This document shows, in pieces, positions 1 to 64,000 of a stretch of 64,000 nucleotides of DNA. The stretch is from the NCBI GenBank assembly GCA_021810045.1, contig JAJZJR010000011.1:1-64000 (forward strand), read 5' to 3'. This DNA is from Thermoplasmata archaeon (GTDB taxonomy: Archaea; Thermoplasmatota; Thermoplasmata; Thermoplasmatales; Thermoplasmataceae). Every line of letters begins with the position of its first letter. The stretch's first letter is position 1. A model generated the notes under the pieces. The model saw only the letters and a program-made list of their open reading frames with translations. It searched no databases and had not been told where the DNA came from. A program made the translations under genes and the position numbers.

Positions 1-53
1 ATTCGTTGTAGAGAGACCATATCCTTTTATTATCCCTCTTTCCATGAACTATT

Positions 54-81
54 GGGTTGTTGTTTTGCACAAACAACACCC
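54..81. other. imperfect hairpin at left edge
   Basis: Arms of 12 and 11 nt (54-65 and 71-81) pair with one bulged base around a TGCAC loop. No gene is visible in bases 1-149, so the hairpin may end a transcript entering from the left or be part of the upstream region of the gene at 170. Nothing else is recognisable there. Confidence 0.4.
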
Positions 82-169
82 ATCCTATTTTCAAGAAGAA
101 TTATTGCATGGTTATGCAACACAGTTCCACAACCAACAAAATTTAAATATTGACATCTTTTGATTTTAT

Positions 170-676
170 ATGGATATTCTGGGCAGCATTGACAATGCCA
201 GCCTTAAATCTTCTGAAGGGAAAAAGACAGTTTGCCACATTATTGTTACCTCAGAGAAACTCATTGTCGTTCGCGTTCTGGACAGGCACAAGGAAATTAT
301 TGAGCATCCTGCAGAAGGATCCAACTTTGGTGGCGGAACCAGAGGTTCATACTTTGCAGCTCAGATGCTACAGAAGCAGATGATCGACGACGCTTATAAA
401 CGTGGGAAAGAAATTGAAAACAATTTGGACGATTACATGAAATCAAACCCGGAAGGCCTGGAAATGATTCCATATGATGAAATAACAAAGGCGGTTCTTT
501 CCAAGGGCACACTCTTTTCCCTTCCAGGTCTGAAAGTTTTTACCAATAATAGTGAATTTGACTTCAGGCTTATACACAACAATTTTGAAAAATCAGGTAA
601 GTTGGACCCTGAAACATTCAATTCCTATTCCGATCCCCTGAGAAAAGCATTAGGGGAAAAACTGGAGATCAAATAG
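170..676 (+). CDS. hypothetical cytoplasmic protein, 168 aa
   Basis: I do not recognise this protein. It has no signal peptide or membrane segment. A glycine-rich patch (FGGGTRG, about residues 45-51) precedes a charged helical stretch and an alternating hydrophobic/polar C-terminal half. The pattern of short strands with a terminal helix could suit a PH-like fold, but that is only a guess. A TATA-like ATTTAAATA at about 141-149 lies 25 nt before the ATG, so the mRNA is probably leaderless, which supports this start over the overlapping frame that begins at 150. It stands alone; the next gene is convergent. Confidence 0.7.
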   Translation: MDILGSIDNASLKSSEGKKTVCHIIVTSEKLIVVRVLDRHKEIIEHPAEGSNFGGGTRGSYFAAQMLQKQMIDDAYKRGKEIENNLDDYMKSNPEGLEMIPYDEITKAVLSKGTLFSLPGLKVFTNNSEFDFRLIHNNFEKSGKLDPETFNSYSDPLRKALGEKLEIK

Positions 677-765
677 CGGTTTAGAACCAGACTCCAGGAT
701 AGTGGTACATATCCTTTTTACACCCTCAATCAAACTGGGATCTTTACCATAACTGGTTATTGGTG

Positions 766-785
766 TAAAGCACAATTGTGCTTTA
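766..785. terminator. 20-bp perfect palindrome between convergent genes
   Basis: TAAAGCACAATTGTGCTTTA reads the same on both strands and lies between the 3' ends of the genes ending at 676 (+) and 838 (-). Its position suggests a bidirectional terminator or mRNA 3'-end hairpin. A second, imperfect inverted repeat (ATAAC/GTTAT) lies just before it at about 749-760. A protein-binding site is the alternative. Confidence 0.4.
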
Positions 786-837
786 TGGCCCAATTGAATG
801 GGAAAACAAGTAGCCTTCAACCTTTATTCTCTCCACT

Positions 838-2010
838 CTATTTGTTGAGGATTGCCAGCGGATTGTACCATGAGAATGATATTGGGGTTGTGGTAAGCCA
901 CACATTGAGGACAGTCAGTTCATCCGGGGCGAATTCATTGGTGATGTAGTACCTGTGTGTAACCTGGTCGTATACTCCATAATCCGGGCTGCTGGATATG
1001 AAGCCCCGGGGATAACTGGAAGGTATGTTGCCCAGGTACTGGGTTTTGTTATACAGTACACTTAACCTGTTCCCGAGCACAAGAATGTAATTCGATGTCC
1101 CGTTCATGCATATGGCGGATATGAACGCATTTCCATTTGGAAAATTCCCAAATGTGGTACCCCCACCTGAGTCATTCAATTCCGCTACAGCTGTATAATT
1201 GTTGACAAACATGGAGTGGTACGCAGGAAAGTAGGTAATGTAAATTTCGCTCTTGGCAGGACTGGGTATAGTAGCGATTATCCTGTTACCCGGATCGATC
1301 ACAGTGATATTGTAATGGGCCTCATGCCTTTCGAGGGATGTGGTTAGTGCATATACATCATGGTTTGCAGGGTCATAAGCAAGGTCATGCTGAAAGAACA
1401 ACGCCAGACCTTCAACAGGTATAGTGGTTATTGTGGAGAAGCTGCTATTCATCACATGTATGGAATAATTTGTTGAAGAAGCCCCATAGAAATAATGATT
1501 GAATGGATCGTACAGAGAAGGAAATGCATTGAGAATGCCACTGAAATTTGAGACCTGGAGGCTGCTACCGTTAATCATCTGTGTTTCGTTCAGGAGGTAA
1601 TTCTCAAAGAATATGTCCCCATCCTCAGGATTATAGAATATGGGCGTGGTCTGAGGTATAGGCTGTGTTGTGTATGGTTGATAAAAGGGATTGTACTGTA
1701 TTGATTTCACCACTCTGTTGGTACCTGCATTGACCACGAATATGTTGCTCAAATTCTCTGTTGCGATGAGATTATGGCTGGAATCCAGTACTATATAGGT
1801 GGGTTCTCCAATTTGAACATTTGGGTTCTGTTGTGGAAAACTGTCGTTGATCAGCGTGTTGTTGCCGAGGAAAAGAGTCTTTTCACTATAATTCACAATA
1901 TGTCCGGGGTGGATGCCTGGTATGAAATAGGCAAGTGAAATGGTAACAAGTATGCCCACCACTGCAATGGTAGAAATTGTCTTCTTTCTTGCTCCATCTT
2001 TGCTGACCAT
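838..2010 (-). CDS. membrane-anchored extracellular beta-propeller-like protein
   Basis: The 390-residue protein starts with a basic segment and one hydrophobic helix (about residues 12-32), so it is probably anchored by its N terminus with the rest outside the cell. The exterior part is rich in N-x-S/T sequons, as expected of glycosylated surface proteins in acidophilic archaea. A motif like YDPxNxxxY recurs about every 50-60 residues (YNPEDG, YDPFNH, YDPANH, YDQVTH), the spacing of blades in YVTN/NHL-type beta-propellers. That supports a propeller used in binding, though no ligand can be inferred. It has no enzyme motif. The upstream region (2011-2158) is AT-rich with several TATA-like stretches. 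Confidence 0.75.
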   Translation of the reverse strand: MVSKDGARKKTISTIAVVGILVTISLAYFIPGIHPGHIVNYSEKTLFLGNNTLINDSFPQQNPNVQIGEPTYIVLDSSHNLIATENLSNIFVVNAGTNRVVKSIQYNPFYQPYTTQPIPQTTPIFYNPEDGDIFFENYLLNETQMINGSSLQVSNFSGILNAFPSLYDPFNHYFYGASSTNYSIHVMNSSFSTITTIPVEGLALFFQHDLAYDPANHDVYALTTSLERHEAHYNITVIDPGNRIIATIPSPAKSEIYITYFPAYHSMFVNNYTAVAELNDSGGGTTFGNFPNGNAFISAICMNGTSNYILVLGNRLSVLYNKTQYLGNIPSSYPRGFISSSPDYGVYDQVTHRYYITNEFAPDELTVLNVWLTTTPISFSWYNPLAILNK

Positions 2011-2158
2011 TGAATTTACCTCCCTAAGAACAGTGTGGGAATATAATCATTATACGTCTTAAATTATATATTTAATTTGTTCCTTGTTAATATCAGTTTT
2101 ACCATCAGACTGTAAATGACTTGAAATCCAGCTATTGTTTACCTATAGGTTATATATA

Positions 2159-2380
2159 GTGGAAGAAGAGATAACCACCATAAAACTCAAGAAATTTGCT
2201 GTACAGGAACTCAAAAATGTTAGACCATACCCTAGGGAAACATACAACGACATTATTCTTAGACTGATTACACAATCAAAAGAAACTGAAGAGTTGGGTA
2301 TTTTTGATCAGAATGCCCAGGAGACAAAAATGAATGAGTTCTGGAGCGAAGGAGACTATAGCGGTTTGGAAAATGCCTAG
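2159..2380 (+). CDS. antitoxin-like protein of a decayed toxin pair
   Basis: The 73-residue protein is a close paralogue of the one at 7519. The conserved N terminus (EEEITTI.LKK) places the start at the GTG at 2159, not at the upstream ATG at 2135, because the paralogue has the same GTG and the same AGGT(G/T)ATATATAGTGG context. It resembles short archaeal antitoxins found with MazF/PemK-like toxins. The toxin gene that should follow, overlapping its stop by 8 nt, is broken (2373-2554). This copy may therefore be a solitary antitoxin able to neutralise the paralogous toxin; that is inference. Confidence 0.7.
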   Translation: MEEEITTIKLKKFAVQELKNVRPYPRETYNDIILRLITQSKETEELGIFDQNAQETKMNEFWSEGDYSGLENA

Positions 2381-2554
2381 GCTGGAGAAGCAATTGTCAC
2401 TATAGTAAGGTTTGCTGATAGCGTAAACCCAAAAATTTGGCCTGCCCTATTGTTATTTGAAGAGCTTGGAAATATGGTGAAAGCAGGCATATCTATAAAT
2501 CTGAGAATGAAAGGAATTCCAATCACAAAGGCAGAAGGAGCTGCTCAAGATTGA
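2373..2554 (+). pseudogene. decayed MazF/PemK-like toxin
   Basis: The sequence matches the intact toxin gene at 7733 almost codon for codon for about 55 codons. One base is missing after the second codon (ATGCCTAGG against ATGCCTAAAG), and the match ends at a premature TGA at 2552. Restoring the frame gives the family core, including the RPALVLFEELGN-like segment, here with the Arg before PAL changed to Trp. The frameshift plus the truncation make a functional toxin very unlikely. Confidence 0.8.
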
Positions 2555-2559
2555 AGAAC

Positions 2560-2745
2560 TCAGATAGAAGTTGGAGAGTTTAGATTCCTTAATTTGCACA
2601 CAAATTTCCAATTTATGGGCTTGGGCACCAATGTTAAGGTAAAATGGCTTTCACCATACATTTCTTGATATTGTGCTTACAAGCTGTTCCTATGCCATAC
2701 GAAATAGTACTCAATCGATATTTGAACTGTTATTTTCCGTAGTGG
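2560..2745 (-). pseudogene. remnant A of an unknown gene also found at 5185 and 8027
   Basis: On the minus strand a piece around 2725-2681 encodes IEYYFVWHRNSL, matching IEYYFIWQKKCL of the longer remnant at 8027-8332. Nearer 2630-2560 short blocks equivalent to AHKLE and KLSNF follow in the same order. The frame is broken by stops and shifts. As at 8027, it lies convergent to and directly after the MazF-like locus. Confidence 0.55.
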
Positions 2746-2857
2746 GACATTGTATGTGCAGTCTCTTAAATTGTCTGTAGAAGTTTGATATGCGAGGGAT
2801 AGCTTGTTGAAAGAAATTTCAACTCACAAACTAAATAATGACATCACATAGAATCTT

Positions 2858-3235
2858 ATGTTCAAGAAAGTGGATTGCGTGAGAATAAATGTTCAGCATA
2901 TAGACAAAGCGCTTGAATTTTATCGATATAAACTAGGATTGGAGCTTGTTTGGAAGAAAGGATCGGATGAGGCAGGATTAAGGATGAGTGAGTCTGATTC
3001 AGAGATAGTACTAATCAAAGATGAGCTCGAATATCCAGAAGTGGACTTAACAGTTGAATCTGTAGAAAATTCTGTTAAAAAATTCGAAGAAGCTGGAGGT
3101 AAGGTAATAGTAAAACCTTTTGAAATCGCAATCGGAAAGTGTTCAGTTGTTGAAGATCCCTGGAAAAACAGGTTTGTCATATTGGATAATTCTAAAGGTT
3201 TACTGAAAGTTGATAAGGACAAGAATGTAGTATAG
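2858..3235 (+). CDS. VOC (glyoxalase/bleomycin-resistance fold) protein
   Basis: The 125-residue protein has the vicinal oxygen chelate layout. An N-terminal strand-helix unit (VRINVQHIDKALEFYRYKLG, residues 6-25) is followed by strands, and a second unit ends in VVEDPWKNRFVILDNS, the usual place of the closing strand. VOC proteins are metal-dependent lyases, dioxygenases or drug-sequestering proteins. The canonical His/Glu ligands are not all obvious, so a binding role is as likely as catalysis. It lies in the accessory region just before the decayed tRNA fragment at 3406, which fits cargo status. Confidence 0.75.
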   Translation: MFKKVDCVRINVQHIDKALEFYRYKLGLELVWKKGSDEAGLRMSESDSEIVLIKDELEYPEVDLTVESVENSVKKFEEAGGKVIVKPFEIAIGKCSVVEDPWKNRFVILDNSKGLLKVDKDKNVV

Positions 3236-3405
3236 AAAATATAAAAATTGGTGGAAATATGCCTAATTGATTTGCCTTGCTGATTTAATTAAGATTTTTT
3301 ACACAATTACTATTGCGTCAGCCTAACCTTGGTTTTCCTGACAACTTAAACTAAAGAAGGACCATTTTTCACTTTCTAGAAAAATCTTGTTTCAAAAAAT
3401 CTCCA

Positions 3406-3470
3406 AGAACTAACCATAAATATGGCAGGCCCGGAGAGGTTAGAGCTTCTATCCCACATATTAAGGGGTC
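3406..3470 (-). repeat. decayed copy of the tRNA-Lys 3'-half repeat
   Basis: Aligned without gaps to the repeat at 8863-8928, roughly 40 of 66 bases agree, including the block AGAACTAACCA outside the tRNA and ATTAAG in the anticodon loop. The T-arm no longer pairs. It stands in the same orientation as the three clear copies and bounds the methyltransferase segment on the left. The call rests on hand alignment. Confidence 0.45.
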
Positions 3471-3505
3471 ATCTTATGTGACTAGAAAATGTATAATAAA
3501 AGCTT

Positions 3506-4333
3506 ATGAAAGATCAGCACCCACGGTCATTTGAAGAAATCCTTGAGCTTGATGTGCCTATTTTCGAGGTCCAGGCGTGGTGGGGCTCGACAAAACACTT
3601 AGGTGGCCAGAAGGCAACGAACGAATTGCTCGCATTATGTCGCGTAGGCGAGCAAACCAAACTACTTGACGTTGGCTGCGGCGTGGGCATAACTTCATGC
3701 TATACAGCTAAGAAATACCATTGCTGTGTGACTGGTGTAGATATATCCTCCAACATGATTTACAGGGCGAGGGAAAGGGCAGAGAAGGAAAAAGTTCAGA
3801 ATATTGTTCAGTTTGAAACAGGAAGTGCATTGAACCTCCCATTTCCTGATAATACCTTTGATGCAGTCATTGCAGAATCTGTGCTTACATTCATTGGCGA
3901 CAAGAAACGAGCACTTCAGGAATGTTTAAGAGTAGCCAAACCTGGTGGCTATATAGGGATCAACGAAGCAAGCTGGCTAAAGGAACCTTCATCAAGAGAA
4001 ATGATCAATCATCTATCCATTGTCATTGGAGACGAGGCTGAAATACTTTCTCCTGAAGAATGGTGTAATATCTTCGAAGAAGTACACTTAAGGGAAATTA
4101 CTGTTGAAAGGTTTTTATTTGGGGGTGCCACAAGAGCTTATATGGCCAGTATCAGCCAGATTGGTGGTAAATACATCCCTAGAATATTCGGAAGGTTCTT
4201 TCTTGCATATGTTAGATATCCGGCGTTCAGGAGATATTTGCGGAAAATCCTGCTTTCAATTCCAAAAGACCTGTTTGTGTACTTGGGTTATGGCATATAT
4301 GTAGGCAGGAAATCAACATTTTTTAATTTCTGA
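3506..4333 (+). CDS. class I SAM-dependent methyltransferase
   Basis: The 275-residue protein has the AdoMet-binding motif LLDVGCGVGI at residues 53-62, an acidic residue ending the second strand (VTGVDIS), and the motif PFPDNTFDAVIAESVL further on. This is the Methyltransf_11/UbiE-like pattern acting on small molecules. The C-terminal third (about 200-275) is basic and hydrophobic and may contact membrane or a lipid substrate. The gene fills the segment between the decayed tRNA fragment and the clear fragment at 4388, with only about 55 nt from its stop to the fragment. The substrate is unknown. Confidence 0.85.
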   Translation: MKDQHPRSFEEILELDVPIFEVQAWWGSTKHLGGQKATNELLALCRVGEQTKLLDVGCGVGITSCYTAKKYHCCVTGVDISSNMIYRARERAEKEKVQNIVQFETGSALNLPFPDNTFDAVIAESVLTFIGDKKRALQECLRVAKPGGYIGINEASWLKEPSSREMINHLSIVIGDEAEILSPEEWCNIFEEVHLREITVERFLFGGATRAYMASISQIGGKYIPRIFGRFFLAYVRYPAFRRYLRKILLSIPKDLFVYLGYGIYVGRKSTFFNF

Positions 4334-4387
4334 ACTTCAACAAATTTTGGTAATTGAAAAGACTTACAGAACTAACTAGAGATTAAG

Positions 4388-4432
4388 CGGGTCCGGAGGG
4401 GTTCAAACCCCTGACCTATGTATTAAGAGTCC
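4388..4432 (-). repeat. tRNA-Lys(CUU) 3'-half fragment, copy 1
   Basis: On the minus strand the bases run from the 5' side of the anticodon stem (GGACTCTTAATAC) through the variable loop and T-arm to the acceptor 3' strand and discriminator G. D-arm and acceptor 5' strand are absent. About 22 nt beyond the tRNA 3' end are also shared with copy 3. One base in the anticodon stem differs from copies 2 and 3. It is probably an attachment-site remnant. Confidence 0.8.
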
Positions 4433-4465
4433 AACCAATGGAACATGAATATTACGGCTTTTCCA

Positions 4466-4876
4466 TTATTCTGACTTTATTCTCAACCCGATATTTGCTA
4501 TTTCTTTTTCCTTTTCTGAGAATTCCCGGTCAAAAGTTGTAAATTCATCTGCCTCAAGTATCATGCTGGCGGATAGATGCAAAAGGTCCAAAGTTTTCAT
4601 TCTTATCTTAACCGCAATTTCACTTGCGTTGCTGATGACCCTGTCCATGTCCACTTCCGGGACTTTGATATCAATTTCAGGCAAATAATCGGCAAAAGCT
4701 TCTATTTCATCCACACCCAAATCTGTGGTCCGGGAAAGAACAGATTTTAACTCCAAGACAGTCACTGGTGAAGTCACCATCTCACCACTATTTTTCAAGG
4801 CTTTCATTGCTCTCGCGTGATTAACATCTCTTTGGTTAAGAAATGAAATTATTACGTTTGTATCAATATACTTCAC
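4466..4876 (-). CDS. vapC: VapC-type PIN-domain toxin ribonuclease
   Basis: The 136-residue protein is a complete PIN domain with the acidic quartet in the expected places: D5 (YIDTN), E42 (VLELKS), D97 (TLDLLHL) and D116 (TFDREF). VapC toxins are Mg-dependent endoribonucleases that cut tRNA or rRNA and are held inactive by their VapB partner. The gene follows vapB with a single base between them, a typical co-translated pair. It lies in the segment between tRNA fragments 1 and 2, about 30 nt from fragment 1, and should share the vapB promoter. Confidence 0.9.
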   Translation of the reverse strand: MKYIDTNVIISFLNQRDVNHARAMKALKNSGEMVTSPVTVLELKSVLSRTTDLGVDEIEAFADYLPEIDIKVPEVDMDRVISNASEIAVKIRMKTLDLLHLSASMILEADEFTTFDREFSEKEKEIANIGLRIKSE

Positions 4877-4877
4877 T

Positions 4878-5129
4878 CTAATCTCTCTCTCGAATCGAAA
4901 TTTCTGACAGATCCTGAGGAAGCTCTGGAAGACCTTTTTCCTTCCATTTCTTGATAATAGCCCGGCTTTTCTCCTTTCTCTCTATGGTTTTTCTTGCATT
5001 TTGCATACCATTCTGCATAATCCATCTTAGGGCATCAGCCCTGTTGTTGGCTAAATTATATTTTATCAACTTGTCAATTAGATCGGAAGTGTTATCATCT
5101 ATTCTCACTGCGATAACATTTGATACCAT
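4878..5129 (-). CDS. vapB: VapB-type ribbon-helix-helix antitoxin
   Basis: The 83-residue protein has an N-terminal ribbon-helix-helix region (VIAVRIDDNTSDLIDKLIK, residues 5-23, followed by a helix with ALRWIMQNGM) and a charged C-terminal tail of the kind that wraps the PIN toxin. It should bind VapC and repress its own promoter. The start ATG at 5129 sits about 25 nt after a TATA-like TTTATACGG, so the mRNA is probably leaderless. Two CATATG boxes lie exactly between the TATA box and the start. Confidence 0.88.
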   Translation of the reverse strand: MVSNVIAVRIDDNTSDLIDKLIKYNLANNRADALRWIMQNGMQNARKTIERKEKSRAIIKKWKEKGLPELPQDLSEISIRERD

Positions 5130-5142
5130 ATGTTTTCATATG
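5127..5142 (-). promoter_or_regulatory. vapBC operator: two CATATG boxes
   Basis: CATATG occurs at 5127-5132 and 5137-5142, exactly 10 bp apart, so both face the same side of the helix. They lie between a TATA-like box (about 5147-5155) and the vapB start, the right place for binding by an RHH antitoxin. Confidence 0.55.
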
Positions 5143-5184
5143 TTTACACCGTATAAATTCTTTTTTCATATTTTGCCATAACTC

Positions 5185-5262
5185 CTTCCTTATGGCTGTC
5201 TGTCCCTCTGTTTCCGTTTTAGGCTTTTCTTTTGCCATGAATAATAATTCATCATCGAATCA
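5185..5262 (-). pseudogene. remnant B of the unknown gene at 8027
   Basis: On the minus strand the bases encode NYYSWQKKSLK and then, after small shifts, QTAIRKEL-like sequence, matching EYYFIWQKKCLK and QTAIRKEI of the remnant at 8027-8332. At DNA level the block TCCTTATGGCTGTCTGT is identical in both. Stops interrupt the frame. It lies directly upstream of vapBC. The rest of 5263-5443 shows nothing recognisable. Confidence 0.55.
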
Positions 5263-5443
5263 AAATGTTTGAATCCAACTATTACTTCTTGAACTTCTCG
5301 AACTTGTCTATAATAAACTGAACTCGATTGTAGACCACCAAGTCTATCAAGCATGCAATGGTTCCTCTCATTGGCTTCCTGGTGTAATTCCCGGCAAAAT
5401 CATTACCTGGAGTTGAGATCCCGGAGCTAAATGAGGGACAAGG

Positions 5444-5908
5444 TTGAAGTTCAAAATTCGGAAAATGGAGAAAGATGAAGCTTTCCAGATTTCAGAGTGG
5501 CATTATGAAGAGCCCTACTCGTTTTATGATTTCAGGTCAGACCTGGAAGATGCAAAGGAATTCCTTGATTTCAGTAACAGACCTGAGGGCAAGTACTTCT
5601 CAGTTGTTGATGAATCGGGAGGCCTTGTTGGGTTCTATGAGCTGACCCACAAGGGCAACAGCATAGAAATTGGGTTGGGCATGCGGCCTGACCTGACTGG
5701 CAAAGGCATAGGGTTAGCATATGTAAGGGCGGGGATCGAATTCATACAGGAAACATTTTCACCTGAAATCCTGACACTGTTTGTTCTCTCTTCCAACATG
5801 AGAGCCCGGGTTGTGTATGAAAGAGCCGGGTTCAAAAATGTCAGAACCCTCATGATAGAAAATGACCTTGGAAAGAATGAATTCGTTGAGATGCATCTGA
5901 GACTATAA
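5444..5908 (+). CDS. GNAT-family N-acetyltransferase
   Basis: The 154-residue protein shows the GNAT core: an N-terminal strand (MKFKIRKMEKDEAFQISEWH), a central strand with VVDESGGLVGFYEL, the acetyl-CoA pyrophosphate loop region IGLGMRPDLTGKGIGLAYV (about residues 76-94, matching the Q/RxxGxG/A pattern) and the C-terminal VVYERAGFKNV motif. Such enzymes transfer an acetyl group from acetyl-CoA to an amine; this layout resembles RimI-like and small-molecule acetyltransferases. The start is a TTG. It is cargo of the segment between tRNA fragments 1 and 2, ending about 200 nt before fragment 2. Confidence 0.85.
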   Translation: MKFKIRKMEKDEAFQISEWHYEEPYSFYDFRSDLEDAKEFLDFSNRPEGKYFSVVDESGGLVGFYELTHKGNSIEIGLGMRPDLTGKGIGLAYVRAGIEFIQETFSPEILTLFVLSSNMRARVVYERAGFKNVRTLMIENDLGKNEFVEMHLRL

Positions 5909-6104
5909 CCACTTAATTTTCCTTGCCATATGGGTCATGTTTAATCGTGGTTGAAGCAGCCTCTTCCACCCAGATTGATCCAACCAGTTTACCAGAATTA
6001 ATCAGGAAATCAATATTTCACCGTATTTCGTGTCTGATTCACCCCCTTTCTTCCACAATTCAGAGTAAGAGACGACTGCTTTCTCAAACTAATCAGAGAT
6101 TAAG

Positions 6105-6149
6105 CGGGCCCGAGGGGGTTCGAACCCCCGACCTATGGATTAAGAGTCC
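6105..6149 (-). repeat. tRNA-Lys(CUU) 3'-half fragment, copy 2
   Basis: It has the same extent as copies 1 and 3, from GGACTCTTAATCC in the anticodon arm to the discriminator base. The T-arm is intact (GGGGG TTCGAAC CCCCT). The acceptor strand reads CGGGCCC instead of CGGACCC, so its original partner sequence may have differed. No D-arm or acceptor 5' strand exists to the right. Confidence 0.8.
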
Positions 6150-6359
6150 TAATCACTTCTGGAAGCACTTCTGACTGATTTGTCCAACGATTATTACATG
6201 GCAATGAGTTATCAAAGTTAAGCGAAAAATGAGTTGAAAATTCAGTTAGAGTTGTCGAAAAGGTATCCTTCTACAAAAATTTGAACCTTCCTTGGTGCGT
6301 AATAAAGTTTCTAAGAAAATTCGAGATTGTTCACAAGTATGAATTGCACAGTCACGGCT

Positions 6360-6389
6360 AAAGGCAGAAATTATTACAAGTCTGCCTTT
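6360..6389. terminator. 9-bp hairpin followed by T-run
   Basis: AAAGGCAGA (6360-6368) pairs with TCTGCCTTT (6381-6389) over a 12-nt loop and is followed by TT on the plus strand. It stands upstream of the gene at 6441 with no clear gene before it, so it may end a short plus-strand RNA from 6180-6360 or act in the leader region. The rest of 6150-6440 shows no gene. Confidence 0.4.
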
Positions 6390-6440
6390 TAATTTATGCA
6401 CAAATATTAATTAAGGTAAATATCGTTAGATACTATAGGA

Positions 6441-7205
6441 ATGAGTGGACTTAAGCACAAGAAATCAGTTCTCGCCGTTGCAGTCATACTTGTACTATTG
6501 ATAGTCATTCTAGCGACCTTCGATGGAAATGGGATGGAAAGAACCTTCAGGAATCTTCTCAATCCCGTTAGTTCAACTTCCGTTTCCTCATCTGTTAATT
6601 ACAGTGGCAATTTTTCCCTCTATTCCTATGGTTACACAGACAACTTCCCCACAGCTTATGCCAACACTTCAATATCCTCATCAGGTCATGAAGGTTCTTC
6701 ACTTAATATCTCGATAAAACCTACCATCATCAAGAACGGAACATACATAGCATATTACGAGACTCCCAATGGCACGGAGATTACAGCTCCAGGCGCATAC
6801 ATATTTCTGAATATTACCGTTACCGGTTCCCTTTCAACTAATTTGGTACCATCACAGTTAAAGATTGCTTTTGCATACAATGGGACAAAAACTGAGTACC
6901 CTGTCCAGACATTAAATGAATTGTTGAGTGCTTCAAGCGGACAACTAACGTTTGATAACATCTCTCCTTTGTATGCCTACCCATATGCCCAAGGATATGT
7001 GAAAAGTTATGCCGTATACTCATTCAAAAACCTCAGTTCCTCCTCGATGTTTCACTTCTCCTATCAGTTGACAAATGCAGCAGTAATGGACTTCGCAGAG
7101 AATATTGGGAGTTGGCATAACATCACTGTTTCAGCCAACATCTATGGGCTCAGTAAGGTTATCTCCGCATCCACAACTTATTCTTTCTTTTGGGAATCAA
7201 CGTAA
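6441..7205 (+). CDS. secreted or membrane-anchored surface protein, unknown function
   Basis: The 254-residue protein begins with a basic stretch and a strong hydrophobic helix (about residues 9-27, AVAVILVLLIVILATF), followed by a Ser/Thr/Asn-rich extracellular part with many N-x-S/T sequons and beta-rich periodicity. It has no enzymatic motif and no C-terminal anchor. I do not recognise a family. It occupies the left part of the segment between tRNA fragments 2 and 3, suggesting the mobile segment brought its own surface protein. Confidence 0.7.
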   Translation: MSGLKHKKSVLAVAVILVLLIVILATFDGNGMERTFRNLLNPVSSTSVSSSVNYSGNFSLYSYGYTDNFPTAYANTSISSSGHEGSSLNISIKPTIIKNGTYIAYYETPNGTEITAPGAYIFLNITVTGSLSTNLVPSQLKIAFAYNGTKTEYPVQTLNELLSASSGQLTFDNISPLYAYPYAQGYVKSYAVYSFKNLSSSSMFHFSYQLTNAAVMDFAENIGSWHNITVSANIYGLSKVISASTTYSFFWEST

Positions 7206-7353
7206 TAGTGACCTAACTCAATTGAAACGTGTGAAAGACCTATCAATGAAAATTTGGAGTATCTTTTTCTCACCCTATCAAACAGGCATTTTCCAACATA
7301 GTCCGGTCTCAAAAATTTTGTGACAGTTTATATACGGCGGGATAATAATTATC

Positions 7354-7497
7354 ATGCAAGTTAGTACAAAAGTCGTGAGCATAAGGCTCAGCATTGAAAA
7401 TGTTGAGATGGCAAGGAAATCTAATGTGAATTTATACCATCGGGCTAATTCCTGTTTGAACCATCTACAGAAACTATTAATGCATAGTATACTATAG
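7354..7497 (+). CDS. 47-aa ribbon-helix-helix-like protein
   Basis: An open frame of 47 codons starts at the ATG at 7354. Residues 5-12 (TKVVSIRL) look like the DNA-contacting strand of a ribbon-helix-helix protein, followed by helix-forming sequence (SIENVEMARKSNVNLYHRA). A TATA-like TTTATATAC at about 7327-7335 lies some 22-25 nt before the ATG, fitting leaderless expression. The gene ends 22 nt before the start of the antitoxin at 7519, whose likely TATA box overlaps its 3' end. It may be a regulator of the downstream toxin pair or the orphan antitoxin of a lost toxin. Confidence 0.55.
   Translation: MQVSTKVVSIRLSIENVEMARKSNVNLYHRANSCLNHLQKLLMHSIL
7484..7495. promoter_or_regulatory. palindrome in the toxin-antitoxin promoter
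   Basis: ATAGTATACTAT is a perfect 12-bp palindrome about 25 nt before the GTG start at 7519. It therefore covers the expected TATA position and is well placed for autorepression by the antitoxin. It overlaps the end of the small gene at 7354. Confidence 0.4.
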
Positions 7498-7518
7498 TAT
7501 CCATATAGGTGATATATA

Positions 7519-7740
7519 GTGGAGGAAGAGATAACCACCATACAGCTTAAGAAATCGGTTGTGCAGGCACTCAAGAATGTTAAAAGATACCCTCGGGAAA
7601 CATACAATGAGATTATTCTCAGGCTCATTGCCGAAGCAAAAGAAACTGAGGAGTTGGGCATTTTTGTACAGAAAGCCCAGGAGACCAAAATGAAAGAACT
7701 CTGGAGTGAAGGGGACTACAGCGGTTGGGAAAATGCCTAA
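7519..7740 (+). CDS. antitoxin paired with MazF/PemK-like toxin
   Basis: The 73-residue protein is mostly charged and helical, with a start at GTG preceded by an AGGTGAT ribosome-binding-like stretch. Its sequence is nearly colinear with the paralogue at 2159. The stop overlaps the toxin start by 8 nt (7733-7740), the usual tight coupling of toxin-antitoxin pairs. No RHH or AbrB motif is obvious, so the DNA-binding mode is unclear. The antitoxin role is inferred from size, overlap and the MazF-like partner. Confidence 0.75.
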   Translation: MEEEITTIQLKKSVVQALKNVKRYPRETYNEIILRLIAEAKETEELGIFVQKAQETKMKELWSEGDYSGWENA

Positions 7741-8050
7741 AGCTGGAGACGTAATTATAACCAGGGTTCGGTTTGCAGATAATGAAGGTTCAAAGATTCG
7801 ACCTGCCTTAGTCCTGTTTGAGGAACTTGGAAACGTCATAATTGCGGGCATTACCACAAATTTACGAATGAAAGGAATTGGAATTGCAAAGTCGGAGGGT
7901 GCAGCGCAGGACAGCGTGATCAAGCTGAACTATATCTTCACTATTACAAACGACAGCATTCTTAAGACTGTTTTCACCCTAAGTGGAGAAAAGAGGGAAA
8001 TGGTCCTGGAAGAACTGCACAAGAGATTAGATGCTTTGAAAGTACGTTGA
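7733..8050 (+). CDS. MazF/PemK-like toxin (endoribonuclease fold)
   Basis: The 105-residue protein begins PKAGDVIITRVRF and continues with KIRPALVLFEELGNVIIAGIT. This is the MazF/PemK signature: a first strand with GD(V/I), then RPA(L/V)V followed by a hydrophobic strand. Family members cleave mRNA in a single-strand-specific way. The ATG at 7733 is chosen over the upstream in-frame start because the decayed paralogue conserves this position and the overlap with the antitoxin is then 8 nt. The 3' end overlaps the remnant on the opposite strand at 8027. Confidence 0.8.
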   Translation: MPKAGDVIITRVRFADNEGSKIRPALVLFEELGNVIIAGITTNLRMKGIGIAKSEGAAQDSVIKLNYIFTITNDSILKTVFTLSGEKREMVLEELHKRLDALKVR

Positions 8051-8332
8051 AGCGTATGCCCATAATTTCTGCTTATTGAATTGCTTGCTCAAATTGGAAA
8101 TCCTGGATTTGAGCCAAATATAGTCTTTGTTCTCAATCAACCCATTATCTTCCAACTTATGGGCCATTTCAATAAGCTTTGGCTCCATTGAACTCCAATC
8201 TTTCCTTATCTCTTTCCTTATGGCTGTCTGTTCCAGTTTTAGGCATTTCTTTTGCCATATGAAATAATACTCAATCAGCTTTTGAGAAGTGAAGTTATTT
8301 TCTGGGGGCTTGAAACGTATAAACCTGAGAAG
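8027..8332 (-). pseudogene. remnant C: C-terminal part of an unknown protein
   Basis: A minus-strand frame of about 100 codons is open from 8332 to the stop at 8027 but has no suitable start. Its sequence looks coding: blocks include QKLIEYYFIWQKKCLKLEQ, TAIRKEIRKDW, IEMAHKLEDNGLIENKDY and ISNLSKQFNKQKLW. It reads as the helical C-terminal end of a longer protein whose 5' part is gone. Remnants of the same sequence lie at 2560-2745 and 5185-5262. I do not recognise the family; a replication or DNA-handling protein of the mobile segment is possible but unproven. Confidence 0.6.
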
Positions 8333-8350
8333 TCAGCATAAAATTTGCCT

Positions 8351-8554
8351 TCAATCTATGCTTTTTCTTCTTCTTTTCTTTCTATTGCCGAAGACATAAT
8401 AAAATCCCACATTAAAAGGAAGGAAAGTGGCGAAGAAGGCTATTGGCAGCCAGAAAGGAGTTGCCGAAAGATGTAGCATTAAGTAAATCAAAACCACAAG
8501 GAATGACGTTATTGAGTAGATGATTATCGCCCACCCTATAATTTTCCTGCTCAT
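8351..8554 (-). CDS. small membrane protein with two helices
   Basis: The 67-residue protein has two hydrophobic helices (about residues 6-27 and 33-54) and ends in a strongly basic tail (NRKKRRRKS), which by the positive-inside rule stays in the cytoplasm. No family is recognised. Similar orphan small membrane proteins are common in mobile segments. A bulk coding signal is hard to judge at this length. Confidence 0.5.
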   Translation of the reverse strand: MSRKIIGWAIIIYSITSFLVVLIYLMLHLSATPFWLPIAFFATFLPFNVGFYYVFGNRKKRRRKSID

Positions 8555-8862
8555 CTTTCCTCCTTCTCTTATCTCTTATAATCAATGAATTCAATTGTAT
8601 TTATTTTTTCTTTTCACAAACCTTTGCCTAATGACTTTCCACTAGAAGTAAGATGCAAAAATGCCAAATTTCTGGTACATCAAACTGGACAAATTAATGC
8701 GATTTCTCAATTAAAATTGCTCACTTTCCTTTATTTAATTTTATTTAAAATTATTAACATAATTCTTTTTAAAGAGAGCTAATTCAGAGCTCTCCTACAA
8801 TGCAAACTGAAAGATGGATACCTTCTCTAAAATCGACAAAAATAACCAATTCAAATTGCTCA
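8555..8862. other. AT-rich gene-free stretch
   Basis: I see no supported gene. A 65-codon open frame at 8585 on the plus strand has no promoter-like context or domain, and its composition follows the local AT-rich, poly-pyrimidine sequence. Confidence 0.4.
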
Positions 8863-8883
8863 CAGAACTAACCAGAGATTAAG

Positions 8884-8928
8884 CGGGTCCGAGGGGGTTC
8901 GAACCCCCGACCTATGGATTAAGAGTCC
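8884..8928 (-). repeat. tRNA-Lys(CUU) 3'-half fragment, copy 3
   Basis: On the minus strand it reads GGACTCTTAATCC (anticodon stem-loop with CUU), the variable loop AGGTC, a full T-arm and CGGACCCG as acceptor 3' strand plus discriminator. The shared repeat extends to 8863 beyond the tRNA 3' end. To the right, where the 5' half should be, there are 98 nt of unrelated sequence and then tRNA-Val. An intron cannot explain this, since no D-arm or matching acceptor strand is found. Confidence 0.85.
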
Positions 8929-9026
8929 GTCTCAAAAATACACATCCCTTATTACTTCCCAACATGCAATCAGATTTGATTTTAGAAAGAATTCGGACTA
9001 TAGTAAAGCACACTAAAATAACAATA

Positions 9027-9098
9027 TGGGCCCGACCGGGTTCGAACCGGTGACCTCCTCCGTGTCAGGGAGACATCATACCACTAGACTACGAGCCC
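9027..9098 (-). tRNA. tRNA-Val(GAC)
   Basis: A complete cloverleaf is present on the minus strand. The acceptor stem GGGCTCG pairs with CGGGCCC (one G-U), the D-arm begins TAGTCTAGTGG, the anticodon loop is CTGACAC with GAC at 34-36, and the T-arm is ACCGG-TTCGAAC-CCGGT. There is no intron and no encoded CCA. It marks the right border of the accessory region. Confidence 0.95.
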
Positions 9099-9236
9099 CA
9101 AAGTCCAAAGTGCTTTTGGAAAACAACCTGTGGACTTCCCTTGTATTTTAAGTCTGTACTTAAGGGTTTTCTGAGGGATAAGGTGCATGGGGAATGAAGG
9201 AAGGAGAAATTTAATCCAAGGACAAAATTACCTCCC

Positions 9237-10097
9237 ATGGCCAATGTTCTTCTCATTCATGGCGGTGCAGGCTCTGACAACTCATTTACAGAAACCCTGA
9301 ACAGGTACGCGGAAAACAGTTCCAGAAAGGTTTCAGGCAATCCATTGGATTTTGTGGTGGACTCTGTCAGGCTCATGGAAGACGACTCTTCCTTCAATGC
9401 AGGAACAGGTTCTGTAAAGAGGATTGATGGTTCAATACAGATGGATGCGGCTGTAATGACGCCCAACCAGATTGGTGCAGTTTCTGCCATTGAAAGAGTA
9501 AAGAACCCTGTCATGGTTGCCAGGGAAGTTATGCTCCAGACCCCTCACGTCATGATAACCGGTGACGGTGCGATTAAATTTGCAAGAGCACTGGGTTTCG
9601 AGGATTATGATCCAACAACTGAGAGAACAGAGAACATCTGGAAGAAAACAGTTGATTACTTCAATGGAAAGGAAGTGGAGCTGCCAGAACGTTACTCAAA
9701 TTATTACAAATATGCAAAGATTTTTGGTTTCCCGCAGGCCAAGGATACAGTTGGTGCTGTTGCAAGAGTTGATGGAAAATTTGCAGCTGCCGTGTCCACA
9801 GGAGGTTCATCTCCAATGATGAGGGGCAGGGTCGGCGACTCGCCGCTTCCAGGTGCAGGCCTTTATGCAGGAGAAAAAGGCGCCGTGGTTGCAACCGGCA
9901 TTGGCGAGGAAATCATCAGGAAGATGATGTGTTATGACATATACAACAGGATAGGAACAAAGCCCCTTTCAGAGATCGTGAAAGAGAAAGTGGCAGAGTT
10001 CGGGGATGTTCTGGTGGGAGTCATTGCAGTTTCCAAGGATGAATACGCATCTTATTCAAACAGCAGCATGGCCACTGGTGTATGTACCTGGCCATAA
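9237..10097 (+). CDS. isoaspartyl peptidase/L-asparaginase-type Ntn hydrolase
   Basis: The 286-residue protein belongs to the plant-type asparaginase (T2) family. It has the HGGAG motif at residues 8-12, FNAGTGS at 53-59, and the cleavage site KD-TVGAVA with Thr171 as predicted N-terminal nucleophile after autoprocessing. The family hydrolyses asparagine or isoaspartyl peptides, releasing ammonia or repairing damaged peptides. The later GGSS and GIGEEIIR segments match the substrate region. The start ATG lies just after AAATTACCTCCC. In a peptide-consuming acidophile it would supply nitrogen, in line with the amt gene nearby. Confidence 0.9.
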   Translation: MANVLLIHGGAGSDNSFTETLNRYAENSSRKVSGNPLDFVVDSVRLMEDDSSFNAGTGSVKRIDGSIQMDAAVMTPNQIGAVSAIERVKNPVMVAREVMLQTPHVMITGDGAIKFARALGFEDYDPTTERTENIWKKTVDYFNGKEVELPERYSNYYKYAKIFGFPQAKDTVGAVARVDGKFAAAVSTGGSSPMMRGRVGDSPLPGAGLYAGEKGAVVATGIGEEIIRKMMCYDIYNRIGTKPLSEIVKEKVAEFGDVLVGVIAVSKDEYASYSNSSMATGVCTWP

Positions 10098-10214
10098 CCT
10101 CATGATAATTTCATGAGCAGGAAATCTGCCATTACAGGCATCGGCAACAGTCAGCAGAATTTTGATGTCTGACAAAGCCTTAACCTTTATAAAGCAGTAA
10201 ATTATGCTTCTTGA

Positions 10215-11273
10215 ATGGAATTTGAAAAGTTCAGAACCATGCAATTCCCACGGGATGTATATGTGGGACACGGGGTTCTGCCGAACATTGTTCCCGTAGT
10301 AACTCGTTACATGCGGTCAGGTTCCATCGTTATTGTTACAGGTAATATTACATACGGCCTTGCAGGAAAAGAGGTCGAATCCATACTTCAGGATGCCGGT
10401 TATGATGTTCATGTTATCAGGACAGACCGTGCAAATACAGAGAATCTTGACAAAATAGAATCTCTGACCAAGGAGCTCAATGCCGGGCTTATCATTGGTG
10501 CCGGTGGAGGTACAAAGATTGACCTCGCCAAGAAAACGGCTTTTGATTATAATGTTCCATTTGTTAGTGTACCAACAACTCCAAGCCACGACGGGATAGC
10601 ATCCCCAAGGGCATCCATAAGGAGAACAGGCTCAACCCTTTCACAGGAAGCCTCCATGCCAATTGCAATTATTGCAGATACTGCAATCCTTTCAAGGGCT
10701 CCATTCAAGTACCTGAAAGCAGGTGCAGCGGATGTGATTTCAAACCTCACAGCACTTCTTGACTGGAAACTCTCAAGCCGTTTACACGGTGAGGAATACA
10801 GTTCAAGTGCCGCAGCAATATCTGAGTATGCTGCAAAAGAGCTCCTTGAGAAGAGCCACATGGTCCTTGAAGGAGTGGAGGAATCAGTATGGCTTGTAAC
10901 AAAGCAGATCCTTGCCTCCGGAACAGCAATGGCAATTGCCGGAACATCCAGGCCCGCAAGCGGCAGTGAGCATCTTATTGCTCACGCACTTGAAATGGTC
11001 AACCCCGGAGAATCCATACATGGTGAGCAGTGTGCAATAGGATCCGTTGTATCCATGTTCCTGCACGGCGGTGACTGGCAGATGCTTGCAGCCGCATACA
11101 GCAGAATGGGCCTGTCCATAAAGGCAAAGGATTACAAGATACCTGACTCTGTAATTATCAGGGCATTGGCTACAGCCCACTCCATAAGGCCGGAGAGGTA
11201 CACTATACTAGGTGAAAAGGATATCAGTTTAAATGCCTCAGAAAAAGCCCTCGAAATCACAGGAATCATCTAA
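10215..11273 (+). CDS. egsA: sn-glycerol-1-phosphate dehydrogenase
   Basis: This enzyme reduces dihydroxyacetone phosphate to sn-glycerol-1-phosphate, the first committed step of archaeal membrane lipids. The 352-residue sequence has the NAD(P)-binding segment GAGGGTKID (95-103), the VPTTPSHDGIASPRAS region (119-134) with metal-binding Asp, and downstream His-bearing motifs GSEHLIAHALE and SIHGEQCAIG that complete the zinc site. The length is normal for the family. A TATA-like stretch CCTTTATAAAG lies about 25 nt before the ATG. The next gene starts 14 nt after its stop, so they are likely co-transcribed. Confidence 0.96.
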   Translation: MEFEKFRTMQFPRDVYVGHGVLPNIVPVVTRYMRSGSIVIVTGNITYGLAGKEVESILQDAGYDVHVIRTDRANTENLDKIESLTKELNAGLIIGAGGGTKIDLAKKTAFDYNVPFVSVPTTPSHDGIASPRASIRRTGSTLSQEASMPIAIIADTAILSRAPFKYLKAGAADVISNLTALLDWKLSSRLHGEEYSSSAAAISEYAAKELLEKSHMVLEGVEESVWLVTKQILASGTAMAIAGTSRPASGSEHLIAHALEMVNPGESIHGEQCAIGSVVSMFLHGGDWQMLAAAYSRMGLSIKAKDYKIPDSVIIRALATAHSIRPERYTILGEKDISLNASEKALEITGII

Positions 11274-11286
11274 TGGTGTACGCACC

Positions 11287-11724
11287 ATGACAAAAATATC
11301 ACTTATCGGAGTGGATCTTGCAAAGGAAGGACTGGAGTTTACTTTCGTCGGCCCTCTTGTTGGTTGTGCAGAATGCAGGATCAAGAATGTGTGTTTCAAC
11401 CTTGATCCAGGAAAGTCCTACAGGATCCTGAAAGTAAGGGAAAAGGAAAATCCATGTTTTGTCTTCAACAAGGACAGGGTATCCACAGTTGAAGTGGAAG
11501 AAATACCTGAAGTCATGAATATGCAGTACGGAAAGAAACTGCAGGAAGGTTCTTCGGTTACCTTCAAGTCCATGGAATGTGATCATTTTACATGTCCCAA
11601 TATAGAGAAATGCAACCTTGTGCATATGAGAGAAGGAATCAGGGGCGTTATAAGCAAGGTAGAGGAAAAACTGGAATGCCCCAAGGGATATGACATGAGG
11701 AGAGTATCAGTCAACCTCCAGTAA
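11287..11724 (+). CDS. UPF0179 family cysteine-rich protein
   Basis: The 145-residue protein matches UPF0179, a family found in archaea. It has two cysteine clusters, GCAECRIKNVCF near residue 28 and MECDHFTCPNIEKCNLVH near residue 100, suggesting a zinc or iron-sulfur site. The start is taken at ATG 11287 because the sequence MTKISLIG begins the conserved domain; an in-frame start at 11233 would overlap egsA. It is downstream of egsA and presumably in the same mRNA. The function is unknown. Confidence 0.85.
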   Translation: MTKISLIGVDLAKEGLEFTFVGPLVGCAECRIKNVCFNLDPGKSYRILKVREKENPCFVFNKDRVSTVEVEEIPEVMNMQYGKKLQEGSSVTFKSMECDHFTCPNIEKCNLVHMREGIRGVISKVEEKLECPKGYDMRRVSVNLQ

Positions 11725-11769
11725 TTCCTGTACACTGATCTTTAAAGTCTCCTGTCGAAGGATATAGTA

Positions 11770-13149
11770 TCACCTCTTCACGAACCTGTGCCTCTCAAGA
11801 AATATTTCGGTTCTGTTGTCATTTGTTTTTCTTATTTCAAGCGGAACCTTCTGGTTATCCATATAAACAGATATCCCCTCATCTTCCATGATTATTGGAA
11901 CAGAGATGTTGTATTCATCGCTCTTGAGTTCCAGAAAGAGGTTTCCTGTTGATCCTTCACTTATCACCATGGTACTGAAGTCCCTGTAGTCCCCATATGT
12001 TCCAGCAACTTCCTCAACTAGCTTCTCATGTTTCACAAATGGAAGATCATCTGTTTCTGCATCGTCTATGAAGAGTGACAGTGCGTACATTCCAATTTTC
12101 AAATTGGGGGATTCTGAAAGATTGGCACCCATGGAAACCGCCACATCGTAATCTTCAAGAAATCCCATAAATCCTGATGAGGCTCCAACCGATCCTGAAT
12201 GCTGGACCAGCTTATGTCCAAGGAAGTCATCGTGAGTGAACCATCCGTATCCATAATGCGTGGTTCCGTAGGGTCCCTTTTCTGCCGTGGTTATTCTTGG
12301 CTTTACAGCTTCCTTCAGGACTCTGTCATCAAATGATCCATGTCCAGAGCCTGTCCAGAGGGATACGTATTTTGACAGCTCATCAGAAGACGTGATGAGT
12401 CCTCCCGGTGCCATGACTGTGTGATGATCAGAAATTCCTGATGGAACAAGTTCTCCATCCTTCATGATGTATGGTGTTGCGTGATCCATGTCATTAAGGG
12501 CGGTTTCAGAACTGAAAGTGCTCCTGTTCATTCCCAGGGGATCCAATATGGTCTCCCGGATATACTGGGCAAATGGTTTGTGGGATACCTTCTCAATGAC
12601 TTTCCCCAGCATTGTATAACCCTCATTCCAGTACATGAAACTCTTTCCCGGTGGGGTGCGTCTTTCAGAGGCCGCTCCATTGAGGTATTCCATGAAATCA
12701 TCCATGGATTCCAGGGGAATATTGGTGGTATCCCTGCCGAGATCACGGAAAAGAATGATCTCAGAGGCATTTACGGAAGCAATCCCACTGGAGTGATACA
12801 TGAGGTGCGAAAGGGTTGTCTTTCCTGCATAACCATCAACACAGTAATCCTCAAGATAATCTGTAACTGGTGATGATGTTTTGAGTAGCCCCTCTTTTTC
12901 AAGTGAAAGTATGGCCAGGGATGTGAACGACTTTGTTATCGACCCGACACCATAGAGCGTATTTGGTGTTGCAGGTTTCCTGTTTTCTATATCTCTCCGC
13001 CCATAACCTCTCGAAAATATGGTTTTCCCGTTCATGGTGAGAGTAAGGGATACGGCAGGAACACTGCCCCTTTGCATGGCTCTTGAGATATATCTGTTTA
13101 ATCTCGTTATTTTTTCATCTGTAAATTCAGTCTGGGAGAGTTCACTCAT
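11770..13149 (-). CDS. serine hydrolase of the class C beta-lactamase fold
   Basis: The 459-residue protein has the three motifs of this fold: SITK at residues 70-73 (SxxK), YWN at 173-175 (YxN) and HSG at 317-319, which replaces KTG as in many esterases and D-aminopeptidases. No signal peptide is present, so it is probably cytoplasmic. Archaea lack peptidoglycan, so an esterase or peptidase role is more likely than penicillin binding. The C-terminal 110 residues form an extra beta-rich domain like that of the DUF3471-type tails. It is a separate unit on the minus strand after amt. Confidence 0.88.
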   Translation of the reverse strand: MSELSQTEFTDEKITRLNRYISRAMQRGSVPAVSLTLTMNGKTIFSRGYGRRDIENRKPATPNTLYGVGSITKSFTSLAILSLEKEGLLKTSSPVTDYLEDYCVDGYAGKTTLSHLMYHSSGIASVNASEIILFRDLGRDTTNIPLESMDDFMEYLNGAASERRTPPGKSFMYWNEGYTMLGKVIEKVSHKPFAQYIRETILDPLGMNRSTFSSETALNDMDHATPYIMKDGELVPSGISDHHTVMAPGGLITSSDELSKYVSLWTGSGHGSFDDRVLKEAVKPRITTAEKGPYGTTHYGYGWFTHDDFLGHKLVQHSGSVGASSGFMGFLEDYDVAVSMGANLSESPNLKIGMYALSLFIDDAETDDLPFVKHEKLVEEVAGTYGDYRDFSTMVISEGSTGNLFLELKSDEYNISVPIIMEDEGISVYMDNQKVPLEIRKTNDNRTEIFLERHRFVKR

Positions 13150-13277
13150 CTTTAATCATGCAGATAATGAAGTGTGTGGTATTACAATGTTTCCTGAGAT
13201 GAAGATTTGGAAAATTTTTAAAAAGATCCGGTTTCCAAATGTTTCCCGTATCCCATACGCATAAGTGGTTATCGCTA

Positions 13278-14621
13278 TTATTTGCCTCCATGATAGGAGG
13301 GTTTACCGCTCCCTCCAGTGGTTCTTCTACTGAGCAGCGTTTCATCTTCGGGAAATTCCCTGCTGTAATCAGTTGTAATACCATGTAAAAGTTTCCCGAT
13401 TACCCACATGGAAGCATAGGTTGCCGCATATACAAAGGCTCCAACCACAACCACAGAAAGTACATTTATGCCAATCTGCCTCAATGCATTCATACCTCCA
13501 CCAAAGAGAAGGCCATTTGGAAGGCCAGCTGCGCCAGAGGCTGCGGCAAAGGCACTCTGTGAAACAAATGCTATGAGCAGGAATCCTGTTATTCCTCCCA
13601 GCAGGTGTGTCGGGAACAGACCAATTGGATCACTGAACCACTTTCTTGTAAAGATTTTCTCTCCTGCAAGGAATAATGGACCGCCAAGCAGACCAATAAG
13701 AGCAGCCATCCCGGGACTTATATATCCTGAAAGGGGGGACATAAGGATAAGTCCCATTATTATTCCATTTGCAGCGTACAGGAAGCCAGGGTTTTCCCTG
13801 GTCATGAGGTATTTTATGCCCATGGTTGAGACAAGGCATGCCCCGGCACTGAGGAATGTGTTCAGGGCAACAACAGTGACTTCACTGTTGAATGCAAGAA
13901 CGCTTCCTGCATTAAAGCCAAACCATCCAATCCACAAAAGCAGAACGGAAAGAGTAAGCCACCCGGAGCTCAGATTCGTTTTTACCTGCGGGCTTGCCGG
14001 ATAGTTATTTCTCTTCTCTTCCCGCCATATGCTTGTGACCATTGCAAGTCCTGCGATACCTGCTGCACCATGAACAACAAGCCCGCCTCCAAAATCCCTC
14101 GCTCCAAGCTGGTATAACCATCCGGTGGGATTCCAGATCCATGCAGCAGGCAGGGTCCAGATTATGATTAAATAAACAACGGAATAGGCCAGGAAAGCAC
14201 CAAGTTTGACTTTTCTCAACGCAATGACTCCCACAATAGCCAGCGTAACTGCAGCAAATGCGGTCTCGAACAGGAAATAGGTTCCTGTGGTAAGTCCAGT
14301 GTTGAAGTAATCCGCACCCATTGACCACCATGATCCGGAAAGAATTCCGGAGACGCTGGTCGAGAATCCACCGAGGAATATGCCGTTGTAAAGTGGATTA
14401 CCTATTACGCCGCCAAGTGTGGGAGCAAATGCTATGTCAAATCCAAGAAATGCCATAAAAAAGAGGCTGAACCCTGAGATCATGAGGGTCTTCAGGAAAC
14501 TTTGCGAATAGCGTTTTCCCAGCTCACCAACTTCCAGCATGCCAACCGCAACCGTCATAAGAAAAACCAGGAGTGCGGCCAGTATTATCCACAGATTATT
14601 GATAAGGAATACATCTGACAT
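13278..14621 (-). CDS. amt: ammonium transporter, Amt family
   Basis: The 447-residue protein has about eleven hydrophobic helices and family motifs. LVVHGAAGIAGLAM near the middle carries the first pore His, and FPTHLLGGITG carries the second. The N-terminal helix contains the LVFLMTVAVGMLEVGELG segment. Amt proteins conduct ammonium/ammonia across the cytoplasmic membrane. A PII (GlnB/GlnK) gene usually sits beside amt, but none is visible here. The C-terminal tail is short and charged and ends in a Gly/Ser-rich stretch. Confidence 0.95.
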   Translation of the reverse strand: MSDVFLINNLWIILAALLVFLMTVAVGMLEVGELGKRYSQSFLKTLMISGFSLFFMAFLGFDIAFAPTLGGVIGNPLYNGIFLGGFSTSVSGILSGSWWSMGADYFNTGLTTGTYFLFETAFAAVTLAIVGVIALRKVKLGAFLAYSVVYLIIIWTLPAAWIWNPTGWLYQLGARDFGGGLVVHGAAGIAGLAMVTSIWREEKRNNYPASPQVKTNLSSGWLTLSVLLLWIGWFGFNAGSVLAFNSEVTVVALNTFLSAGACLVSTMGIKYLMTRENPGFLYAANGIIMGLILMSPLSGYISPGMAALIGLLGGPLFLAGEKIFTRKWFSDPIGLFPTHLLGGITGFLLIAFVSQSAFAAASGAAGLPNGLLFGGGMNALRQIGINVLSVVVVGAFVYAATYASMWVIGKLLHGITTDYSREFPEDETLLSRRTTGGSGKPSYHGGK

Positions 14622-14972
14622 TGGTATGTCACCAGATTCAGGGGCATAATTACACGAAAGCTAAAGAACATTGATGTTGAAAAGTGCGAATATAACACGT
14701 TTTTAACAACATCCAGGTGATATTCAGTCTTTGTTTTGGACAATAATCATGAAGGCCGATGTAAGATTTTTTTCCATTTTCCCAACCTGAAAAGAACCAG
14801 TATTCATGATGTTGAAAACGTATGAACTCACCTATCCGGAATAAGGCAATGTAAATTCGGTTTCAACTGCAACTCTTACCACATCATGCCTCCAGGATAT
14901 CCTATCCTCTGTTTCAGTATGGAATTTCCTGCTCAAGATGTTAAAATATGGTGACGGCATAATCAGGAAATC
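14622..14972. other. 351-nt divergent intergenic region
   Basis: The region separates amt (minus) and the YchF gene (plus). It holds candidate promoter elements for both: a TATA-like TTAAAATATGG at about 14940 on the plus side and AT-rich stretches near 14690-14700 on the amt side. I see no tRNA, no supported small ORF and no clear box C/D pair. Confidence 0.4.
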
Positions 14973-16157
14973 ATGTCAACCGTTAAAATTGGGTTAATCG
15001 GGAAGCCAAATGTAGGTAAATCGACTTTATTTTCCGCCCTTACGAAAGCACCGGTTGATATTGCAAATTATCCATTTACCACACTGAAGCCAAATGTTGG
15101 TGTAGGATGGCTGACATCCAGGTGCCCTGAAAGCGAGATTGGGAAAAAATGTACACCAAGAGAGGGAAACTGCGTAAACGGAACCAGGTATATTCCCGTT
15201 GAAATCATCGATGTCCCAGGGCTTATCCCGGGTGCCAGTGAAGGGAAAGGTATGGGCAACGAGTTCCTGGACAATATCCGGGATTCAGAGGCAATCATTC
15301 ATGTGTTCGATGCATCTGGAATGACTGCACCGGATGGCACTGCACTGCAGGAAAGCAGGGACCCGGTGGAAGACATAGAGATCATTGAAGGTGAAATAAT
15401 CGCCTGGATGGCTGACCGGCTTTACAGGGACTGGGATAAATTCTCCAGAAAGGCAGACGCCTCAAGCGACAGAATCGAAAGGGTTCTCGAGACAAAAATA
15501 GGTACTTTCGGGATCAGGGAAAACCAGATATCCCTCATTCTGACCAGAGATTCCTTCCCCTCAAAACTGTCCCAGTGGGAAAAGGAACACGCAACAAAAT
15601 TCGCATCCCTTGTGTTCAGGTACATAAAACCCATCATAAGGGTTGCAAACAAGTGTGATGCAGCACCACCGGAATACATTGAAAATATCAGGAAATTTGA
15701 CAGCAGCATTTACTTCATTTCAGGAGAATACGAATTAACACTGGAGAAAGCCATGAAGGCAGGTATGATTGATTCCCTGGAGGCGGATTTCAAGGTTTCT
15801 GGGAAGGCTAACCAGGCACAGTCAAATGCACTGGAAAAGATCAGGGGTTTTCTTTCAGAAAAGTACGTGACGAGGATGGAAAACATTCTTTTCCATATTG
15901 TCAGGGATGTCCTGAAATATGTGGTTGCTTATCCGGTGGCCGATGAAAGCACCTGGGGAGACAAGAAAGGCAACATCCTTCCAGACGCCCTTCTTATGCC
16001 ATATGGGACAACAGCACTGGAGCTTGCCTTCAAGGTGCATAGTGATATTGGAGAAGGATTCATCAAGGCTATTGACTGCAGATCCAGGAGGACAATTGGA
16101 AAGGATCATGTCATTGAGGATTCAGAAGTAGTAAGGATAGTGTCAAGGACAAAATAA
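14973..16157 (+). CDS. ychF: YchF/Obg-type GTPase or ATPase, archaeal form
   Basis: The 394-residue protein has G1 GKPNVGKST (residues 10-18), a G3-like DVPGLI, and NKCD at the G4 position, so the base specificity must be judged with care: bacterial and human YchF/OLA1 with NxxE use ATP, while archaeal members retain NKxD. A Cys-bearing insertion (RCPESEIGKKCTPREGNC) follows the switch region, and a TGS domain forms the C-terminal 80 residues. The family associates with ribosomes and stress responses. A TATA-like box lies about 30 nt before the ATG. Confidence 0.93.
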   Translation: MSTVKIGLIGKPNVGKSTLFSALTKAPVDIANYPFTTLKPNVGVGWLTSRCPESEIGKKCTPREGNCVNGTRYIPVEIIDVPGLIPGASEGKGMGNEFLDNIRDSEAIIHVFDASGMTAPDGTALQESRDPVEDIEIIEGEIIAWMADRLYRDWDKFSRKADASSDRIERVLETKIGTFGIRENQISLILTRDSFPSKLSQWEKEHATKFASLVFRYIKPIIRVANKCDAAPPEYIENIRKFDSSIYFISGEYELTLEKAMKAGMIDSLEADFKVSGKANQAQSNALEKIRGFLSEKYVTRMENILFHIVRDVLKYVVAYPVADESTWGDKKGNILPDALLMPYGTTALELAFKVHSDIGEGFIKAIDCRSRRTIGKDHVIEDSEVVRIVSRTK

Positions 16158-16191
16158 GAACGCCTGAAAAGATTAATCCAGTTGCAATAGC

Positions 16192-16542
16192 ATGGCATCA
16201 GGAGGAAGAAAGTTGAGATGGGATGAAATAAAGAAAGAACCCATGGGAGAAGGAATAACCAGAAAGGTGATCCATGGGAAGAACATCACACTGGCAAGAA
16301 TATCTGTGGATGCCGGAAGAACAGTTCCGGAACACTCACATCACAATGAACAGATTTCCTATGTTCTCGAAGGCAGGCTGACGTTCAACATTGAAGGAAA
16401 AATATCAGAAGCGGCTCCAGGTGATATATTCGTAATACCCCCTGGCACAATGCACAAAGTTACTGCAAGAGAACCATCAGTAGTCCTTGATACGTTCAGC
16501 CCTCCTAGAGATGACTGGATAAAAACAAAAGACACCGCCTGA
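16192..16542 (+). CDS. small single-domain cupin protein
   Basis: The 116-residue protein is one cupin barrel. Motif 1 is PEHSHHNEQISYVLEGRLTF (near residues 46-65) with two metal-ligand histidines and a Glu-like position, and motif 2 is PGDIFVIPPGTMHKV with the last His. It should bind a divalent metal. The substrate is not inferable; many stand-alone cupins of this size are dioxygenases, isomerases or sugar-binding regulators. It follows the YchF gene after 34 nt and may share its transcript. Confidence 0.88.
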   Translation: MASGGRKLRWDEIKKEPMGEGITRKVIHGKNITLARISVDAGRTVPEHSHHNEQISYVLEGRLTFNIEGKISEAAPGDIFVIPPGTMHKVTAREPSVVLDTFSPPRDDWIKTKDTA

Positions 16543-16670
16543 GGAAACACCAACATTTTTTGGCAAACTGTTCATGCATGCCCAAAAAGTCAACGAATCA
16601 AAGGCGTTATATATCGTTTAGCATATCCCATGCCTGCTCAATTAAATTCAAGTAAGTCATAGGTGGTATA

Positions 16671-17099
16671 TTGGCGAACGGTATTAACGCTGGAAACAAG
16701 CTAAAAGCGACAAGAAAAAAATTCAGATGGTCTGACTCAAAGTACAAGAAGAGAGTCCTGAACCTCAAGAAGAAAAGTGATCCTCTGGAAGGTGCACCAT
16801 CTGCCAAAGGAATAGTCATTGAAAAGATCGGTATTGAGGCAAAGCAGCCTAACTCAGCTATAAGGAAGTGTGTCAAACTCCAGCTGATTAAGAACGGAAG
16901 GCAGATTACTGCATTCGCACCAGGCGATGGAGCCATCAACTACATCGATGAACACGATGAAGTTACTGTGGAAGGAATCAGAGGAAGACAGGGAAGAAGT
17001 AAAGGAGATATCCCTGGAGTCAGATTCAAGGTTTCCAAGGTTAACGGAATTTCACTCCTTGAACTTGTCAAGGGAAGAAAGGAGAAGACGGTGAGATAA
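16671..17099 (+). CDS. rps12: small-subunit ribosomal protein S12 (uS12)
   Basis: The 142-residue protein is the archaeal uS12, with the decoding-centre loop [19 protein letters not shown] and the second conserved segment [18 protein letters not shown]. Start is a TTG preceded by a GGTGGT ribosome-binding site six nucleotides upstream. The stop codon overlaps the rps7 start by one base (17099), so the two are translationally coupled. The usual downstream partners EF-2 and EF-1alpha are not here, as the pair is followed by unrelated minus-strand genes. Confidence 0.97.
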
Positions 17100-17665
17100 T
17101 GCCGGAACTCAAATTACTTGGAGAATTTTCAATCAACGAAGTGCAGATCCATGATGCAGGTCTTTCCAGTTACATAAACCTCACAGCAAATGTTAACCTG
17201 CACAGTGGTGGAAGGTATTCAAGCTACTCTGCAGGAAAGAGGAATGTCAACACTGTTGAGAGACTTCTCAACAAGCTCATGAGATCAGAGAAGTGGACCG
17301 GCAAGAAATACAGTGCTTACAGAGTACTCAAGGAAGCCTTTGATCTCGTTGCAGAGAAAACAAAACAGAACCCGGTTCAGATTCTTGTCAACGCAATTGA
17401 AAACGCGGCTCCCAGGGAAGAAGTAACAAGACTGAAATACGGTGGAATTGCAGTTCCTAAAGCCGTCGATGTCTCTCCTTCAAGAAGGGTGGATGTGGCA
17501 CTGAGAAACATTGCAGTTGGAGCCACCAATGCATCATTCAAGAACAAAAAACCAATAGCAAACTGCCTCGCGGATGAAATTATGAACGCGGGCAGAAACG
17601 ACGCCTCATCTTTTGCGGTGAGCAAGAAAGAAGAAATGGAAAGAATTGCAGCATCAGCAAGGTAA
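17099..17665 (+). CDS. rps7: small-subunit ribosomal protein S7 (uS7)
   Basis: The 188-residue protein is archaeal uS7, which nucleates folding of the 16S rRNA 3' domain. Recognisable segments are [17 protein letters not shown]-like in the first third, [18 protein letters not shown] near the middle, and the C-terminal [16 protein letters not shown]. Length is as expected for archaea. It is coupled to rps12, with ATG sharing a base with the preceding stop. Confidence 0.97.
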
Positions 17666-17698
17666 TCCCCTGGCTGTCTGCAAAAAACCACCTTTTTC

Positions 17699-18610
17699 TT
17701 ATTTTTTACAAATATAATCGAGAAGTTTTACTTCAGTTCCAGGAAACCCATGGGACAGAAACAGGGTAATTTCCTCAGCAGTTCTTGTATAACCGGAACA
17801 AATAAGATCCGCCAGATCCCTCAATGCATCAATTTTTTGTGTACCATGGAGAATGAATTCGCTTTCCTCCCTGTATTTTTCAGGGAAATCTGAACAGACC
17901 AGATCAGACCCAAGAATCATGGAAGGATCCAGTTCAGTGTTTCCTTGATACTTTGGGCCCAATGAGTTAATATGGGTTCCCGGTTTGATCCATTCTCTTC
18001 TTATCACCGGTGATCCAGAACCTGTCGCGGTTACCACAATATCTGCTTTTTTAACGGCCTCTTCGGGAGCATCAACCGGTTCAACATCTATTCCCAGTTC
18101 AACTGAAAGCTTCCGGGTATCTTTCGCCAATTCAACACTGTTACGTCTGTAGGCATGGATTCTTTCTATATTCCTTACTACACAGGCTGCTTTTGCCTGC
18201 ATAATTCCCTGCTTTCCGAACCCGATTATTCCCAGCACCTTCGAATCCTTTCTAGAGAGAAGATCAATTGCTGCTCCTCCAATGGCAGCTGTTCTTAGTA
18301 TGCCAAGGTAATTTCCAATGCTGAGGCATTCAATCCTTCCCGTTGCAGTATCCCAGACAGAAACAAGCTGGTCGCTTTCCTGCAGCCCAGTGAGGTAAAG
18401 CCTCAGGCCCATAATATTTTCATCGGGAAATCCACCGGGAGTCCAGACAAGGGAGGTGTCCCCCATGTTAATCCCTGATCTCAAAGGCTGCGTGACTCTG
18501 CCATTATGTTTGTCAAGAAAAGCATCCCTGATTACTTCTATTGCTTCCTTCACGCTTACTGATTTCCTTATATCCTCATCATACAGGATTAATGGGACTT
18601 TCCTGTTCAT
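17699..18610 (-). CDS. ornithine cyclodeaminase/mu-crystallin family dehydrogenase (1)
   Basis: The roughly 303-residue protein has the family's N-terminal domain with the conserved GHNGRVTQPLRS-like region and a Rossmann fold with GIIGFGKQGIMQA. Family members include ornithine cyclodeaminase, alanine dehydrogenase and imine reductases; the sequence alone does not decide. The ATG at 18610 is preferred because MNRKVPLILYDEDI matches the family N terminus. An in-frame TTG at 18676 overlaps the stop of the upstream gene and would add 22 residues of unlike sequence. The upstream membrane gene may be co-transcribed. Confidence 0.85.
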   Translation of the reverse strand: MNRKVPLILYDEDIRKSVSVKEAIEVIRDAFLDKHNGRVTQPLRSGINMGDTSLVWTPGGFPDENIMGLRLYLTGLQESDQLVSVWDTATGRIECLSIGNYLGILRTAAIGGAAIDLLSRKDSKVLGIIGFGKQGIMQAKAACVVRNIERIHAYRRNSVELAKDTRKLSVELGIDVEPVDAPEEAVKKADIVVTATGSGSPVIRREWIKPGTHINSLGPKYQGNTELDPSMILGSDLVCSDFPEKYREESEFILHGTQKIDALRDLADLICSGYTRTAEEITLFLSHGFPGTEVKLLDYICKK

Positions 18611-18672
18611 GTAAGAATCAGATTGTTCCTCTTGGCAATAAAACCATGGTTTACAAATTTTAGAAAGTGTCT

Positions 18673-19212
18673 TCAAAAGAACTGAAGCAGGGTTGCTAAA
18701 GCAACTATAACAACAAGAAGTGCCATGGAGATGAAAGAGAATGCATGTGTTATTCTCCTGATCCTCTTGACCTCGTCCAGTTTTCCCTCTCTGGCAAGCC
18801 TCATGATCTTCCTGCCGTGGTAGATGTTGTTCGTGTATATCATGACAATGTCCACACCAACTACAATTATCTTAGTCAGGAGGATATTTCCGCCGGTTGT
18901 GTCAACGAGATTGGAGATATTGCCATGTAGATATCCATATGCGAGGTAAAGGCCTGTAAGGACAAGTAAAGTAAGTGAGAGATGTGTGAAATATGCGAAA
19001 CGTTTTGCGATCCTGCCAACAATCCTTGTCCGTTCCTTCTCATCTTCTGTTAATTCATAGGATGCAGGCCACACAACAACCCAGATAAAGAAGGATCCCC
19101 CTATGAACATTATTGCAAAGAACAGGTGTATTCCAAGTGCGATTGCAGTGAGGGGGAACATGAAGGTATATAGTGAATGGGATTTTATTTCTTTCCCGCT
19201 CCATTCATCCAA
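18673..19212 (-). CDS. four-helix membrane protein, CopD/DUF2269-like
   Basis: The 179-residue protein has four hydrophobic helices (about 14-45, 70-95, 110-135 and 150-177). The first helix carries GIHLFFAIMFIGGSFF, similar to the H-x6-IGG motif of CopD and related heme- or copper-associated membrane proteins, and FAYFTH places a second His near the membrane. The cytoplasmic loop is strongly charged. The exact function is unknown; a role in redox or metal handling is inferred. The gene lies before the OCD-family gene on the same strand. Confidence 0.7.
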   Translation of the reverse strand: MDEWSGKEIKSHSLYTFMFPLTAIALGIHLFFAIMFIGGSFFIWVVVWPASYELTEDEKERTRIVGRIAKRFAYFTHLSLTLLVLTGLYLAYGYLHGNISNLVDTTGGNILLTKIIVVGVDIVMIYTNNIYHGRKIMRLAREGKLDEVKRIRRITHAFSFISMALLVVIVALATLLQFF

Positions 19213-19282
19213 AGAGATACCAAAGAAAAGTCATTAGCTCCATAACGGTTTTAACCCGGATTGAGTTAGACAATGGATCATT

Positions 19283-20200
19283 ATGCCAGTCATAATTATT
19301 GAGGATCCACCTAAAAACATGAGGCCAAATGGGGCCATCAGGGCAGATGTCGCATGGAAACTTTTCCTCCCTGACTTCATGGGAGATATCCCGCCCATTG
19401 GTAAGGGTAAAATGGAGCCCATAAGACATTGGCTCTGGGGAGAACTTTCAAAGAAACACGGGTTCATGAGGGATGAAGAGTCCGCAACATCCCATATCCT
19501 TACACCTCCACTTACACCAGAAGGCAGGGAATTCCTGATCAGGACTTGTTCTCTCTGGACAAACAGTGTATACGTGATCGAAGCAAAGGGGAACCAGGTG
19601 GATATATCAGTAACTGGAGAGAACCTCTGGACACCGCCTGTGGTCAACGTAAACGGCAGGCCACCTGTGCACAGTGCTTTTTCAAAACTCACAGGTGGTG
19701 AAGAAGGAGATCGTGACACTCATTTCTCCCCGCTGCTTGGAGCAGGTAAATCCTATGTCAGGGCTTACAACATTGAGACAAACGGGACATATGCGAGATT
19801 CCACAGCCATACAGCCAGGGAAGAGCTTTACCTCATATTGAAGGGGAAAGGAACCATAAGGATAGGTGCCCACAATGTATCAGTAAAGGAAGGGGACCTG
19901 ATTGCAAAACCTACGGGACCTGACATATCAACCCAGTTCCTGGCAGATAAGGGCGAGTCAATGAGAGTCCTGGATATTGAGATATGGCCGGACGATGAAA
20001 GAACATCCAAGGATGCGGTTCTCTACCCGGATCATGAAGAACTGGACCTCTTTGGACAGGGATGGAATTTCACTGTTCCCTCAGTAACAATAATAGATGC
20101 CCTGGATGCTATGTCACATTACGACACAGGATACAGAAGGAAGGCAGACGGGAGCTGGGAACCAAAGGATATTCCAGGCCACAGGAAAAGAGAAAAGTGA
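19283..20200 (+). CDS. cupin-domain protein, 305 aa
   Basis: An N-terminal part of about 145 residues without clear motifs precedes a cupin barrel. Motif 1 is TYARFHSHTAREELYLILKG (about residues 174-193) with two His and one Glu, and motif 2 lies around KEGDLIAKPTGPDISTQF, where the final ligand is less clear because Gly/Pro replace the expected His. The C-terminal region is acidic and aromatic. It resembles cupin proteins found near sugar or amino-acid metabolic genes, but no substrate can be named. It is transcribed divergently from the membrane gene at 18673. Confidence 0.8.
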   Translation: MPVIIIEDPPKNMRPNGAIRADVAWKLFLPDFMGDIPPIGKGKMEPIRHWLWGELSKKHGFMRDEESATSHILTPPLTPEGREFLIRTCSLWTNSVYVIEAKGNQVDISVTGENLWTPPVVNVNGRPPVHSAFSKLTGGEEGDRDTHFSPLLGAGKSYVRAYNIETNGTYARFHSHTAREELYLILKGKGTIRIGAHNVSVKEGDLIAKPTGPDISTQFLADKGESMRVLDIEIWPDDERTSKDAVLYPDHEELDLFGQGWNFTVPSVTIIDALDAMSHYDTGYRRKADGSWEPKDIPGHRKREK

Positions 20201-20204
20201 GGAG

Positions 20205-20759
20205 CTAGAATTCCATCTCCCCTGATTTTACGACTTCTGCAAATTCACCGTTTATCGAGGCAAGATTAATCTCATGTACAAGCTGTGCAGGAAACTTTCT
20301 ACCGTCCAGCCATTTCTTTTCATGGGCTGCACATGCATCTTCAATTATGAAGGACTTGAATCCCAGATTGCCGGACATTCTTGCAGTGGTACTTACGCAA
20401 TGATCAGTTACTAAACCCATGTAATAGACAGGAGGTTCTCCCATCTCCCGAAGTATCTTTTCAAGATCCGTTCCAATAAACGCGCTGTTTACGTGTTTTG
20501 TTATGATCCTTTCGCCTTCAAGGGGTTTTACTTCATCCTTGAACTCAAATGTTTCCTTTCCATGGTGAAGCACTGAATTTGGATTTCTTGAGTCGTGTCT
20601 CACGTGAATGACAGTTAGCCCATGCTTCCTGAATTCATCAAGAATCTTTTTCATGTTTTTCTCTGCATCCGGGTTGTTTCTCTCTCCCCATCCAGGTTCT
20701 GAGAACCCTTTCTGGGCATCAATTATTACAAGCACGGAATCAGGTGTAACTTTTGCCAT
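20205..20759 (-). CDS. isochorismatase-fold cysteine hydrolase (nicotinamidase-like)
   Basis: The 184-residue protein has the catalytic triad of the fold: D14 (VIIDAQKGF), K88 (IITKHVNSAF) and C121 (LVTDHCVSTTARMS). This triad is used by nicotinamidases, N-carbamoylsarcosine amidases and ureidoacrylate hydrolases. The typical nicotinamidase metal site DxHxH after the Asp is partly present as HVRHDSR. The stop lies five bases after the cupin stop on the other strand, a tight convergent arrangement. Confidence 0.88.
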   Translation of the reverse strand: MAKVTPDSVLVIIDAQKGFSEPGWGERNNPDAEKNMKKILDEFRKHGLTVIHVRHDSRNPNSVLHHGKETFEFKDEVKPLEGERIITKHVNSAFIGTDLEKILREMGEPPVYYMGLVTDHCVSTTARMSGNLGFKSFIIEDACAAHEKKWLDGRKFPAQLVHEINLASINGEFAEVVKSGEMEF

Positions 20760-20834
20760 GGTTCATTGAAGCAACCGGGCAATTAAAAGAATCGGTTCAG
20801 AAATGCCTCAAATAAGGTGTTTATATGCTCAGGA

Positions 20835-21110
20835 TTATGAAGAACGGGAGGCTTTTTTTCCTATTATCAGATCCACTAAATACACAATTGCAACCGTAAG
20901 GCTTGCAACACTGATTCCAAACGAGACAAAATAAGCCGGTGGATTGTTGCTGAAAATTAGGGCTCCCTTGTATGAAGTTCCATGGATCAAGAGCTGGAAG
21001 GGCCCGAACGCTATGAAGGTGACTATCCACCACATGATGGCTCTGCCCCTGTTCCAGTTCCACTTCCTTTCAAATCTGATCTTCAACATTGAAATTAAGA
21101 GATTATCCAA
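20835..21110 (-). CDS. small membrane protein with two helices, 91 aa
   Basis: The protein has a basic N-terminal segment (MLKIRFERKWNWNRG) followed by two hydrophobic helices (about residues 24-43 and 58-82) and a basic end (GKKASRSS). I recognise no family. ATG at 21086 is a possible shorter start. It lies between an isochorismatase-fold gene and the divergent dys gene. Confidence 0.55.
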   Translation of the reverse strand: MDNLLISMLKIRFERKWNWNRGRAIMWWIVTFIAFGPFQLLIHGTSYKGALIFSNNPPAYFVSFGISVASLTVAIVYLVDLIIGKKASRSS

Positions 21111-21214
21111 TAAAAAGATTGGCCAGTTCAGGAAACAGCAGCAGTCACTGCAAAACTTTCTGGAAAATTCCGTTTATAATAAGAATTTAAGACAGGAAAC
21201 CATAAAGGGGTATA

Positions 21215-22147
21215 ATGACCAGGGAAGATTTACTTTCAAAACCTGTAAAGGACCTGAAAATTAACGGTTCAACCACTCTGAAGGAACTTATGGAGCAATT
21301 CTCGGAATCAGGAGGATTCACATCTGCAAAGCTGGGAACAGCGTACTCAATTCTCGATAAGATATTCAAGGAGGAGAATACAACATTCCTGTCATTTCCT
21401 GCCGACATAATATCCACCGGAACCAGGGGCCTAATCAATGAAATGGTGAAGAGAAAGCTTGTTGATGTTATTATAACCACAAATGGCACTCTTGACCATG
21501 ATATTGCAAGGACTTTCATGAACTACTACTGCGGAACATTTGATTACAGTGACAGAGAGCTGAAGCATTTGTCCATAAACAGGCTTGGGAACGTCTTCGT
21601 CCCCGATGAAAGCTACGGGGAGATCATAGAAGCCAAGGTACAGCCAATACTGGATGAGCTCTATCTCAAGAAGAAGGAATGGGGAGGTGCCGAACTTCTT
21701 GCTGAATTCGGGTCAAGGCTCAATGATGAATCATCCATTTTATACAACGCGTCTAAGAACGGAATACCAATTTATGTGCCCGGCATGACGGACGGGTCAT
21801 TCGGTTCACAGCTCTGGTCCTTTTATGAAAGAAACAGGGATTTCAAGATCAATCTCCTGCAGGATGAACACGAACTTTCAGACATCATTTTCGACGCCAG
21901 GAAAACAGGTGCACTGATGATTGGCGGCGGAATCTCCAAGCATCATACAATATGGTGGAACCAGTTCAGGGGAGGTCTTGAATATGCTGTTTATCTGACC
22001 ACTGCACAGGAATATGATGGTTCACTTTCAGGTGCGAAGCTGGAGGAAGCCATTTCATGGAAAAAGATGAGGGAAGATGCTGACTTCGTAAATGTTTACG
22101 GGGATGCAACATCACTCCTGCCCCTGCTCATAGGGCCTTTTCTTTAA
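21215..22147 (+). CDS. dys: deoxyhypusine synthase
   Basis: The enzyme moves the aminobutyl group of spermidine to a lysine of aIF5A, the first step of hypusine formation. The 310-residue protein has the NAD-binding stretches TFLSFPADIISTGTRG and ALMIGGGISKHHT, and the active-site segment AISWKKM in which K284 matches the catalytic lysine of the SWGK motif; here the residue before it is Lys instead of Gly. Length is typical for archaeal enzymes. A TATA-like TTTATAATAAG lies about 30-40 nt upstream. Confidence 0.94.
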   Translation: MTREDLLSKPVKDLKINGSTTLKELMEQFSESGGFTSAKLGTAYSILDKIFKEENTTFLSFPADIISTGTRGLINEMVKRKLVDVIITTNGTLDHDIARTFMNYYCGTFDYSDRELKHLSINRLGNVFVPDESYGEIIEAKVQPILDELYLKKKEWGGAELLAEFGSRLNDESSILYNASKNGIPIYVPGMTDGSFGSQLWSFYERNRDFKINLLQDEHELSDIIFDARKTGALMIGGGISKHHTIWWNQFRGGLEYAVYLTTAQEYDGSLSGAKLEEAISWKKMREDADFVNVYGDATSLLPLLIGPFL

Positions 22148-22148
22148 T

Positions 22149-22445
22149 TTATATATATTTTAACCATTCCATTATTGGATCATCTTCATCCTGGAGCTCA
22201 GAACTTGTCTCCCCGAATGAGCTTATGGTCTTGAACTTGCTGAAGTATATTCTTCCTTCTTTTTCAACACCGTACATTATATGTTCTACTGCCTGCCCAT
22301 CCGGAAGGTGTGATATGGCCTCCGGAAATTCAGGTGAAAAATGCACTTCTATGCTGTCTCCGTCCTGTTCAAGCCAGTATGAATTGTTCTGCCCTATGTA
22401 GTCTTTCAGCTTTTGTGCCTCTATTGAGGGACCCATAGCGGGCAT
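22149..22445 (-). CDS. hypothetical acidic protein, about 98 aa
   Basis: I do not recognise this protein. It is acidic and aromatic with segments KLKDYIGQNNSYWLEQDGD and GRIYFSKFKTISSF, and no membrane segment. The frame extends to an ATG at 22532, but that start would overlap the start of the divergent gene at 22527. The internal ATG at 22445 leaves room for promoters and is preferred. It ends one base after the dys stop on the opposite strand. Confidence 0.5.
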   Translation of the reverse strand: MPAMGPSIEAQKLKDYIGQNNSYWLEQDGDSIEVHFSPEFPEAISHLPDGQAVEHIMYGVEKEGRIYFSKFKTISSFGETSSELQDEDDPIMEWLKYI

Positions 22446-22526
22446 ATTTTCTGATGGCTCTAATACATTATGATCTTTCGGGGCTGAAGAAGAAAACTCA
22501 TTTTTATCAGGAAGACATGTGCATAT

Positions 22527-23444
22527 ATGCATTACATAACAGAGCAGGATGTTGAAAAGAATCTTGGAATAAAAGAGACTGTTGACATTCTTGAAGAGGC
22601 ATTTGAATCATTTTCATCAGGCACATCATTCTACAGGCCAAGAGAGAGGATTATTTTTGAGGGATCGGTGTTCAACACCATGCCCGGAGTGTTTCAGCAC
22701 AGGAACCTTGCAGGGCTTAAGACCTACTTTGCCAACAAAAACGGTGCAAGGTTTGTTGTCATAATATTTGACACAAACAAAGCAGAACTTCTTGCAGTAA
22801 TAGAGGCTGACAGGCTGGGACAGATAAGGACAGGAGCTCTCCCTGCCATGGTTACAAGAAGGATGCTCAAGAAGAAGAACCAGGGATTCTGCGTAATAGG
22901 ATCAGGATACCAGGCTGAAACACAACTGGAGGCCATGGCATCTGTATTTGACCTGGACAGCATATCTGTTTATTCCAGGACATTCAGCAATGCCAGAAAA
23001 TTCGCTGAAAGGATGCAGCAAAAGACCGGTCTCGAGATCAAGGCTTACGAAAATGTCTCCCAGGCACTTAAGGATGCAACAATTGTCAACACCATAACAG
23101 ATTCCAACAATTCCATATTTGGAAGGAAGGACCTCGGGGATGAATATCATGTGAACCTCTGCGGCGGAAATATTCCAAGCAGGAGGGAGGCTGATGAAGA
23201 TATATTCCTGGACAGCGATCTTATTGTCATAGAGGATATGGAACAGGCAATGAAGGAGTCCGGTGAGATCATAAGCCTCATGAAGAATCATCCAGAGAAG
23301 AAAACAGTGGAGCTGGGTGATTTCATGAAACTGGAAAGAAATTCTCTCAATGAAAAAAAGAGGACAGTGTTCAAGACCATGGGAATAGGACTTGAGGATG
23401 TTGCTGCAGGTTATGTTCTCATGAAGAATATGGGAATCCTGTAA
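22527..23444 (+). CDS. ornithine cyclodeaminase/mu-crystallin family dehydrogenase (2)
   Basis: The 305-residue protein has the family features: the N-terminal FRPRERIIF-like strand, the IEADRLGQIRTGALPA segment (substrate pocket) and the Rossmann motif FCVIGSGYQAETQLEA. The QIRTGA block is close to the form found in archaeal alanine dehydrogenases and ornithine cyclodeaminases (RTGA). It is only distantly similar to the paralogue at 17699. A TATA-like TTTTTATC lies about 25 nt before the ATG, consistent with a leaderless mRNA. Confidence 0.87.
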   Translation: MHYITEQDVEKNLGIKETVDILEEAFESFSSGTSFYRPRERIIFEGSVFNTMPGVFQHRNLAGLKTYFANKNGARFVVIIFDTNKAELLAVIEADRLGQIRTGALPAMVTRRMLKKKNQGFCVIGSGYQAETQLEAMASVFDLDSISVYSRTFSNARKFAERMQQKTGLEIKAYENVSQALKDATIVNTITDSNNSIFGRKDLGDEYHVNLCGGNIPSRREADEDIFLDSDLIVIEDMEQAMKESGEIISLMKNHPEKKTVELGDFMKLERNSLNEKKRTVFKTMGIGLEDVAAGYVLMKNMGIL

Positions 23445-23454
23445 AATCCCTATA

Positions 23455-24366
23455 CTATTTCAGGAGGTCCTCCAGTGCATTTTCAAGTTCCGGGAACTTG
23501 AACTGGTATCCGATCTCCTCTGCTTTTCCCGGTACAACTTTCCTGCCGTTTGCAAGGATCTTTGATACCTCGCCCATCATGAGGCGCAGTATAGTTACAG
23601 GAATGGGTATCCTGGAAGGCTTTCCCATTACCTTTCCAAGGGTATTGGCAAAATCCCGCATTCTTGGAACCTCTGGTGCAGAGGCGTTTACTGGTCCGGA
23701 AACGGTATCCAGATCCAGGGTGTAAAGGATTATTCCAACCTCATCCTCAACATGTATCCATGGGAACCACTGATCGCCGGGTCTTATGGGTCCACCAATA
23801 CCGCGGTTGAAGGCATTCATCAACTGTGGAAGTGCCCCCGTTTCTTTGTCCAGGACTACACTGGTCCGTATATTTACCACTCTTGTTCCGCATTCCTGTG
23901 CCTTCAGTGCAGATTTCTCCCAGTCACTGACAAATTTTCCCCAGAAATCATTTCCTGAAGGGTAATCCTCTGCGACTATGTCATCATTCCACGTGTTGTA
24001 ACCATATATTCCAGCCGCAGATCCATTGATGAATACGGATGGTCTTGAATCGGCTCTGCAAATGGCATCAGCAATTCTTGCAGTTGCAATGACCCTGGAG
24101 TCAACAATTTCTCTCTTGTAGTCTCCTTTCCATTTCTGGAATATTGGTGCACCGCTGAAATTGAATACTGCATCAGATCCATCCACATGGGCCTGCCAGT
24201 CGTCTTTACTGTAATCCCACCGGTAATGTTCCTTGATATCAGGGAAGAGTTTTCTGCTCTTTTCCGGATCTCTCGCAAATATCCTGATGGTCCACCCATT
24301 ACCGGAAAGTCTCTGAATAACAGCCTGTCCAATCTGGCCAGTGGCGCCAAATACTGCAGCTGTCTT
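23455..24366 (-). pseudogene. TIGR01777-type NAD-dependent epimerase with disrupted start
   Basis: The longest frame with a usual start begins at GTG 24186 (243 codons) and lacks the nucleotide-binding end. The same frame is open back to 24366 and encodes it: KTAAVFGATGQIGQA and RIFARDPEKSRKLF. Directly before this, an ATG at 24378 is followed by an in-frame TGA (ATG GAC AAT TGA). Either one substitution (TGG to TGA) or one extra G (TTGAAAGACAG for TTGAAAACAG) would explain this; the second would give a natural MKTAAVFGATG start. The remainder is intact, including the TWNDDIVAEDYP and PWIHVEDEVG segments, so it is a recent lesion, a sequencing error or an unusual start. Confidence 0.7.
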
Positions 24367-24471
24367 TCAATTGTCCATGTTAAATTTATGTTATGGTGAC
24401 TATTTAAACTTGTTCAAGAAAGATATGATACTTTATCAAAAAAAGGAATGTTGGAAAATTGTGCCCGGTGA

Positions 24472-26514
24472 TCACTCCTTCTCAACAGGAAGGAGGTACT
24501 CGGGCTTGATTGGGGTTTCCAGGATGGTCTTTCCTGTTGCCAGTTCAATGGCCCGTGAAAGGGCGATAGGAACTCCTATGGTTGGTGCCTCACCAACACC
24601 CTTTGCCTTGGACGGCAGGGGGGACTCTGACTTGTGGAACTTTATGTCGAACCTTGGAACAAGGTCAGCAGAAAGAACTCCTGCATCAGATATGGATGTA
24701 ATCAGTGGAAGGCCATCCTCATCGAAAGACAGTTCCTCGGAAAGAACCTGGCCGATTCCCTGTACGGCTCCGCCAGCGTTTTGGCCTCTTGCATTGTCAG
24801 GATCCAGAACACGTCCCAGATCGTAGTATGAGAGGCAGTCCTTTACCTTGACTCTGCCGTAATCATCCACATCAGCTGTAACAAGGTTGGCTCCAAGACT
24901 GCTCTCCATCCTGTCATAGTTGAAGTATTCGTAATGGTCCCATTTTCCTGCGAGCAGTGCCTGAACAGTGTACTTTCCCTGTTTCTTTTCAATCTGTTCC
25001 CTGATCTTTCTTGCTGCAACAATAACAGCAGATGAAAGAACCATGGATGACCTGCTTCCCCAGGCTCCCACTCCTTCTGCCAGCATGTCCGTGTCTCCCT
25101 TCATCACTTCGACGTGGTCTTCCGATACGCCAAGTTCCTCATTCAACAGGGTCTTGATAAAGACATCATGTCTCTGCCCATGGGCATTGCCACCTGTCCA
25201 TACTCTTACTTTTCCATCCTCTACCTTTATTCTGGCAGATTCGCCGCCAAATGTTGCGTGGTAAAGAATCAGCAGGGCAAATCCGACATTTTCCTTCCCC
25301 TTGTACTTCTCATAGTTGAGTTCCCTGATTGCACTTTCCAGGAATGGCCTTGATTTTTCTACCTGGAAACCAAGTGGAGAGGTGTAGGTTTCTGTTGCTG
25401 CATTCCTTAGCCTGAGTTCAACAGGATCCATTTTCAGCTTGTCTGCAAGGCCGTCCATTAGTCTTTCAATGAAGTACATGGCTTCCGGTCTGCCGGCACC
25501 CCTGTAGGGGCCCTGTGGGGCTTTGTTTGTAAGGACAGAAAGGGCCCTTACATAGGCATTTGGCAGATGATATGCGCCTGCCAGCTGTTTTACGATGAAT
25601 ATGGGTGAAAATTCTCCAGATCCGCCTGTGAAGGCACCGTTGTCTACAATGACCTCTCCTTTAAGGCCTGTGATAGTACCATCCTTTTTGGCAAACAGTT
25701 TCAGTTTTGCTACTGCTCCCCTTCCAGGCCTACTGGCAAGAAGGTGTTCCCTCCTGGTTTCTATCCACTTCACAGGTCGCTTTTCCTTCATGGCAAGGTA
25801 ACATGCAACCACATATTCCGGAAACAGCCCGCCCTTCAGTCCAAAGGCTCCGCCTGTGTCAACCTGCACAACCCTGATTCTGTCCGGCTCCATCTTAAGT
25901 GCTTCAGAAAGGCCTTCCTTGATGGCATGTGCACTCTGGGTGCTTACCCATACGGTTAGTTTGTTGCCGTCATATGCAGCAACAACACCCCTGGGTTCAA
26001 TGGGGTTGGTGGCTATTCTCCTGTTAACCATTTTCCTTTCAATGACAATATCCGTGGAGTCCGGAGTGAAGTCATCCCCAAAGTATCTGTCAACAATGGC
26101 ATTGGATTTGACACCGGGATACATTTCCTCCCTGCTGATGGAATCTTCCGGGTCAACAATGGCTTTCATGGGTTCATATTCTATATCAACAGAATCAATG
26201 AGGTCTTCTGCAACATACCTGTCATCTGAATATACTGCTGCTACGGGTTGTCCCACATAGCCAGCATAATCCTTTGCAAGTACAGGATGCTTCAGCAGTT
26301 CCGATCCTCCTTCAGTGGCTCCTTCACCCACTTCAGCAATATCGAAATTGACTTCCTTGTGTGTAAGCTGTGCACCAGAGATCCTGAGAATCCTTGCCCT
26401 GGCATACTGGCTTCTCGCAAAGCCAAGGTAGAGCATGCCCGGCATCTGGATATCATCAACGAATCTTCCTTCTCCTTTTACCAGTTTTTCGCTTAGTTCA
26501 ACCATGCTATGCAC
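24472..26514 (-). CDS. molybdenum hydroxylase large (Mo-binding) subunit
   Basis: The 680-residue protein belongs to the xanthine dehydrogenase/aldehyde oxidase/CO dehydrogenase large-subunit family. It has VVQVDTGGAFGLKGGLFPEY, PYRGAGRPEAMYFIE and the C-terminal KGVGEAPTIGVP, with E642 as catalytic base. The active-site loop is GPYRGAGR, not the AYRCSFR of form I CO dehydrogenase. A segment normally like GQGHxT appears as HGQRHDVF. At 680 residues it is shorter than many relatives (750-800). It ends a three-gene operon with the FeS gene directly before it. The substrate is unknown: purine, aldehyde or another N-heterocycle. Confidence 0.92.
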   Translation of the reverse strand: MHSMVELSEKLVKGEGRFVDDIQMPGMLYLGFARSQYARARILRISGAQLTHKEVNFDIAEVGEGATEGGSELLKHPVLAKDYAGYVGQPVAAVYSDDRYVAEDLIDSVDIEYEPMKAIVDPEDSISREEMYPGVKSNAIVDRYFGDDFTPDSTDIVIERKMVNRRIATNPIEPRGVVAAYDGNKLTVWVSTQSAHAIKEGLSEALKMEPDRIRVVQVDTGGAFGLKGGLFPEYVVACYLAMKEKRPVKWIETRREHLLASRPGRGAVAKLKLFAKKDGTITGLKGEVIVDNGAFTGGSGEFSPIFIVKQLAGAYHLPNAYVRALSVLTNKAPQGPYRGAGRPEAMYFIERLMDGLADKLKMDPVELRLRNAATETYTSPLGFQVEKSRPFLESAIRELNYEKYKGKENVGFALLILYHATFGGESARIKVEDGKVRVWTGGNAHGQRHDVFIKTLLNEELGVSEDHVEVMKGDTDMLAEGVGAWGSRSSMVLSSAVIVAARKIREQIEKKQGKYTVQALLAGKWDHYEYFNYDRMESSLGANLVTADVDDYGRVKVKDCLSYYDLGRVLDPDNARGQNAGGAVQGIGQVLSEELSFDEDGLPLITSISDAGVLSADLVPRFDIKFHKSESPLPSKAKGVGEAPTIGVPIALSRAIELATGKTILETPIKPEYLLPVEKE

Positions 26515-27039
26515 CTATGCCCTTACCTTGATTTCGGGCTGTTCCTCTATGGGATCGCCTTCCTCTTCCATTTTCTTGCTTGCGTCCTTCACTGAATCAA
26601 TTATATTATCATAGCCCGTGCATCTGCAGAGGTTACCTGATATTGCCTCTCTGATTTCTTCCTCTGTGACGTTTTTCTTATTCTTGAGAAGCCAGTACGA
26701 AGTAAGGATCATACCGGATGTGCAGTAACCGCATTGGAGTCCATGCTTGTCCACAAATGACTGCTGCACGGGGTGCAGTTTTTCCCTGCCTTTTGAGAGG
26801 CCTTCGATGGTGAGGACCTTTCTTCCATTTGCCTGGACAGCCAGGATTGTGCATGACTTTACTGCCTTTCCATCCATTATAACCGTGCAGGCACCACAGT
26901 TGGTCGTGTCACAACCTATGTGTGTACCGGTCAGTCCCGCCTGATCCCTGAGGAAATGGGCAAGGAGCATCCTTGGCTCTACCTCTGCCTCTTTTACCTC
27001 TCCATTTATTGTAATTGATATATGTTTCTTGTTAACCAT
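26515..27039 (-). CDS. molybdenum hydroxylase [2Fe-2S] subunit
   Basis: With start at ATG 27039 the protein has 174 residues. A plant-type ferredoxin cluster is held by C43, C48, C51 and C63 (GCDTTNCGACTV...SC), and the second cluster in the helical domain by C103, C106, C138 and C140 (QCGYCTSGM and NLCRCTGY). It passes electrons from the Mo site to FAD. The in-frame start at 27084 would overlap the FAD-subunit gene by 44 nt and lacks family similarity. It abuts the large-subunit gene with no gap. Confidence 0.95.
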   Translation of the reverse strand: MVNKKHISITINGEVKEAEVEPRMLLAHFLRDQAGLTGTHIGCDTTNCGACTVIMDGKAVKSCTILAVQANGRKVLTIEGLSKGREKLHPVQQSFVDKHGLQCGYCTSGMILTSYWLLKNKKNVTEEEIREAISGNLCRCTGYDNIIDSVKDASKKMEEEGDPIEEQPEIKVRA

Positions 27040-27040
27040 C

Positions 27041-27910
27041 TTAATTGCCTCCTGCTCTTGAAATAGCCTTTTTAATGGCCTCACGTGTAATTCTCTTGAG
27101 GATTTCCCTCTTGTATTCCTCTGAACCGTATGAATCGGTTACGGGCTCAGCTGAAGCAGCAACTTCCTCTGCCGCTTTTTTTATCACATCATCTGTAAGT
27201 GGCTTGCCCACAAGGTGTTTTTCTGCACTTTCTACTCTTCCTGATTTTGGTGAAACTGCAGTTGTTGCTATCTGTGCCTTTTTGCATGTGTTCCCGTCAA
27301 GTTCAAGCTGAACGGCAACAGCTGCCACTGAGAAATTCCACGTATTCTTCTTGAATTTTACGTAAGCTCCTCCTGAATTCCTTCCCCAGAATGGTATATA
27401 CACCTCTGTAAGGATTTCATCAGGCTCCAGTGCTGTTGTGAAGGTATCCATGAAAAAATCCCTGGCCTCTACTTCCCTGGATCCTTTTTTCCCTCTTATT
27501 GTAAAGCGTGCTCCAAGAGATATCATGACTGCTGGAAGATCATTTGCCGGATCTGCGTGAGAAAGATTTCCGCCTATGGTTCCAACGTTCCTCACCAGTG
27601 GATCTGCAAGCTGTTTTGTTGCATCATGGAGTATGGGGAATCTCTTCTCTATGAGATCAGAGTTCTCCAGATCACTGTCAATGGTCATGGATCCGATTTT
27701 CACGCCATCCTTGCCTTCAACCACGTAGCTCATCCCCTTTATCTCAGAAAGGGAAACAAGGTACGGAATTGAAGATATCCTGGATTTAAGCAGGGGAAGT
27801 ATGCTCTGTCCCCCTGCAAGGATCTTGGCTTCCCCAGGATATTTGGCAAGAATGTCAATAACTTCGTCAATGCCCGTGGGGGCAAAGTATTCAAAAGTTG
27901 GGGGGTTCAT
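27041..27910 (-). CDS. molybdenum hydroxylase FAD-binding subunit
   Basis: The 289-residue protein has the FAD motifs of the family: AKILAGGQSILPLLKSR (about residues 30-46) and VRNVGTIGGNLSHADPAND (about 107-125). Its C-terminal domain matches CO_deh_flav_C. It is first in the operon; the FeS gene follows after one base. A candidate promoter lies at 27911-27981, with TATA-like TTTAAGTAG and TTATAAATAA, and a GGGAG ribosome-binding site just before the ATG. Confidence 0.94.
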   Translation of the reverse strand: MNPPTFEYFAPTGIDEVIDILAKYPGEAKILAGGQSILPLLKSRISSIPYLVSLSEIKGMSYVVEGKDGVKIGSMTIDSDLENSDLIEKRFPILHDATKQLADPLVRNVGTIGGNLSHADPANDLPAVMISLGARFTIRGKKGSREVEARDFFMDTFTTALEPDEILTEVYIPFWGRNSGGAYVKFKKNTWNFSVAAVAVQLELDGNTCKKAQIATTAVSPKSGRVESAEKHLVGKPLTDDVIKKAAEEVAASAEPVTDSYGSEEYKREILKRITREAIKKAISRAGGN

Positions 27911-27981
27911 CTCCCAAATAGTCTTTGAAACTACTTAAATTTGAATATTATTTATAATAAAGAATAATTTGCATAGGATTA

Positions 27982-28827
27982 TTATGCTTTGGTTTTTTCT
28001 ATCTCAGGAACGGCTGCTAGCCTTCTTTCCCTTTTCCTCTTCGTGATCTCTGAAGCAATGCTTACGGCAATCTCAAAAGGCGTGATGGCTCCAATATCAA
28101 CACCTATGGGGGTGTTTATGAAATCAAGGAATTCCTGTGAAACTCCCTTTTCCCTGAGGACTTCAAAATCATGGGCTGCACGTTTCCTGCTTGCCATAAG
28201 CCCAATGTATGCAGGCGTGAACTTTGAAATCGCTTCCAGGGCCTCAATATCCCTTTCACCCTTGGTAAGGATAACAACATAGTCGTCTTTGGTGAACCTG
28301 AAGGATTTCATGTCAAATGCAAGATCTGAAATAAGTTCATCAGGGGTTTCGTTCAGCACTGGTGCATGGTCGATGACTGTTACCTTAAAATCCAGTTTTT
28401 TTCCAAGCAGGACCAGATAATCCTCAACTTCATCTCTTCCTCCCTGGCCTATAAGTACTAAACGTTCGAAAGGGGTGAATGGTTCAAGAAATACATCAAT
28501 GGTTCCTCCGCAGAATGTCTCCACAAAAATTTCATCCTCAACCTGCTTTGAAATCATTGCCTCAATGCCCTTGCCTGCATCCTCAAGATGTATCCTGATG
28601 GTTTTGGGTATTCCTGAGTCAAGGACCTTCCTGGCCTCATCCAGTATGACTGATTCGGGGCAGGCACCTCCCAGTGTGCCATATATTATACTGTCATTGT
28701 AAACCACGACCTTGAAACCTGGTTTTGCAAGAGATGATCCTTCCGTTTTCACAACAGTTGCAACAACAAATGATTCTCCCTTTGTACTCATTTCATGGAT
28801 CCTGCTGGCAAAATCGTAGTTCTCCAT
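27982..28827 (-). CDS. XdhC/CoxI-family molybdenum hydroxylase maturation factor
   Basis: The 281-residue protein has the two parts of the family: an N-terminal XdhC domain (VVKTEGSSLAKPGFKVVVY, then GTLGGACPE with the conserved Cys) and a C-terminal Rossmann domain (ALEAISKFTPAYIGLMASRKRA, then TPIGVDIGAITPFEIAVSIASEI). XdhC binds the molybdenum cofactor and delivers it, often sulfurated, to the enzyme. It lies upstream of the three structural genes on the same strand, separated by 71 nt with a possible internal promoter. Confidence 0.93.
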   Translation of the reverse strand: MENYDFASRIHEMSTKGESFVVATVVKTEGSSLAKPGFKVVVYNDSIIYGTLGGACPESVILDEARKVLDSGIPKTIRIHLEDAGKGIEAMISKQVEDEIFVETFCGGTIDVFLEPFTPFERLVLIGQGGRDEVEDYLVLLGKKLDFKVTVIDHAPVLNETPDELISDLAFDMKSFRFTKDDYVVILTKGERDIEALEAISKFTPAYIGLMASRKRAAHDFEVLREKGVSQEFLDFINTPIGVDIGAITPFEIAVSIASEITKRKRERRLAAVPEIEKTKA

Positions 28828-28858
28828 AGTCTATGTTATTAGGAATTCTATATAGCTT

Positions 28859-28936
28859 TTTTTACAAAATGTTATGAAAATGGGTTTGTAAAACAAATAC
28901 GTTTTACATTTGCATGCAAATCGATGTAAAGGTAAA
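28859..28936. promoter_or_regulatory. inverted-repeat cluster in divergent xdhC/mocA promoter
   Basis: The region holds TGTAAAAC (28887-28894) paired with GTTTTACA (28901-28908) around six bases, directly followed by the perfect palindrome TTTGCATGCAAA (28909-28920). Further half sites resembling TTTTTACA (about 28859-28866) and GTAAAGGTAAAA (about 28926-28937) flank them. The cluster lies between the start codons at 28827 (-) and 28964 (+), so one regulator could control both maturation genes. No regulator gene is adjacent. Confidence 0.55.
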
Positions 28937-28963
28937 ATATCACAACTTTATTTTAATATTTAA

Positions 28964-29560
28964 ATGCCAGGAATCCAGGCGGTTATATTGGCCTCCGGTT
29001 TTTCAAGAAGACTGGGGGTGGACAAACTTGCACAGGACATTTGTGGAAAGGGTGTCCTGCAGAGGGTAATAGAGAATGTTCTTGGTACAGGTATTGAAAA
29101 AATCGTTGTGGTGCTCAGGGAAAGGAGCCAGGTTAAGCTTGTTCCCGAGGATCGCAGGATATCGGTTCTGTTCAACGATCATGCCGACCAGGGCATGTCC
29201 AGTTCCATAAAACTTGCAATTCTGAGGGCAGGACCCGAATCCCCCAGCTTTCTGTTTATGAACGGGGACGTGCCGTTCTTCAGCACAGAGAGCATCAACC
29301 GTTTGCTTGAATTATGGAAGAATAATCCGGAAAAAATTGTATGCGTGAGGTTTAATGGTGTTCTCAGGGGGCCGGTAATATTTCCAATGAATTATTCCCG
29401 CATGCTTCTGAGCCTAGAAGGGGAGAACGGAGGAAGGGAAATTCTAAAGAAGAACAGCGGGGATGTTGTTTTCATTGATATTGAGGATCCCCGTGAAGTT
29501 TCGGATATAGACAGCCAGGATGATCTGGAAAAGGCCAGAGAAACCTGCAGGGAACGTTAA
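28964..29560 (+). CDS. MocA/MobA-like molybdenum cofactor nucleotidyltransferase
   Basis: The 198-residue protein has the nucleotidyltransferase signature LASGFSRRLGVDK (residues 9-21), a variant of LAAGxSxRMGxxK, and FLFMNGDVPFFS for the metal-binding Asp. NDHADQGMSSSIKLA and GGREILKK are typical of MocA. MocA adds CMP to the molybdopterin cofactor, giving the dinucleotide form used by the hydroxylase encoded beside it. It is transcribed away from the xdhC-type gene and shares the intervening control region. A TATA-like TTTAATATTTAAAT is just before the ATG. Confidence 0.92.
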   Translation: MPGIQAVILASGFSRRLGVDKLAQDICGKGVLQRVIENVLGTGIEKIVVVLRERSQVKLVPEDRRISVLFNDHADQGMSSSIKLAILRAGPESPSFLFMNGDVPFFSTESINRLLELWKNNPEKIVCVRFNGVLRGPVIFPMNYSRMLLSLEGENGGREILKKNSGDVVFIDIEDPREVSDIDSQDDLEKARETCRER

Positions 29561-29651
29561 GTTGTGACTTTCCCTTTACCAGTGAAATATGTCTGCCTGT
29601 ACTTTTCATAAACTTATGTTTAAATACTGCCCAAATTTATGGTGATTCAAG

Positions 29652-30143
29652 TTGGCAGCAATCAAGATCAGGGAAGAACTGGAGAGCTTCTACAAACTCA
29701 AGACGGTCATGATTTTATCGTTCGTTATCACGTTTTTCCTTGAGAATCATTATATCCGGTTCCTGAATGACCCGCAACTTTCCCTGAATTTTTCCACTTT
29801 CTTCAGTAATGGCAGCCTTCTAGGACTTTACGGTACTCTCATAGGTCTTCTGCTCACTGCTTATGCCATGATTGTCGCAGTACTACCCCTGTTTTCAACA
29901 GAAAGCCTTCAGAAGCCAATTTTCTCTCAGATTAACAGGCTGTTTGTCTTCACCATACTCGATGGGACCCTGCTTCTCCTCATATATTTCACAGGAGGCC
30001 TTATTCCTCCATTTGTAGCACAGAGTCCTCTTTTCATAGACTTTGAGATTTTCTTTTTCTTCTGCCTCATGATAGGACTGATATTCTGCGTTCTGACACT
30101 ATCAGACCTGTTCAAGATCATAAGGAAAAGAGGCTCCAGGTAA
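29652..30143 (+). CDS. membrane protein with four helices, unknown function
   Basis: The 163-residue protein has hydrophobic helices at about residues 18-32, 54-78, 95-118 and 127-150, with charged ends. The start is a TTG preceded by GTGATTCAAG. I recognise no family. It stands between the mocA-like gene and an amidohydrolase gene with its own AT-rich upstream region. Confidence 0.65.
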   Translation: MAAIKIREELESFYKLKTVMILSFVITFFLENHYIRFLNDPQLSLNFSTFFSNGSLLGLYGTLIGLLLTAYAMIVAVLPLFSTESLQKPIFSQINRLFVFTILDGTLLLLIYFTGGLIPPFVAQSPLFIDFEIFFFFCLMIGLIFCVLTLSDLFKIIRKRGSR

Positions 30144-30215
30144 CCATAATCCTGCATTAAACCCAAAAAACAGGCATGCAGTGTAATATTTATCCAGCTA
30201 TGCTGTTAACATCTC

Positions 30216-31376
30216 ATGTCAGGGGAAAGCATTGGAGAATATGTCATCTCAATGAGGCGTCATTTTCACGAAAATCCGGAACTGAGTTTCCGGGAGACAA
30301 ATACCATAAAGACAATTAAAAATGAACTGGAGAAGATTGGACTTCAGGTTCACGAGGTCAGGGATGGAGGCCTGTATGCTGATATAAATGGAATAGAAGG
30401 CGGAAAATCCGTTGCAATCAGGGCGGACATGGATGCCCTGCCGGTTGTTGAGGCCACAAATCTGCCATTCAAATCCAGGAATTCCGGAGTCATGCATGCC
30501 TGTGGACATGATGCCCATGTCGCAATGCTTCTTGGCCTTGCAAGAAGAGCTCTTGAAATGAAATCCCAGTTCAGGGGAACCATCAGACTCCTCTTCCAGG
30601 TTGCGGAGGAACAACCTCCGGGCGGAGCTGTTAATCTGATAAAGGCAGGTGCACTGAATGGCATGGATTATGTCCTCGGTCAGCATGTTATGTCGACCCT
30701 GGATGCCGGGACTGTAGCCATATTTCACCGTGAAGCAATGGCAAATGCAGATGAGTTCCGCGTCAGGATAACCGGAAAAGGGGGCCATGGTTCTGCTCCG
30801 CATGAAACCGTTGATGTACTGGTGGTAGCAGCCCAGTTCGTGATACAGGCCCAAACTGTTGTTTCAAGGATGATTGATCCGTTCCTGCCATCAGTGGTGA
30901 CTTTCGGAACATTCAATTCAGGATTCAGGTACAATATAATCGCGTCAAGTGCTGAACTCACCGGAACTGTAAGAACATTCCACAAAGATGTAAGGGAAAA
31001 GGTCAGGAAAGAACTGGAGAATCTTCTCAGCCACATATCCAGTGCATATGGAACTGAATGCAGGTTTGAATATATTGAAGGATATCCCACAGTCATTAAC
31101 ACGCCTGAGGTATCGGAAGTGGTGGATTCTGTGGCATCAGAATATCTCGGAAAGGAAAATGTTCTGCATCCAAATCCATCAATGGGAGGAGAGGATTTTG
31201 CATATTATCTTCATGAAGTGCCGGGAGCATTTTACTTCCTTGGCGTCGGAAACACTAAAAAGGGAATCACAAGTCCACAGCACAGTCCAACTTACGACCT
31301 TGATGAGGATGCACTTTCCAGCGGAGTGGAAATTCTGCTTGGATCTGCCATAAGACTCATTTCAGGCAGCGGATGA
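30216..31376 (+). CDS. M20D amidohydrolase (hippurate/N-acyl-amino-acid hydrolase type)
   Basis: The 386-residue protein shows the M20D pattern: RRHFHENPELSFRE at the start, ADMDALPV, HACGHDAHVAMLLG with metal-binding Cys and His, FQVAEEQPPGGA with the catalytic Glu pair, and a late GGEDFAYY segment. Such enzymes remove acyl groups from amino acids, or indole-acetyl or hippuryl conjugates, using two metal ions. It is cytoplasmic, with no signal peptide. In this genome it would serve peptide and amino-acid use. The ATG lies about 35 nt after a TATA-like AATATTTATCC. Confidence 0.94.
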   Translation: MSGESIGEYVISMRRHFHENPELSFRETNTIKTIKNELEKIGLQVHEVRDGGLYADINGIEGGKSVAIRADMDALPVVEATNLPFKSRNSGVMHACGHDAHVAMLLGLARRALEMKSQFRGTIRLLFQVAEEQPPGGAVNLIKAGALNGMDYVLGQHVMSTLDAGTVAIFHREAMANADEFRVRITGKGGHGSAPHETVDVLVVAAQFVIQAQTVVSRMIDPFLPSVVTFGTFNSGFRYNIIASSAELTGTVRTFHKDVREKVRKELENLLSHISSAYGTECRFEYIEGYPTVINTPEVSEVVDSVASEYLGKENVLHPNPSMGGEDFAYYLHEVPGAFYFLGVGNTKKGITSPQHSPTYDLDEDALSSGVEILLGSAIRLISGSG

Positions 31377-31443
31377 AGCTATGACGGGGCCAGGTTATAA
31401 TTTCTGATGTGGAGAAATATGAATTAACAGGCTCATCATAATT

Positions 31444-32256
31444 ATGGGGTTGCAAATGGCTGTTGAAAACATAAACCCTGTCTTTTTCCTGGAATCCATT
31501 GGTTCCCTTGCTATAGTGCTTGGCCTTATCATTGCATACAGGAAACGTGGAGTAACCTTTGCGGTTCTTGTGGTCTCTGCCGTTTCATATTTTCTGGCAA
31601 TCGGGCTCAAGAGTGTTATTCAGCATTTCACACTTGGAAGCATGGACGCAACCTTTGGCTATTCAAGCATTCCCACTGCACTGTACCTGGGTGCACAGAC
31701 TGCTGTTCTCGAGGTTTTCGGGGCGTATCTTTTTGCACTTTACTTCAGGAATCACATAAGACAGAAGAATGCACAGGCCTATGGGCTCTCACTGGCATTC
31801 TGGGAAAATGGAATACTTCTTGGTATACTGCCCCTCATAAGCCTTGTAGCAGATTACCTTATAATCGCTTCCGGCCCCTCATCACTGAGTAGCCTTGTTT
31901 CAGGCGAACTTCACAAATCCAGCCCAGGTCTTTTCCTGGGGACATTCCAGGCTCTTCCGTATGTGGGTTATTCGGTTCTTGAAAGAATCTCTTCACTTTT
32001 AATGCACTTCTCATGGGGTTTTCTCGTGGTCTCTGCAGTTACATTCAGGAAAAGACTCTATGTTGCAATTGCAGTTCCAATGGGTTTTGTGGATTCAATA
32101 GTGCCATTTGCGGGAATTCTTGGATTGCCCCTTACAGAAGCAGTTTTCTTCATAATAGGTCTCGTTGCACTTTTTGTGGCACTCGTGGTCAGGAAAAATA
32201 TTGAGGAAAATAATAAAATTGGAGGAAATGTGGAAAATACTGTCGGCCCAAAATGA
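31444..32256 (+). CDS. YhfC-like intramembrane protease-family protein
   Basis: The 270-residue protein has about seven hydrophobic helices. It resembles the YhfC family of putative membrane peptidases: an E in AVLEVFGAYL, AFWENGILLGI, and the signature YSVLERISSLLMHFSWGFLV, close to the ERxxxxxxHxxxS motif of the family. The catalytic assignment is by analogy. The C-terminal tail is charged and Asn-rich. The ATG at 31444 lies after a TTAACAGGC stretch; an alternative start at residue 5 cannot be excluded. Confidence 0.7.
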   Translation: MGLQMAVENINPVFFLESIGSLAIVLGLIIAYRKRGVTFAVLVVSAVSYFLAIGLKSVIQHFTLGSMDATFGYSSIPTALYLGAQTAVLEVFGAYLFALYFRNHIRQKNAQAYGLSLAFWENGILLGILPLISLVADYLIIASGPSSLSSLVSGELHKSSPGLFLGTFQALPYVGYSVLERISSLLMHFSWGFLVVSAVTFRKRLYVAIAVPMGFVDSIVPFAGILGLPLTEAVFFIIGLVALFVALVVRKNIEENNKIGGNVENTVGPK

Positions 32257-32278
32257 GCGGGCCTCAGGATAAGGAGAA

Positions 32279-32812
32279 TCACTCTTTGGGTGCAAATGCT
32301 TCAAGGCTTATGGAGAGGTTTACCTTGTCTCCAACCATCAGGCCGCCGCCTTCAAGCACCATGTTCCACTTCACGCCGAAGTCCTGCCTGTTTATTGAGG
32401 TTGTTGCAGTGAGGCCAAATCTCTCATTTCCCCATGGGTCGTTAACCTTGCCACTGTATTCGCCCTTGAGTGTAACTTCCTTCGTTATGCCTCTTATTGT
32501 GAGATCACCAGCAACTTCAAGGTCTTCTCCTTTAACATTTACCTTCTTTGAAACAAATGTAATGTCCTGGAATTTCTCGCTTGCAAAAAGATCATCGGAT
32601 CTCAGGTGGTTATCCCGGTCCTGGTTTCCTGTTGCTATGCTCTTTGCCTTTATTGTGATCTTTGCCTGCATTGTGCTAAGATCATCGGCATCTCCGGTTA
32701 TTTCTCCGCCAAATTCCTCGAATTTTCCCCTGACGGTTGATATCATCATGTGCTTGACACTGAATTCCATTGCAGAATGTGCCGTATCGATTGTCCAGTT
32801 CTTAACTGCCAT
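32279..32812 (-). CDS. YceI-family lipid-binding-like protein
   Basis: The 177-residue protein is a full YceI lipocalin-like barrel. It starts WTIDTAHSAMEFSVKHMMIS and continues with the family's KIPAASI-like QAKITIKAKSIATGNQDRDNHLRSDDLF and the later TVKGTLTIRGVT-type segment GDLTIRGITKEVTL. Bacterial relatives bind polyisoprenoids in the periplasm. This one has no signal peptide and so is probably cytoplasmic. Its promoter holds a 9-bp-arm palindrome shared with the divergent HxlR gene. Confidence 0.92.
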   Translation of the reverse strand: MAVKNWTIDTAHSAMEFSVKHMMISTVRGKFEEFGGEITGDADDLSTMQAKITIKAKSIATGNQDRDNHLRSDDLFASEKFQDITFVSKKVNVKGEDLEVAGDLTIRGITKEVTLKGEYSGKVNDPWGNERFGLTATTSINRQDFGVKWNMVLEGGGLMVGDKVNLSISLEAFAPKE

Positions 32813-32838
32813 ACTACCAGATTCATTCAGTTTATTTA

Positions 32839-32859
32839 TAACTTACCATTGGTAAGTTA
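32839..32859. promoter_or_regulatory. operator palindrome between yceI-type and HxlR genes
   Basis: TAACTTACC (32839-32847) and GGTAAGTTA (32851-32859) form a perfect inverted repeat around ATT. It lies directly upstream of the TATA-like TTATAAATAA of the yceI-type gene, where binding would block TFB or TBP. A related half site GTAACTTATT (32906-32915) sits after the HxlR TATA-like ATTTAAATA (about 32891-32899), suggesting autoregulation. Confidence 0.65.
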
Positions 32860-32924
32860 ATACAGTTAATACATTCAATTTAAAGAATACATTTAAATAC
32901 CGTCAGTAACTTATTATAAACAGT

Positions 32925-33314
32925 ATGGTAGAGTCAAGAGCTAAAGTGGAGGAAAAGGTTGAGGATCCTATTGAAGAAACCTGCCCCATAGTCAATGCCA
33001 TAAGGGAAATCGGAGGAGAGTGGAAACTTATTGTCATAAGGTATCTCGCCGATGGTCCAATGGGCTTCAACGAACTTATGAAAACCATACCTGATGTCAA
33101 CTCAAAAACTCTTGCCTCCACTCTGAAGTACCTTGAGGAAAGAGAGATAATTAACAGGGAAGTAGAAAGCACCAGGCCTTTCAGGGTGAAGTATTCACTT
33201 ACAGAAAAGGGCATATCACTGGGCGGAGCCCTATCAGACCTTAGGAAATGGGGAGAACAGTGGATAGGGAAGACAAAGCCGGGGAAAGGTGCCAACACGG
33301 GCAAGACCATCTAA
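32925..33314 (+). CDS. HxlR-family winged-helix regulator
   Basis: The 129-residue protein matches HxlR/MarR-like regulators: CPIVNAIREIGGEWKLIVIRYL, then GFNELMKTIPDVNSKTLASTLKYLEEREII as recognition region, then RVKYSLTEKGISL as wing. The single Cys at the start of the domain is common in HxlR members that sense reactive electrophiles or disulfide stress. It is divergent from the yceI-type gene and likely regulates it through the palindrome at 32839-32859. The ATG follows TATA by about 26 nt (leaderless). Confidence 0.93.
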   Translation: MVESRAKVEEKVEDPIEETCPIVNAIREIGGEWKLIVIRYLADGPMGFNELMKTIPDVNSKTLASTLKYLEEREIINREVESTRPFRVKYSLTEKGISLGGALSDLRKWGEQWIGKTKPGKGANTGKTI

Positions 33315-33366
33315 GATATTCGGATTAAAGGCTAATACCTGTTCGTAAGTTTTCATGGTGGTCAAA

Positions 33367-33549
33367 ATGACTTCCTACAGTTTTAGATGCAAGGATATAG
33401 GAATGGATTGCGGATTTGAAACAAAGGCAGATTCCATGGAATCACTGATGCCAAAAATAACACAGCATGCACGCGAAGCCCACAAGATGAATGAAATCTC
33501 CGAAGAACTCAAGAAGAAGGTAAGTGCAGCCATAAAAACCATGCACTGA
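33367..33549 (+). CDS. DUF1059 small protein (1)
   Basis: The 60-residue protein has the DUF1059 pattern FRCKDIGMDCGFETKA with two Cys near the N terminus and a helical C-terminal half (HAREAHKMNEISEELKKKV). The family is uncharacterised; the Cys/His arrangement suggests metal binding. ATG 33367 is preferred over 33355 because GGTGGTC lies just before it as a ribosome-binding site and the paralogue at 39471 aligns from there. Confidence 0.85.
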   Translation: MTSYSFRCKDIGMDCGFETKADSMESLMPKITQHAREAHKMNEISEELKKKVSAAIKTMH

Positions 33550-33615
33550 TAAATTTCCTAGTTAACCAATCTTTTTTTTCTTTATTTTCTATCGTGTAGT
33601 TATGGGTGAATTGAG

Positions 33616-34677
33616 TTGATTACAGTTATTGGGGCTGGAAGAATGGGGAGGGTCATTGCCCTTGATCTTTCGCGAAGAACGGAAGTTCTGGTAGCAGACA
33701 AAGATCCCGAATCTCTTTCAGGATTGAAAGCGGTGAAAACCTTTTCAGGAAATTTCAGGGAAATCCCTGATCTGGAAAAGGCAGAAGTAATTGTTACGGC
33801 GCTGCCCTCTGAGGTGGCAAGGGATGTTGTGGAATTTCTGCTGAAACAGGGAAAAAATGTGGTTGATATTTCATTCACAGATTACGATCCTTTTGAGCTT
33901 GATAAGCTGGCAAAGGCCAACGGGTGCCTTTACCTTCCACATGCAGGTTTTGCTCCAGGCCTTTCCAACATTCTTGCAGGTAAACTCTATTATGGTCACG
34001 GCTCAAGGAATATTGAGATACTGGTTGCAGGACTTCAGGATAAGCCTATGCCTCCAATGGGTTATATTCCCACCTTCAACGCCTCCAGTGTCATTGATGA
34101 GTATACAAGACCTGCCAGGTATATGGAAAATGGTTCCCTGAAAGAGGCTGATCCCCTTGATAGTGTAGAAACTATGGAACTGGAGGGAGTTGGCGCAGTG
34201 GAATCATTCTATTCAGATGGGCTTTCAACTATCCTTCAAACCTTCAAAGAGGGATCAATCATTGAAAAAACCCTGAGATACAAAGGACACATGGAGAAAA
34301 TGAGGTTTCTCAATGATATGGGTTACTTCAGCAGTGAAAAAATAGGAAATTCCAGTGCAAGGGAGATATCAGATGAGCTGTTCAGGAGAACAGTAAGGGA
34401 TGTTCCTGACATGAGCATCCTGAAAGTAATTCCAAAGGACAGGAGGGGTCCGGAATACAGTATCATTGATCATTATGACAGGAAAAATGGAATAAGCTCG
34501 ATGGGCAGAATGACCGGTTTCTCTGCTGCAGCAATGACCATGGCAGTCATCAAATCGAAAATACATGCCACAGGAACATTCCCCGCAGAGTGGATTGGAA
34601 AGGACGATACTGCCTTCAGTTTCATAATGGAATACCTGAAGGAACATTCCATTGATATCAGGTTAATTAACCACTGA
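33616..34677 (+). CDS. saccharopine dehydrogenase-like NAD(P)-binding protein
   Basis: The 353-residue protein begins with a Rossmann motif, ITVIGAGRMGRVIALDL (residues 2-18), and has the family's ALPSEVARDVVEF and NVVDISFTDYDPFEL segments followed by LPHAGFAPGLSNILAG. Relatives act in lysine or polyamine metabolism (saccharopine or carboxynorspermidine dehydrogenases), or have no known role. The start is a TTG preceded by GAATTGAG. No lysine-pathway gene is close by, so the substrate is open. Confidence 0.87.
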   Translation: MITVIGAGRMGRVIALDLSRRTEVLVADKDPESLSGLKAVKTFSGNFREIPDLEKAEVIVTALPSEVARDVVEFLLKQGKNVVDISFTDYDPFELDKLAKANGCLYLPHAGFAPGLSNILAGKLYYGHGSRNIEILVAGLQDKPMPPMGYIPTFNASSVIDEYTRPARYMENGSLKEADPLDSVETMELEGVGAVESFYSDGLSTILQTFKEGSIIEKTLRYKGHMEKMRFLNDMGYFSSEKIGNSSAREISDELFRRTVRDVPDMSILKVIPKDRRGPEYSIIDHYDRKNGISSMGRMTGFSAAAMTMAVIKSKIHATGTFPAEWIGKDDTAFSFIMEYLKEHSIDIRLINH

Positions 34678-34769
34678 AGAAAGTGAAGTGAATATTACGT
34701 GGACACCTTGGTCTATTTCCGGAGGATTAACACCGGCATTCCATAAATAAGAGTATGAAATATCAAAGT

Positions 34770-36116
34770 ATGAGTTCCCCGCTGAGGATTGTAGTAATCG
34801 GAGGAGATGCAGCCGGAATGAGTGCAGCCTCCAGAGCAAGAAAATATGCTGCTGACAGTACAGTTGTTGTATACGAGGCTGGAGGTCATGTCTCATATTC
34901 AGCATGTGGAATGCCTTTCTATCTTGGCGGGGAAGTGAGGGAATTTGACGATCTGATTCACTACCCTGTTTCTAAATTCGTTGAAGAAAGAAGGATCAAC
35001 GTTCAACTCCATTCCCGGGTAACTGCAATAGATGTTTCAGCGAAAACGGTAACAGTGGAAAAGGAGGGAGAGGTTTTCCAGGATCATTATGACAGGCTCA
35101 TTATTGCATCGGGTGCAAGACCAAATGTTCCAGAAATATTCCGTGAGAAGGCCAATGTGTACACACTCAGGCATATTGACGATCTGCTTCCCCTGGAGGA
35201 AGCAATGTCAAACGTGCAGTCAGTTTCAATCATAGGTGCAGGTTATATTGGAGTTGAAATGGCCGAGGCACTGACTAAAATGGGAAAGGATGTTACTGTA
35301 ATCCAGAGATCAGATCGCCTCTTGAGGGGCATAGATGAGGATTTCCATGCCCTGATCACCAGGGAGCTGGAGACCAACAAGGTGAAACTTCTTCTGAACT
35401 CTCCAGTAAGCGATATCAGAGTGGAGAATGATCGAATAGTGTCAATTAAGGCAGGAAACAGCGATATCACAACCGATGCAGTCTTCCTGGCAACAGGGGT
35501 TACACCCAACAGCGAGTTTGCTTCACAGGCAGGAATAAAGACTGGAATTGCCGGTGCCATAATGGTTAATGACAGGATGCAGACCAGTGCCCCCATGGTA
35601 TTTGCTGCAGGTGATGTGGCAACAACAAGAAATCTCGTAACTGGAAAGGACACATATTTTCCACTTGCAACAGGTTCAAACAAGGGCGGCAGGGTTGCAG
35701 GTGAGAATGCAGCAGGCAAAAGAACTCTTTATAGTGGAATTGTGGGGACAGAGGTTGTGAAAGTATTTTCACTGGAAGTCGGGAGGACGGGCCTTACAGA
35801 ACAGGAGGCAAAACAGAACAGATTCCGTCCAGTTTCCGCTGTTATCACTTCAACAAGCAGATCATCATATTATCCCGGCGCAGCCTCACTCAAGATCAAA
35901 CTTACCGCGGACGAGAACACCCACAGGCTGCTTGGTGGAATCCTTGCGGGAAAAGAAGGAGTGGCCAAGAGACTTGATGTACTTGCCACAGCATTGTATG
36001 CAAGGCTCAGGATTGAGGACCTTACAAGGATTGATTATTCCTATTCACCGCCTTTTGCACCATCCTGGGAGCCTCTCGGCGTTGCGGCAGATGTCCTGCT
36101 GGGAAAGTTAAGCTAA
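34770..36116 (+). CDS. CoA-disulfide reductase/NADH oxidase-type flavoprotein
   Basis: With start at 34770 the protein has 448 residues. It shows an FAD motif IVVIGGDAAGMSAA (7-20), the active-site segment SYSACGMPFYL with C46 as in CoA-disulfide reductases, a second nucleotide motif SIIGAGYIGVEMAEAL, and ATGVTPNSE and FAAGDVA near the FAD end. It should reduce CoA disulfide or polysulfide, or oxidise NADH with oxygen. ATG 34770 lies about 25 nt after TATA-like CATAAATAA (34741-34749), so a leaderless start there is preferred over the in-frame ATG at 34755, which is only 6-14 nt from that box. Confidence 0.92.
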   Translation: MSSPLRIVVIGGDAAGMSAASRARKYAADSTVVVYEAGGHVSYSACGMPFYLGGEVREFDDLIHYPVSKFVEERRINVQLHSRVTAIDVSAKTVTVEKEGEVFQDHYDRLIIASGARPNVPEIFREKANVYTLRHIDDLLPLEEAMSNVQSVSIIGAGYIGVEMAEALTKMGKDVTVIQRSDRLLRGIDEDFHALITRELETNKVKLLLNSPVSDIRVENDRIVSIKAGNSDITTDAVFLATGVTPNSEFASQAGIKTGIAGAIMVNDRMQTSAPMVFAAGDVATTRNLVTGKDTYFPLATGSNKGGRVAGENAAGKRTLYSGIVGTEVVKVFSLEVGRTGLTEQEAKQNRFRPVSAVITSTSRSSYYPGAASLKIKLTADENTHRLLGGILAGKEGVAKRLDVLATALYARLRIEDLTRIDYSYSPPFAPSWEPLGVAADVLLGKLS

Positions 36117-36146
36117 ACTCTAAATTCCATTGTTGAATATTTTCAT

Positions 36147-36938
36147 ATGGCATTACAGGGAATTTTATATGTTCCAAACGGACCCATGCTTATCGACCCG
36201 GCACGTGAGAAAGAGGACTTAAGCAGGGCAGCTCTCAGGGAAAGGGGAAAGAGGTTTCCGCGGGATATCCATGCCGTTTTTGTTGTAACTCCACATTTTT
36301 CTACAAAGGGCGGGATTGCAGTAATACACACGGAAAAAATGAAGCAGATATTTGATTTCTATGGATTTCCGGAGGAATTCTATGAGGTTAAATACGAACC
36401 TCCAGGAAATCCGGAACTTGCAGAAGAACTGGTTTCAATGGGACAGAAGCATGGAATCCCGATTGTCGGGACAGATCAGTGGGGTCTTGATCATGGTGCA
36501 TGGACGCCACTGGTCTCCCTGTTTCCTGATGCAAAAGTGCCGGTTGTTCCCGTTTCTGTCATGTCAGATGCCGATCCGGTTCTCTATGAAAAACTGGGTG
36601 AAACCATATCCGGAATGGCATCGGAAAAGAACATTGTTCTTGTATCAACAGGATCGCTGATACACAGGCTGGACCTGTTCCAGACCAACAGCCAGGAAAT
36701 ACCGCATGATGCAGGCGAATACCTGAAAAATGTTCTGGCGGCACTTGAAAACTCGGATTGGAATGGTTTATGGAACATTCCTGGGAAATATTATGGGGCT
36801 GCTGCACCGGAAGGTGGCCTTGCACCATTGAGAACTCTGGCTGGTGCCGTCGGTGGGAAATTCAACGTTGACGTTCTTTCAAACGAGATTCTGTATAATT
36901 CAGTGTCTATGACGACTCTGGACTTCAGGAAAAAATAG
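36147..36938 (+). CDS. class III extradiol dioxygenase (LigB/DODA-type)
   Basis: The 263-residue protein matches the LigB superfamily: VFVVTPHFST with a His ligand near residue 50, the segment DFYGFPEEFYEVKYEPPGNPELAE, and GLDHGAWTPLVSLFPDA, the typical active-site stretch with catalytic His. These enzymes use Fe(II) to cleave catechol rings. Aromatic ring cleavage is unusual in Thermoplasmatales, so it may act on a dopa-like or other diphenol. It follows the flavoprotein gene after 30 nt and may be co-transcribed. Confidence 0.87.
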   Translation: MALQGILYVPNGPMLIDPAREKEDLSRAALRERGKRFPRDIHAVFVVTPHFSTKGGIAVIHTEKMKQIFDFYGFPEEFYEVKYEPPGNPELAEELVSMGQKHGIPIVGTDQWGLDHGAWTPLVSLFPDAKVPVVPVSVMSDADPVLYEKLGETISGMASEKNIVLVSTGSLIHRLDLFQTNSQEIPHDAGEYLKNVLAALENSDWNGLWNIPGKYYGAAAPEGGLAPLRTLAGAVGGKFNVDVLSNEILYNSVSMTTLDFRKK

Positions 36939-36977
36939 GGTTATGGGCATAAAATACCTGCCCATTTATCCCTGTCC

Positions 36978-37319
36978 TTAAAAGACCAGAGGCACGTATC
37001 CGTCGTTGACAAATGCGGAGAGTCTTTCGCCTGCGGGCTTCAGTTCAACCCCTCTGCTCTGTATTTTCTCTTCTATTGAGAGGTTCTTTGCTATGAATGT
37101 GCATGCAGAGTCGATAACGTTGTTTGAAATAAGATAATCAATGTTTTCCTTCACATTTTTGTCTTCATCAAGAAGCAGTTTCTGGCTTGAACCCTGCATT
37201 ATTATCTTCACGTCAGCAAATCTCTTGAATTCATGGGCCCTTCTTGCCATGTTCAGTGCGATAACCGCCCTCTCTCTTTCGTTTTCACTTGCCACTATGT
37301 AAAACAAAGCTTTTTGCAT
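36978..37319 (-). CDS. DsrE-like small protein
   Basis: The 113-residue protein has the DsrE/DsrF-like alpha-beta layout: a first strand KALFYIVAS, helix with RAVIALNMARRAHEF, a strand VKIIMQGSSQKLLL and a later SACTFIAKNLSIEE. A single Cys in DSACTF sits where DsrE proteins have a reactive Cys for sulfur transfer, though many relatives lack activity. It would be cytoplasmic. It is convergent with the dioxygenase gene. Confidence 0.75.
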   Translation of the reverse strand: MQKALFYIVASENERERAVIALNMARRAHEFKRFADVKIIMQGSSQKLLLDEDKNVKENIDYLISNNVIDSACTFIAKNLSIEEKIQSRGVELKPAGERLSAFVNDGYVPLVF

Positions 37320-37464
37320 TTTAACCGCACCTGTATTGAATATTGGTTAAAATGATTAACTGATAAGGAGGAAAAATAACTGTACAGGGATGAAGGAAAA
37401 GGCAGGAAAAATCGTTTTTTACTATTTTCTGTCATACTTATTTAGCCCATCAATATTTTTATTT

Positions 37465-37971
37465 ATGGCAATCGAACACATGCCGTTGAAGGAACAGAAA
37501 TTCAGGACCAGCATCGATATCCCGGAAAAGACAAGACATGAAATAATATCCATTCTAAACAGTGATCTTGCCGGATCCTCAGATTTATACTCACAGACCA
37601 AGCAGGCACACTGGAATGTGAAGGGAGAGAATTTCTTCCAGCTGCACGAGCTCTTTGATGATCTTGCAGATGAGGTCGAGGATGCTATTGACAAAATTGC
37701 AGAGAGGGTAACAGCACTGGGCGGATATGCAATGGGTACGGTGAGGATGGCAGCTGAAACCTCATATATTCCTGAATATGACTGCCATTCCAGTAAGGGT
37801 ACTGACCATGTGAAGATGCTGGCAGAAAGATATGCAGTCTACGCGAAACGGGTAAGGGAGATGATTGACACTACCGCAGAACTTGGAGATATTTCAACCT
37901 CAGATCTTTACACGGAGATATCCAGGATGACAGATAAGGCCCTCTGGTTCCTTGAGGCACATTTCCAGTAA
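37465..37971 (+). CDS. Dps-type DNA-protection ferritin
   Basis: With start at ATG 37465 the protein has 168 residues, normal for Dps. It has QTKQAHWNVKGENFFQLHEL and FDDLADEVEDAIDKIAERV, the two segments that carry the intersubunit ferroxidase ligands (His, His, Asp, Glu). Dps stores iron and removes peroxide. An in-frame ATG at 37390 would add a hydrophobic stretch not seen in the family, and a TATA-like box about 25 nt before 37465 (ATACTTATTTAG) supports the shorter start. A DtxR-type regulator follows on the same strand. Confidence 0.92.
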   Translation: MAIEHMPLKEQKFRTSIDIPEKTRHEIISILNSDLAGSSDLYSQTKQAHWNVKGENFFQLHELFDDLADEVEDAIDKIAERVTALGGYAMGTVRMAAETSYIPEYDCHSSKGTDHVKMLAERYAVYAKRVREMIDTTAELGDISTSDLYTEISRMTDKALWFLEAHFQ

Positions 37972-38024
37972 ATTCTCCTCATTATTTTAATTTTATTTAT
38001 AGATATTAGTAAGGTTTAATAATG

Positions 38025-38039
38025 TTAGTATAATGCTAA
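38025..38039. promoter_or_regulatory. candidate metal-regulator operator
   Basis: TTAGTATAATGCTAA is symmetric at 12 of 15 positions and lies just before the ATG at 38043. A TATA-like TTTATTTATAG (about 37992-38002) stands about 30 nt upstream, so the site overlaps the expected transcription start. A further half site ATTAGTAAGG begins at about 38005. This suits autorepression by the DtxR-type protein. Confidence 0.5.
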
Positions 38040-38042
38040 TGC

Positions 38043-38453
38043 ATGACTGGAATTACTAATGTTGTAAGCAAGAGGGAAAGAGACTGCCTCGTACTTCTAA
38101 AGGAGCAGTCTTCCGACGATTTCCCGCTGAGGCTTCACGAGATCGCATCAACAATGAAGATCAAGCCGCCAACTGCTCTTAACATCATCAGAAGGTTAAA
38201 ATCAAAAGGCTATGTGGAAACACAGGACGGCATGATAAAATTATCTGATTCCGGGGACAGAATATCCAGCACAATCCTGATGGTCCACAGGACATTCGAG
38301 TCCCTGTTCTGCCAGAGCGGAGTATCCGAATCAAAAGCCTGCAGGGAAGCCAGCGAGATTGATTTCCTCATAAACAGCGATAATGCAATGAAGGTTCTCA
38401 AGAGGATAGACAGCCCATCATTATGTCCCCACGGTAAACCGATAAAGGTGTGA
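38043..38453 (+). CDS. DtxR/MntR-family metal-dependent regulator
   Basis: The 136-residue protein has an N-terminal winged helix (ERDCLVLLKEQSSDDFPLRLHEIASTMKIKPPTALNIIRRLKSKGYV) and a dimerisation/metal region with EIDFLI and the C-terminal LCPHGKPI, which matches the (C/D)PHGxPI metal-ligand motif of the family. There is no SH3-like domain, as in MntR. It is four bases from a candidate metal transporter gene and probably controls it in response to Mn, Fe or Ni/Co. Confidence 0.88.
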   Translation: MTGITNVVSKRERDCLVLLKEQSSDDFPLRLHEIASTMKIKPPTALNIIRRLKSKGYVETQDGMIKLSDSGDRISSTILMVHRTFESLFCQSGVSESKACREASEIDFLINSDNAMKVLKRIDSPSLCPHGKPIKV

Positions 38454-38457
38454 AGAA

Positions 38458-39402
38458 ATGGCATTCATTAATTTATGGAACCCCTCTGATACAGGATTTC
38501 TTGTTATAGTTCTTACTTCTTACCTGCTGGGTATAGTGCATGGTATTACGCCCGATGAGCACACCTGGCCAATCACATTCTCCTATGCCATAGGCAGTTA
38601 CAGCTCAAAAAAGGGAATGAAGGCAGGCATGACATTTTCAGGAGGTTTTACTCTCCAGAGGGCAATCCTTTCTGAGATTGCATATCTTGCCCTTGCAGGC
38701 ATATTCATGTCAGCATCCGTTGATGGGATAAGCTATATTGCTGTGGGAATCGGAATGGCTTTTGCAGGGATATACATATCCAGGAAAGGAAGGGTAGCTC
38801 ACCTTCATGGTCTGGAGAAGAGACTTTATCATGTGTTCAGAATCCATAAACACAAGGAGCACAAGGAAGAAGAGGAATTCTCACACATGTCCAACCCTGT
38901 TATTGATGAGGAAGGGAAACCGATTCCACTTAAACTGGCTTTTGTTCATGGCCTCATCGCAGGATTCGGATTTGGTGCCTTCGCACTTATAATATATACT
39001 GTACTTGCCCCGGCCATGCCGTCACCGTGGATTGGATTCCTGCCCGGCCTGCTGTTCGGACTGGGAACCATGACAATGCAGGTAATACTTGGTGCAGGGT
39101 TCGGAACATGGCTTACAAAGAGCAGGAATCTCACTGCAAAGGGGCTTCAGGTTGTTTCCAGCGGGATAACAAAATATGTCCTCACTTACGGTGGAATAGC
39201 ATTCCTCTTCGCGGGCTTTCTTGTACTGGCATTCCCAAAGCTTGACAGTATAAGCATAATCACTGGCATCAAGATACACAATCTTGATTCACTTGGAATA
39301 GGGTTCTTCCTTGTTGTCATAGTGGTTGTTGTGATAGGCATTATTGGATACATCAAATCCATGAGGTCTGCCAGGAAACAGGGACTTGTAAAGGTGGAGT
39401 AA
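38458..39402 (+). CDS. candidate Ni/Co-type (NicO-like) membrane transporter
   Basis: The 314-residue protein has about seven hydrophobic helices. Helix 1 ends in VHGITPDEHTWP, where H28, D33 and H35 resemble the HxxxxDH signature of nickel/cobalt transporters of the NiCoT/RcnA type. A cytoplasmic loop near residues 120-143 is rich in His, Lys and Glu (RIHKHKEHKEEEEFSHM), as expected for metal binding, and helix 4 begins AFVHGLIAGFGFGAF. Import or export cannot be told. It is in an operon with the DtxR-type regulator. Confidence 0.75.
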   Translation: MAFINLWNPSDTGFLVIVLTSYLLGIVHGITPDEHTWPITFSYAIGSYSSKKGMKAGMTFSGGFTLQRAILSEIAYLALAGIFMSASVDGISYIAVGIGMAFAGIYISRKGRVAHLHGLEKRLYHVFRIHKHKEHKEEEEFSHMSNPVIDEEGKPIPLKLAFVHGLIAGFGFGAFALIIYTVLAPAMPSPWIGFLPGLLFGLGTMTMQVILGAGFGTWLTKSRNLTAKGLQVVSSGITKYVLTYGGIAFLFAGFLVLAFPKLDSISIITGIKIHNLDSLGIGFFLVVIVVVVIGIIGYIKSMRSARKQGLVKVE

Positions 39403-39470
39403 TCCACCCCAATATTCCAGAAAAAGTTATGATGCCTGGAATGGCATATCTGTGTAAAAACCAAAATGGC

Positions 39471-39656
39471 CTAAAATATTCTTTTCTTTATTGCCGAGCC
39501 GACTTTCTGCTTAAGCTGGTCGTCGATCTCTTCAATTCCATGTGCTGATTTTGCATGTTCTGCTATATCAGGAAGCAGTTCTTCCGCTGATTTTCCTGAT
39601 ATCCTGAAGTCACAGCTCATGCCAATGTCCTTGCATCTGAAATGATAACTTGCCAA
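39471..39656 (-). CDS. DUF1059 small protein (2)
   Basis: The 61-residue protein is a paralogue of the one at 33367 (FRCKDIGMSCDFRISG, then HAKSAHGIEEIDDQLKQKV). The start is the TTG at 39656: the stretch GGAGGAGGT lies five bases upstream as a strong ribosome-binding site and the homologous residue aligns. An in-frame ATG at 39674 precedes that site and is rejected. Confidence 0.85.
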   Translation of the reverse strand: MASYHFRCKDIGMSCDFRISGKSAEELLPDIAEHAKSAHGIEEIDDQLKQKVGSAIKKRIF

Positions 39657-39777
39657 TTTATACCTCCTCCACAATGAGAGAAACAGAAGTCCTTAAGACT
39701 TTTGTATATTGATAATCTGTTAATAATTACTAAATTTTTTCAGTTAGAATTATAGCCTTAATTTCATTTAATGCTTT

Positions 39778-42378
39778 ATGAAACAGACCTTCAGCATTTC
39801 CAGCGTGACCAGGGAGGTAATGAGCATAATCCGGTATTCGGAAGGGAAGGGGACTTCTACAATCATTTCCGGCAAATCCGGCTACGGACAGCATGAGGCG
39901 GTCCAGATAGTGGAAAAGAAACTGAAAGCTGAAGGATACAGGGTGTACAGGGGATCTGCAGTCAGGGATCAGGAAAATCTGAAGTATGCCCCAATAAACC
40001 AGATTATGGATCAGGTGGAGAGAAAAACCCGGGTCCGGGAACTCAGTGACATTATTGAGACGCTTGATGTAATTCCAATGGACGGGAAATCTGTATTGGT
40101 GGTAGAGGGACTTGAACTCTCAAATGATCCCACAAAGTTCCTGTTCAATTACCTTTCAAGAATCAGCGTCGGGAAAAATTTCCATATAATAGGAACCCTG
40201 TCAAAAAATCATAAGGGAATGCCACAAAAACTTGTGAAATTCCTGAAGGTTGTCTCAACGGAATCCCTGGCACTCAATCTCGAACTGGAAAAGCCAAAGC
40301 CCCAGGATTTCCTGGAAATAACACAGATGATGGGGTATCATCTTCCTTACGGGTTACTGGAAGATTCTTACAGGCTTGCTGATGGAAATCTTTCTGTCCT
40401 TGATTACTTCATCCGCTATTACAGGGCAAAAGGTATCATAGATTCAAAGGGGCGGCTTGATGAGCAGGTTTACAGGTTCTTCCTTATACCTGGGAGCCTG
40501 TCAGAATTTTACAATGGGATTATCAGTTCCCTGAAGGAGGAGGAGCTCATTCTTCTCTCCATTCTTCATATTTCACAGTACTCCATGGATCTGGAGATCA
40601 TATCTCAACTTTACCACGAACCCGTTGAAGTAACCGGCAGGACGATGGACAACCTCATAATGTACGGGCTGGCGAGCAATAATGGAGGCAAATTCTCCTC
40701 TGCCGGCGGGGAAACGGGGATGGTGATACTGGATCGCATTGGAAAAAAGATAAAAAAAGATGCATGTGAAAAAGCCATCACCTCTGGCAAAATCAACACT
40801 CTTCCACTTCAGGCACGGCTTAATTTCTTCATGGTTGCCGGGGACTACAGCTCAGTTTCAGAGATAATCAGAAGAGAGTGGAATACTTTCATCAGGAAAT
40901 TCTCATCCCTTGAAGACCTGAAACAGTTTATAGACAGTGTTAAGGAAAAAATTGAACCGGAGGAAACAGGAAGAATACTTCAGCTTTTGAAGTGCAACCT
41001 CCTTTTCAATGCAGGACAGTTAAGCGAAGCCCTTAGGATTTATGAGAGCGAGAAATTCCAGGATATAGATCCGGTCAGTGTCACCCTGACACGAGCATCA
41101 ATTTATCGTGAACTCGGAAACCCAGGCAAATCGATAAGCATACTTGACAGTCAAATCGGAGGAGGAAGTTTTCCCCCTGAAGCGAAGGCTCTTGCTTTAC
41201 TGACAATAGCTGAATCATATTACGATCTGGAAAACACGGAAAAAGCCCTTGAATTCTGTAAAATGGCTAATGAATTAATCGGCGGGAAAGATTATCCTGA
41301 ACTTGAGGCCAGGTTGAATACAATACTGGGCAATGTCAATTTCTACAGAAACAACATAGAGGAAGCCAGAGAAAATTACCTTCGATCCATTGAGATAAAC
41401 AGGAAACTCGGGATCTGGATGGAAATCACAAGGAGCATGAACAATCTTGCTGCGCTTGAAGAGTACATAGGTGATTACCAGAAATCCAGGGAAATCCTGA
41501 ACAAACTCATGGACTACACTTATCTCACAGGCGACGCAACACTAAGGTCCCTGGGACGGTATAATACAGCAGTAATTGCAGATATTCAGGGGTCTCTGGA
41601 CGAAGCACTGAAAAATCTCGATGCGGCAGAAACTCTCGGTCTTCTTATCGGCAACATGGAATTGGTCTTAAGATGCAGGGAGGCCGTAATTCTGATCCTT
41701 ATGAAGAAGATGAGGTTCAGTGATTCAATCGATGAGGGCAAAGACTTTCTGGGTGCGCAGGACGGCAGCAAATCTAGCTTAATAGAAAACACTATTGGTA
41801 TTGCAGGTTATCTTGAGTCCGGAAATCCTCCGGAAAAAGAGCCTGTTCCATTGGCTGATCCCAACCATGGCGATCCAAGGATCCTTGTTCAGTACAACAT
41901 GGCACTGTCTTTCTACTATTTCCTGAATTCAAGGAAAGACAAAGCGTGGGAAACCATGGAAGAAGCCCTTGCTCTTTCTGCACAGAATGGGGATGCTTAT
42001 TTCAAGGACATCAGAAATCTTCTTGATACCCTGAAAGAATTCTTCCTGTTTGACCGTGAAAAACTCAGGCAGATCATTTACGGGAGTGAAGAGCCGAAAA
42101 CTTCTCTTTCCCGAGCTGTAATGAACGGAGCAGGGTTGTCTCTCTCCCTTGTGAACAATGAAAAAAATGTAGAGGAGATTGTACATGAGCTCAATAAATC
42201 CGCAGGAAATGATGCAACAATTTCAGATATGGTGGTTCGTGCCATGGTTGCTTATTATGCCATAAAATTAAAGATTCCATACGAACAGAGATCACTGGAC
42301 ATCATAACCAGGATTCTCTCTTCGGTGAAGCCACTGAAGGGATATATGGGTATAATAAGGATCGCAGATGGAAACTGA
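39778..42378 (+). CDS. large AAA/STAND-like ATPase with TPR array
   Basis: The 866-residue protein has an N-terminal domain like the STAND/MalT-type NTPases. A P-loop-like ISGKSGYGQHEAV (31-43) lacks the usual Lys-Ser/Thr after the glycines, and SVLVVEGLEL resembles Walker B. Residues of about 430 to 780 form helical repeats of the TPR type, with pairs such as LNTILGNVNFYRNNIEEARENYL and NNLAALEEYIGDYQKSREIL. No DNA-binding domain is evident at either end. It is cytoplasmic and may serve as a signalling scaffold. Its stop is directly followed by the stop of the convergent UspA gene. Confidence 0.75.
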   Translation: MKQTFSISSVTREVMSIIRYSEGKGTSTIISGKSGYGQHEAVQIVEKKLKAEGYRVYRGSAVRDQENLKYAPINQIMDQVERKTRVRELSDIIETLDVIPMDGKSVLVVEGLELSNDPTKFLFNYLSRISVGKNFHIIGTLSKNHKGMPQKLVKFLKVVSTESLALNLELEKPKPQDFLEITQMMGYHLPYGLLEDSYRLADGNLSVLDYFIRYYRAKGIIDSKGRLDEQVYRFFLIPGSLSEFYNGIISSLKEEELILLSILHISQYSMDLEIISQLYHEPVEVTGRTMDNLIMYGLASNNGGKFSSAGGETGMVILDRIGKKIKKDACEKAITSGKINTLPLQARLNFFMVAGDYSSVSEIIRREWNTFIRKFSSLEDLKQFIDSVKEKIEPEETGRILQLLKCNLLFNAGQLSEALRIYESEKFQDIDPVSVTLTRASIYRELGNPGKSISILDSQIGGGSFPPEAKALALLTIAESYYDLENTEKALEFCKMANELIGGKDYPELEARLNTILGNVNFYRNNIEEARENYLRSIEINRKLGIWMEITRSMNNLAALEEYIGDYQKSREILNKLMDYTYLTGDATLRSLGRYNTAVIADIQGSLDEALKNLDAAETLGLLIGNMELVLRCREAVILILMKKMRFSDSIDEGKDFLGAQDGSKSSLIENTIGIAGYLESGNPPEKEPVPLADPNHGDPRILVQYNMALSFYYFLNSRKDKAWETMEEALALSAQNGDAYFKDIRNLLDTLKEFFLFDREKLRQIIYGSEEPKTSLSRAVMNGAGLSLSLVNNEKNVEEIVHELNKSAGNDATISDMVVRAMVAYYAIKLKIPYEQRSLDIITRILSSVKPLKGYMGIIRIADGN

Positions 42379-42858
42379 CTACTTTACAATGAGCACAGGC
42401 ACCTTTGAGTTTGTAACCACAGCCTGAGAGACGCTTCCGAGCATCAGGCCACGAAAACCGCCAAGTCCACGGGAACCCATAACAATAAGATCGCTTGCAG
42501 TCTCTCCAGCTGCATTCAGAAGAGATTCCGGAACAGACACAGTTCCGCCAAGGTATCTTATTTCAAGAGTTACATTGGCTGCATCTGCCTTCTTTGAAAA
42601 GGATCGGATGGTCCTGTCCATTTTTTTCCTCATGTCTTTTTCAAACTGGTCCCACTCATAATATGGTTCCCCAAGTCCAAAGCCGTTCAGTGGGAGTGGT
42701 AAGGCATATGCCACCTGGAGAAGTGCCCCATATCTTGATGCCATAGAAATTCCAACGGAAAGTGCCCTCTTGGCATGCTGTGAACCGTCAAAGCAAACCA
42801 TGATCCTTGCCGGGAGAAAGTCTTCTACATATTCTTCCTCTTCATCCTTGGTTTCCAT
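42379..42858 (-). CDS. universal stress protein, UspA family
   Basis: The 159-residue protein has the UspA fold: ILVAFDGS-like RIMVCFDGSQHAKRALSVG near the N terminus and the ATP-binding pattern GSRGLGGFRGLMLGSVSQAV near the C terminus, matching G-2x-G-9x-G(S/T). It should bind ATP. The N-terminal extension is acidic. The gene ends with no bases between it and the TPR-protein gene, so the 3' ends must overlap in mRNA. Confidence 0.92.
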   Translation of the reverse strand: METKDEEEEYVEDFLPARIMVCFDGSQHAKRALSVGISMASRYGALLQVAYALPLPLNGFGLGEPYYEWDQFEKDMRKKMDRTIRSFSKKADAANVTLEIRYLGGTVSVPESLLNAAGETASDLIVMGSRGLGGFRGLMLGSVSQAVVTNSKVPVLIVK

Positions 42859-42920
42859 AAAATTATTAGTTTCATGGCATTTAAATCCATGATCCCTTAG
42901 ATTTCAACAGGAAATGGATA

Positions 42921-45900
42921 TCATGAATTTTTTCTCCTCAGTCGTAAGGCAACACCTGCAGCTAAAGCACCAATAACAATTCCTGCTGCCAGATACTCCA
43001 GGTAATCAAGATTGGAGCCTGATTTGTCGAACAGGATGGAAACGGAAGCATTTCCTGAGTTTACGATGAATGTTCCCGAGCCATGGCTGGCATACCCGGA
43101 TACAGAAAGAACAGCAAAACTGTATGACCCGGAAGGGACACCCGTAATCTCAAAGCTCGAGCTGTTGGAACTGTAGGTCTTTCCGTTTATGTCAACTCCC
43201 CATACAGTATTCCCTGGAAGACCGTTTTCCGTGAATGTAACAGAATAGTTGTGTGAAACCGATGGGCTGGAGATACTGAAGTACTGGATTGTCGCAGTCT
43301 CAGCTCCGGACATATATCCATATAGGGAAGAAGTTGAATATCCGTCAACGGATTGTGGAAGCACATCGAAGTATCCGGCCTTCACGAAGAGAGACTGGTT
43401 GCTGGCAGTCAGTGAATATCCGATTCCTGCCTGCGGTACAGTAAAACCCCATAGGGTTCCATTAGGAAGTCCCGTTTCCTTCACGGTAAGGTTGTAGTAA
43501 GTGTTGTAGTTCAGTGAAAGGTCAAGTACTGGCCCTGAGACCACAAAATATCCTGACTGGAGCTCAACTGTTCCAAGGTACGTGGTTGGCTGGAACTGGA
43601 CATTGCTGTTTACAAGGTCGAAGCCAAGGAGCTGGTACGCCCCGTCTGGAAGATGAAGTTGTGCGTACGTTCCTGCCCCGATTTCATAAATTGCATTGTT
43701 GATATCAAAATATGTGTTCTGTCCTGCAGGTAAATGGGCAGCGAATACCTCTGTGTTCTGCCCTGGGAGGACCAGTGGTGAGTAATCATAAGTGTAGCTG
43801 ATGCTACCGTCAAGGGCGGTAAGGCCATTCAACGCTATTCCTACCCCGGTACCGTTGTAAGGCTGGCTGCCGTTGCCAAAATAATTGTAGTAATAATTTC
43901 CTCCCTGGTAATCAAGACCCAGAATACTTCCCGTAAGATTTACACCAAGAAATTGTATGAAATCTGATGAGGGTTCCCTTGTTATGTTGAAATAATTTGT
44001 GTAATTGGCCCAGGAGCCGGTGTATATGTTCTGGTAGGCTCCTGAAATGCTCACTACTGGAACCGTTGAATTGAAGATGTTGTTATAAATTGTGTTGCCG
44101 CCTGCAGCAACAGTGAGTCCCACAGGGGCATTGGAATAAAATCCTCCGGTTGGAAGTATGGGATCATTCAGGAACGTATTGTTCCATACATAATCACCCA
44201 TGGAATATCCGTTAGTCCCGTACAGGAGTATTCCTGTTCCCTGGCTGGAAACAATGTTATCCGCAATGAGTGAGTCTGTTGTGTTCCAGAAAATAAGTGA
44301 TGCAACGGTTGGTATGTTGTAATAGCTGACATCGTAATAATTAACGGAAGGGAACCATCCGGAAATCACTGAATTATTGACAACAATGTTTGAGGAATCA
44401 TAAAAAGCCATTCCAAGACTGTTTGTCATCACCCCTCCATAGATGGTTTCTACGGATTCCGTGAGATTGTAAGGGTACTGTATCTGGAACGGGGAATTAC
44501 CATTGGCTGATCTGAAACCTGTAAAGACTGAGTATGCGGTTGTATTGTCTATGAGAATGCCATAGAATGATGGAAACAGATAGTCATTAACCTGTGAGAA
44601 TAACCCCATAATATGGTCTGGAAGGCCTTGAATTGTTGAATTGACATAACCCGGACCAGGGATGATATAAGGATCTGACCGGGTTCCAGTTCCTTTTATG
44701 CTGATATTGGCCAGCTGGGAGTTATCGGATGCGTAAAGCGGGGTGTAGAGACCCTTGGAAATATTGGATGCCAATTTCACCGCCAGGCTTGCATTGCCAT
44801 TCTTTGTAACATTATTAAAGAAATACTGGTCATGATAGCTTAGCAGTGCCTCCATGGAATAGGTTCCATTCTGCAGCCTGTAATCAAAGCTTCCATTTAT
44901 GGGGGATGGCGCCCATTGTGCCGTTGAATTATCCGGAAGGGCAGATTTACTGAAGAAAATGAATGCATTGGAAGGGTTCAACTTACCGGAGACAGAAACA
45001 TAACCTGGTTTATCAGAAACATTCCAAAGACCCTGCACAAAAGAAGGTCCCGATGTGAGGTATGCAGTATCTCCCGTAAAGTATTCTGATATTCCAATGG
45101 AAGTTTCTCCCGTATCTGATCCAACACCGTATGCGGACCTGACGGCGATATAGTGTGTGCCGTTGTAAAAACTGAGGCCCATGGTTCCGCTGAAGTTCTG
45201 GAATGTGGCTGTAGAACCTCCTCCGGGACCGCCAATTATCATTTCGGCGTCCATTGGAAGGAAGTTCGTGTCAGTCAGCCTGCTTCCACTTACCTCAAAG
45301 AGTGCAGGACTTTTTAAGGCGGAAGAATGAGATCCTGTGGAATTGAACTCCACTCTGTCGTATGAGCCTGAATGAGTTTTGCCGTTGCTTATCAGTGAAT
45401 AATTGAAGAATACTGTGTTGTATCCATCGATAGTTGTTGTATTAAGATACAGGTTCAGGGTAAAAGGGTAGCTTGCAGATATGGTTGGGCCTATCTTGTA
45501 ATAGAAATACCCCGGAGATGGTATTCCCGTGTAATTGTGAAACTCATTGCCATTGACTACCGCAGTTGGCGATGAAAGGTTCCAGATATTGTCAATAAGT
45601 GTGATGGAATGGGTTGTGAAATCATATGAGGCAACATTCTGGGTCCAGAACTGGTAACCTTCAGTACCGAAGAGAGTTACATTGCTAAGGACTGTATTGA
45701 GCTGTATGGAATAGCTTGTAGGGCTGTCAGAACTAAGATACAACTCCGAGGCATTGTTTATTGTAAGGCTTCCTTCAAAACTGCTTGTGTAATAAGTATA
45801 GTTTTTCAGAGTTCCCCCCGAATTATATACCCCGTAACTGCCAATACCATAGGGAGCTGCTCCTGAAGTGTATAAGGGCGTATAGGAATTATCTGTTTTC

Positions 45901-46226
45901 CTCGGCCCATTTACAAAGTTGGGTGGCAATTTTGCAATTTCAGGAATACTACTGTTTGACATCACTCCGGCAATGAGTTTTCCAGTAGAGGTCCAGTTTG
46001 AATTGGTCACCACAGATGATGAAGTTATATTGTTTGCTGGGACTGTATAGTTCAGGGAAGAATCCACCGTATTGTATGATGTGGCATTGGATCCACTGCT
46101 TTGAAACGAGGCAGTGGAGAAATCTGGATGATTAGATGCATTTCCGGCCATAAAAGAAAATGATACAAGAACAAGCATTAAAACGGTCAACAGTGCAATG
46201 ACGGCAACTGCAAGTTTAGTTTGCAC
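42921..46226 (-). CDS. thermopsin-type secreted protease with beta-helix and Ig-like repeats
   Basis: The 1101-residue protein starts with a signal or anchor helix (about 5-28). Residues about 110-440 match thermopsin (peptidase A5, acid protease): APYGIGSYGVYNSGG, YYTSSFEGSL and YQFWTQNVASYDF are typical. A middle part (about 510-800) has short repeats with many Asn (e.g. GNTIYNNIFNSTVPV) as in NosD-type parallel beta-helices. Two related Ig-like repeats follow (VKETGLPNGTLWGF and FTENGLPGNTVWGV), then a C-terminal helix with basic RLRRKNS, so the protein stays membrane-anchored. It would digest proteins outside the cell at low pH. Confidence 0.88.
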   Translation of the reverse strand: MQTKLAVAVIALLTVLMLVLVSFSFMAGNASNHPDFSTASFQSSGSNATSYNTVDSSLNYTVPANNITSSSVVTNSNWTSTGKLIAGVMSNSSIPEIAKLPPNFVNGPRKTDNSYTPLYTSGAAPYGIGSYGVYNSGGTLKNYTYYTSSFEGSLTINNASELYLSSDSPTSYSIQLNTVLSNVTLFGTEGYQFWTQNVASYDFTTHSITLIDNIWNLSSPTAVVNGNEFHNYTGIPSPGYFYYKIGPTISASYPFTLNLYLNTTTIDGYNTVFFNYSLISNGKTHSGSYDRVEFNSTGSHSSALKSPALFEVSGSRLTDTNFLPMDAEMIIGGPGGGSTATFQNFSGTMGLSFYNGTHYIAVRSAYGVGSDTGETSIGISEYFTGDTAYLTSGPSFVQGLWNVSDKPGYVSVSGKLNPSNAFIFFSKSALPDNSTAQWAPSPINGSFDYRLQNGTYSMEALLSYHDQYFFNNVTKNGNASLAVKLASNISKGLYTPLYASDNSQLANISIKGTGTRSDPYIIPGPGYVNSTIQGLPDHIMGLFSQVNDYLFPSFYGILIDNTTAYSVFTGFRSANGNSPFQIQYPYNLTESVETIYGGVMTNSLGMAFYDSSNIVVNNSVISGWFPSVNYYDVSYYNIPTVASLIFWNTTDSLIADNIVSSQGTGILLYGTNGYSMGDYVWNNTFLNDPILPTGGFYSNAPVGLTVAAGGNTIYNNIFNSTVPVVSISGAYQNIYTGSWANYTNYFNITREPSSDFIQFLGVNLTGSILGLDYQGGNYYYNYFGNGSQPYNGTGVGIALNGLTALDGSISYTYDYSPLVLPGQNTEVFAAHLPAGQNTYFDINNAIYEIGAGTYAQLHLPDGAYQLLGFDLVNSNVQFQPTTYLGTVELQSGYFVVSGPVLDLSLNYNTYYNLTVKETGLPNGTLWGFTVPQAGIGYSLTASNQSLFVKAGYFDVLPQSVDGYSTSSLYGYMSGAETATIQYFSISSPSVSHNYSVTFTENGLPGNTVWGVDINGKTYSSNSSSFEITGVPSGSYSFAVLSVSGYASHGSGTFIVNSGNASVSILFDKSGSNLDYLEYLAAGIVIGALAAGVALRLRRKNS

Positions 46227-46318
46227 GGTTGAGTAGATTAATCGATATATAAAAAATTTGGAGGTTGCTGTGTTTTAAATTTGAACAATTTTAAATTGTA
46301 TGAAGCACTGTTTTTAAC

Positions 46319-46708
46319 ATGAGTGGCGAAAATGCAGGAGAAATTATCATAGATTATGAAAAGATGGGCCACAAGATACAGGTATACAAAGTTGAGAAGA
46401 AAGTTGAAGTGGTGAAGGACGGAGCGATTATTGCCAGGACAGACAAAGCTCTTCTTCTCTATGAGGATGGCCACAACCCCGTTTACTACATTCCCAAAAA
46501 GGAAATTCCGGAAGATTTCCTTCAACCCACAGACAGAAAAACCACATGTCCCTATAAAGGTAAAGCCAGTTACTACGATCTGAAGACAGGCAAAGAAACG
46601 TCCAGGGACTCTGTATGGCAGTATCTGGATTCCAATGAGGAATTCAGCGAAATAAGGGACTATGTTGCATTTTACCCGAACTCAATTGATCACATCAACA
46701 TAGTGTAG
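46319..46708 (+). CDS. DUF427 family protein
   Basis: The 129-residue protein has the DUF427 segments VVKDGAIIARTDKALLLYEDG, PVYYIPKKEIPEDFLQPTDRKTTCPYKGKASYYD and YVAFYPNSID. The family has a small beta-barrel fold and no assigned reaction; the conserved CPYKG and Tyr residues suggest binding of a small ligand. A TATA-like TTTTAAATT about 25 nt before the ATG fits leaderless expression. It is divergent from the thermopsin gene. Confidence 0.85.
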   Translation: MSGENAGEIIIDYEKMGHKIQVYKVEKKVEVVKDGAIIARTDKALLLYEDGHNPVYYIPKKEIPEDFLQPTDRKTTCPYKGKASYYDLKTGKETSRDSVWQYLDSNEEFSEIRDYVAFYPNSIDHINIV

Positions 46709-46731
46709 GGGAAACACATTCTCTCTTTATT

Positions 46732-47022
46732 TTATAGACGGGTTTTTCCTTCTCCAGTTCTTTGCAACTTCAAAGCCATATGCAGCCACAATGGAAACAC
46801 TGTCAATGCCATGGCTATAATTCCGCGGATCTCCCAGAGAAGAATTGAAGCTGCAATCTCTGCAAAGGAGAGAGCAGTAAATGGTGCCCATCTGACCCCA
46901 CTTTCCATTCTAGCCAGAAGATAAAGTCCGTATGCTAAGGATAAGGCGATCCACAGTGGGAGCTCTATGGGAAGTATATAACTCAGGATTTCCAAGTTGG
47001 TTATTGCAAGCAGTAAACACAT
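46732..47022 (-). CDS. small membrane protein, 96 aa
   Basis: The protein has about three hydrophobic helices and a basic C-terminal end (KLQRTGEGKTRL). The frame extends upstream into tRNA-Val(CAC), giving an artificial N terminus; ATG 47022 is the first start outside the tRNA with a membrane-protein N terminus (MCLLLAITNLEILSYILP). No family is recognised. It may be expressed from the tRNA transcript or its own TATA-like box (CTTTATATG). Confidence 0.55.
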   Translation of the reverse strand: MCLLLAITNLEILSYILPIELPLWIALSLAYGLYLLARMESGVRWAPFTALSFAEIAASILLWEIRGIIAMALTVFPLWLHMALKLQRTGEGKTRL

Positions 47023-47074
47023 ATAAAGAACATCTTTGCAAAGAAATTGGGAAAAATGAAGAACGAAGACCGTA

Positions 47075-47147
47075 TGGGCTTGACCGGATTTGAACCGGTG
47101 ACCTCCGCTGTGTGAGAGCGACGTCATAACCGCTAGACCACAAGCCC
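47075..47147 (-). tRNA. tRNA-Val(CAC)
   Basis: A complete cloverleaf lies on the minus strand: acceptor GGGCTTG pairs with CAAGCCC, the D-arm begins TGGTCTAGCGG, the anticodon loop is CTCACAC with CAC at 34-36, and the T-arm is ACCGG-TTCAAAT-CCGGT. No intron or encoded CCA. It is a second valine isoacceptor beside the GAC copy at 9027. Confidence 0.95.
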
Positions 47148-47234
47148 TGCAAGCCAGAAGAGTACAATTGTGTATTATTATTTTCCGTGTACCGGACTAC
47201 ATTAATTATTAAAGTATAGTATCATGATTATAAA

Positions 47235-47621
47235 ATGAGCAGCAGGATACGGGCCAGAGACCTCCTGGACAGAAGACATCCACTATCGCCACTTTCCGAC
47301 AGAGTACTCATTACGCTATCGATCTTCGTGGTTTCAATTCTGGCCGCAACAGCCGTGATTCAATTATCCATGAAAGTGACATTTGTCAATGCGTTTTACT
47401 TCATAGCCATGGTAACAACAACAAACGGGGCTCCTTTTCCACCATCATCTCCTGCCATTACGCTCTTTACCTCACTGTGGGCCTATTACGCGTTCATTCT
47501 TCTTGCTACCATCATTGCATTTGCATTTGGTCCCCTGGTAGGGCACATCATCAAGGAAGGCGCTGCGTATATACACAGAGAGGAAGAAAATATGGAAAAT
47601 CACCACCTGAAAAAATTATGA
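47235..47621 (+). CDS. two-helix membrane protein resembling a channel pore module
   Basis: The 128-residue protein has an outer helix (about 23-44), a re-entrant-like segment (NAFYFIAMVTTTNGAPFPPSSPA, about 52-74) and an inner helix (about 80-105), then a charged tail. This is the layout of a two-helix K+ channel subunit (Ion_trans_2), but the filter reads TTTNGAP instead of TVGYGD. It may be a degenerate or non-selective pore, or unrelated. It stands alone upstream of the convergent M20 gene and ends at its border with no gap. Confidence 0.6.
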   Translation: MSSRIRARDLLDRRHPLSPLSDRVLITLSIFVVSILAATAVIQLSMKVTFVNAFYFIAMVTTTNGAPFPPSSPAITLFTSLWAYYAFILLATIIAFAFGPLVGHIIKEGAAYIHREEENMENHHLKKL

Positions 47622-48755
47622 TCAGATTTCTTCCAAGAGACGCTCGAGAATCGCTGCCCGGACAGGCATCTCATTTACATCCAGTACCTCCTGTTCTGAA
47701 TGTGCACCGTCCCCAACTGCACCAAGCCCATCCAGGACGGGAACACCCAGTGCTGCACAGAAATTACCGTCGCTTCCTCCGCCAGCTGAAGTCTCCCGGA
47801 GTTCCCTGCCAAATTCCCTGCCAATCCTTTTGGCCAGTTCAAAGAGTCTCCCGGTTGCATCCGTCTTGCGCATTGGTGGCCTGTTCACTCCTCCGCTTAT
47901 CTCTAGTCTTACCCTGCTGTCCTTGGGCCGGAAAAGTCTTGCCTCTTTCATTATGCGTCTCCCTTCATCTTCCTCTACTATCCTGAAATCAACCTGCATG
48001 AAGGCCTCCCCGGGAATTACATTCCTGGCGGTTCCTCCTCTTATGGTGCCAACATTTACTGTTGTTTCCGCATCCGGGTTGTTTAGAGCCTGAAGGAACT
48101 GGATCATTCTGGCCGCCTCGTTTATGGCACTGGCACCTTTTGAGGGATCAAGACCTGCATGTGAGGCCTTTCCCGTGATAGTGATGTCTATTTCACCCAC
48201 TCCCTTCCTTTCGGTCTTCAGGTTGCCGTTCAGTGACGGTTCCAGCACAAGAACTGCCTCAGCTTCCTTTGCCATTCCTTCTATAAGTTCCCTGGACGAG
48301 CCGCTTCCGATCTCTTCATCAGATGTAACCAGGAATATTACGGGCCTTTTCATCTTTCCATGTTTCTCCAGAGCCTTGAGTGCCCATACTCCCTGGATAA
48401 TGCCGGCTTTCATGTCGAAGATCCCGGGACCTCTTGCCATTTCCCCGTCCTCCGATACAGAGAACGGTATTTTCTTGAGAGTACCTTCCGGAAACACAGT
48501 ATCATAATGTGACAGGATCAGGATTGGTTTCATAGTGGATTCCTCATTGAATCTTATGAGGAGGTTGTTCCCGGCATTCATGTTATCAATTACATTTACC
48601 GTACAGGTAAGATTATCCCGGAAATAATCTTCAAGATACTTTACACACCTGTCAAGGAGAATCTTGCTGCCAGAAGGCGTTTCCATAGTAACCAGGGTCT
48701 CCAGATCCTCGATCATATTCTTGTGATGGTCAAACAGGTAATCGGAAGGTTTCAT
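47622..48755 (-). CDS. M20-family metallopeptidase (glutamate carboxypeptidase type)
   Basis: With start at ATG 48755 the protein has 377 residues. It has ILILSHYDTVFPEGT with the first metal His and Asp, GPGIFDMKAGIIQG with the bridging Asp, VTSDEEIGSGSSRELIE with the catalytic Glu, and a late TSAGGGSDGNFCAALG. This is the CPG2-like pattern, releasing C-terminal glutamate or acting on dipeptides. An in-frame start at 48803 would add 16 residues before the conserved MKPSDYLFDHH. The gene is one of two M20 hydrolases in the window. Confidence 0.92.
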   Translation of the reverse strand: MKPSDYLFDHHKNMIEDLETLVTMETPSGSKILLDRCVKYLEDYFRDNLTCTVNVIDNMNAGNNLLIRFNEESTMKPILILSHYDTVFPEGTLKKIPFSVSEDGEMARGPGIFDMKAGIIQGVWALKALEKHGKMKRPVIFLVTSDEEIGSGSSRELIEGMAKEAEAVLVLEPSLNGNLKTERKGVGEIDITITGKASHAGLDPSKGASAINEAARMIQFLQALNNPDAETTVNVGTIRGGTARNVIPGEAFMQVDFRIVEEDEGRRIMKEARLFRPKDSRVRLEISGGVNRPPMRKTDATGRLFELAKRIGREFGRELRETSAGGGSDGNFCAALGVPVLDGLGAVGDGAHSEQEVLDVNEMPVRAAILERLLEEI

Positions 48756-48876
48756 GTTATGATTAATGACACTTGTTTTATGAATTATTCCCAAGTGTTT
48801 CAATAGAATATTTATTCCTGTTGATGATTCAAAACATCCTATTCCGGGAGTTTTCTACATCTCTTGTCCGGCAATT

Positions 48877-49011
48877 ATGCGAAAGTCAGTTTTTCGATTT
48901 TCAATAACAGGAGGGATAATTTTGCTGGTGCTTTTGGGCTTTGAAATTTTAACAAAATTGAGCGAGAAATCCCCTTCCGAAAGGGAGAGGATGAAAGCGA
49001 AATCTTTATAG
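48877..49011 (+). CDS. possible 44-aa single-helix membrane peptide at IS left end
   Basis: A 44-codon frame starts at ATG 48877 and encodes a basic N terminus (MRKSVFRFSITGG), a hydrophobic helix (IILLVLLGFEIL) and a charged end. The last third runs through the left-end hairpin of the IS element, so it may be the stump of a gene cut by the insertion. It is too short to be sure. Confidence 0.25.
   Translation: MRKSVFRFSITGGIILLVLLGFEILTKLSEKSPSERERMKAKSL
48972..48985 (+). promoter_or_regulatory. left-end hairpin of the IS element
   Basis: CCCTT (48972-48976) pairs with AAGGG (48981-48985) around CCGA. It would be the left-end structure recognised by the HUH transposase on single-stranded DNA. 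A TATA-like AATCTTTATAG (about 49001-49011) before tnpA follows it. Confidence 0.5.
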
Positions 49012-49033
49012 TTCTAGAGTAAATACTACAACC

Positions 49034-49456
49034 ATGTCCCATGACCTCAATAAAGGGGCTCATTCCGTTTACTCTCTCTATTATCATTTTATCCAGGTGG
49101 TGAAGTACCGCAGGAAAGTCTTCACCAATGATGAACTGGTGGACTTCCTCATGACAAAGATAAGGGAAATAGCGGAGAGATTCGATGTCGAGGTGGTATC
49201 AATAGAATGTGACGTGGATCATTTCCACATGCTGTTCAGGGGTACTCCTGTACTGAGGATCACCGAATTTGTGAATGCGGTGAAGACCATTACATCCAGG
49301 GAAATACAGAGAAATTTTCCAGATGTGAAGAAAGTTCTGTGGAAGGGCAAGATGTGGTCACCATCATACTTCCTTGCAACATCCGGACAGGTAACATTGC
49401 CTGTACTGATGAAGTACGTTGAATCGCAGGAGATCAAAGGAGATCAAGCGAATTGA
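49034..49456 (+). CDS. tnpA: IS200/IS605-family TnpA transposase (Y1, HUH)
   Basis: The 140-residue protein has the HUH motif VDHFHML (H63 and H65) and the catalytic tyrosine Y128 in LMKYVESQ. These enzymes cut and join single-stranded DNA at hairpin-marked ends during replication. Length is normal, so it is likely active. The mRNA is probably leaderless with TATA at about 49005. Its 3' end overlaps the tnpB start by 4 nt. Confidence 0.94.
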   Translation: MSHDLNKGAHSVYSLYYHFIQVVKYRRKVFTNDELVDFLMTKIREIAERFDVEVVSIECDVDHFHMLFRGTPVLRITEFVNAVKTITSREIQRNFPDVKKVLWKGKMWSPSYFLATSGQVTLPVLMKYVESQEIKGDQAN

Positions 49457-50655
49457 AGGCGTATAAGTTCAGGTTGTACCCGTCTGCGGATCAGGAAAGA
49501 AAGCTCAACTATCAGATAGAGCTCTGCAGACAGCTGTACAACTCATTCTTGCTTGAAAGAAGATATGCATACAGGGGAAACAAGAAATCCCTCACATACA
49601 ATCACCAGCAGAATGAGATACCTGAACTCAAGCAGGAATTTGAGGAATACAGACAGATTCATTCCCAGGTTCTTCAGGACGTTGCACGGAGAGCGGATCG
49701 TGCATACCAGAATTTCTATAGAAGGATAAGGGAGAAGAAGCAGGGTGTCAGGCAGAAGGCAGGGTTCCCACGATTGAAGGGGAGAGGACAGTACAAATCA
49801 CTGACCTATCCTCAGTCAGGATTCCATCTGCTGGAAAACGGACACCTGAAGCTATCGAAGATCGGAGAACTGAGAATGTTCATGCACCGTGACATAGCTG
49901 GCGAGATCAGGACACTGAACATATCACATGATGGAACTGGAGAATGGTATGCATCATTCTCCGTGAAACGGGACAACTTAGTATTTCGGCCTGAACATAC
50001 AGGCAACACCATCGGAATAGATGCAGGACTGCTGCATCTGGCCACGATGAGTGACGGCACAGTGATCGAACCCCCTCACTTTCTCATGAAAAGCGAGAGG
50101 AGGATCACGAAGGCACAGAGGAACCTTTCACGCAGGAAGGAAGGATCAAGCAACAGGAAGAAAGCAAGAATCATTCTCTCGAAACAGCATAAGAAGGTAA
50201 AGAACCAGAGAGATGACTTTGCACATAAGCTCTCAAATGAGATAGTGAGGAACAATGATCTCATTGTTTTCGAGGATCTGAACATAAGAGGCATGGTAAA
50301 GAATCACCATTTGGCAAAATCAATAGTGGATGCTTCATGGAACACCCTGATACAATACACAACCTACAAGGCTGAAAGTGCCGGTAAGCTTGTGGTATCA
50401 GTGGATCCGGGATACACATCACGTACATGCTCAAGGTGTGGATGGAAGAAGGAATCCCTGAAACTGTCTGAAAGGATATTCCATTGTGATTCCTGCGGTC
50501 TTGATATCGATCGGGATCTCAATGCCGCAATCAACATCCACAATCTTGGACTGATAAAAGTAGGGAGGGGCACTCCCGAAGTTACGCCTGTGGAGATCGG
50601 GGCACTACCCTCAAGGGCATCCCTGATCGGCGAAGCAGGAAGCCCCGTCCAATAG
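49453..50655 (+). CDS. tnpB: TnpB RNA-guided nuclease (IS605 type)
   Basis: The 400-residue protein has the RuvC-like residues D190 (GIDAGLLHLA), E274 (VFEDLNIRG) and the acidic DIDRDLNAA stretch (351-359), and a zinc finger C326/C329 and C345/C348 (CSRCGW and CDSCGL). TnpB is the ancestor of Cas12 nucleases; it uses a right-end-derived RNA as guide and helps the element persist. The start is a TTG inside tnpA. The stop lies inside the right-end hairpin. All catalytic positions are preserved. Confidence 0.94.
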   Translation: MKAYKFRLYPSADQERKLNYQIELCRQLYNSFLLERRYAYRGNKKSLTYNHQQNEIPELKQEFEEYRQIHSQVLQDVARRADRAYQNFYRRIREKKQGVRQKAGFPRLKGRGQYKSLTYPQSGFHLLENGHLKLSKIGELRMFMHRDIAGEIRTLNISHDGTGEWYASFSVKRDNLVFRPEHTGNTIGIDAGLLHLATMSDGTVIEPPHFLMKSERRITKAQRNLSRRKEGSSNRKKARIILSKQHKKVKNQRDDFAHKLSNEIVRNNDLIVFEDLNIRGMVKNHHLAKSIVDASWNTLIQYTTYKAESAGKLVVSVDPGYTSRTCSRCGWKKESLKLSERIFHCDSCGLDIDRDLNAAINIHNLGLIKVGRGTPEVTPVEIGALPSRASLIGEAGSPVQ

Positions 50656-50662
50656 GGCGGGG
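50643..50662 (+). ncRNA. right-end hairpin and likely guide RNA (reRNA) core
   Basis: CCCCGTCC pairs with GGGCGGGG around AATA, with one G-U pair. The tnpB stop (TAG, 50653-50655) lies inside. In characterised TnpB systems the guide RNA covers the 3' end of tnpB plus the right end, and its guide part is the sequence just beyond, here starting near 50665-50675. Transcript extent is inferred. Confidence 0.5.
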
Positions 50663-50717
50663 AGGATGTCACATCTTCAAGAGTAAAAACTTATAACCTG
50701 AAGCTAATATGTAGCCC

Positions 50718-50903
50718 GTCCCAAAAATTAGTATATGTGATCTATGAACATATATGACGACATGGGACTAAAACTCGTTTAGTCATGGGCCTCGGGAGAA
50801 GCATCTGGTGGGCCATCAGGCTATGATCTCCCGATCAGCGACAGACGAAAAATTCCCCATGGGTCAGTGGAATTATGAAACGTGAATAATTCCCGTTAAA
50901 CTG
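50718..50903. other. gene-free region dense in inverted repeats
   Basis: Several perfect or near-perfect inverted repeats are packed here: TATATGT/ACATATA (50732-50754), GTCCCA/TGGGAC (50718-50768), GACTAAA/TTTAGTC around ACTCG (50766-50784), TCGGGAGA/TCTCCCGA (50792-50834) enclosing AGC/GCT and CTGGTG/CATCAG, CATGGG/CCCATG (50784-50861) and TTCCC/GGGAA (about 50890-50907). This could be a structured RNA or a long 5' leader of the protease gene at 50933. No known RNA family motif was recognised. Confidence 0.45.
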
Positions 50904-50932
50904 GGGAAAAGTCTTTAAAACAAGGAGACAAG

Positions 50933-52012
50933 ATGGAACAGCAAGGTAATGTCGGCAGGGTCCAGAGCGATGATCTGCAATATGTAGTTGATGCAGTTAC
51001 CAGCCGTCTTCATACCTATGATGTTCAGGCCAATCCTGTCAGCATAAGATTTTACTATTTCAACAGCGACAATCCTGATCTTTTTGAGGCTTTTGACAAG
51101 ATAAGGATCGAACTCATACCAAAGGGGTATATCCCTTATCTTTCTCAGAACGGTGAACATTTCCTGGAGGTTACAAGAAGACCAAAAACCCGTTTTTCCG
51201 GAGTATATGTGAACGTTATTATGCTTGTCCTGACCCTTCTTTCCACCATATATGTGGGTTCAACATATTCATCTTATTTTGTAAAGCCTGGATCAAGTGA
51301 ATTCCTCAGCCTGTTCTATGGATTCATATTCTTCTCGCTTCCTCTCATGCTTATACTCGGTATCCATGAAACAGGACACTATATTGTTGCAAGAAGGCAC
51401 AAAGTGAGGGCATCACTCCCATTCTTCATTCCATTCCCTGTTACAATAGGCACATTTGGTGCATTCATTTCACTGCGCGATCCTGTACCCAACAAGAGGG
51501 CAATGGTGGAAATAGGCATAGCAGGCCCTCTTTTCGGGTTCCTGACTGCATTGCCCCTCCTGTTCGTAGCTTCTTACCTCAGCCATATTTTCGTCCCTGT
51601 TCCAAATGCTACTGCAACACTCTCCATTAACTTTCCAATAATCTACACACTACTGCATCTGACCACCCCTGCGGATCAGCCGGTATTCCCCATGGTCCTG
51701 GCGGTCTGGGTAGGAATGTTTGCAACCGCTATGAATCTCCTGCCGGTAGGGCAACTTGATGGCGGGCACGTTGTAAGGGGTCTTTTCGGAAAGAAGGCAT
51801 CAATTGTTGATTACATCTTTGTGGCATTCCTTTTCGTAATCGGCTACAAATACAGTGGATGGTGGCTCCTGGCAATATTTGTCATAATTATGGGTCTAAC
51901 GCATCCACCTGCACTGGACGATTATTCCCCCATCAAGGGCAGGCAGGTTGCACTTGGCATTGTAGGCCTGATAATGTTTGTGCTTACATTCACAATAATA
52001 CCCATAAAGTAG
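50933..52012 (+). CDS. site-2 protease family membrane metalloprotease (M50)
   Basis: The 359-residue protein has an N-terminal cytoplasmic domain of about 90 residues, then seven or so hydrophobic helices. The zinc motif HETGH is at 145-149 and the third ligand region is LLPVGQLDGGHVVRG (the usual LDGGH). Such proteases cut membrane proteins inside the bilayer, often releasing regulators. An in-frame purine-rich AAGGAGACAAG directly precedes the ATG, so unlike many genes here it has a leader with ribosome-binding site. The leader may include the inverted repeats at 50718-50903. Confidence 0.92.
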   Translation: MEQQGNVGRVQSDDLQYVVDAVTSRLHTYDVQANPVSIRFYYFNSDNPDLFEAFDKIRIELIPKGYIPYLSQNGEHFLEVTRRPKTRFSGVYVNVIMLVLTLLSTIYVGSTYSSYFVKPGSSEFLSLFYGFIFFSLPLMLILGIHETGHYIVARRHKVRASLPFFIPFPVTIGTFGAFISLRDPVPNKRAMVEIGIAGPLFGFLTALPLLFVASYLSHIFVPVPNATATLSINFPIIYTLLHLTTPADQPVFPMVLAVWVGMFATAMNLLPVGQLDGGHVVRGLFGKKASIVDYIFVAFLFVIGYKYSGWWLLAIFVIIMGLTHPPALDDYSPIKGRQVALGIVGLIMFVLTFTIIPIK

Positions 52013-52078
52013 CATTTTCTCATTTTTCATGGGACAAAAGAACACTTTAATACATGATGGGTTCTCTTGTTTTAGCGC

Positions 52079-53134
52079 ATGAAAGATACATTCACCCTCT
52101 TCATGGATTTTCTCAGGACAAACAGGGAAGAGATAAGGAATAGCCTCGAAATGGCTGCGGATTCATGGAGAAGGGATCTTTACGGTACGGTTTTCAGGAA
52201 TAACTTCATTTCGGCACCAGAGACTGAGCCCGTTACCGGCAAATCCATATCATCCACGGACAGCACTGAATTTATCAGGGAACTTTACAACGGGAAAAAA
52301 CTCATACTGATAAGGGCCTATACAGTATTGGGAAAGAAGATATTCCCAAGCTTTATTTCAGAGGTTATCTCAGTTTCAAGGGATGATCTTCAGCAGTTCA
52401 CCATAATGCTTATGGAGCATTCAGAACACATAAGCATCCTGGAAATGCTCAGGGAGGAGAGTCCCGATTACGTCCTTGTGGACGGTTCCCTTACAGGAAG
52501 AATATTCGGAAAATTCAAGACGCTCAACGCCGATGGATACAGGGAATTCAGCCGGAAATACATGGAAACCCTTGGGGAGATGCTTGAAACAGCATCAAAA
52601 AAGAGAATACCTGTAATATTCATGGCAAAGAGTTCAGAGTCAAAACTTTTCAGAACCTACCTTCTCAATCTCCTGAAGCAGGAAAATCCCCACAACCAAT
52701 ATATTCCAGAAGAGGAGAACCTCAGCGCAAGTGATCATTTTCTAGTTAAATCAATGGCAAAAGAGGCAGGATATACCGTTCCACTGCTGCAGGCAGTTCC
52801 CAGAATCTGGAGCGATGGCCGTTTCCCGGTTCTCACTACGCACATTTTGCCCAGGCTGAATGATCTCCCCCTTAAGGTTGATGTTGTTTTCTCCACAGAT
52901 GGCCAGGTCCCGGATGTCACTGAAGGTTCAACACTCCCGGGCGATGTGCTGAATCTCATGTTCTGGGGATATGGGGATCTTAAGACATACAATATATGGC
53001 TTGCTGATGTTGACCGGCTGGTCAAGTTCAGGAACAGTGAGGTTGAAAATATTTACATGAGGGCATTTGAGCGGGAAATTGGTGTAAGTTTCTACGAAAC
53101 AAGAGGTGAAAGACGTGCAAGACTCAGGATCTGA
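52079..53134 (+). CDS. nurA: NurA 5'-3' nuclease
   Basis: The 351-residue protein is the nuclease partner of HerA in DNA end resection. Recognisable parts are YVLVDGSLTGRIFG with a catalytic Asp, an N-terminal acidic region and a C-terminal DLKTYNIWLADVDRLVKF that matches the family end. NurA forms a dimer on the HerA hexamer and degrades the 5' strand at double-strand breaks. The gene heads the nurA-herA-mre11-rad50 operon and overlaps herA by 29 nt. A TATA-like CTTTAATAC lies about 30 nt before the ATG. Confidence 0.9.
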   Translation: MKDTFTLFMDFLRTNREEIRNSLEMAADSWRRDLYGTVFRNNFISAPETEPVTGKSISSTDSTEFIRELYNGKKLILIRAYTVLGKKIFPSFISEVISVSRDDLQQFTIMLMEHSEHISILEMLREESPDYVLVDGSLTGRIFGKFKTLNADGYREFSRKYMETLGEMLETASKKRIPVIFMAKSSESKLFRTYLLNLLKQENPHNQYIPEEENLSASDHFLVKSMAKEAGYTVPLLQAVPRIWSDGRFPVLTTHILPRLNDLPLKVDVVFSTDGQVPDVTEGSTLPGDVLNLMFWGYGDLKTYNIWLADVDRLVKFRNSEVENIYMRAFEREIGVSFYETRGERRARLRI

Positions 53135-54650
53135 TTTAGGATATGTCGTAGGCGATAATACTTCTGACATTTTTCGGTTTGTTTTATCTGAAAATTCCCA
53201 GGCCAAGAAGTGGGAATACGTTTACATGGAAATCAATGGCGGCAGGGTGCTTGGAAGGGTTGAGAGAATTATCTCCAAGAGCGAGCTCCTCAATGATGGA
53301 ATGGACTATGAAAGCATAAACAGGTATGTTTCCAGTGATCTGGATTATTCCGTGAACCTGTGCATGGCCAGGACCCTTGGAGTCATGAACGGAGACAGGC
53401 TTGAACTATCCAGGGACCTCATAAGGCCTGGAACAAAAGTATACAGGGCTACAAGTGAAATGCTGGAGAATATTTTCAGGTTTAAGGAGGACGAATCCCT
53501 GGATATCGGTTATCTTGCAGACAGATCTGATGTTCGGGTATCCCTGAGTGTGTCCGGAATGAGGAGGCATGTTGCCATTGTTGCCCAGACCGGTGCCGGG
53601 AAATCACATACTGCAGGCGTTCTCATGGAGGAACTGCTTAAGAAGGGGGCATCTATCGTGGTTCTGGATCCGCATGCCGATTATGTTCTTATGAGGAAAT
53701 CCCAGTCCAGTAGTTTTTACAGCAACACAATACGGGTTTTCCGCACTCCACTGAGCACAGGACGTTATGATTCATTCCAGCAGGGTATTGTCAATGAATT
53801 CACTTTAAGATTTGCAGACCTGGAGGCTGACGACGTTTCTGAGATCATGGGAATAAAGGAATCCTGGACCAATCTAAGAAAATCTGTGGAGCTTTCGGTA
53901 AAGAACATGCACGGAAAGAGGGATTTTGAAGACTTCATCAAGGCAGCCCAGTCTCTGGATCCCCCTGAGGATTATCATAAAATAGCAGGCCGTCTGAGAC
54001 TCCTCTCCAAGGTGAAGAGTATCTTTGGAGACAGGACTACAGGATTGGCTGATTATATCCAGCCAGGCATGATGTCAATTCTGGATCTCTCTGGTATGGA
54101 CCAGTTCCTGGCAAATTACTTCTCTTACAGAGTGATAAATGAGATTTATGAGTCTAAGCTCACATCACAGTACAGGTATCCTGTTTTTATCTTCATTGAG
54201 GAGGCACATAATTTTGTTCCTCCCGGATCATCGACGCAGATCTCTCAGATGATTAAGAAAGTGGCTTCCGAAGGGCGTAAATTCGGGATTTTTCTCGTGG
54301 TGATCACTCAAAGACCGGGAAAAATAGATCAGGATGTACTCAGCCAGTGTAATTCTGAAATAATTCTCAGGATCACGAACCCCATGGACCAAAAAGCGAT
54401 CCTGGAAAGTGGTGAGAGCATCAGCCAGGCTGTAATAGATGATCTGCCTTCACTGAACGTTGGAGAAGCCATTCTTGTGGGGCAGTTCGTGAAGGTTCCT
54501 GTTAATGTCAAGGTCAGAACAAGGGAGAGCCAGGAAGGAGGTGGAGACATCGATGTCGTAGAACTCCTGAAGGAATCCAGGAGGGAAAGGGATGAAAAGA
54601 ACAGTGCCTCTGGTGACAGAAAACGAATTTCAAGGATACTGGGTGATTGA
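53106..54650 (+). CDS. herA: HerA DNA translocase/helicase
   Basis: The 514-residue protein has an N-terminal HAS-barrel region, the P-loop QTGAGKSHT (161-169), Walker B VVLDPHADY near 193 and FIFIEEAHNFVPP in the C-terminal part, followed by the arginine-finger region and VITQRPGKID. It forms a hexameric ring that feeds DNA ends to NurA. GTG at 53106 is taken as start; another GTG at 53115 is close. The stop TGA directly abuts the mre11 ATG. Confidence 0.95.
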   Translation: MKDVQDSGSDLGYVVGDNTSDIFRFVLSENSQAKKWEYVYMEINGGRVLGRVERIISKSELLNDGMDYESINRYVSSDLDYSVNLCMARTLGVMNGDRLELSRDLIRPGTKVYRATSEMLENIFRFKEDESLDIGYLADRSDVRVSLSVSGMRRHVAIVAQTGAGKSHTAGVLMEELLKKGASIVVLDPHADYVLMRKSQSSSFYSNTIRVFRTPLSTGRYDSFQQGIVNEFTLRFADLEADDVSEIMGIKESWTNLRKSVELSVKNMHGKRDFEDFIKAAQSLDPPEDYHKIAGRLRLLSKVKSIFGDRTTGLADYIQPGMMSILDLSGMDQFLANYFSYRVINEIYESKLTSQYRYPVFIFIEEAHNFVPPGSSTQISQMIKKVASEGRKFGIFLVVITQRPGKIDQDVLSQCNSEIILRITNPMDQKAILESGESISQAVIDDLPSLNVGEAILVGQFVKVPVNVKVRTRESQEGGGDIDVVELLKESRRERDEKNSASGDRKRISRILGD

Positions 54651-55781
54651 ATGCTGAAGTTTCTTCACATGTCTGATACCCATCTGGGAAGCCGCCAGTA
54701 TATGCGTGACGACCGGGAAAACGATTTTTATGAAGCTTTCAGGGAAGCCATGGATATAGCCATTGAGAGAAAGGTGGACTTCATAGTACACTCCGGAGAT
54801 CTTTTTGACACCTGGAGCCCTTCAAACAGGGCACTTACTGAATTCAAGGAAACAGCCCTGAAGATGAAGGAGGCAGGTATCCCCATGTATCTGATCATGG
54901 GAGATCATGACAGGCCAAAGAGGACAGATTATCCTGCTGCAAAAATATTCGATTTTCTTGGAATAACATTGCTGGGACATGATGGGGTGGAATCCACAAC
55001 ATTTTCAAAAAACGGCGAGGAAGTCCTCATAGTTGGTATTTCCAATCTCAAAGGCTCCAGAAGGGATCAGCTTATAGATGAATATGCAGAGGCAGATTTA
55101 CTTGCCCAGTCTGCAAAAAATTCCATTCTCATTTCACACCAGGGTGTCACCGGTTATCTTATTGATGATGCTTGTGAGGCTGATTATGACCAGCTCCCGA
55201 AGCATTTCAGCTATCTGGCAATGGGACATGTCCATGATGGAGCAGTGAGGGCCAACAGTTACCCATTGTTCTCCTATGCAGGATCAACAGAAATGAAGAG
55301 CATAAGGGAAATCAACGCTTTCCTGAAACAGGGCAAATCCGTAAATCTTGTGAGCCTGGAGAACAATGAGGCACATGTTGACAGGATACCTCTCAGTAAA
55401 GTAAGATACCAGTTTCTTGTGGAATCCGATTTCGATCATTATGTGGAAGACCTGGAGAAAACGCTTGACAGATACCGGGAAAAATTCAATGGAAAAATTC
55501 CCCTGGTTACCCTTAGAATCAACGGTACCGGTGACAAGGAAGAGGTCAGGAGAGTCATCTCAAAGTACCAGGATGTAAATTTCAGGCCCCCGGAATTCAT
55601 AGCAGAGACCGTGGAAATAGAATCAAGGCCCGGGATGGATACGGCCTCTGATTACATTAAGTCATACTTCACGGAAAACCCCATGCTTGCAGAAATTGCC
55701 GAGGAATTCTACAGCCACGCCAGGCAGGACAGGGAGGAAGCCTTAAGGTGGCTCAGGGAAAAACTGGGGCTGGGTGAGTGA
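54651..55781 (+). CDS. mre11: Mre11 double-strand break repair nuclease
   Basis: The 376-residue protein has the phosphoesterase motifs HMSDTHLG (residues 6-13), VHSGDLFDTW, MGDHDRPKR (GDHD replaces the usual GNHD), SHQGV and MGHVHDG. The Asn of GNHD contacts a metal, so Asp in its place is a mild, shared variation worth noting. It works with Rad50 as nuclease and tether. ATG follows the herA stop without gap, and its end overlaps rad50 by 8 nt. Confidence 0.95.
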   Translation: MLKFLHMSDTHLGSRQYMRDDRENDFYEAFREAMDIAIERKVDFIVHSGDLFDTWSPSNRALTEFKETALKMKEAGIPMYLIMGDHDRPKRTDYPAAKIFDFLGITLLGHDGVESTTFSKNGEEVLIVGISNLKGSRRDQLIDEYAEADLLAQSAKNSILISHQGVTGYLIDDACEADYDQLPKHFSYLAMGHVHDGAVRANSYPLFSYAGSTEMKSIREINAFLKQGKSVNLVSLENNEAHVDRIPLSKVRYQFLVESDFDHYVEDLEKTLDRYREKFNGKIPLVTLRINGTGDKEEVRRVISKYQDVNFRPPEFIAETVEIESRPGMDTASDYIKSYFTENPMLAEIAEEFYSHARQDREEALRWLREKLGLGE

Positions 55782-58479
55782 ACTGATAATAAAGCAGATG
55801 GAACTGATCAACTTTCTTTCGCACTCCAACTCTAAAGTATCATTTGAAAAGGGTGTCACGGTTATCTATGGCCATAACGGTGCCGGAAAGAGCAGTATAA
55901 TTGATGCCATCAAATTCGCACTGTTTGGTGAGAAGAGAGGGGCTTCCATATCCGACCTCATAAGAAGAGGTGAACAGGATATGTCCGTAACACTTGATTT
56001 CACAATAGGGGAGCATGAATACCAGATACAGAGGATGATGTCGCAGGGCAAAAGCGGCATCAAGTCCAGGGATGCAGTCCTCACAGAGGATGGAAATGAA
56101 CTTGCAAGAACAGTGTCAGGCGTTGACAGCAGAGTTTCCGACATAATGGGTATCGACAAGGACACATTCCTGAACTCAGTGTTTGTGGAACAGGGAGAAA
56201 TTGATGCCCTCATTTCCAAGACGAAGGCAGAAAAGGAGAACACCTTCAGCAAGATCCTCGGACTGGACCTCCTGGGTCAGTTTGCAAAGGACCTGGGACA
56301 ACTGTCAAGAGACACTGAATCGAGGCTCATGGCTTTTTCAGATCTTCATGAGGATATGGATGAGATCCATTCCGGTATTGAAGATAAAGAGGCCAGGATA
56401 TCTGATCTTGACAGCAGGCTTCGGATAAAGGAAAATGAAAAGAACAACCTCTCCAGTGAACTTTCCAGGGTGGGTTCCTCCAGAACTGAGATCCAGGAAA
56501 GACTTGCTGCCCTTAATTCCATCTGGGATCAGCTCCAGGGAAAGAAGAAAAATTTTGATAACCTGTCAGTGAGGATCGACCGCAGAGCCAAGGATTTAAT
56601 GGAACAGAGAAGTAAATTCGAACGTTTGAGCAGTGAAGTGGACAACGACCTTCTGGGTAAAGCCGATGCAATAGGTGAATACTTCTCCCTCTCCGATTCA
56701 CTACCCGCAAAGAAAGAACTGCTGAAAAGCCTGGAAGAAAGGATTCACCAGGCAGAGTCAATTTCAGTCGAAATAAGGAACCTTGAACAGGGCCACAATG
56801 CATATATCATGCTGGAAAGGAAGCTCTCCGACATCAGGAGCAGAAGAGAGGAAATAGAGAACAGTGAAACCGAATACAGGAAAGCGGAATCGCGTTTGAG
56901 GGAAGTTGAAGCTGATATCGAAACCAGGAACCATGATCTGGCTGCAAAAGAGAATCAGCTCATGGAAAAACTGGCTCTGAAAGCAGTAGACCAAACTTCA
57001 GTGCAGGAAGAGAAGAGGAAAACTGAGGGCACACGGATAGATATTGATGACAGGATTCAGGCCATAAAAGGCGAAGTTGGTAAGATCAACCTTGATCTGA
57101 AGGACATAGCAGAGAACAGGAACAGGCTTTCAGACTCTTCTACCTGTCCTCTTTGCCTGCAACCCCTGTCACAGGATCATCTGGTACGTCTCAGAGGCGA
57201 GTACCGGGACAAGGAGGAAAATCTCAGAAGAAAGCTCCTTGAACTTGCAGAAAAGAAAAAATCTCTGGATGGTGAGAGGATGAACATTGAAAAGAGACTG
57301 GAAATGCTCAGCTCACCGGATATAGAAAACATCAGCGTTGACACAAGATACCTGGAATCCCGGAAAAAGGAAAAAGAAGGACTCCTGCAGAGCATCTCCA
57401 ACCTCAGACCTTCCCATGAGGCTTATCAGACATACATGGCCGATCTTGTGGACACCGAAAAGAAGCTCAAGAATCTTACTTACACATATAACAGGTATGA
57501 GCAGTTCGCACAGACACTTAAGTCCACGGATCTTGAGCAGATCAGTAAAAGGCAGAAGGAAACCTCTGAGGAAATAGAAGAGTTGGAGAAGAAACTTGAA
57601 GAAATGGAGAAGGCACTGAATTACCGCCCCGATCCGGACATCAGGAAGAAAATCAGGGAAATGAGAGAAAAGGAATCGGTCAGAATGAGGCTTTACAACG
57701 AGCTTTTTGCGCTGAACGCAACCCAGGAAAGTGAAAAGGGGCAGATAGATACCCTGAAAAAGGAAATTGAGGAACTCAATTCCAGACTGTCTGAAAAACC
57801 TGCTTTGGATCAGAAGTTCTCCGAGATCAACAGGGAATATGAAAACATCAACTCCGAGCTTATCCGGACAGTTCAGGAGGAATCGACTGTAAGGGCTGTG
57901 ATTGAAACAGAAAGAAATCAGATTTCCCAGCTGAGGGAAAAGCTGGCCGAACTGGAAAGGAAGAAGGCTTCCATGACCAACCTGAAGAAAGGCATTGAGA
58001 TCATCAATAAACTGAGGGGCTGTTTTGACAGGGAAGGTATCCAGAAAGCCATTAGGAAAGATTCAGCAATATATATCACAAACAAGGTCAGGGAATATTC
58101 AACATCCTTCAACCTGGACTTTGATGATGTCAACATAAACGAGGAAATGGCCATTGAAGTCTCACAGAATGGCAACGTGCAGAGCATAGACATGCTCAGC
58201 GGTGGCGAAAAAGTGGCACTTGCAATAGCATTGAGGCTTGCACTGGCAACTTACGTCATGGAGAGCGTAAAGACAATAGTAATGGATGAACCCACTACCT
58301 ATCTTGACGAGGACAGGAGAAGCAACCTGAAAGACATTATCCAGTACACGTTCAGGGGAGATGAAACACCGGTTCCTCAGATGATCATAGTAACGCATCA
58401 TAAAGAGCTGGGATCTGTTGCAGACAACGTTTATGAAGTTTCAAAGAAGCCAGGAGGTTCGCAGGTCACATCTGTTTGA
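55774..58479 (+). CDS. rad50: Rad50 ATPase with zinc hook
   Basis: The 901-residue protein has Walker A GHNGAGKSS (33-41), long coiled coils broken by the zinc-hook C458-P-L-C461, and in the C-terminal half the signature MLSGGEKVALAIALR followed by Walker B TIVMDEPTTYLDE. It binds Mre11 and bridges DNA ends through the hook. The GTG start lies inside mre11, so translation is coupled. A coiled-coil pattern with many Glu/Lys runs from about 150 to 740. Confidence 0.96.
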   Translation: MSELIIKQMELINFLSHSNSKVSFEKGVTVIYGHNGAGKSSIIDAIKFALFGEKRGASISDLIRRGEQDMSVTLDFTIGEHEYQIQRMMSQGKSGIKSRDAVLTEDGNELARTVSGVDSRVSDIMGIDKDTFLNSVFVEQGEIDALISKTKAEKENTFSKILGLDLLGQFAKDLGQLSRDTESRLMAFSDLHEDMDEIHSGIEDKEARISDLDSRLRIKENEKNNLSSELSRVGSSRTEIQERLAALNSIWDQLQGKKKNFDNLSVRIDRRAKDLMEQRSKFERLSSEVDNDLLGKADAIGEYFSLSDSLPAKKELLKSLEERIHQAESISVEIRNLEQGHNAYIMLERKLSDIRSRREEIENSETEYRKAESRLREVEADIETRNHDLAAKENQLMEKLALKAVDQTSVQEEKRKTEGTRIDIDDRIQAIKGEVGKINLDLKDIAENRNRLSDSSTCPLCLQPLSQDHLVRLRGEYRDKEENLRRKLLELAEKKKSLDGERMNIEKRLEMLSSPDIENISVDTRYLESRKKEKEGLLQSISNLRPSHEAYQTYMADLVDTEKKLKNLTYTYNRYEQFAQTLKSTDLEQISKRQKETSEEIEELEKKLEEMEKALNYRPDPDIRKKIREMREKESVRMRLYNELFALNATQESEKGQIDTLKKEIEELNSRLSEKPALDQKFSEINREYENINSELIRTVQEESTVRAVIETERNQISQLREKLAELERKKASMTNLKKGIEIINKLRGCFDREGIQKAIRKDSAIYITNKVREYSTSFNLDFDDVNINEEMAIEVSQNGNVQSIDMLSGGEKVALAIALRLALATYVMESVKTIVMDEPTTYLDEDRRSNLKDIIQYTFRGDETPVPQMIIVTHHKELGSVADNVYEVSKKPGGSQVTSV

Positions 58480-58623
58480 AATTCCGGAAAAATATCCTGT
58501 GTAAAAACCCACTATTTTTCCTTAGATTTTGTCTCTAGGTAATACCTACCAAAAAAATTGTTATATATCTTAACATTTAACATAACTGTTTAAATCCATC
58601 TGGACCAGTAAAGGAAAGACACA

Positions 58624-59289
58624 ATGAAAGTCAGCGCTGTAATCCCCACAATAAATGAGGAAGGAACTATCGGAGAAGTCATAGACGGCCTTAAAAGCCT
58701 TGGCCATGAATTGGAGATTATTGTGGTTGACACAAACTCCAGGGACAGAACCAGGGAAATAGCAGAGGAGAAAGGAGCCCGGGTCATAAACCAGCCAAAA
58801 CGTGGATACGGGGTTGCATACAAGACAGGACTGGACGAAATGACGGGTGATGTTGCAGTATGCCTGGACGGGGACGGGACCTATCCAACTGATGTTGTAG
58901 GGCCTCTTATTCAGATCCTGCAGATGGATGATGTTGATTTTATCTCCTGTGACCGTATAACTCTGAGGACCGCAAAGAATTACACAACACTCCACTTCGT
59001 AGGAAACAGCGTTCTTACAAAGTCCATAGGCCTCCTGTTCAAGGTAAGCCTCAAGGACTCTCAGAGCGGGATGTGGGTATTCAAGGCCGGACTTTACAAA
59101 CAGATGAGAAATCTCAGCGATGGAATGTCTTTTTCACAGGATATTAAAATCGAAGCAGTCAAGCTGGGTAAATTCATCGAAATTCCAATCAGGTATGGTG
59201 TCAGGATATCAAAACCAAAACTCAATACATGGAAAGATGGTTTTTCCAACCTGTTTTACGTTTTCATAAAAAGGGTAAATAATTCCTGA
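58624..59289 (+). CDS. family 2 glycosyltransferase (dolichol-phosphate-mannose synthase-like)
   Basis: The 221-residue protein has AVIPTINEEGTIGEVIDGL at the start, DTNSRDRTREIAEEKGARV, and VAVCLDGDGTYPTDVVGPL where the DGDG stretch binds the metal-nucleotide sugar. The later SQSGMWVFKAGLYKQM matches DPM1-like enzymes. It would transfer a sugar to a lipid carrier for surface-protein glycosylation, fitting the sequon-rich proteins in the window. No membrane segments. AAAGGAAAG precedes the ATG as ribosome-binding site. Confidence 0.87.
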   Translation: MKVSAVIPTINEEGTIGEVIDGLKSLGHELEIIVVDTNSRDRTREIAEEKGARVINQPKRGYGVAYKTGLDEMTGDVAVCLDGDGTYPTDVVGPLIQILQMDDVDFISCDRITLRTAKNYTTLHFVGNSVLTKSIGLLFKVSLKDSQSGMWVFKAGLYKQMRNLSDGMSFSQDIKIEAVKLGKFIEIPIRYGVRISKPKLNTWKDGFSNLFYVFIKRVNNS

Positions 59290-59368
59290 TTCCCTCAATT
59301 TCAGGATTAGATTCAAATGGGAAACCCTGAGAAAGGTTTTATCCATCCATGCAGATTACAATACAGCA

Positions 59369-59737
59369 ATGGCGATCCTCAAAAGAAAATCATCAAAGGA
59401 TGAGCAACAGGACAGTGAAGGAGTCAGGAAGTTCATAGACCTGAATGATTACAGGTTCCAGGAAGAAAAGGCAGACGCGAGGAGCGTCGCGAGGGTTGCA
59501 GAGATCAGGAAACTTGAGGATGTAAGGAAGATCGGCCATTACATTTTTGAAGGAGATATCATGCTCATAGATTGTTCCCCTATTTCTTCAGAGGAGTACA
59601 TGATGAAAAGAGTGACCGATGAGCTGAGGCGCATGGTAAGGGATTCAAATGGGGATGTTGCCCTGGTAGGCAAGAGTTTTCTTCTTGTGACACCACCTGA
59701 TATTGCCATTGACAGGAACAGGATAAAGAATCTCTAA
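59369..59737 (+). CDS. sepF: SepF-type cell division protein (archaeal)
   Basis: The 122-residue protein has a basic/polar N terminus (MAILKRKSSKDEQ), which in archaeal SepF can act as membrane anchor, and a SepF core (KFIDLNDYRFQEE, then IFEGDIMLIDCSPISSEEYMMKRV, then GDVALVGKSFLLVTPPDIAID). Archaeal SepF tethers FtsZ to the membrane, so an FtsZ should exist elsewhere in the genome. Its stop overlaps that of the convergent MFS gene by 4 nt. Confidence 0.87.
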   Translation: MAILKRKSSKDEQQDSEGVRKFIDLNDYRFQEEKADARSVARVAEIRKLEDVRKIGHYIFEGDIMLIDCSPISSEEYMMKRVTDELRRMVRDSNGDVALVGKSFLLVTPPDIAIDRNRIKNL

Positions 59738-61098
59738 TAAGAAGGTAGCTTGGTATTTTTCACGTCGTCTGAGGCTATCATGTTATTCATCCTCAACTGG
59801 AATCTCACAAGGAACAGCCCCCCTATGAGTACCGCAAGTGATGCAAGGAGAAACTCAGTACCATAGCCAAGGGAGTATGATACGTAACCTGAAACCACTC
59901 CGCTTCCAATCTGTCCAACACCAAGGAATGAATTGTAATATCCAATGGCTTTCCCCCTGTTTTCCGGGATAGCCAGTTTTGAAATTGATGTGGTCCAGCT
60001 TATGCTTATGAAACTCCAGAAAAAGCCCATGAGCGTATAACTGAGAATTGCCAGGGGGATTGAGAACCTGAATCCTACAAGAAAGACAGCAAGGAAAGTG
60101 GCGAAACCCAGTACCCCTACCCTGGAGAAAAGGGCCATAGACAGGGATTTACTGACTCCCATCCTGTTAATTGTGGCTCCACTCAACCTGAAGGCTAAAG
60201 CAGAAGCAATATTGTTCAGGAGATACATGAGGAAAACGTCGGTTTCGCTCGAATGGAGTACATTGAGCATGAACACTGGGAATGGGATAAAAAACAGCTG
60301 GAACCCGAACATCAGAAAACAGGTGTAGAAAATATAGAGCTTTGTCCTTGCAGCGAGCTTCTTACCTACTTTCTTGACACTGATTGTGTGAATTACCTGA
60401 GTCGGGAAATATCTCACCCTTTCCACTGTACGGAAAAAGTAATACCTGGAGAGTTTCTGGCTGTACCTCGGAATTGTTTTCTTGGGCTCCGGGAGCAATA
60501 TCCATGCACTTATGCCTGCAAAAAGATAGATGAAGGCTGATACTACATAGAGTTCAGGGAGAAAATGAGAATTCCTGTTTCCATAGAGGTTTAACATAAG
60601 AGTTCCTATGCCAAGGCCCGCCACAAGGCCAACATAAGATACTGTGTTGAAACTGGACATAACACTTGGCCATCTTTTCTCAACAGTACTTTCAAGAATG
60701 AGCAATGTAGCCACAGGCGTACTGGCCATGGCAAGTGCCTGGAATACAATGAGTGTAACCACGTACATGCCTATGGTGGTAGTTATTAGAATAAGCAGGA
60801 GTGAAAGAAACGATCCAAAGAACCCAATCAGGAGGAATATCTTTCTCTTTCCAATACGGTCTGAGAGGTTTCCCCAGAAAATCAGTGCCGGAACAGAAGC
60901 GGCGGATGATATGGATGAAATGGTTCCCACATCAATCACATTGGCATGAAGATAAATTACAACAAACAGGGGAATCAATGGTGAAGTGAGACCACTGGAT
61001 ATATTTGAAAAAAGATAACTTGCAAACCACGCATGTCCCTTTATTGCAGGGGCCTTCTGTTCTCCGACGGAAGCAGTATTTCCATTGATTTGTGACAT
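59734..61098 (-). CDS. major facilitator superfamily transporter
   Basis: The 454-residue protein has about twelve hydrophobic helices. The loop between helices 2 and 3 has GNLSDRIGKRK, the typical MFS motif, and a related ATINRMGVSKSLS stands in the second half. The central cytoplasmic loop (about residues 205-250) is basic. It resembles drug or sugar exporters of archaea; the substrate is not defined. A perfect inverted repeat lies upstream at 61127-61141. Confidence 0.88.
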   Translation of the reverse strand: MSQINGNTASVGEQKAPAIKGHAWFASYLFSNISSGLTSPLIPLFVVIYLHANVIDVGTISSISSAASVPALIFWGNLSDRIGKRKIFLLIGFFGSFLSLLLILITTTIGMYVVTLIVFQALAMASTPVATLLILESTVEKRWPSVMSSFNTVSYVGLVAGLGIGTLMLNLYGNRNSHFLPELYVVSAFIYLFAGISAWILLPEPKKTIPRYSQKLSRYYFFRTVERVRYFPTQVIHTISVKKVGKKLAARTKLYIFYTCFLMFGFQLFFIPFPVFMLNVLHSSETDVFLMYLLNNIASALAFRLSGATINRMGVSKSLSMALFSRVGVLGFATFLAVFLVGFRFSIPLAILSYTLMGFFWSFISISWTTSISKLAIPENRGKAIGYYNSFLGVGQIGSGVVSGYVSYSLGYGTEFLLASLAVLIGGLFLVRFQLRMNNMIASDDVKNTKLPSY

Positions 61099-61126
61099 GC
61101 AGATTCTTCTGAACTGAACGGTTATT

Positions 61127-61141
61127 TTAATACTGTATTAA
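61127..61141. promoter_or_regulatory. operator-like palindrome upstream of MFS gene
   Basis: TTAATAC and GTATTAA form perfect 7-bp arms around one base. The repeat lies about 30-40 nt before the MFS start at 61098, next to the AT-rich ATTAAAATAA that would serve as its TATA box. The divergent gene at 61231 has its own TATA about 60 nt away, so the site most likely acts on the transporter. Confidence 0.5.
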
Positions 61142-61230
61142 TTTATTTTTGTATGTGTCAATTTATTGTGAGATTCGTGAAATCAGCTTGTTTCCAGTTA
61201 AAGTTATAAACAATATAAAAATCTGTAAAA

Positions 61231-61803
61231 ATGGCTGAAAACACATTATCTATAGACCGTAACAGCACAGCGCTGATCCTCATCGATCTTCAGAAGGGAA
61301 TAGTTGGAAGAGACACAAGCCCCTACAAAGCATCTGATGTAGTTGCAAATGCCGTGAGGCTTGTGAAGAAATTCAGGGAGAACAATATGCCCATATTCTT
61401 TGTTCATGTTGATTTCAAGAACGCAATGCCGCTCATGGTGGAATCGGATTCATCTATAGGCCGTGGAAACCCACCGGCGGACTGGACAGAATTTGTGGAT
61501 GATCTCGGAGTCACAGAAAACGATATGATTGTGACAAAGAGGCAGTGGGGGGCATTCTATGGAACAGATCTGGAGCAGCAGCTGAGAAGAAGGAAGATCA
61601 ATACAATAGTACTTGGGGGAATTGCCACAACATACGGGGTGGAAAGCACTGCCAGGTTTGCCTATGAATATGGCTTCAATCAGATATTTCCAGAGGATGC
61701 AATGACAGACTTATCTGAGGAATCACACAAGGTTTCAGTTGAATATGTTCTAAAGAGAATGGGAAAGGTCAGGAAGACAGAGGAAGTACTCTCATCCATC
61801 TGA
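61231..61803 (+). CDS. isochorismatase-fold hydrolase lacking the catalytic Cys
   Basis: The 190-residue protein has D19 (LILIDLQKG) and K103 (IVTKRQWGAF), but the usual Cys is replaced by Gly136 in IATTYGVESTARFA. True isochorismatases also lack this Cys and work by acid catalysis; a non-catalytic role is the alternative. It is clearly different from the Cys-bearing member at 20205. A TATA-like GTTATAAAC about 25 nt before the ATG suggests a leaderless mRNA. Confidence 0.87.
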   Translation: MAENTLSIDRNSTALILIDLQKGIVGRDTSPYKASDVVANAVRLVKKFRENNMPIFFVHVDFKNAMPLMVESDSSIGRGNPPADWTEFVDDLGVTENDMIVTKRQWGAFYGTDLEQQLRRRKINTIVLGGIATTYGVESTARFAYEYGFNQIFPEDAMTDLSEESHKVSVEYVLKRMGKVRKTEEVLSSI

Positions 61804-61855
61804 TTTTTCCATTATCCTGCGGATGGCAAACTAAAATTAGCATTTCCTCCTATTC

Positions 61856-62374
61856 ATGTCTATGCCGAAAACTCTCAACAATATTAACCTGGAACTCCAG
61901 GGAAAAACTGTTGCAAAAGCAAAGGAAAACAACAATTCAATCCCTGTGGAGAAAACGATCACCGGCGAATTCAATCTTTCAGGAAGTCCACAGTTTTCTG
62001 CCCACGTTACCACTGAGGCAACTAAGTTTGAACTGGAATGCGATGAACCCAGCGTTCTCGGAGGACCAGGGGTGCATCCCACACCTCTTACGTACCTGCT
62101 TTATGGCGTTATGGCCTGTTATTCCTCATCTCTTGCATCTCAATGTGCAGTGGAGGGCTTGGAGCTCAAGGATCTAAAAGTCCGTGGGAAGCTGATTTAC
62201 GATCTCGGCCCTGCAGTGATCGAATCCGGAAATCCCATCATAAAAGGATTGAAACTGGATGTTATTTCAAGCACCAAACTGGACGAGCAGATTAAGCGAG
62301 CATGGAAGAAATGCCCTGCAGTGTATGCGATACAGCACCCGATACCAACAGAGATTGCCCAGGCAGAGTCCTGA
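61856..62374 (+). CDS. OsmC-family protein (1)
   Basis: The 172-residue protein has the two Cys of the OsmC/Ohr family: C88 in YLLYGVMACYSSSLA and C153 in AWKKCPAVYAI. They reduce organic hydroperoxides. Before the first Cys lies GPGVHPTPLTYLLYG, the usual dimer contact. It belongs to the OsmC-like subgroup and is followed by a second, only distantly similar member. Confidence 0.87.
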   Translation: MSMPKTLNNINLELQGKTVAKAKENNNSIPVEKTITGEFNLSGSPQFSAHVTTEATKFELECDEPSVLGGPGVHPTPLTYLLYGVMACYSSSLASQCAVEGLELKDLKVRGKLIYDLGPAVIESGNPIIKGLKLDVISSTKLDEQIKRAWKKCPAVYAIQHPIPTEIAQAES

Positions 62375-62467
62375 TGGAACCTGCCGAATTCTGTCATTAA
62401 CAGGTGTTATATACCAAAGATTCCATGGTTTAACACAGGTTCTGCAGGAACCTTGGAGTTGATAAGA

Positions 62468-62908
62468 ATGGCAGTGGAAAGAAAAGCTAATGTAAAATGG
62501 ACAGGAGATCTTCTGAGAGGTACAGGGAATATACACTTCAATTCAGGGGCAATAAGCGATTCTCCTGTAACTTGGGCTTCAAGAACTGAGGCACCAGGAG
62601 GTAAGACCAGCCCCGAGGAATTGCTTGCCGCAGCCCATGCTGCGTGTTTTTCCATGGCACTTTCTGCCGGACTGGCAAGGGCAAGGACTCCCCCAAAGGA
62701 ACTTGATGTCAGCGCAACCTGCGTTTTGGATAAGGTGGGCGATGCTTTCAGGGTGACAGAGATGCATCTTGAGGTTATAGGTACAGTTCCGGGTGCTTCA
62801 GAAGAGTCATTTCTTGAACAGGCAGAGGCCGCAGAGAAAGGGTGCCCAATTTCAAATGCACTCAAGGGGAATGTGAAGATCAGCCTGAAAGCAACTCTTT
62901 CAAAGTAA
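62468..62908 (+). CDS. OsmC-family protein (2)
   Basis: With start at ATG 62468 the protein has 146 residues and the standard OsmC layout: KTSPEELLAAAHAACFSMAL with C60 and AEKGCPISNAL with C126, plus an Arg (SRTEAPGG) near residue 39. It closely follows the pattern of osmotically inducible peroxidases. GGAGTTGATAAGA before the ATG is the ribosome-binding site, so the upstream TTG at 62453 is not used. Together with the previous gene it may form a peroxide-defence unit. Confidence 0.9.
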   Translation: MAVERKANVKWTGDLLRGTGNIHFNSGAISDSPVTWASRTEAPGGKTSPEELLAAAHAACFSMALSAGLARARTPPKELDVSATCVLDKVGDAFRVTEMHLEVIGTVPGASEESFLEQAEAAEKGCPISNALKGNVKISLKATLSK

Positions 62909-62953
62909 GGTTTCAGAGATTCATTTAAATAACATCCAACCTATTTTCTTATA

Positions 62954-63199
62954 TTGCTCCTTAAGATCAAAGCCATTCTAGGTCAGGGAAAACCACATTA
63001 TGACGGAGATATATTGATAATCCACACTACGGAAAAACCGGAAAAAGGAATGGCCAACAGGGACATTATCCGACAAGTTGCTGCCCTGTACCACGTTTCT
63101 TCTGGCGATGTTCACATAAAAAGTGGTCTCAAATCAAGAAAAAAAGTGTTGGAGATAACTGGAGAGGATCTGGACACTCAAAATAAAAGAAGGCAATAA
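62954..63199 (+). CDS. DUF167 (YggU-like) small protein
   Basis: The 81-residue protein has the DUF167 pattern: KIKAILGQGKPHYDGDILII, KGMANRDIIRQVAALYHVSSGDVHIKSGLKSRKKVLEI. The family is an alpha-beta fold of unknown function. The start is a TTG at 62954, preceded by a TTATAT stretch. It follows the second OsmC gene after 45 nt and may be co-transcribed. Confidence 0.8.
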   Translation: MLLKIKAILGQGKPHYDGDILIIHTTEKPEKGMANRDIIRQVAALYHVSSGDVHIKSGLKSRKKVLEITGEDLDTQNKRRQ

Positions 63200-63439
63200 G
63201 CGCCGGACAGATCCTTGTTTCCATGGATAATAGATTTATCTCTCGATATTTCTCTTATTTCATGTCAACGCTGTCCGGCAAATAATTATCTCCAGATCGT
63301 ACTTATGCGTTAATCTTAACAAGTTAGGATTTCTAATCCTCAATTTGTGACAGGTTATTGTTTATTCCATCCATTAAAGGTTGGTTAAATGATCAGATGT
63401 CCGAGAAATATTTTAATAATTTCGGATGGTAGAACAGGT

Positions 63440-63637
63440 ATGAATTACTGGGAAGGTTTATCACTTCTATCTTTTGCCTTTGGAAGTCTATCTCTGATAA
63501 TGGGCATTTTTCTATCATTTTATGTTATTTATGATGAGAATTCCTTTTTCTATGGGGGATTTGCCTTATTGCTTGTTTTCTGGTCCATAGCCATTGGAGT
63601 CAAATCTTATTCCAGAGTTCTAAAACAGGAAAACTGA
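63440..63637 (+). CDS. small membrane protein with two helices
   Basis: With start at ATG 63440 the protein has 65 residues and two hydrophobic helices (about 4-28 and 36-55) joined by YDENSFFYGG, ending in a polar tail. An in-frame ATG at 63389 would add a soluble N terminus unlike the rest. No family is recognised. The preceding 63200-63439 shows no gene. Confidence 0.55.
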   Translation: MNYWEGLSLLSFAFGSLSLIMGIFLSFYVIYDENSFFYGGFALLLVFWSIAIGVKSYSRVLKQEN

Positions 63638-63670
63638 ATAGAAGATCAATCTGGCCTGGCATAAAATTTC

Positions 63671-63796
63671 CTACCTTGGTGAATGAACCATCTTCAATTT
63701 ATGTCCGCAGTTCTTGCAGAATTTCTTTCCCATGTAGCCTGAACATACACACTCACAGGGATCTGCGTCTGCCTCAACAATGCAATACCTGCACAT
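63671..63796 (-). CDS. 41-aa zinc-ribbon-like protein
   Basis: A short minus-strand frame starts at ATG 63796 and has cysteine pairs CRYC, CECVC and CKNCGHK, a pattern of small zinc-ribbon proteins. The spacing (CxxC, CxCxC, CxxCGH) could bind one or two zinc ions. It is too short for a firm call, but cysteine pairing of this kind is unlikely to be chance. Neighbours offer no clue. Confidence 0.5.
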   Translation of the reverse strand: MCRYCIVEADADPCECVCSGYMGKKFCKNCGHKLKMVHSPR

Positions 63797-63844
63797 GAAT
63801 GCAGGACTGTAAGGCTGAACTAATAGTTAGTTCCTGAATTTTAT

Positions 63845-63958
63845 GTGTATTTGCATGAGAATCATAAAATCCACCTAGAAGAGCTGTCACAAAGGATGGT
63901 CTCATTTGTTGACAGGGCAGAAATAAAGAACATCGCATATATCTTTGAACAGTCTTAG
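63845..63958 (+). CDS. possible 37-aa peptide
   Basis: A plus-strand frame of 37 codons starts at GTG 63845 and encodes a charged helical sequence (HKIHLEELSQRMVSFVDRA). It has no clear promoter or ribosome-binding site. It is reported only because the composition looks coding. Confidence 0.2.
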   Translation: MYLHENHKIHLEELSQRMVSFVDRAEIKNIAYIFEQS

Positions 63959-63964
63959 CAGATT

Positions 63965-64000
63965 ATGAAAGTGAGGAATCATGCTCTTCTCATTATTGGA
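63965..64000 (+). CDS. possible gene start cut by window end
   Basis: ATG at 63965 opens a frame encoding MKVRNHALLIIG up to the window edge, which could be the beginning of a signal or membrane segment. Only 12 codons are visible, so nothing more can be said. Confidence 0.25.
   Translation, partial: MKVRNHALLIIG

Follow-up and report, generated by a model that had tools for sequence, protein, structure and literature searches.

A candidate three-hairpin H/ACA guide RNA gene of the HgcG/Pab40 kind in Thermoplasmata

The Pab40/Pf7 RNA of Pyrococcus is an H/ACA RNA with three hairpins, the last of which (hairpin III) guides the equivalent of U1915 (PMC2584109, PMC4652768). In Archaeoglobus fulgidus, the hairpin Af4.3 has L1970 (equivalent to U1915) as its target, and Af4.2b has L2601 (PMC4652768). 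In archaeal H/ACA RNAs, the ANA box lies 14-16 nt (usually 14-15) from the pair that closes the pocket, and the upper stem holds a K-turn or a K-loop (PMC4652768). Our literature search found no report of an H/ACA RNA from Thermoplasmatales.

The window, i.e. the whole stretch of 64,000 nt analysed here (contig JAJZJR010000011.1 of the Thermoplasmata archaeon GCA_021810045.1), contains a repeat-rich segment that almost certainly, judging from its letters and those of its homologues, encodes an archaeal H/ACA guide RNA with three hairpins (Table 1). Perfect stems of 6 bp or more number 8 between positions 50718 and 50910, against a mean of 2.1 in dinucleotide shuffles, and a count of 8 is reached by 1 shuffle in 1000; for stems of 7 bp or more the count is 5, against 0.53 expected from such shuffles (none of 1000 reaches 5). 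The + strand folds better than 200 of 200 shuffles (z = -3.95), and the fold of the - strand is weaker (z = -2.30). An RNA on the reverse strand was considered and rejected, the fold being poorer there and the ANA boxes and the TATA box lying on the + strand. Stem counts and fold z-scores bear out the original prediction, made on the letters of the stretch, that inverted repeats are denser here than in random sequence, and all the repeats it had named, including an 8-bp stem around a hairpin, were recovered in place. It had also seen no known RNA family, in agreement with Rfam, whose gathering scores are reached in the window by two tRNAs only.

Table 1. Positions, in the window, of the putative guide RNA, its parts, its inverted repeats and the neighbouring elements.
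Feature	Position	Strand	Details
IS200/IS605 element	49034-50682	+	neighbour outside the RNA; right end at about 50682
TnpA	49034-49456	+	Y1_Tnp
TnpB	49453-50655	+	OrfB_IS605/TNB
Conserved promoter	50685-50696	+	A-rich BRE 50685-50689; TATA box TTATAA 50691-50696
Putative three-hairpin H/ACA guide RNA	50713-50915	+	extent of covariance model R1 (219 bits); hairpin core 50718-50911
Hairpin 1	50718-50768	+	fold; counted pairs in alignment
Hairpin 1, lower stem	50718-50723/50763-50768		
Hairpin 1, upper stem	50731-50738/50748-50755		
Hairpin 1, pocket	50724-50730; 50756-50762		5' strand; 3' guide GACGACA
Hairpin 1, K-loop GATCTATGA	50739-50747	+	GA...TGA in 29/29 homologues
Hairpin 1, T and ANA box	50769-50772	+	AAA 50770-50772; 14 nt from the pocket-closing pair
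Hairpin 2	50775-50848	+	lower-stem covariation GUC/GAC, ACC/GGU, UCC/GGA, GCC/GGC in alignment
Hairpin 2, lower stem	50775-50780 and 50782-50784/50840-50848		bulged A50781 (TCGTTT-A-GTC/GAC-AGACGA)
Hairpin 2, pocket (ATGGGC/TCAGC)	50785-50790; 50836-50839		5' guide ATGGGC; 3' guide CAGC
Hairpin 2, upper stem TCGGGAGA/TCTCCCGA	50792-50799/50827-50834		K-turn UGA 50824-50826; apical hairpin above
Hairpin 2, ANA box AAA	50849-50851	+	14 nt from the pocket
Hairpin 3	50853-50908	+	fold, covariation; guides match 23S helix 69
Hairpin 3, lower stem	50853-50859/50902-50908		
Hairpin 3, upper stem	50869-50876/50886-50893		
Hairpin 3, pocket	50861-50866; 50895-50898		5' guide GGGTCA; 3' guide GTTA
Hairpin 3, K-loop GAAACGTGA	50877-50885	+	GA...TGA in 29/29 homologues
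Hairpin 3, ANA box AAA	50908-50910	+	14 nt from the pocket; overlaps the last pair of the longest lower stem
Inverted repeat GTCCCA/TGGGAC	50718-50723/50763-50768		
Inverted repeat GACTAAA/TTTAGTC	50766-50772/50778-50784		overlaps the GTCCCA/TGGGAC stem
Inverted repeat TCGGGAGA/TCTCCCGA	50792-50799/50827-50834		encloses a hairpin
Inverted repeat TATATGT/ACATATA			present in the stretch
Inverted repeat TTCCCCA/TGGGGAA			encloses GGAATTAT/ATAATTCC
Site-2 protease gene (Peptidase_M50)	50933-52012	+	PF02163

In the computed fold, hairpins 1 and 3 share one layout: above a lower stem comes a near-symmetric internal loop with 7-9 nt on either side, then 8 bp of upper stem and a 9-nt GA...GA loop. 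Archaeal H/ACA guide RNA hairpins with K-loops are built in this way. The middle part was re-paired with the homologues as a guide, giving hairpin 2. By fold and helix covariation, a lower stem, a two-sided internal pocket and an upper stem are present in each of the three. Among 29 homologues, an ANA box follows the lower stem of hairpins 1, 2 and 3 in 28, 28 and 29 sequences, and it stands at exactly 14 nt from the pocket in 22, 26 and 28. The UGA of the hairpin 2 K-turn is kept in 27 of these 29, and the stem beside it pairs poorly in many of them. The box of hairpin 3 is ACA in one homologue (L018), and literal ACA boxes are also carried by distant homologues.

BLAST shows the RNA to be single-copy in its own genome; across 61 genomes it detected a copy in 30, this genome counted. 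A search with the covariance model R1 recovered the RNA from 64 of the 300 Thermoplasmata genomes in the sample: almost every family member sampled, most of the wider order, and a single genus belonging to a different family; carriers include Thermogymnomonas acidicola, Thermoplasma and Ferroplasma acidarmanus. In most homologues, including relatives free of the insertion element, an A-run and a TTTA/TTATAA-like element precede the model start by about 22 nt, and transcription would be expected to begin at about 50715-50718.

Double changes occur in 39 of 54 pairs across the 29 homologues, with 229 double-change cells against 82.5 +- 7.9 in shuffled controls and a covariation score of 0.421 against 0.198 shuffled (0.06-0.12 when the partner is slid). 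RNAalifold independently recovered most of the same helices. When distant homologues are included (24 sequences, in an alignment fitted to the model), there are 370 double-change cells against 127, and the score is 0.610 against 0.178 shuffled. The three-hairpin structure is evolutionarily real: the compensatory changes that the original prediction proposed to look for with a covariance model are abundant, and its first suggestion, a structured RNA, was right by both covariation and fold.

As for its affiliation, the RNA is most probably, as its homologues indicate, a new and divergent, unannotated Thermoplasmata member of the HgcG/Pab40 (Pf7) guide family. The copy in the window gives no match to RF00064 (HgcG) at E <= 5 and no relevant Rfam model matched it, so that membership rests on intermediate homologues. 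Among 10 homologues found by R1 and tested, 8 match RF00064 with E from 4e-12 to 1e-4; most matches of the distant ones run end to end, yet stay below the gathering score of 77 bits. This fills an annotation gap, since the tested members of the Thermoplasma/Ferroplasma family escape current Rfam models.

The invariant parts of the RNA are the guide strands that match 23S rRNA, and the RNA most likely guides pseudouridylation at three key sites in the large rRNA (positions in E. coli numbering, with U2511, U2554 and their neighbours numbered by hand from sequence context). Hairpin 3 very probably guides U1915 in helix 69: its strands GUUA and GGGUCA pair fully with UAAC[U1915]A UGACCC in all 8 complete relatives; the site reads the same in the organism's own 23S. 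For hairpin 2, we consider U2554 of the A-loop a likely target, CAGC and AUGGGC pairing with GCUG[U2554]NC GCCCAU, with three target nucleotides in the gap against the usual two. The choice of U2554 is favoured because family f5 has A instead of U at 2555 and keeps U2554. The target of hairpin 1 is the least certain, because the GGAA arm is lost in the window's family; U2511, near the peptidyl-transferase region, is a reasonable candidate, somewhat better than an even bet, GACGAC pairing with the GUCGUC that precedes it. In f3 and f4, and only there, both arms are present, the 5' pocket strand also having GGAA for the downstream UUCC. Family f5 seems to lack hairpin 1 at the guide RNA locus.

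Guide and target also change together between lineages. In f8, the A-loop of 23S reads GUUG and the guide CAAC, a C-to-U change in the rRNA matched by G-to-A in the guide, and at hairpin 1 both partners differ (target GUCGG, guide CCGAC); these co-changes represent one lineage, with two genomes of one genus.

Some further peculiarities were noted. One homologue (L032, genome G008) has GGAGTGA in the hairpin 1 pocket strands, not GACGAC, and is possibly retargeted. Where their 23S aligns with A2503/U2504 of E. coli, in the peptidyl-transferase centre, f5 genomes (L152, L155, L157) appear to have UU, not AU, and f8 genomes (L161, L165) CC, both unusual for such conserved nucleotides. The 23S of G085 (L161) contains about 250 extra nt between helix 69 and the A-loop relative to its relatives, possibly an rRNA intron.

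Cbf5, Nop10 and L7Ae are encoded in the genome, all above curated cut-offs, and a Gar1 match is borderline (28.1 bits against a cut-off of 29.3, E 3e-6). We suggest that transcription of the guide RNA would start at its own TATA-box promoter and probably run on into the site-2 protease gene, that L7Ae would bind the K-loop or K-turn of each hairpin, and that Cbf5-Nop10-Gar1 would sit around the pocket and the ANA box. Both pocket strands would then pair with 23S rRNA, flanking a uridine that Cbf5 would convert to pseudouridine. The three pseudouridines are predicted in functional centres of archaeal 23S: helix 69, the A-loop and near the peptidyl-transferase centre.

The protease gene starts 12-38 nt 3' of the RNA in 27 of 30 family members, among which the identity of the protease proteins goes down to 49%. 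Co-transcription is likely because of this short distance, and the guide RNA and the protease likely share a transcription unit; a guide RNA gene kept directly before one protein gene across a family makes a case of such a unit. The distance leaves little room for a protease promoter, so the RNA is probably in the 5' part of the protease transcript. It is conceivable, if unlikely, that in the window's family the guide RNA also serves as the conserved 5' leader of the protease transcript, whose H/ACA assembly or processing releases or controls the protease mRNA, and that the middle hairpin was gained specifically in this lineage as a guide for U2554 of the A-loop. If true, ribosome modification would be coupled to membrane proteolysis.

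Very improbable is a regulatory leader of the protease mRNA whose hairpins would set protease expression by changing between mutually exclusive folds. The original prediction had likened the exclusive repeats to switching RNA leaders and had offered a leader controlling the protease. The repeats do overlap, and the proximity of the protease start is what such a leader would have; the switching idea falls, however, because the competing stem GACTAAA/TTTAGTC, unlike the stems of the three hairpins, is not conserved: it has only 54% of its cells paired in the homologues and a covariation of 0.091 against 0.096 shuffled. A role as protease regulator is not supported either, because in Ferroplasma acidarmanus convergent genes flank the RNA at a place far from the protease, and no protease start is found within 300 nt of the RNA in the other families f3, f4, f5 and f8. 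The parts kept invariant are, moreover, the strands matching 23S rRNA, and a protease leader was rejected as primary function, the synteny being broken in Ferroplasma and absent outside the family. The Ferroplasma protease genes have TATA-like sequences of their own, as seen by eye.

The guide reading must also be compared with that of an H/ACA-shaped RNA acting on other RNAs (tRNA, mRNA) or as a chaperone of rRNA folding, and not guiding pseudouridylation. The statistics of single guide-target matches would suit it: in one genome, 79, 93 and 733 of 1000 shuffled guides did as well as the real one for hairpins 3, 2 and 1, so that the match is no more than moderately unusual for hairpin 3 or hairpin 2, and for hairpin 1 the bipartite match is not significant; hairpin 1 also lacks one arm in the window's family. 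This single-genome test being weak, the case for the targets is built on conservation, on experimentally tested homologues and on co-change in one lineage. We find such a role very improbable, since hairpin 3 hits the same uridine as those tested homologues and guide and rRNA have changed together in f8.

The original prediction had also proposed a remnant of a mobile element. That the RNA derives from the IS200/IS605 element, as such a remnant or as its right end or omega RNA, is almost certainly wrong. The RNA does lie directly downstream of the element, and the terminal part of TnpB is similar to the 3' half of Rfam HgcC, but the RNA is single-copy in the genome and occurs in 64 of the 300 class genomes, and in relatives without the element, where that prediction had advised checking the location, both promoter and RNA are present, homology with them resuming at 50683 and spanning the whole of both. 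It follows from this boundary that the element landed directly upstream of the promoter and left the gene uncut. As a separate observation, the resemblance to HgcC covers 50640-50685 (the 3' end of tnpB and the right end of the element; 21.9 bits, E 0.0039, below the gathering score), and IS605-type elements may have HgcC as the scaffold of their omega RNA. In an f3 genome, a match to the C/D-box guide sR17 was seen beside the H/ACA RNA (L133, 635-702; 23.7 bits against a gathering score of 36).

Taken as a guide RNA, the locus can be compared with three described systems. With HgcG/Pab40/Pf7 (RF00064), it shares three H/ACA hairpins in the same order, a hairpin 3 that guides the U1915 equivalent (here by complementarity) and CGAC in the pocket of hairpin 1. 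It differs in that the Rfam model fails to detect the window copy, that the A-loop guide AUGGGC/CAGC of the middle hairpin is absent from the part of the HgcG consensus compared, and that the 5' guide arm of hairpin 1 is lost in the window's family. Afu4 of Archaeoglobus fulgidus (Af4.1, Af4.2, Af4.3) is likewise a multi-hairpin H/ACA RNA. The spacing between its L2601 and L1970, 631 nt, is the same as that between U1915 and U2554 in Ferroplasma 23S, and by this spacing L2601 would correspond to U2554; Af4.1, in contrast, targets S1167 of 16S, whereas hairpin 1 here points to 23S. Among the H/ACA hairpins HP1 and HP2 of Haloferax volcanii, HP2 is a predicted guide for the U1915/U1917 equivalents (PMC2584109), a likeness to hairpin 3 of the RNA described here.
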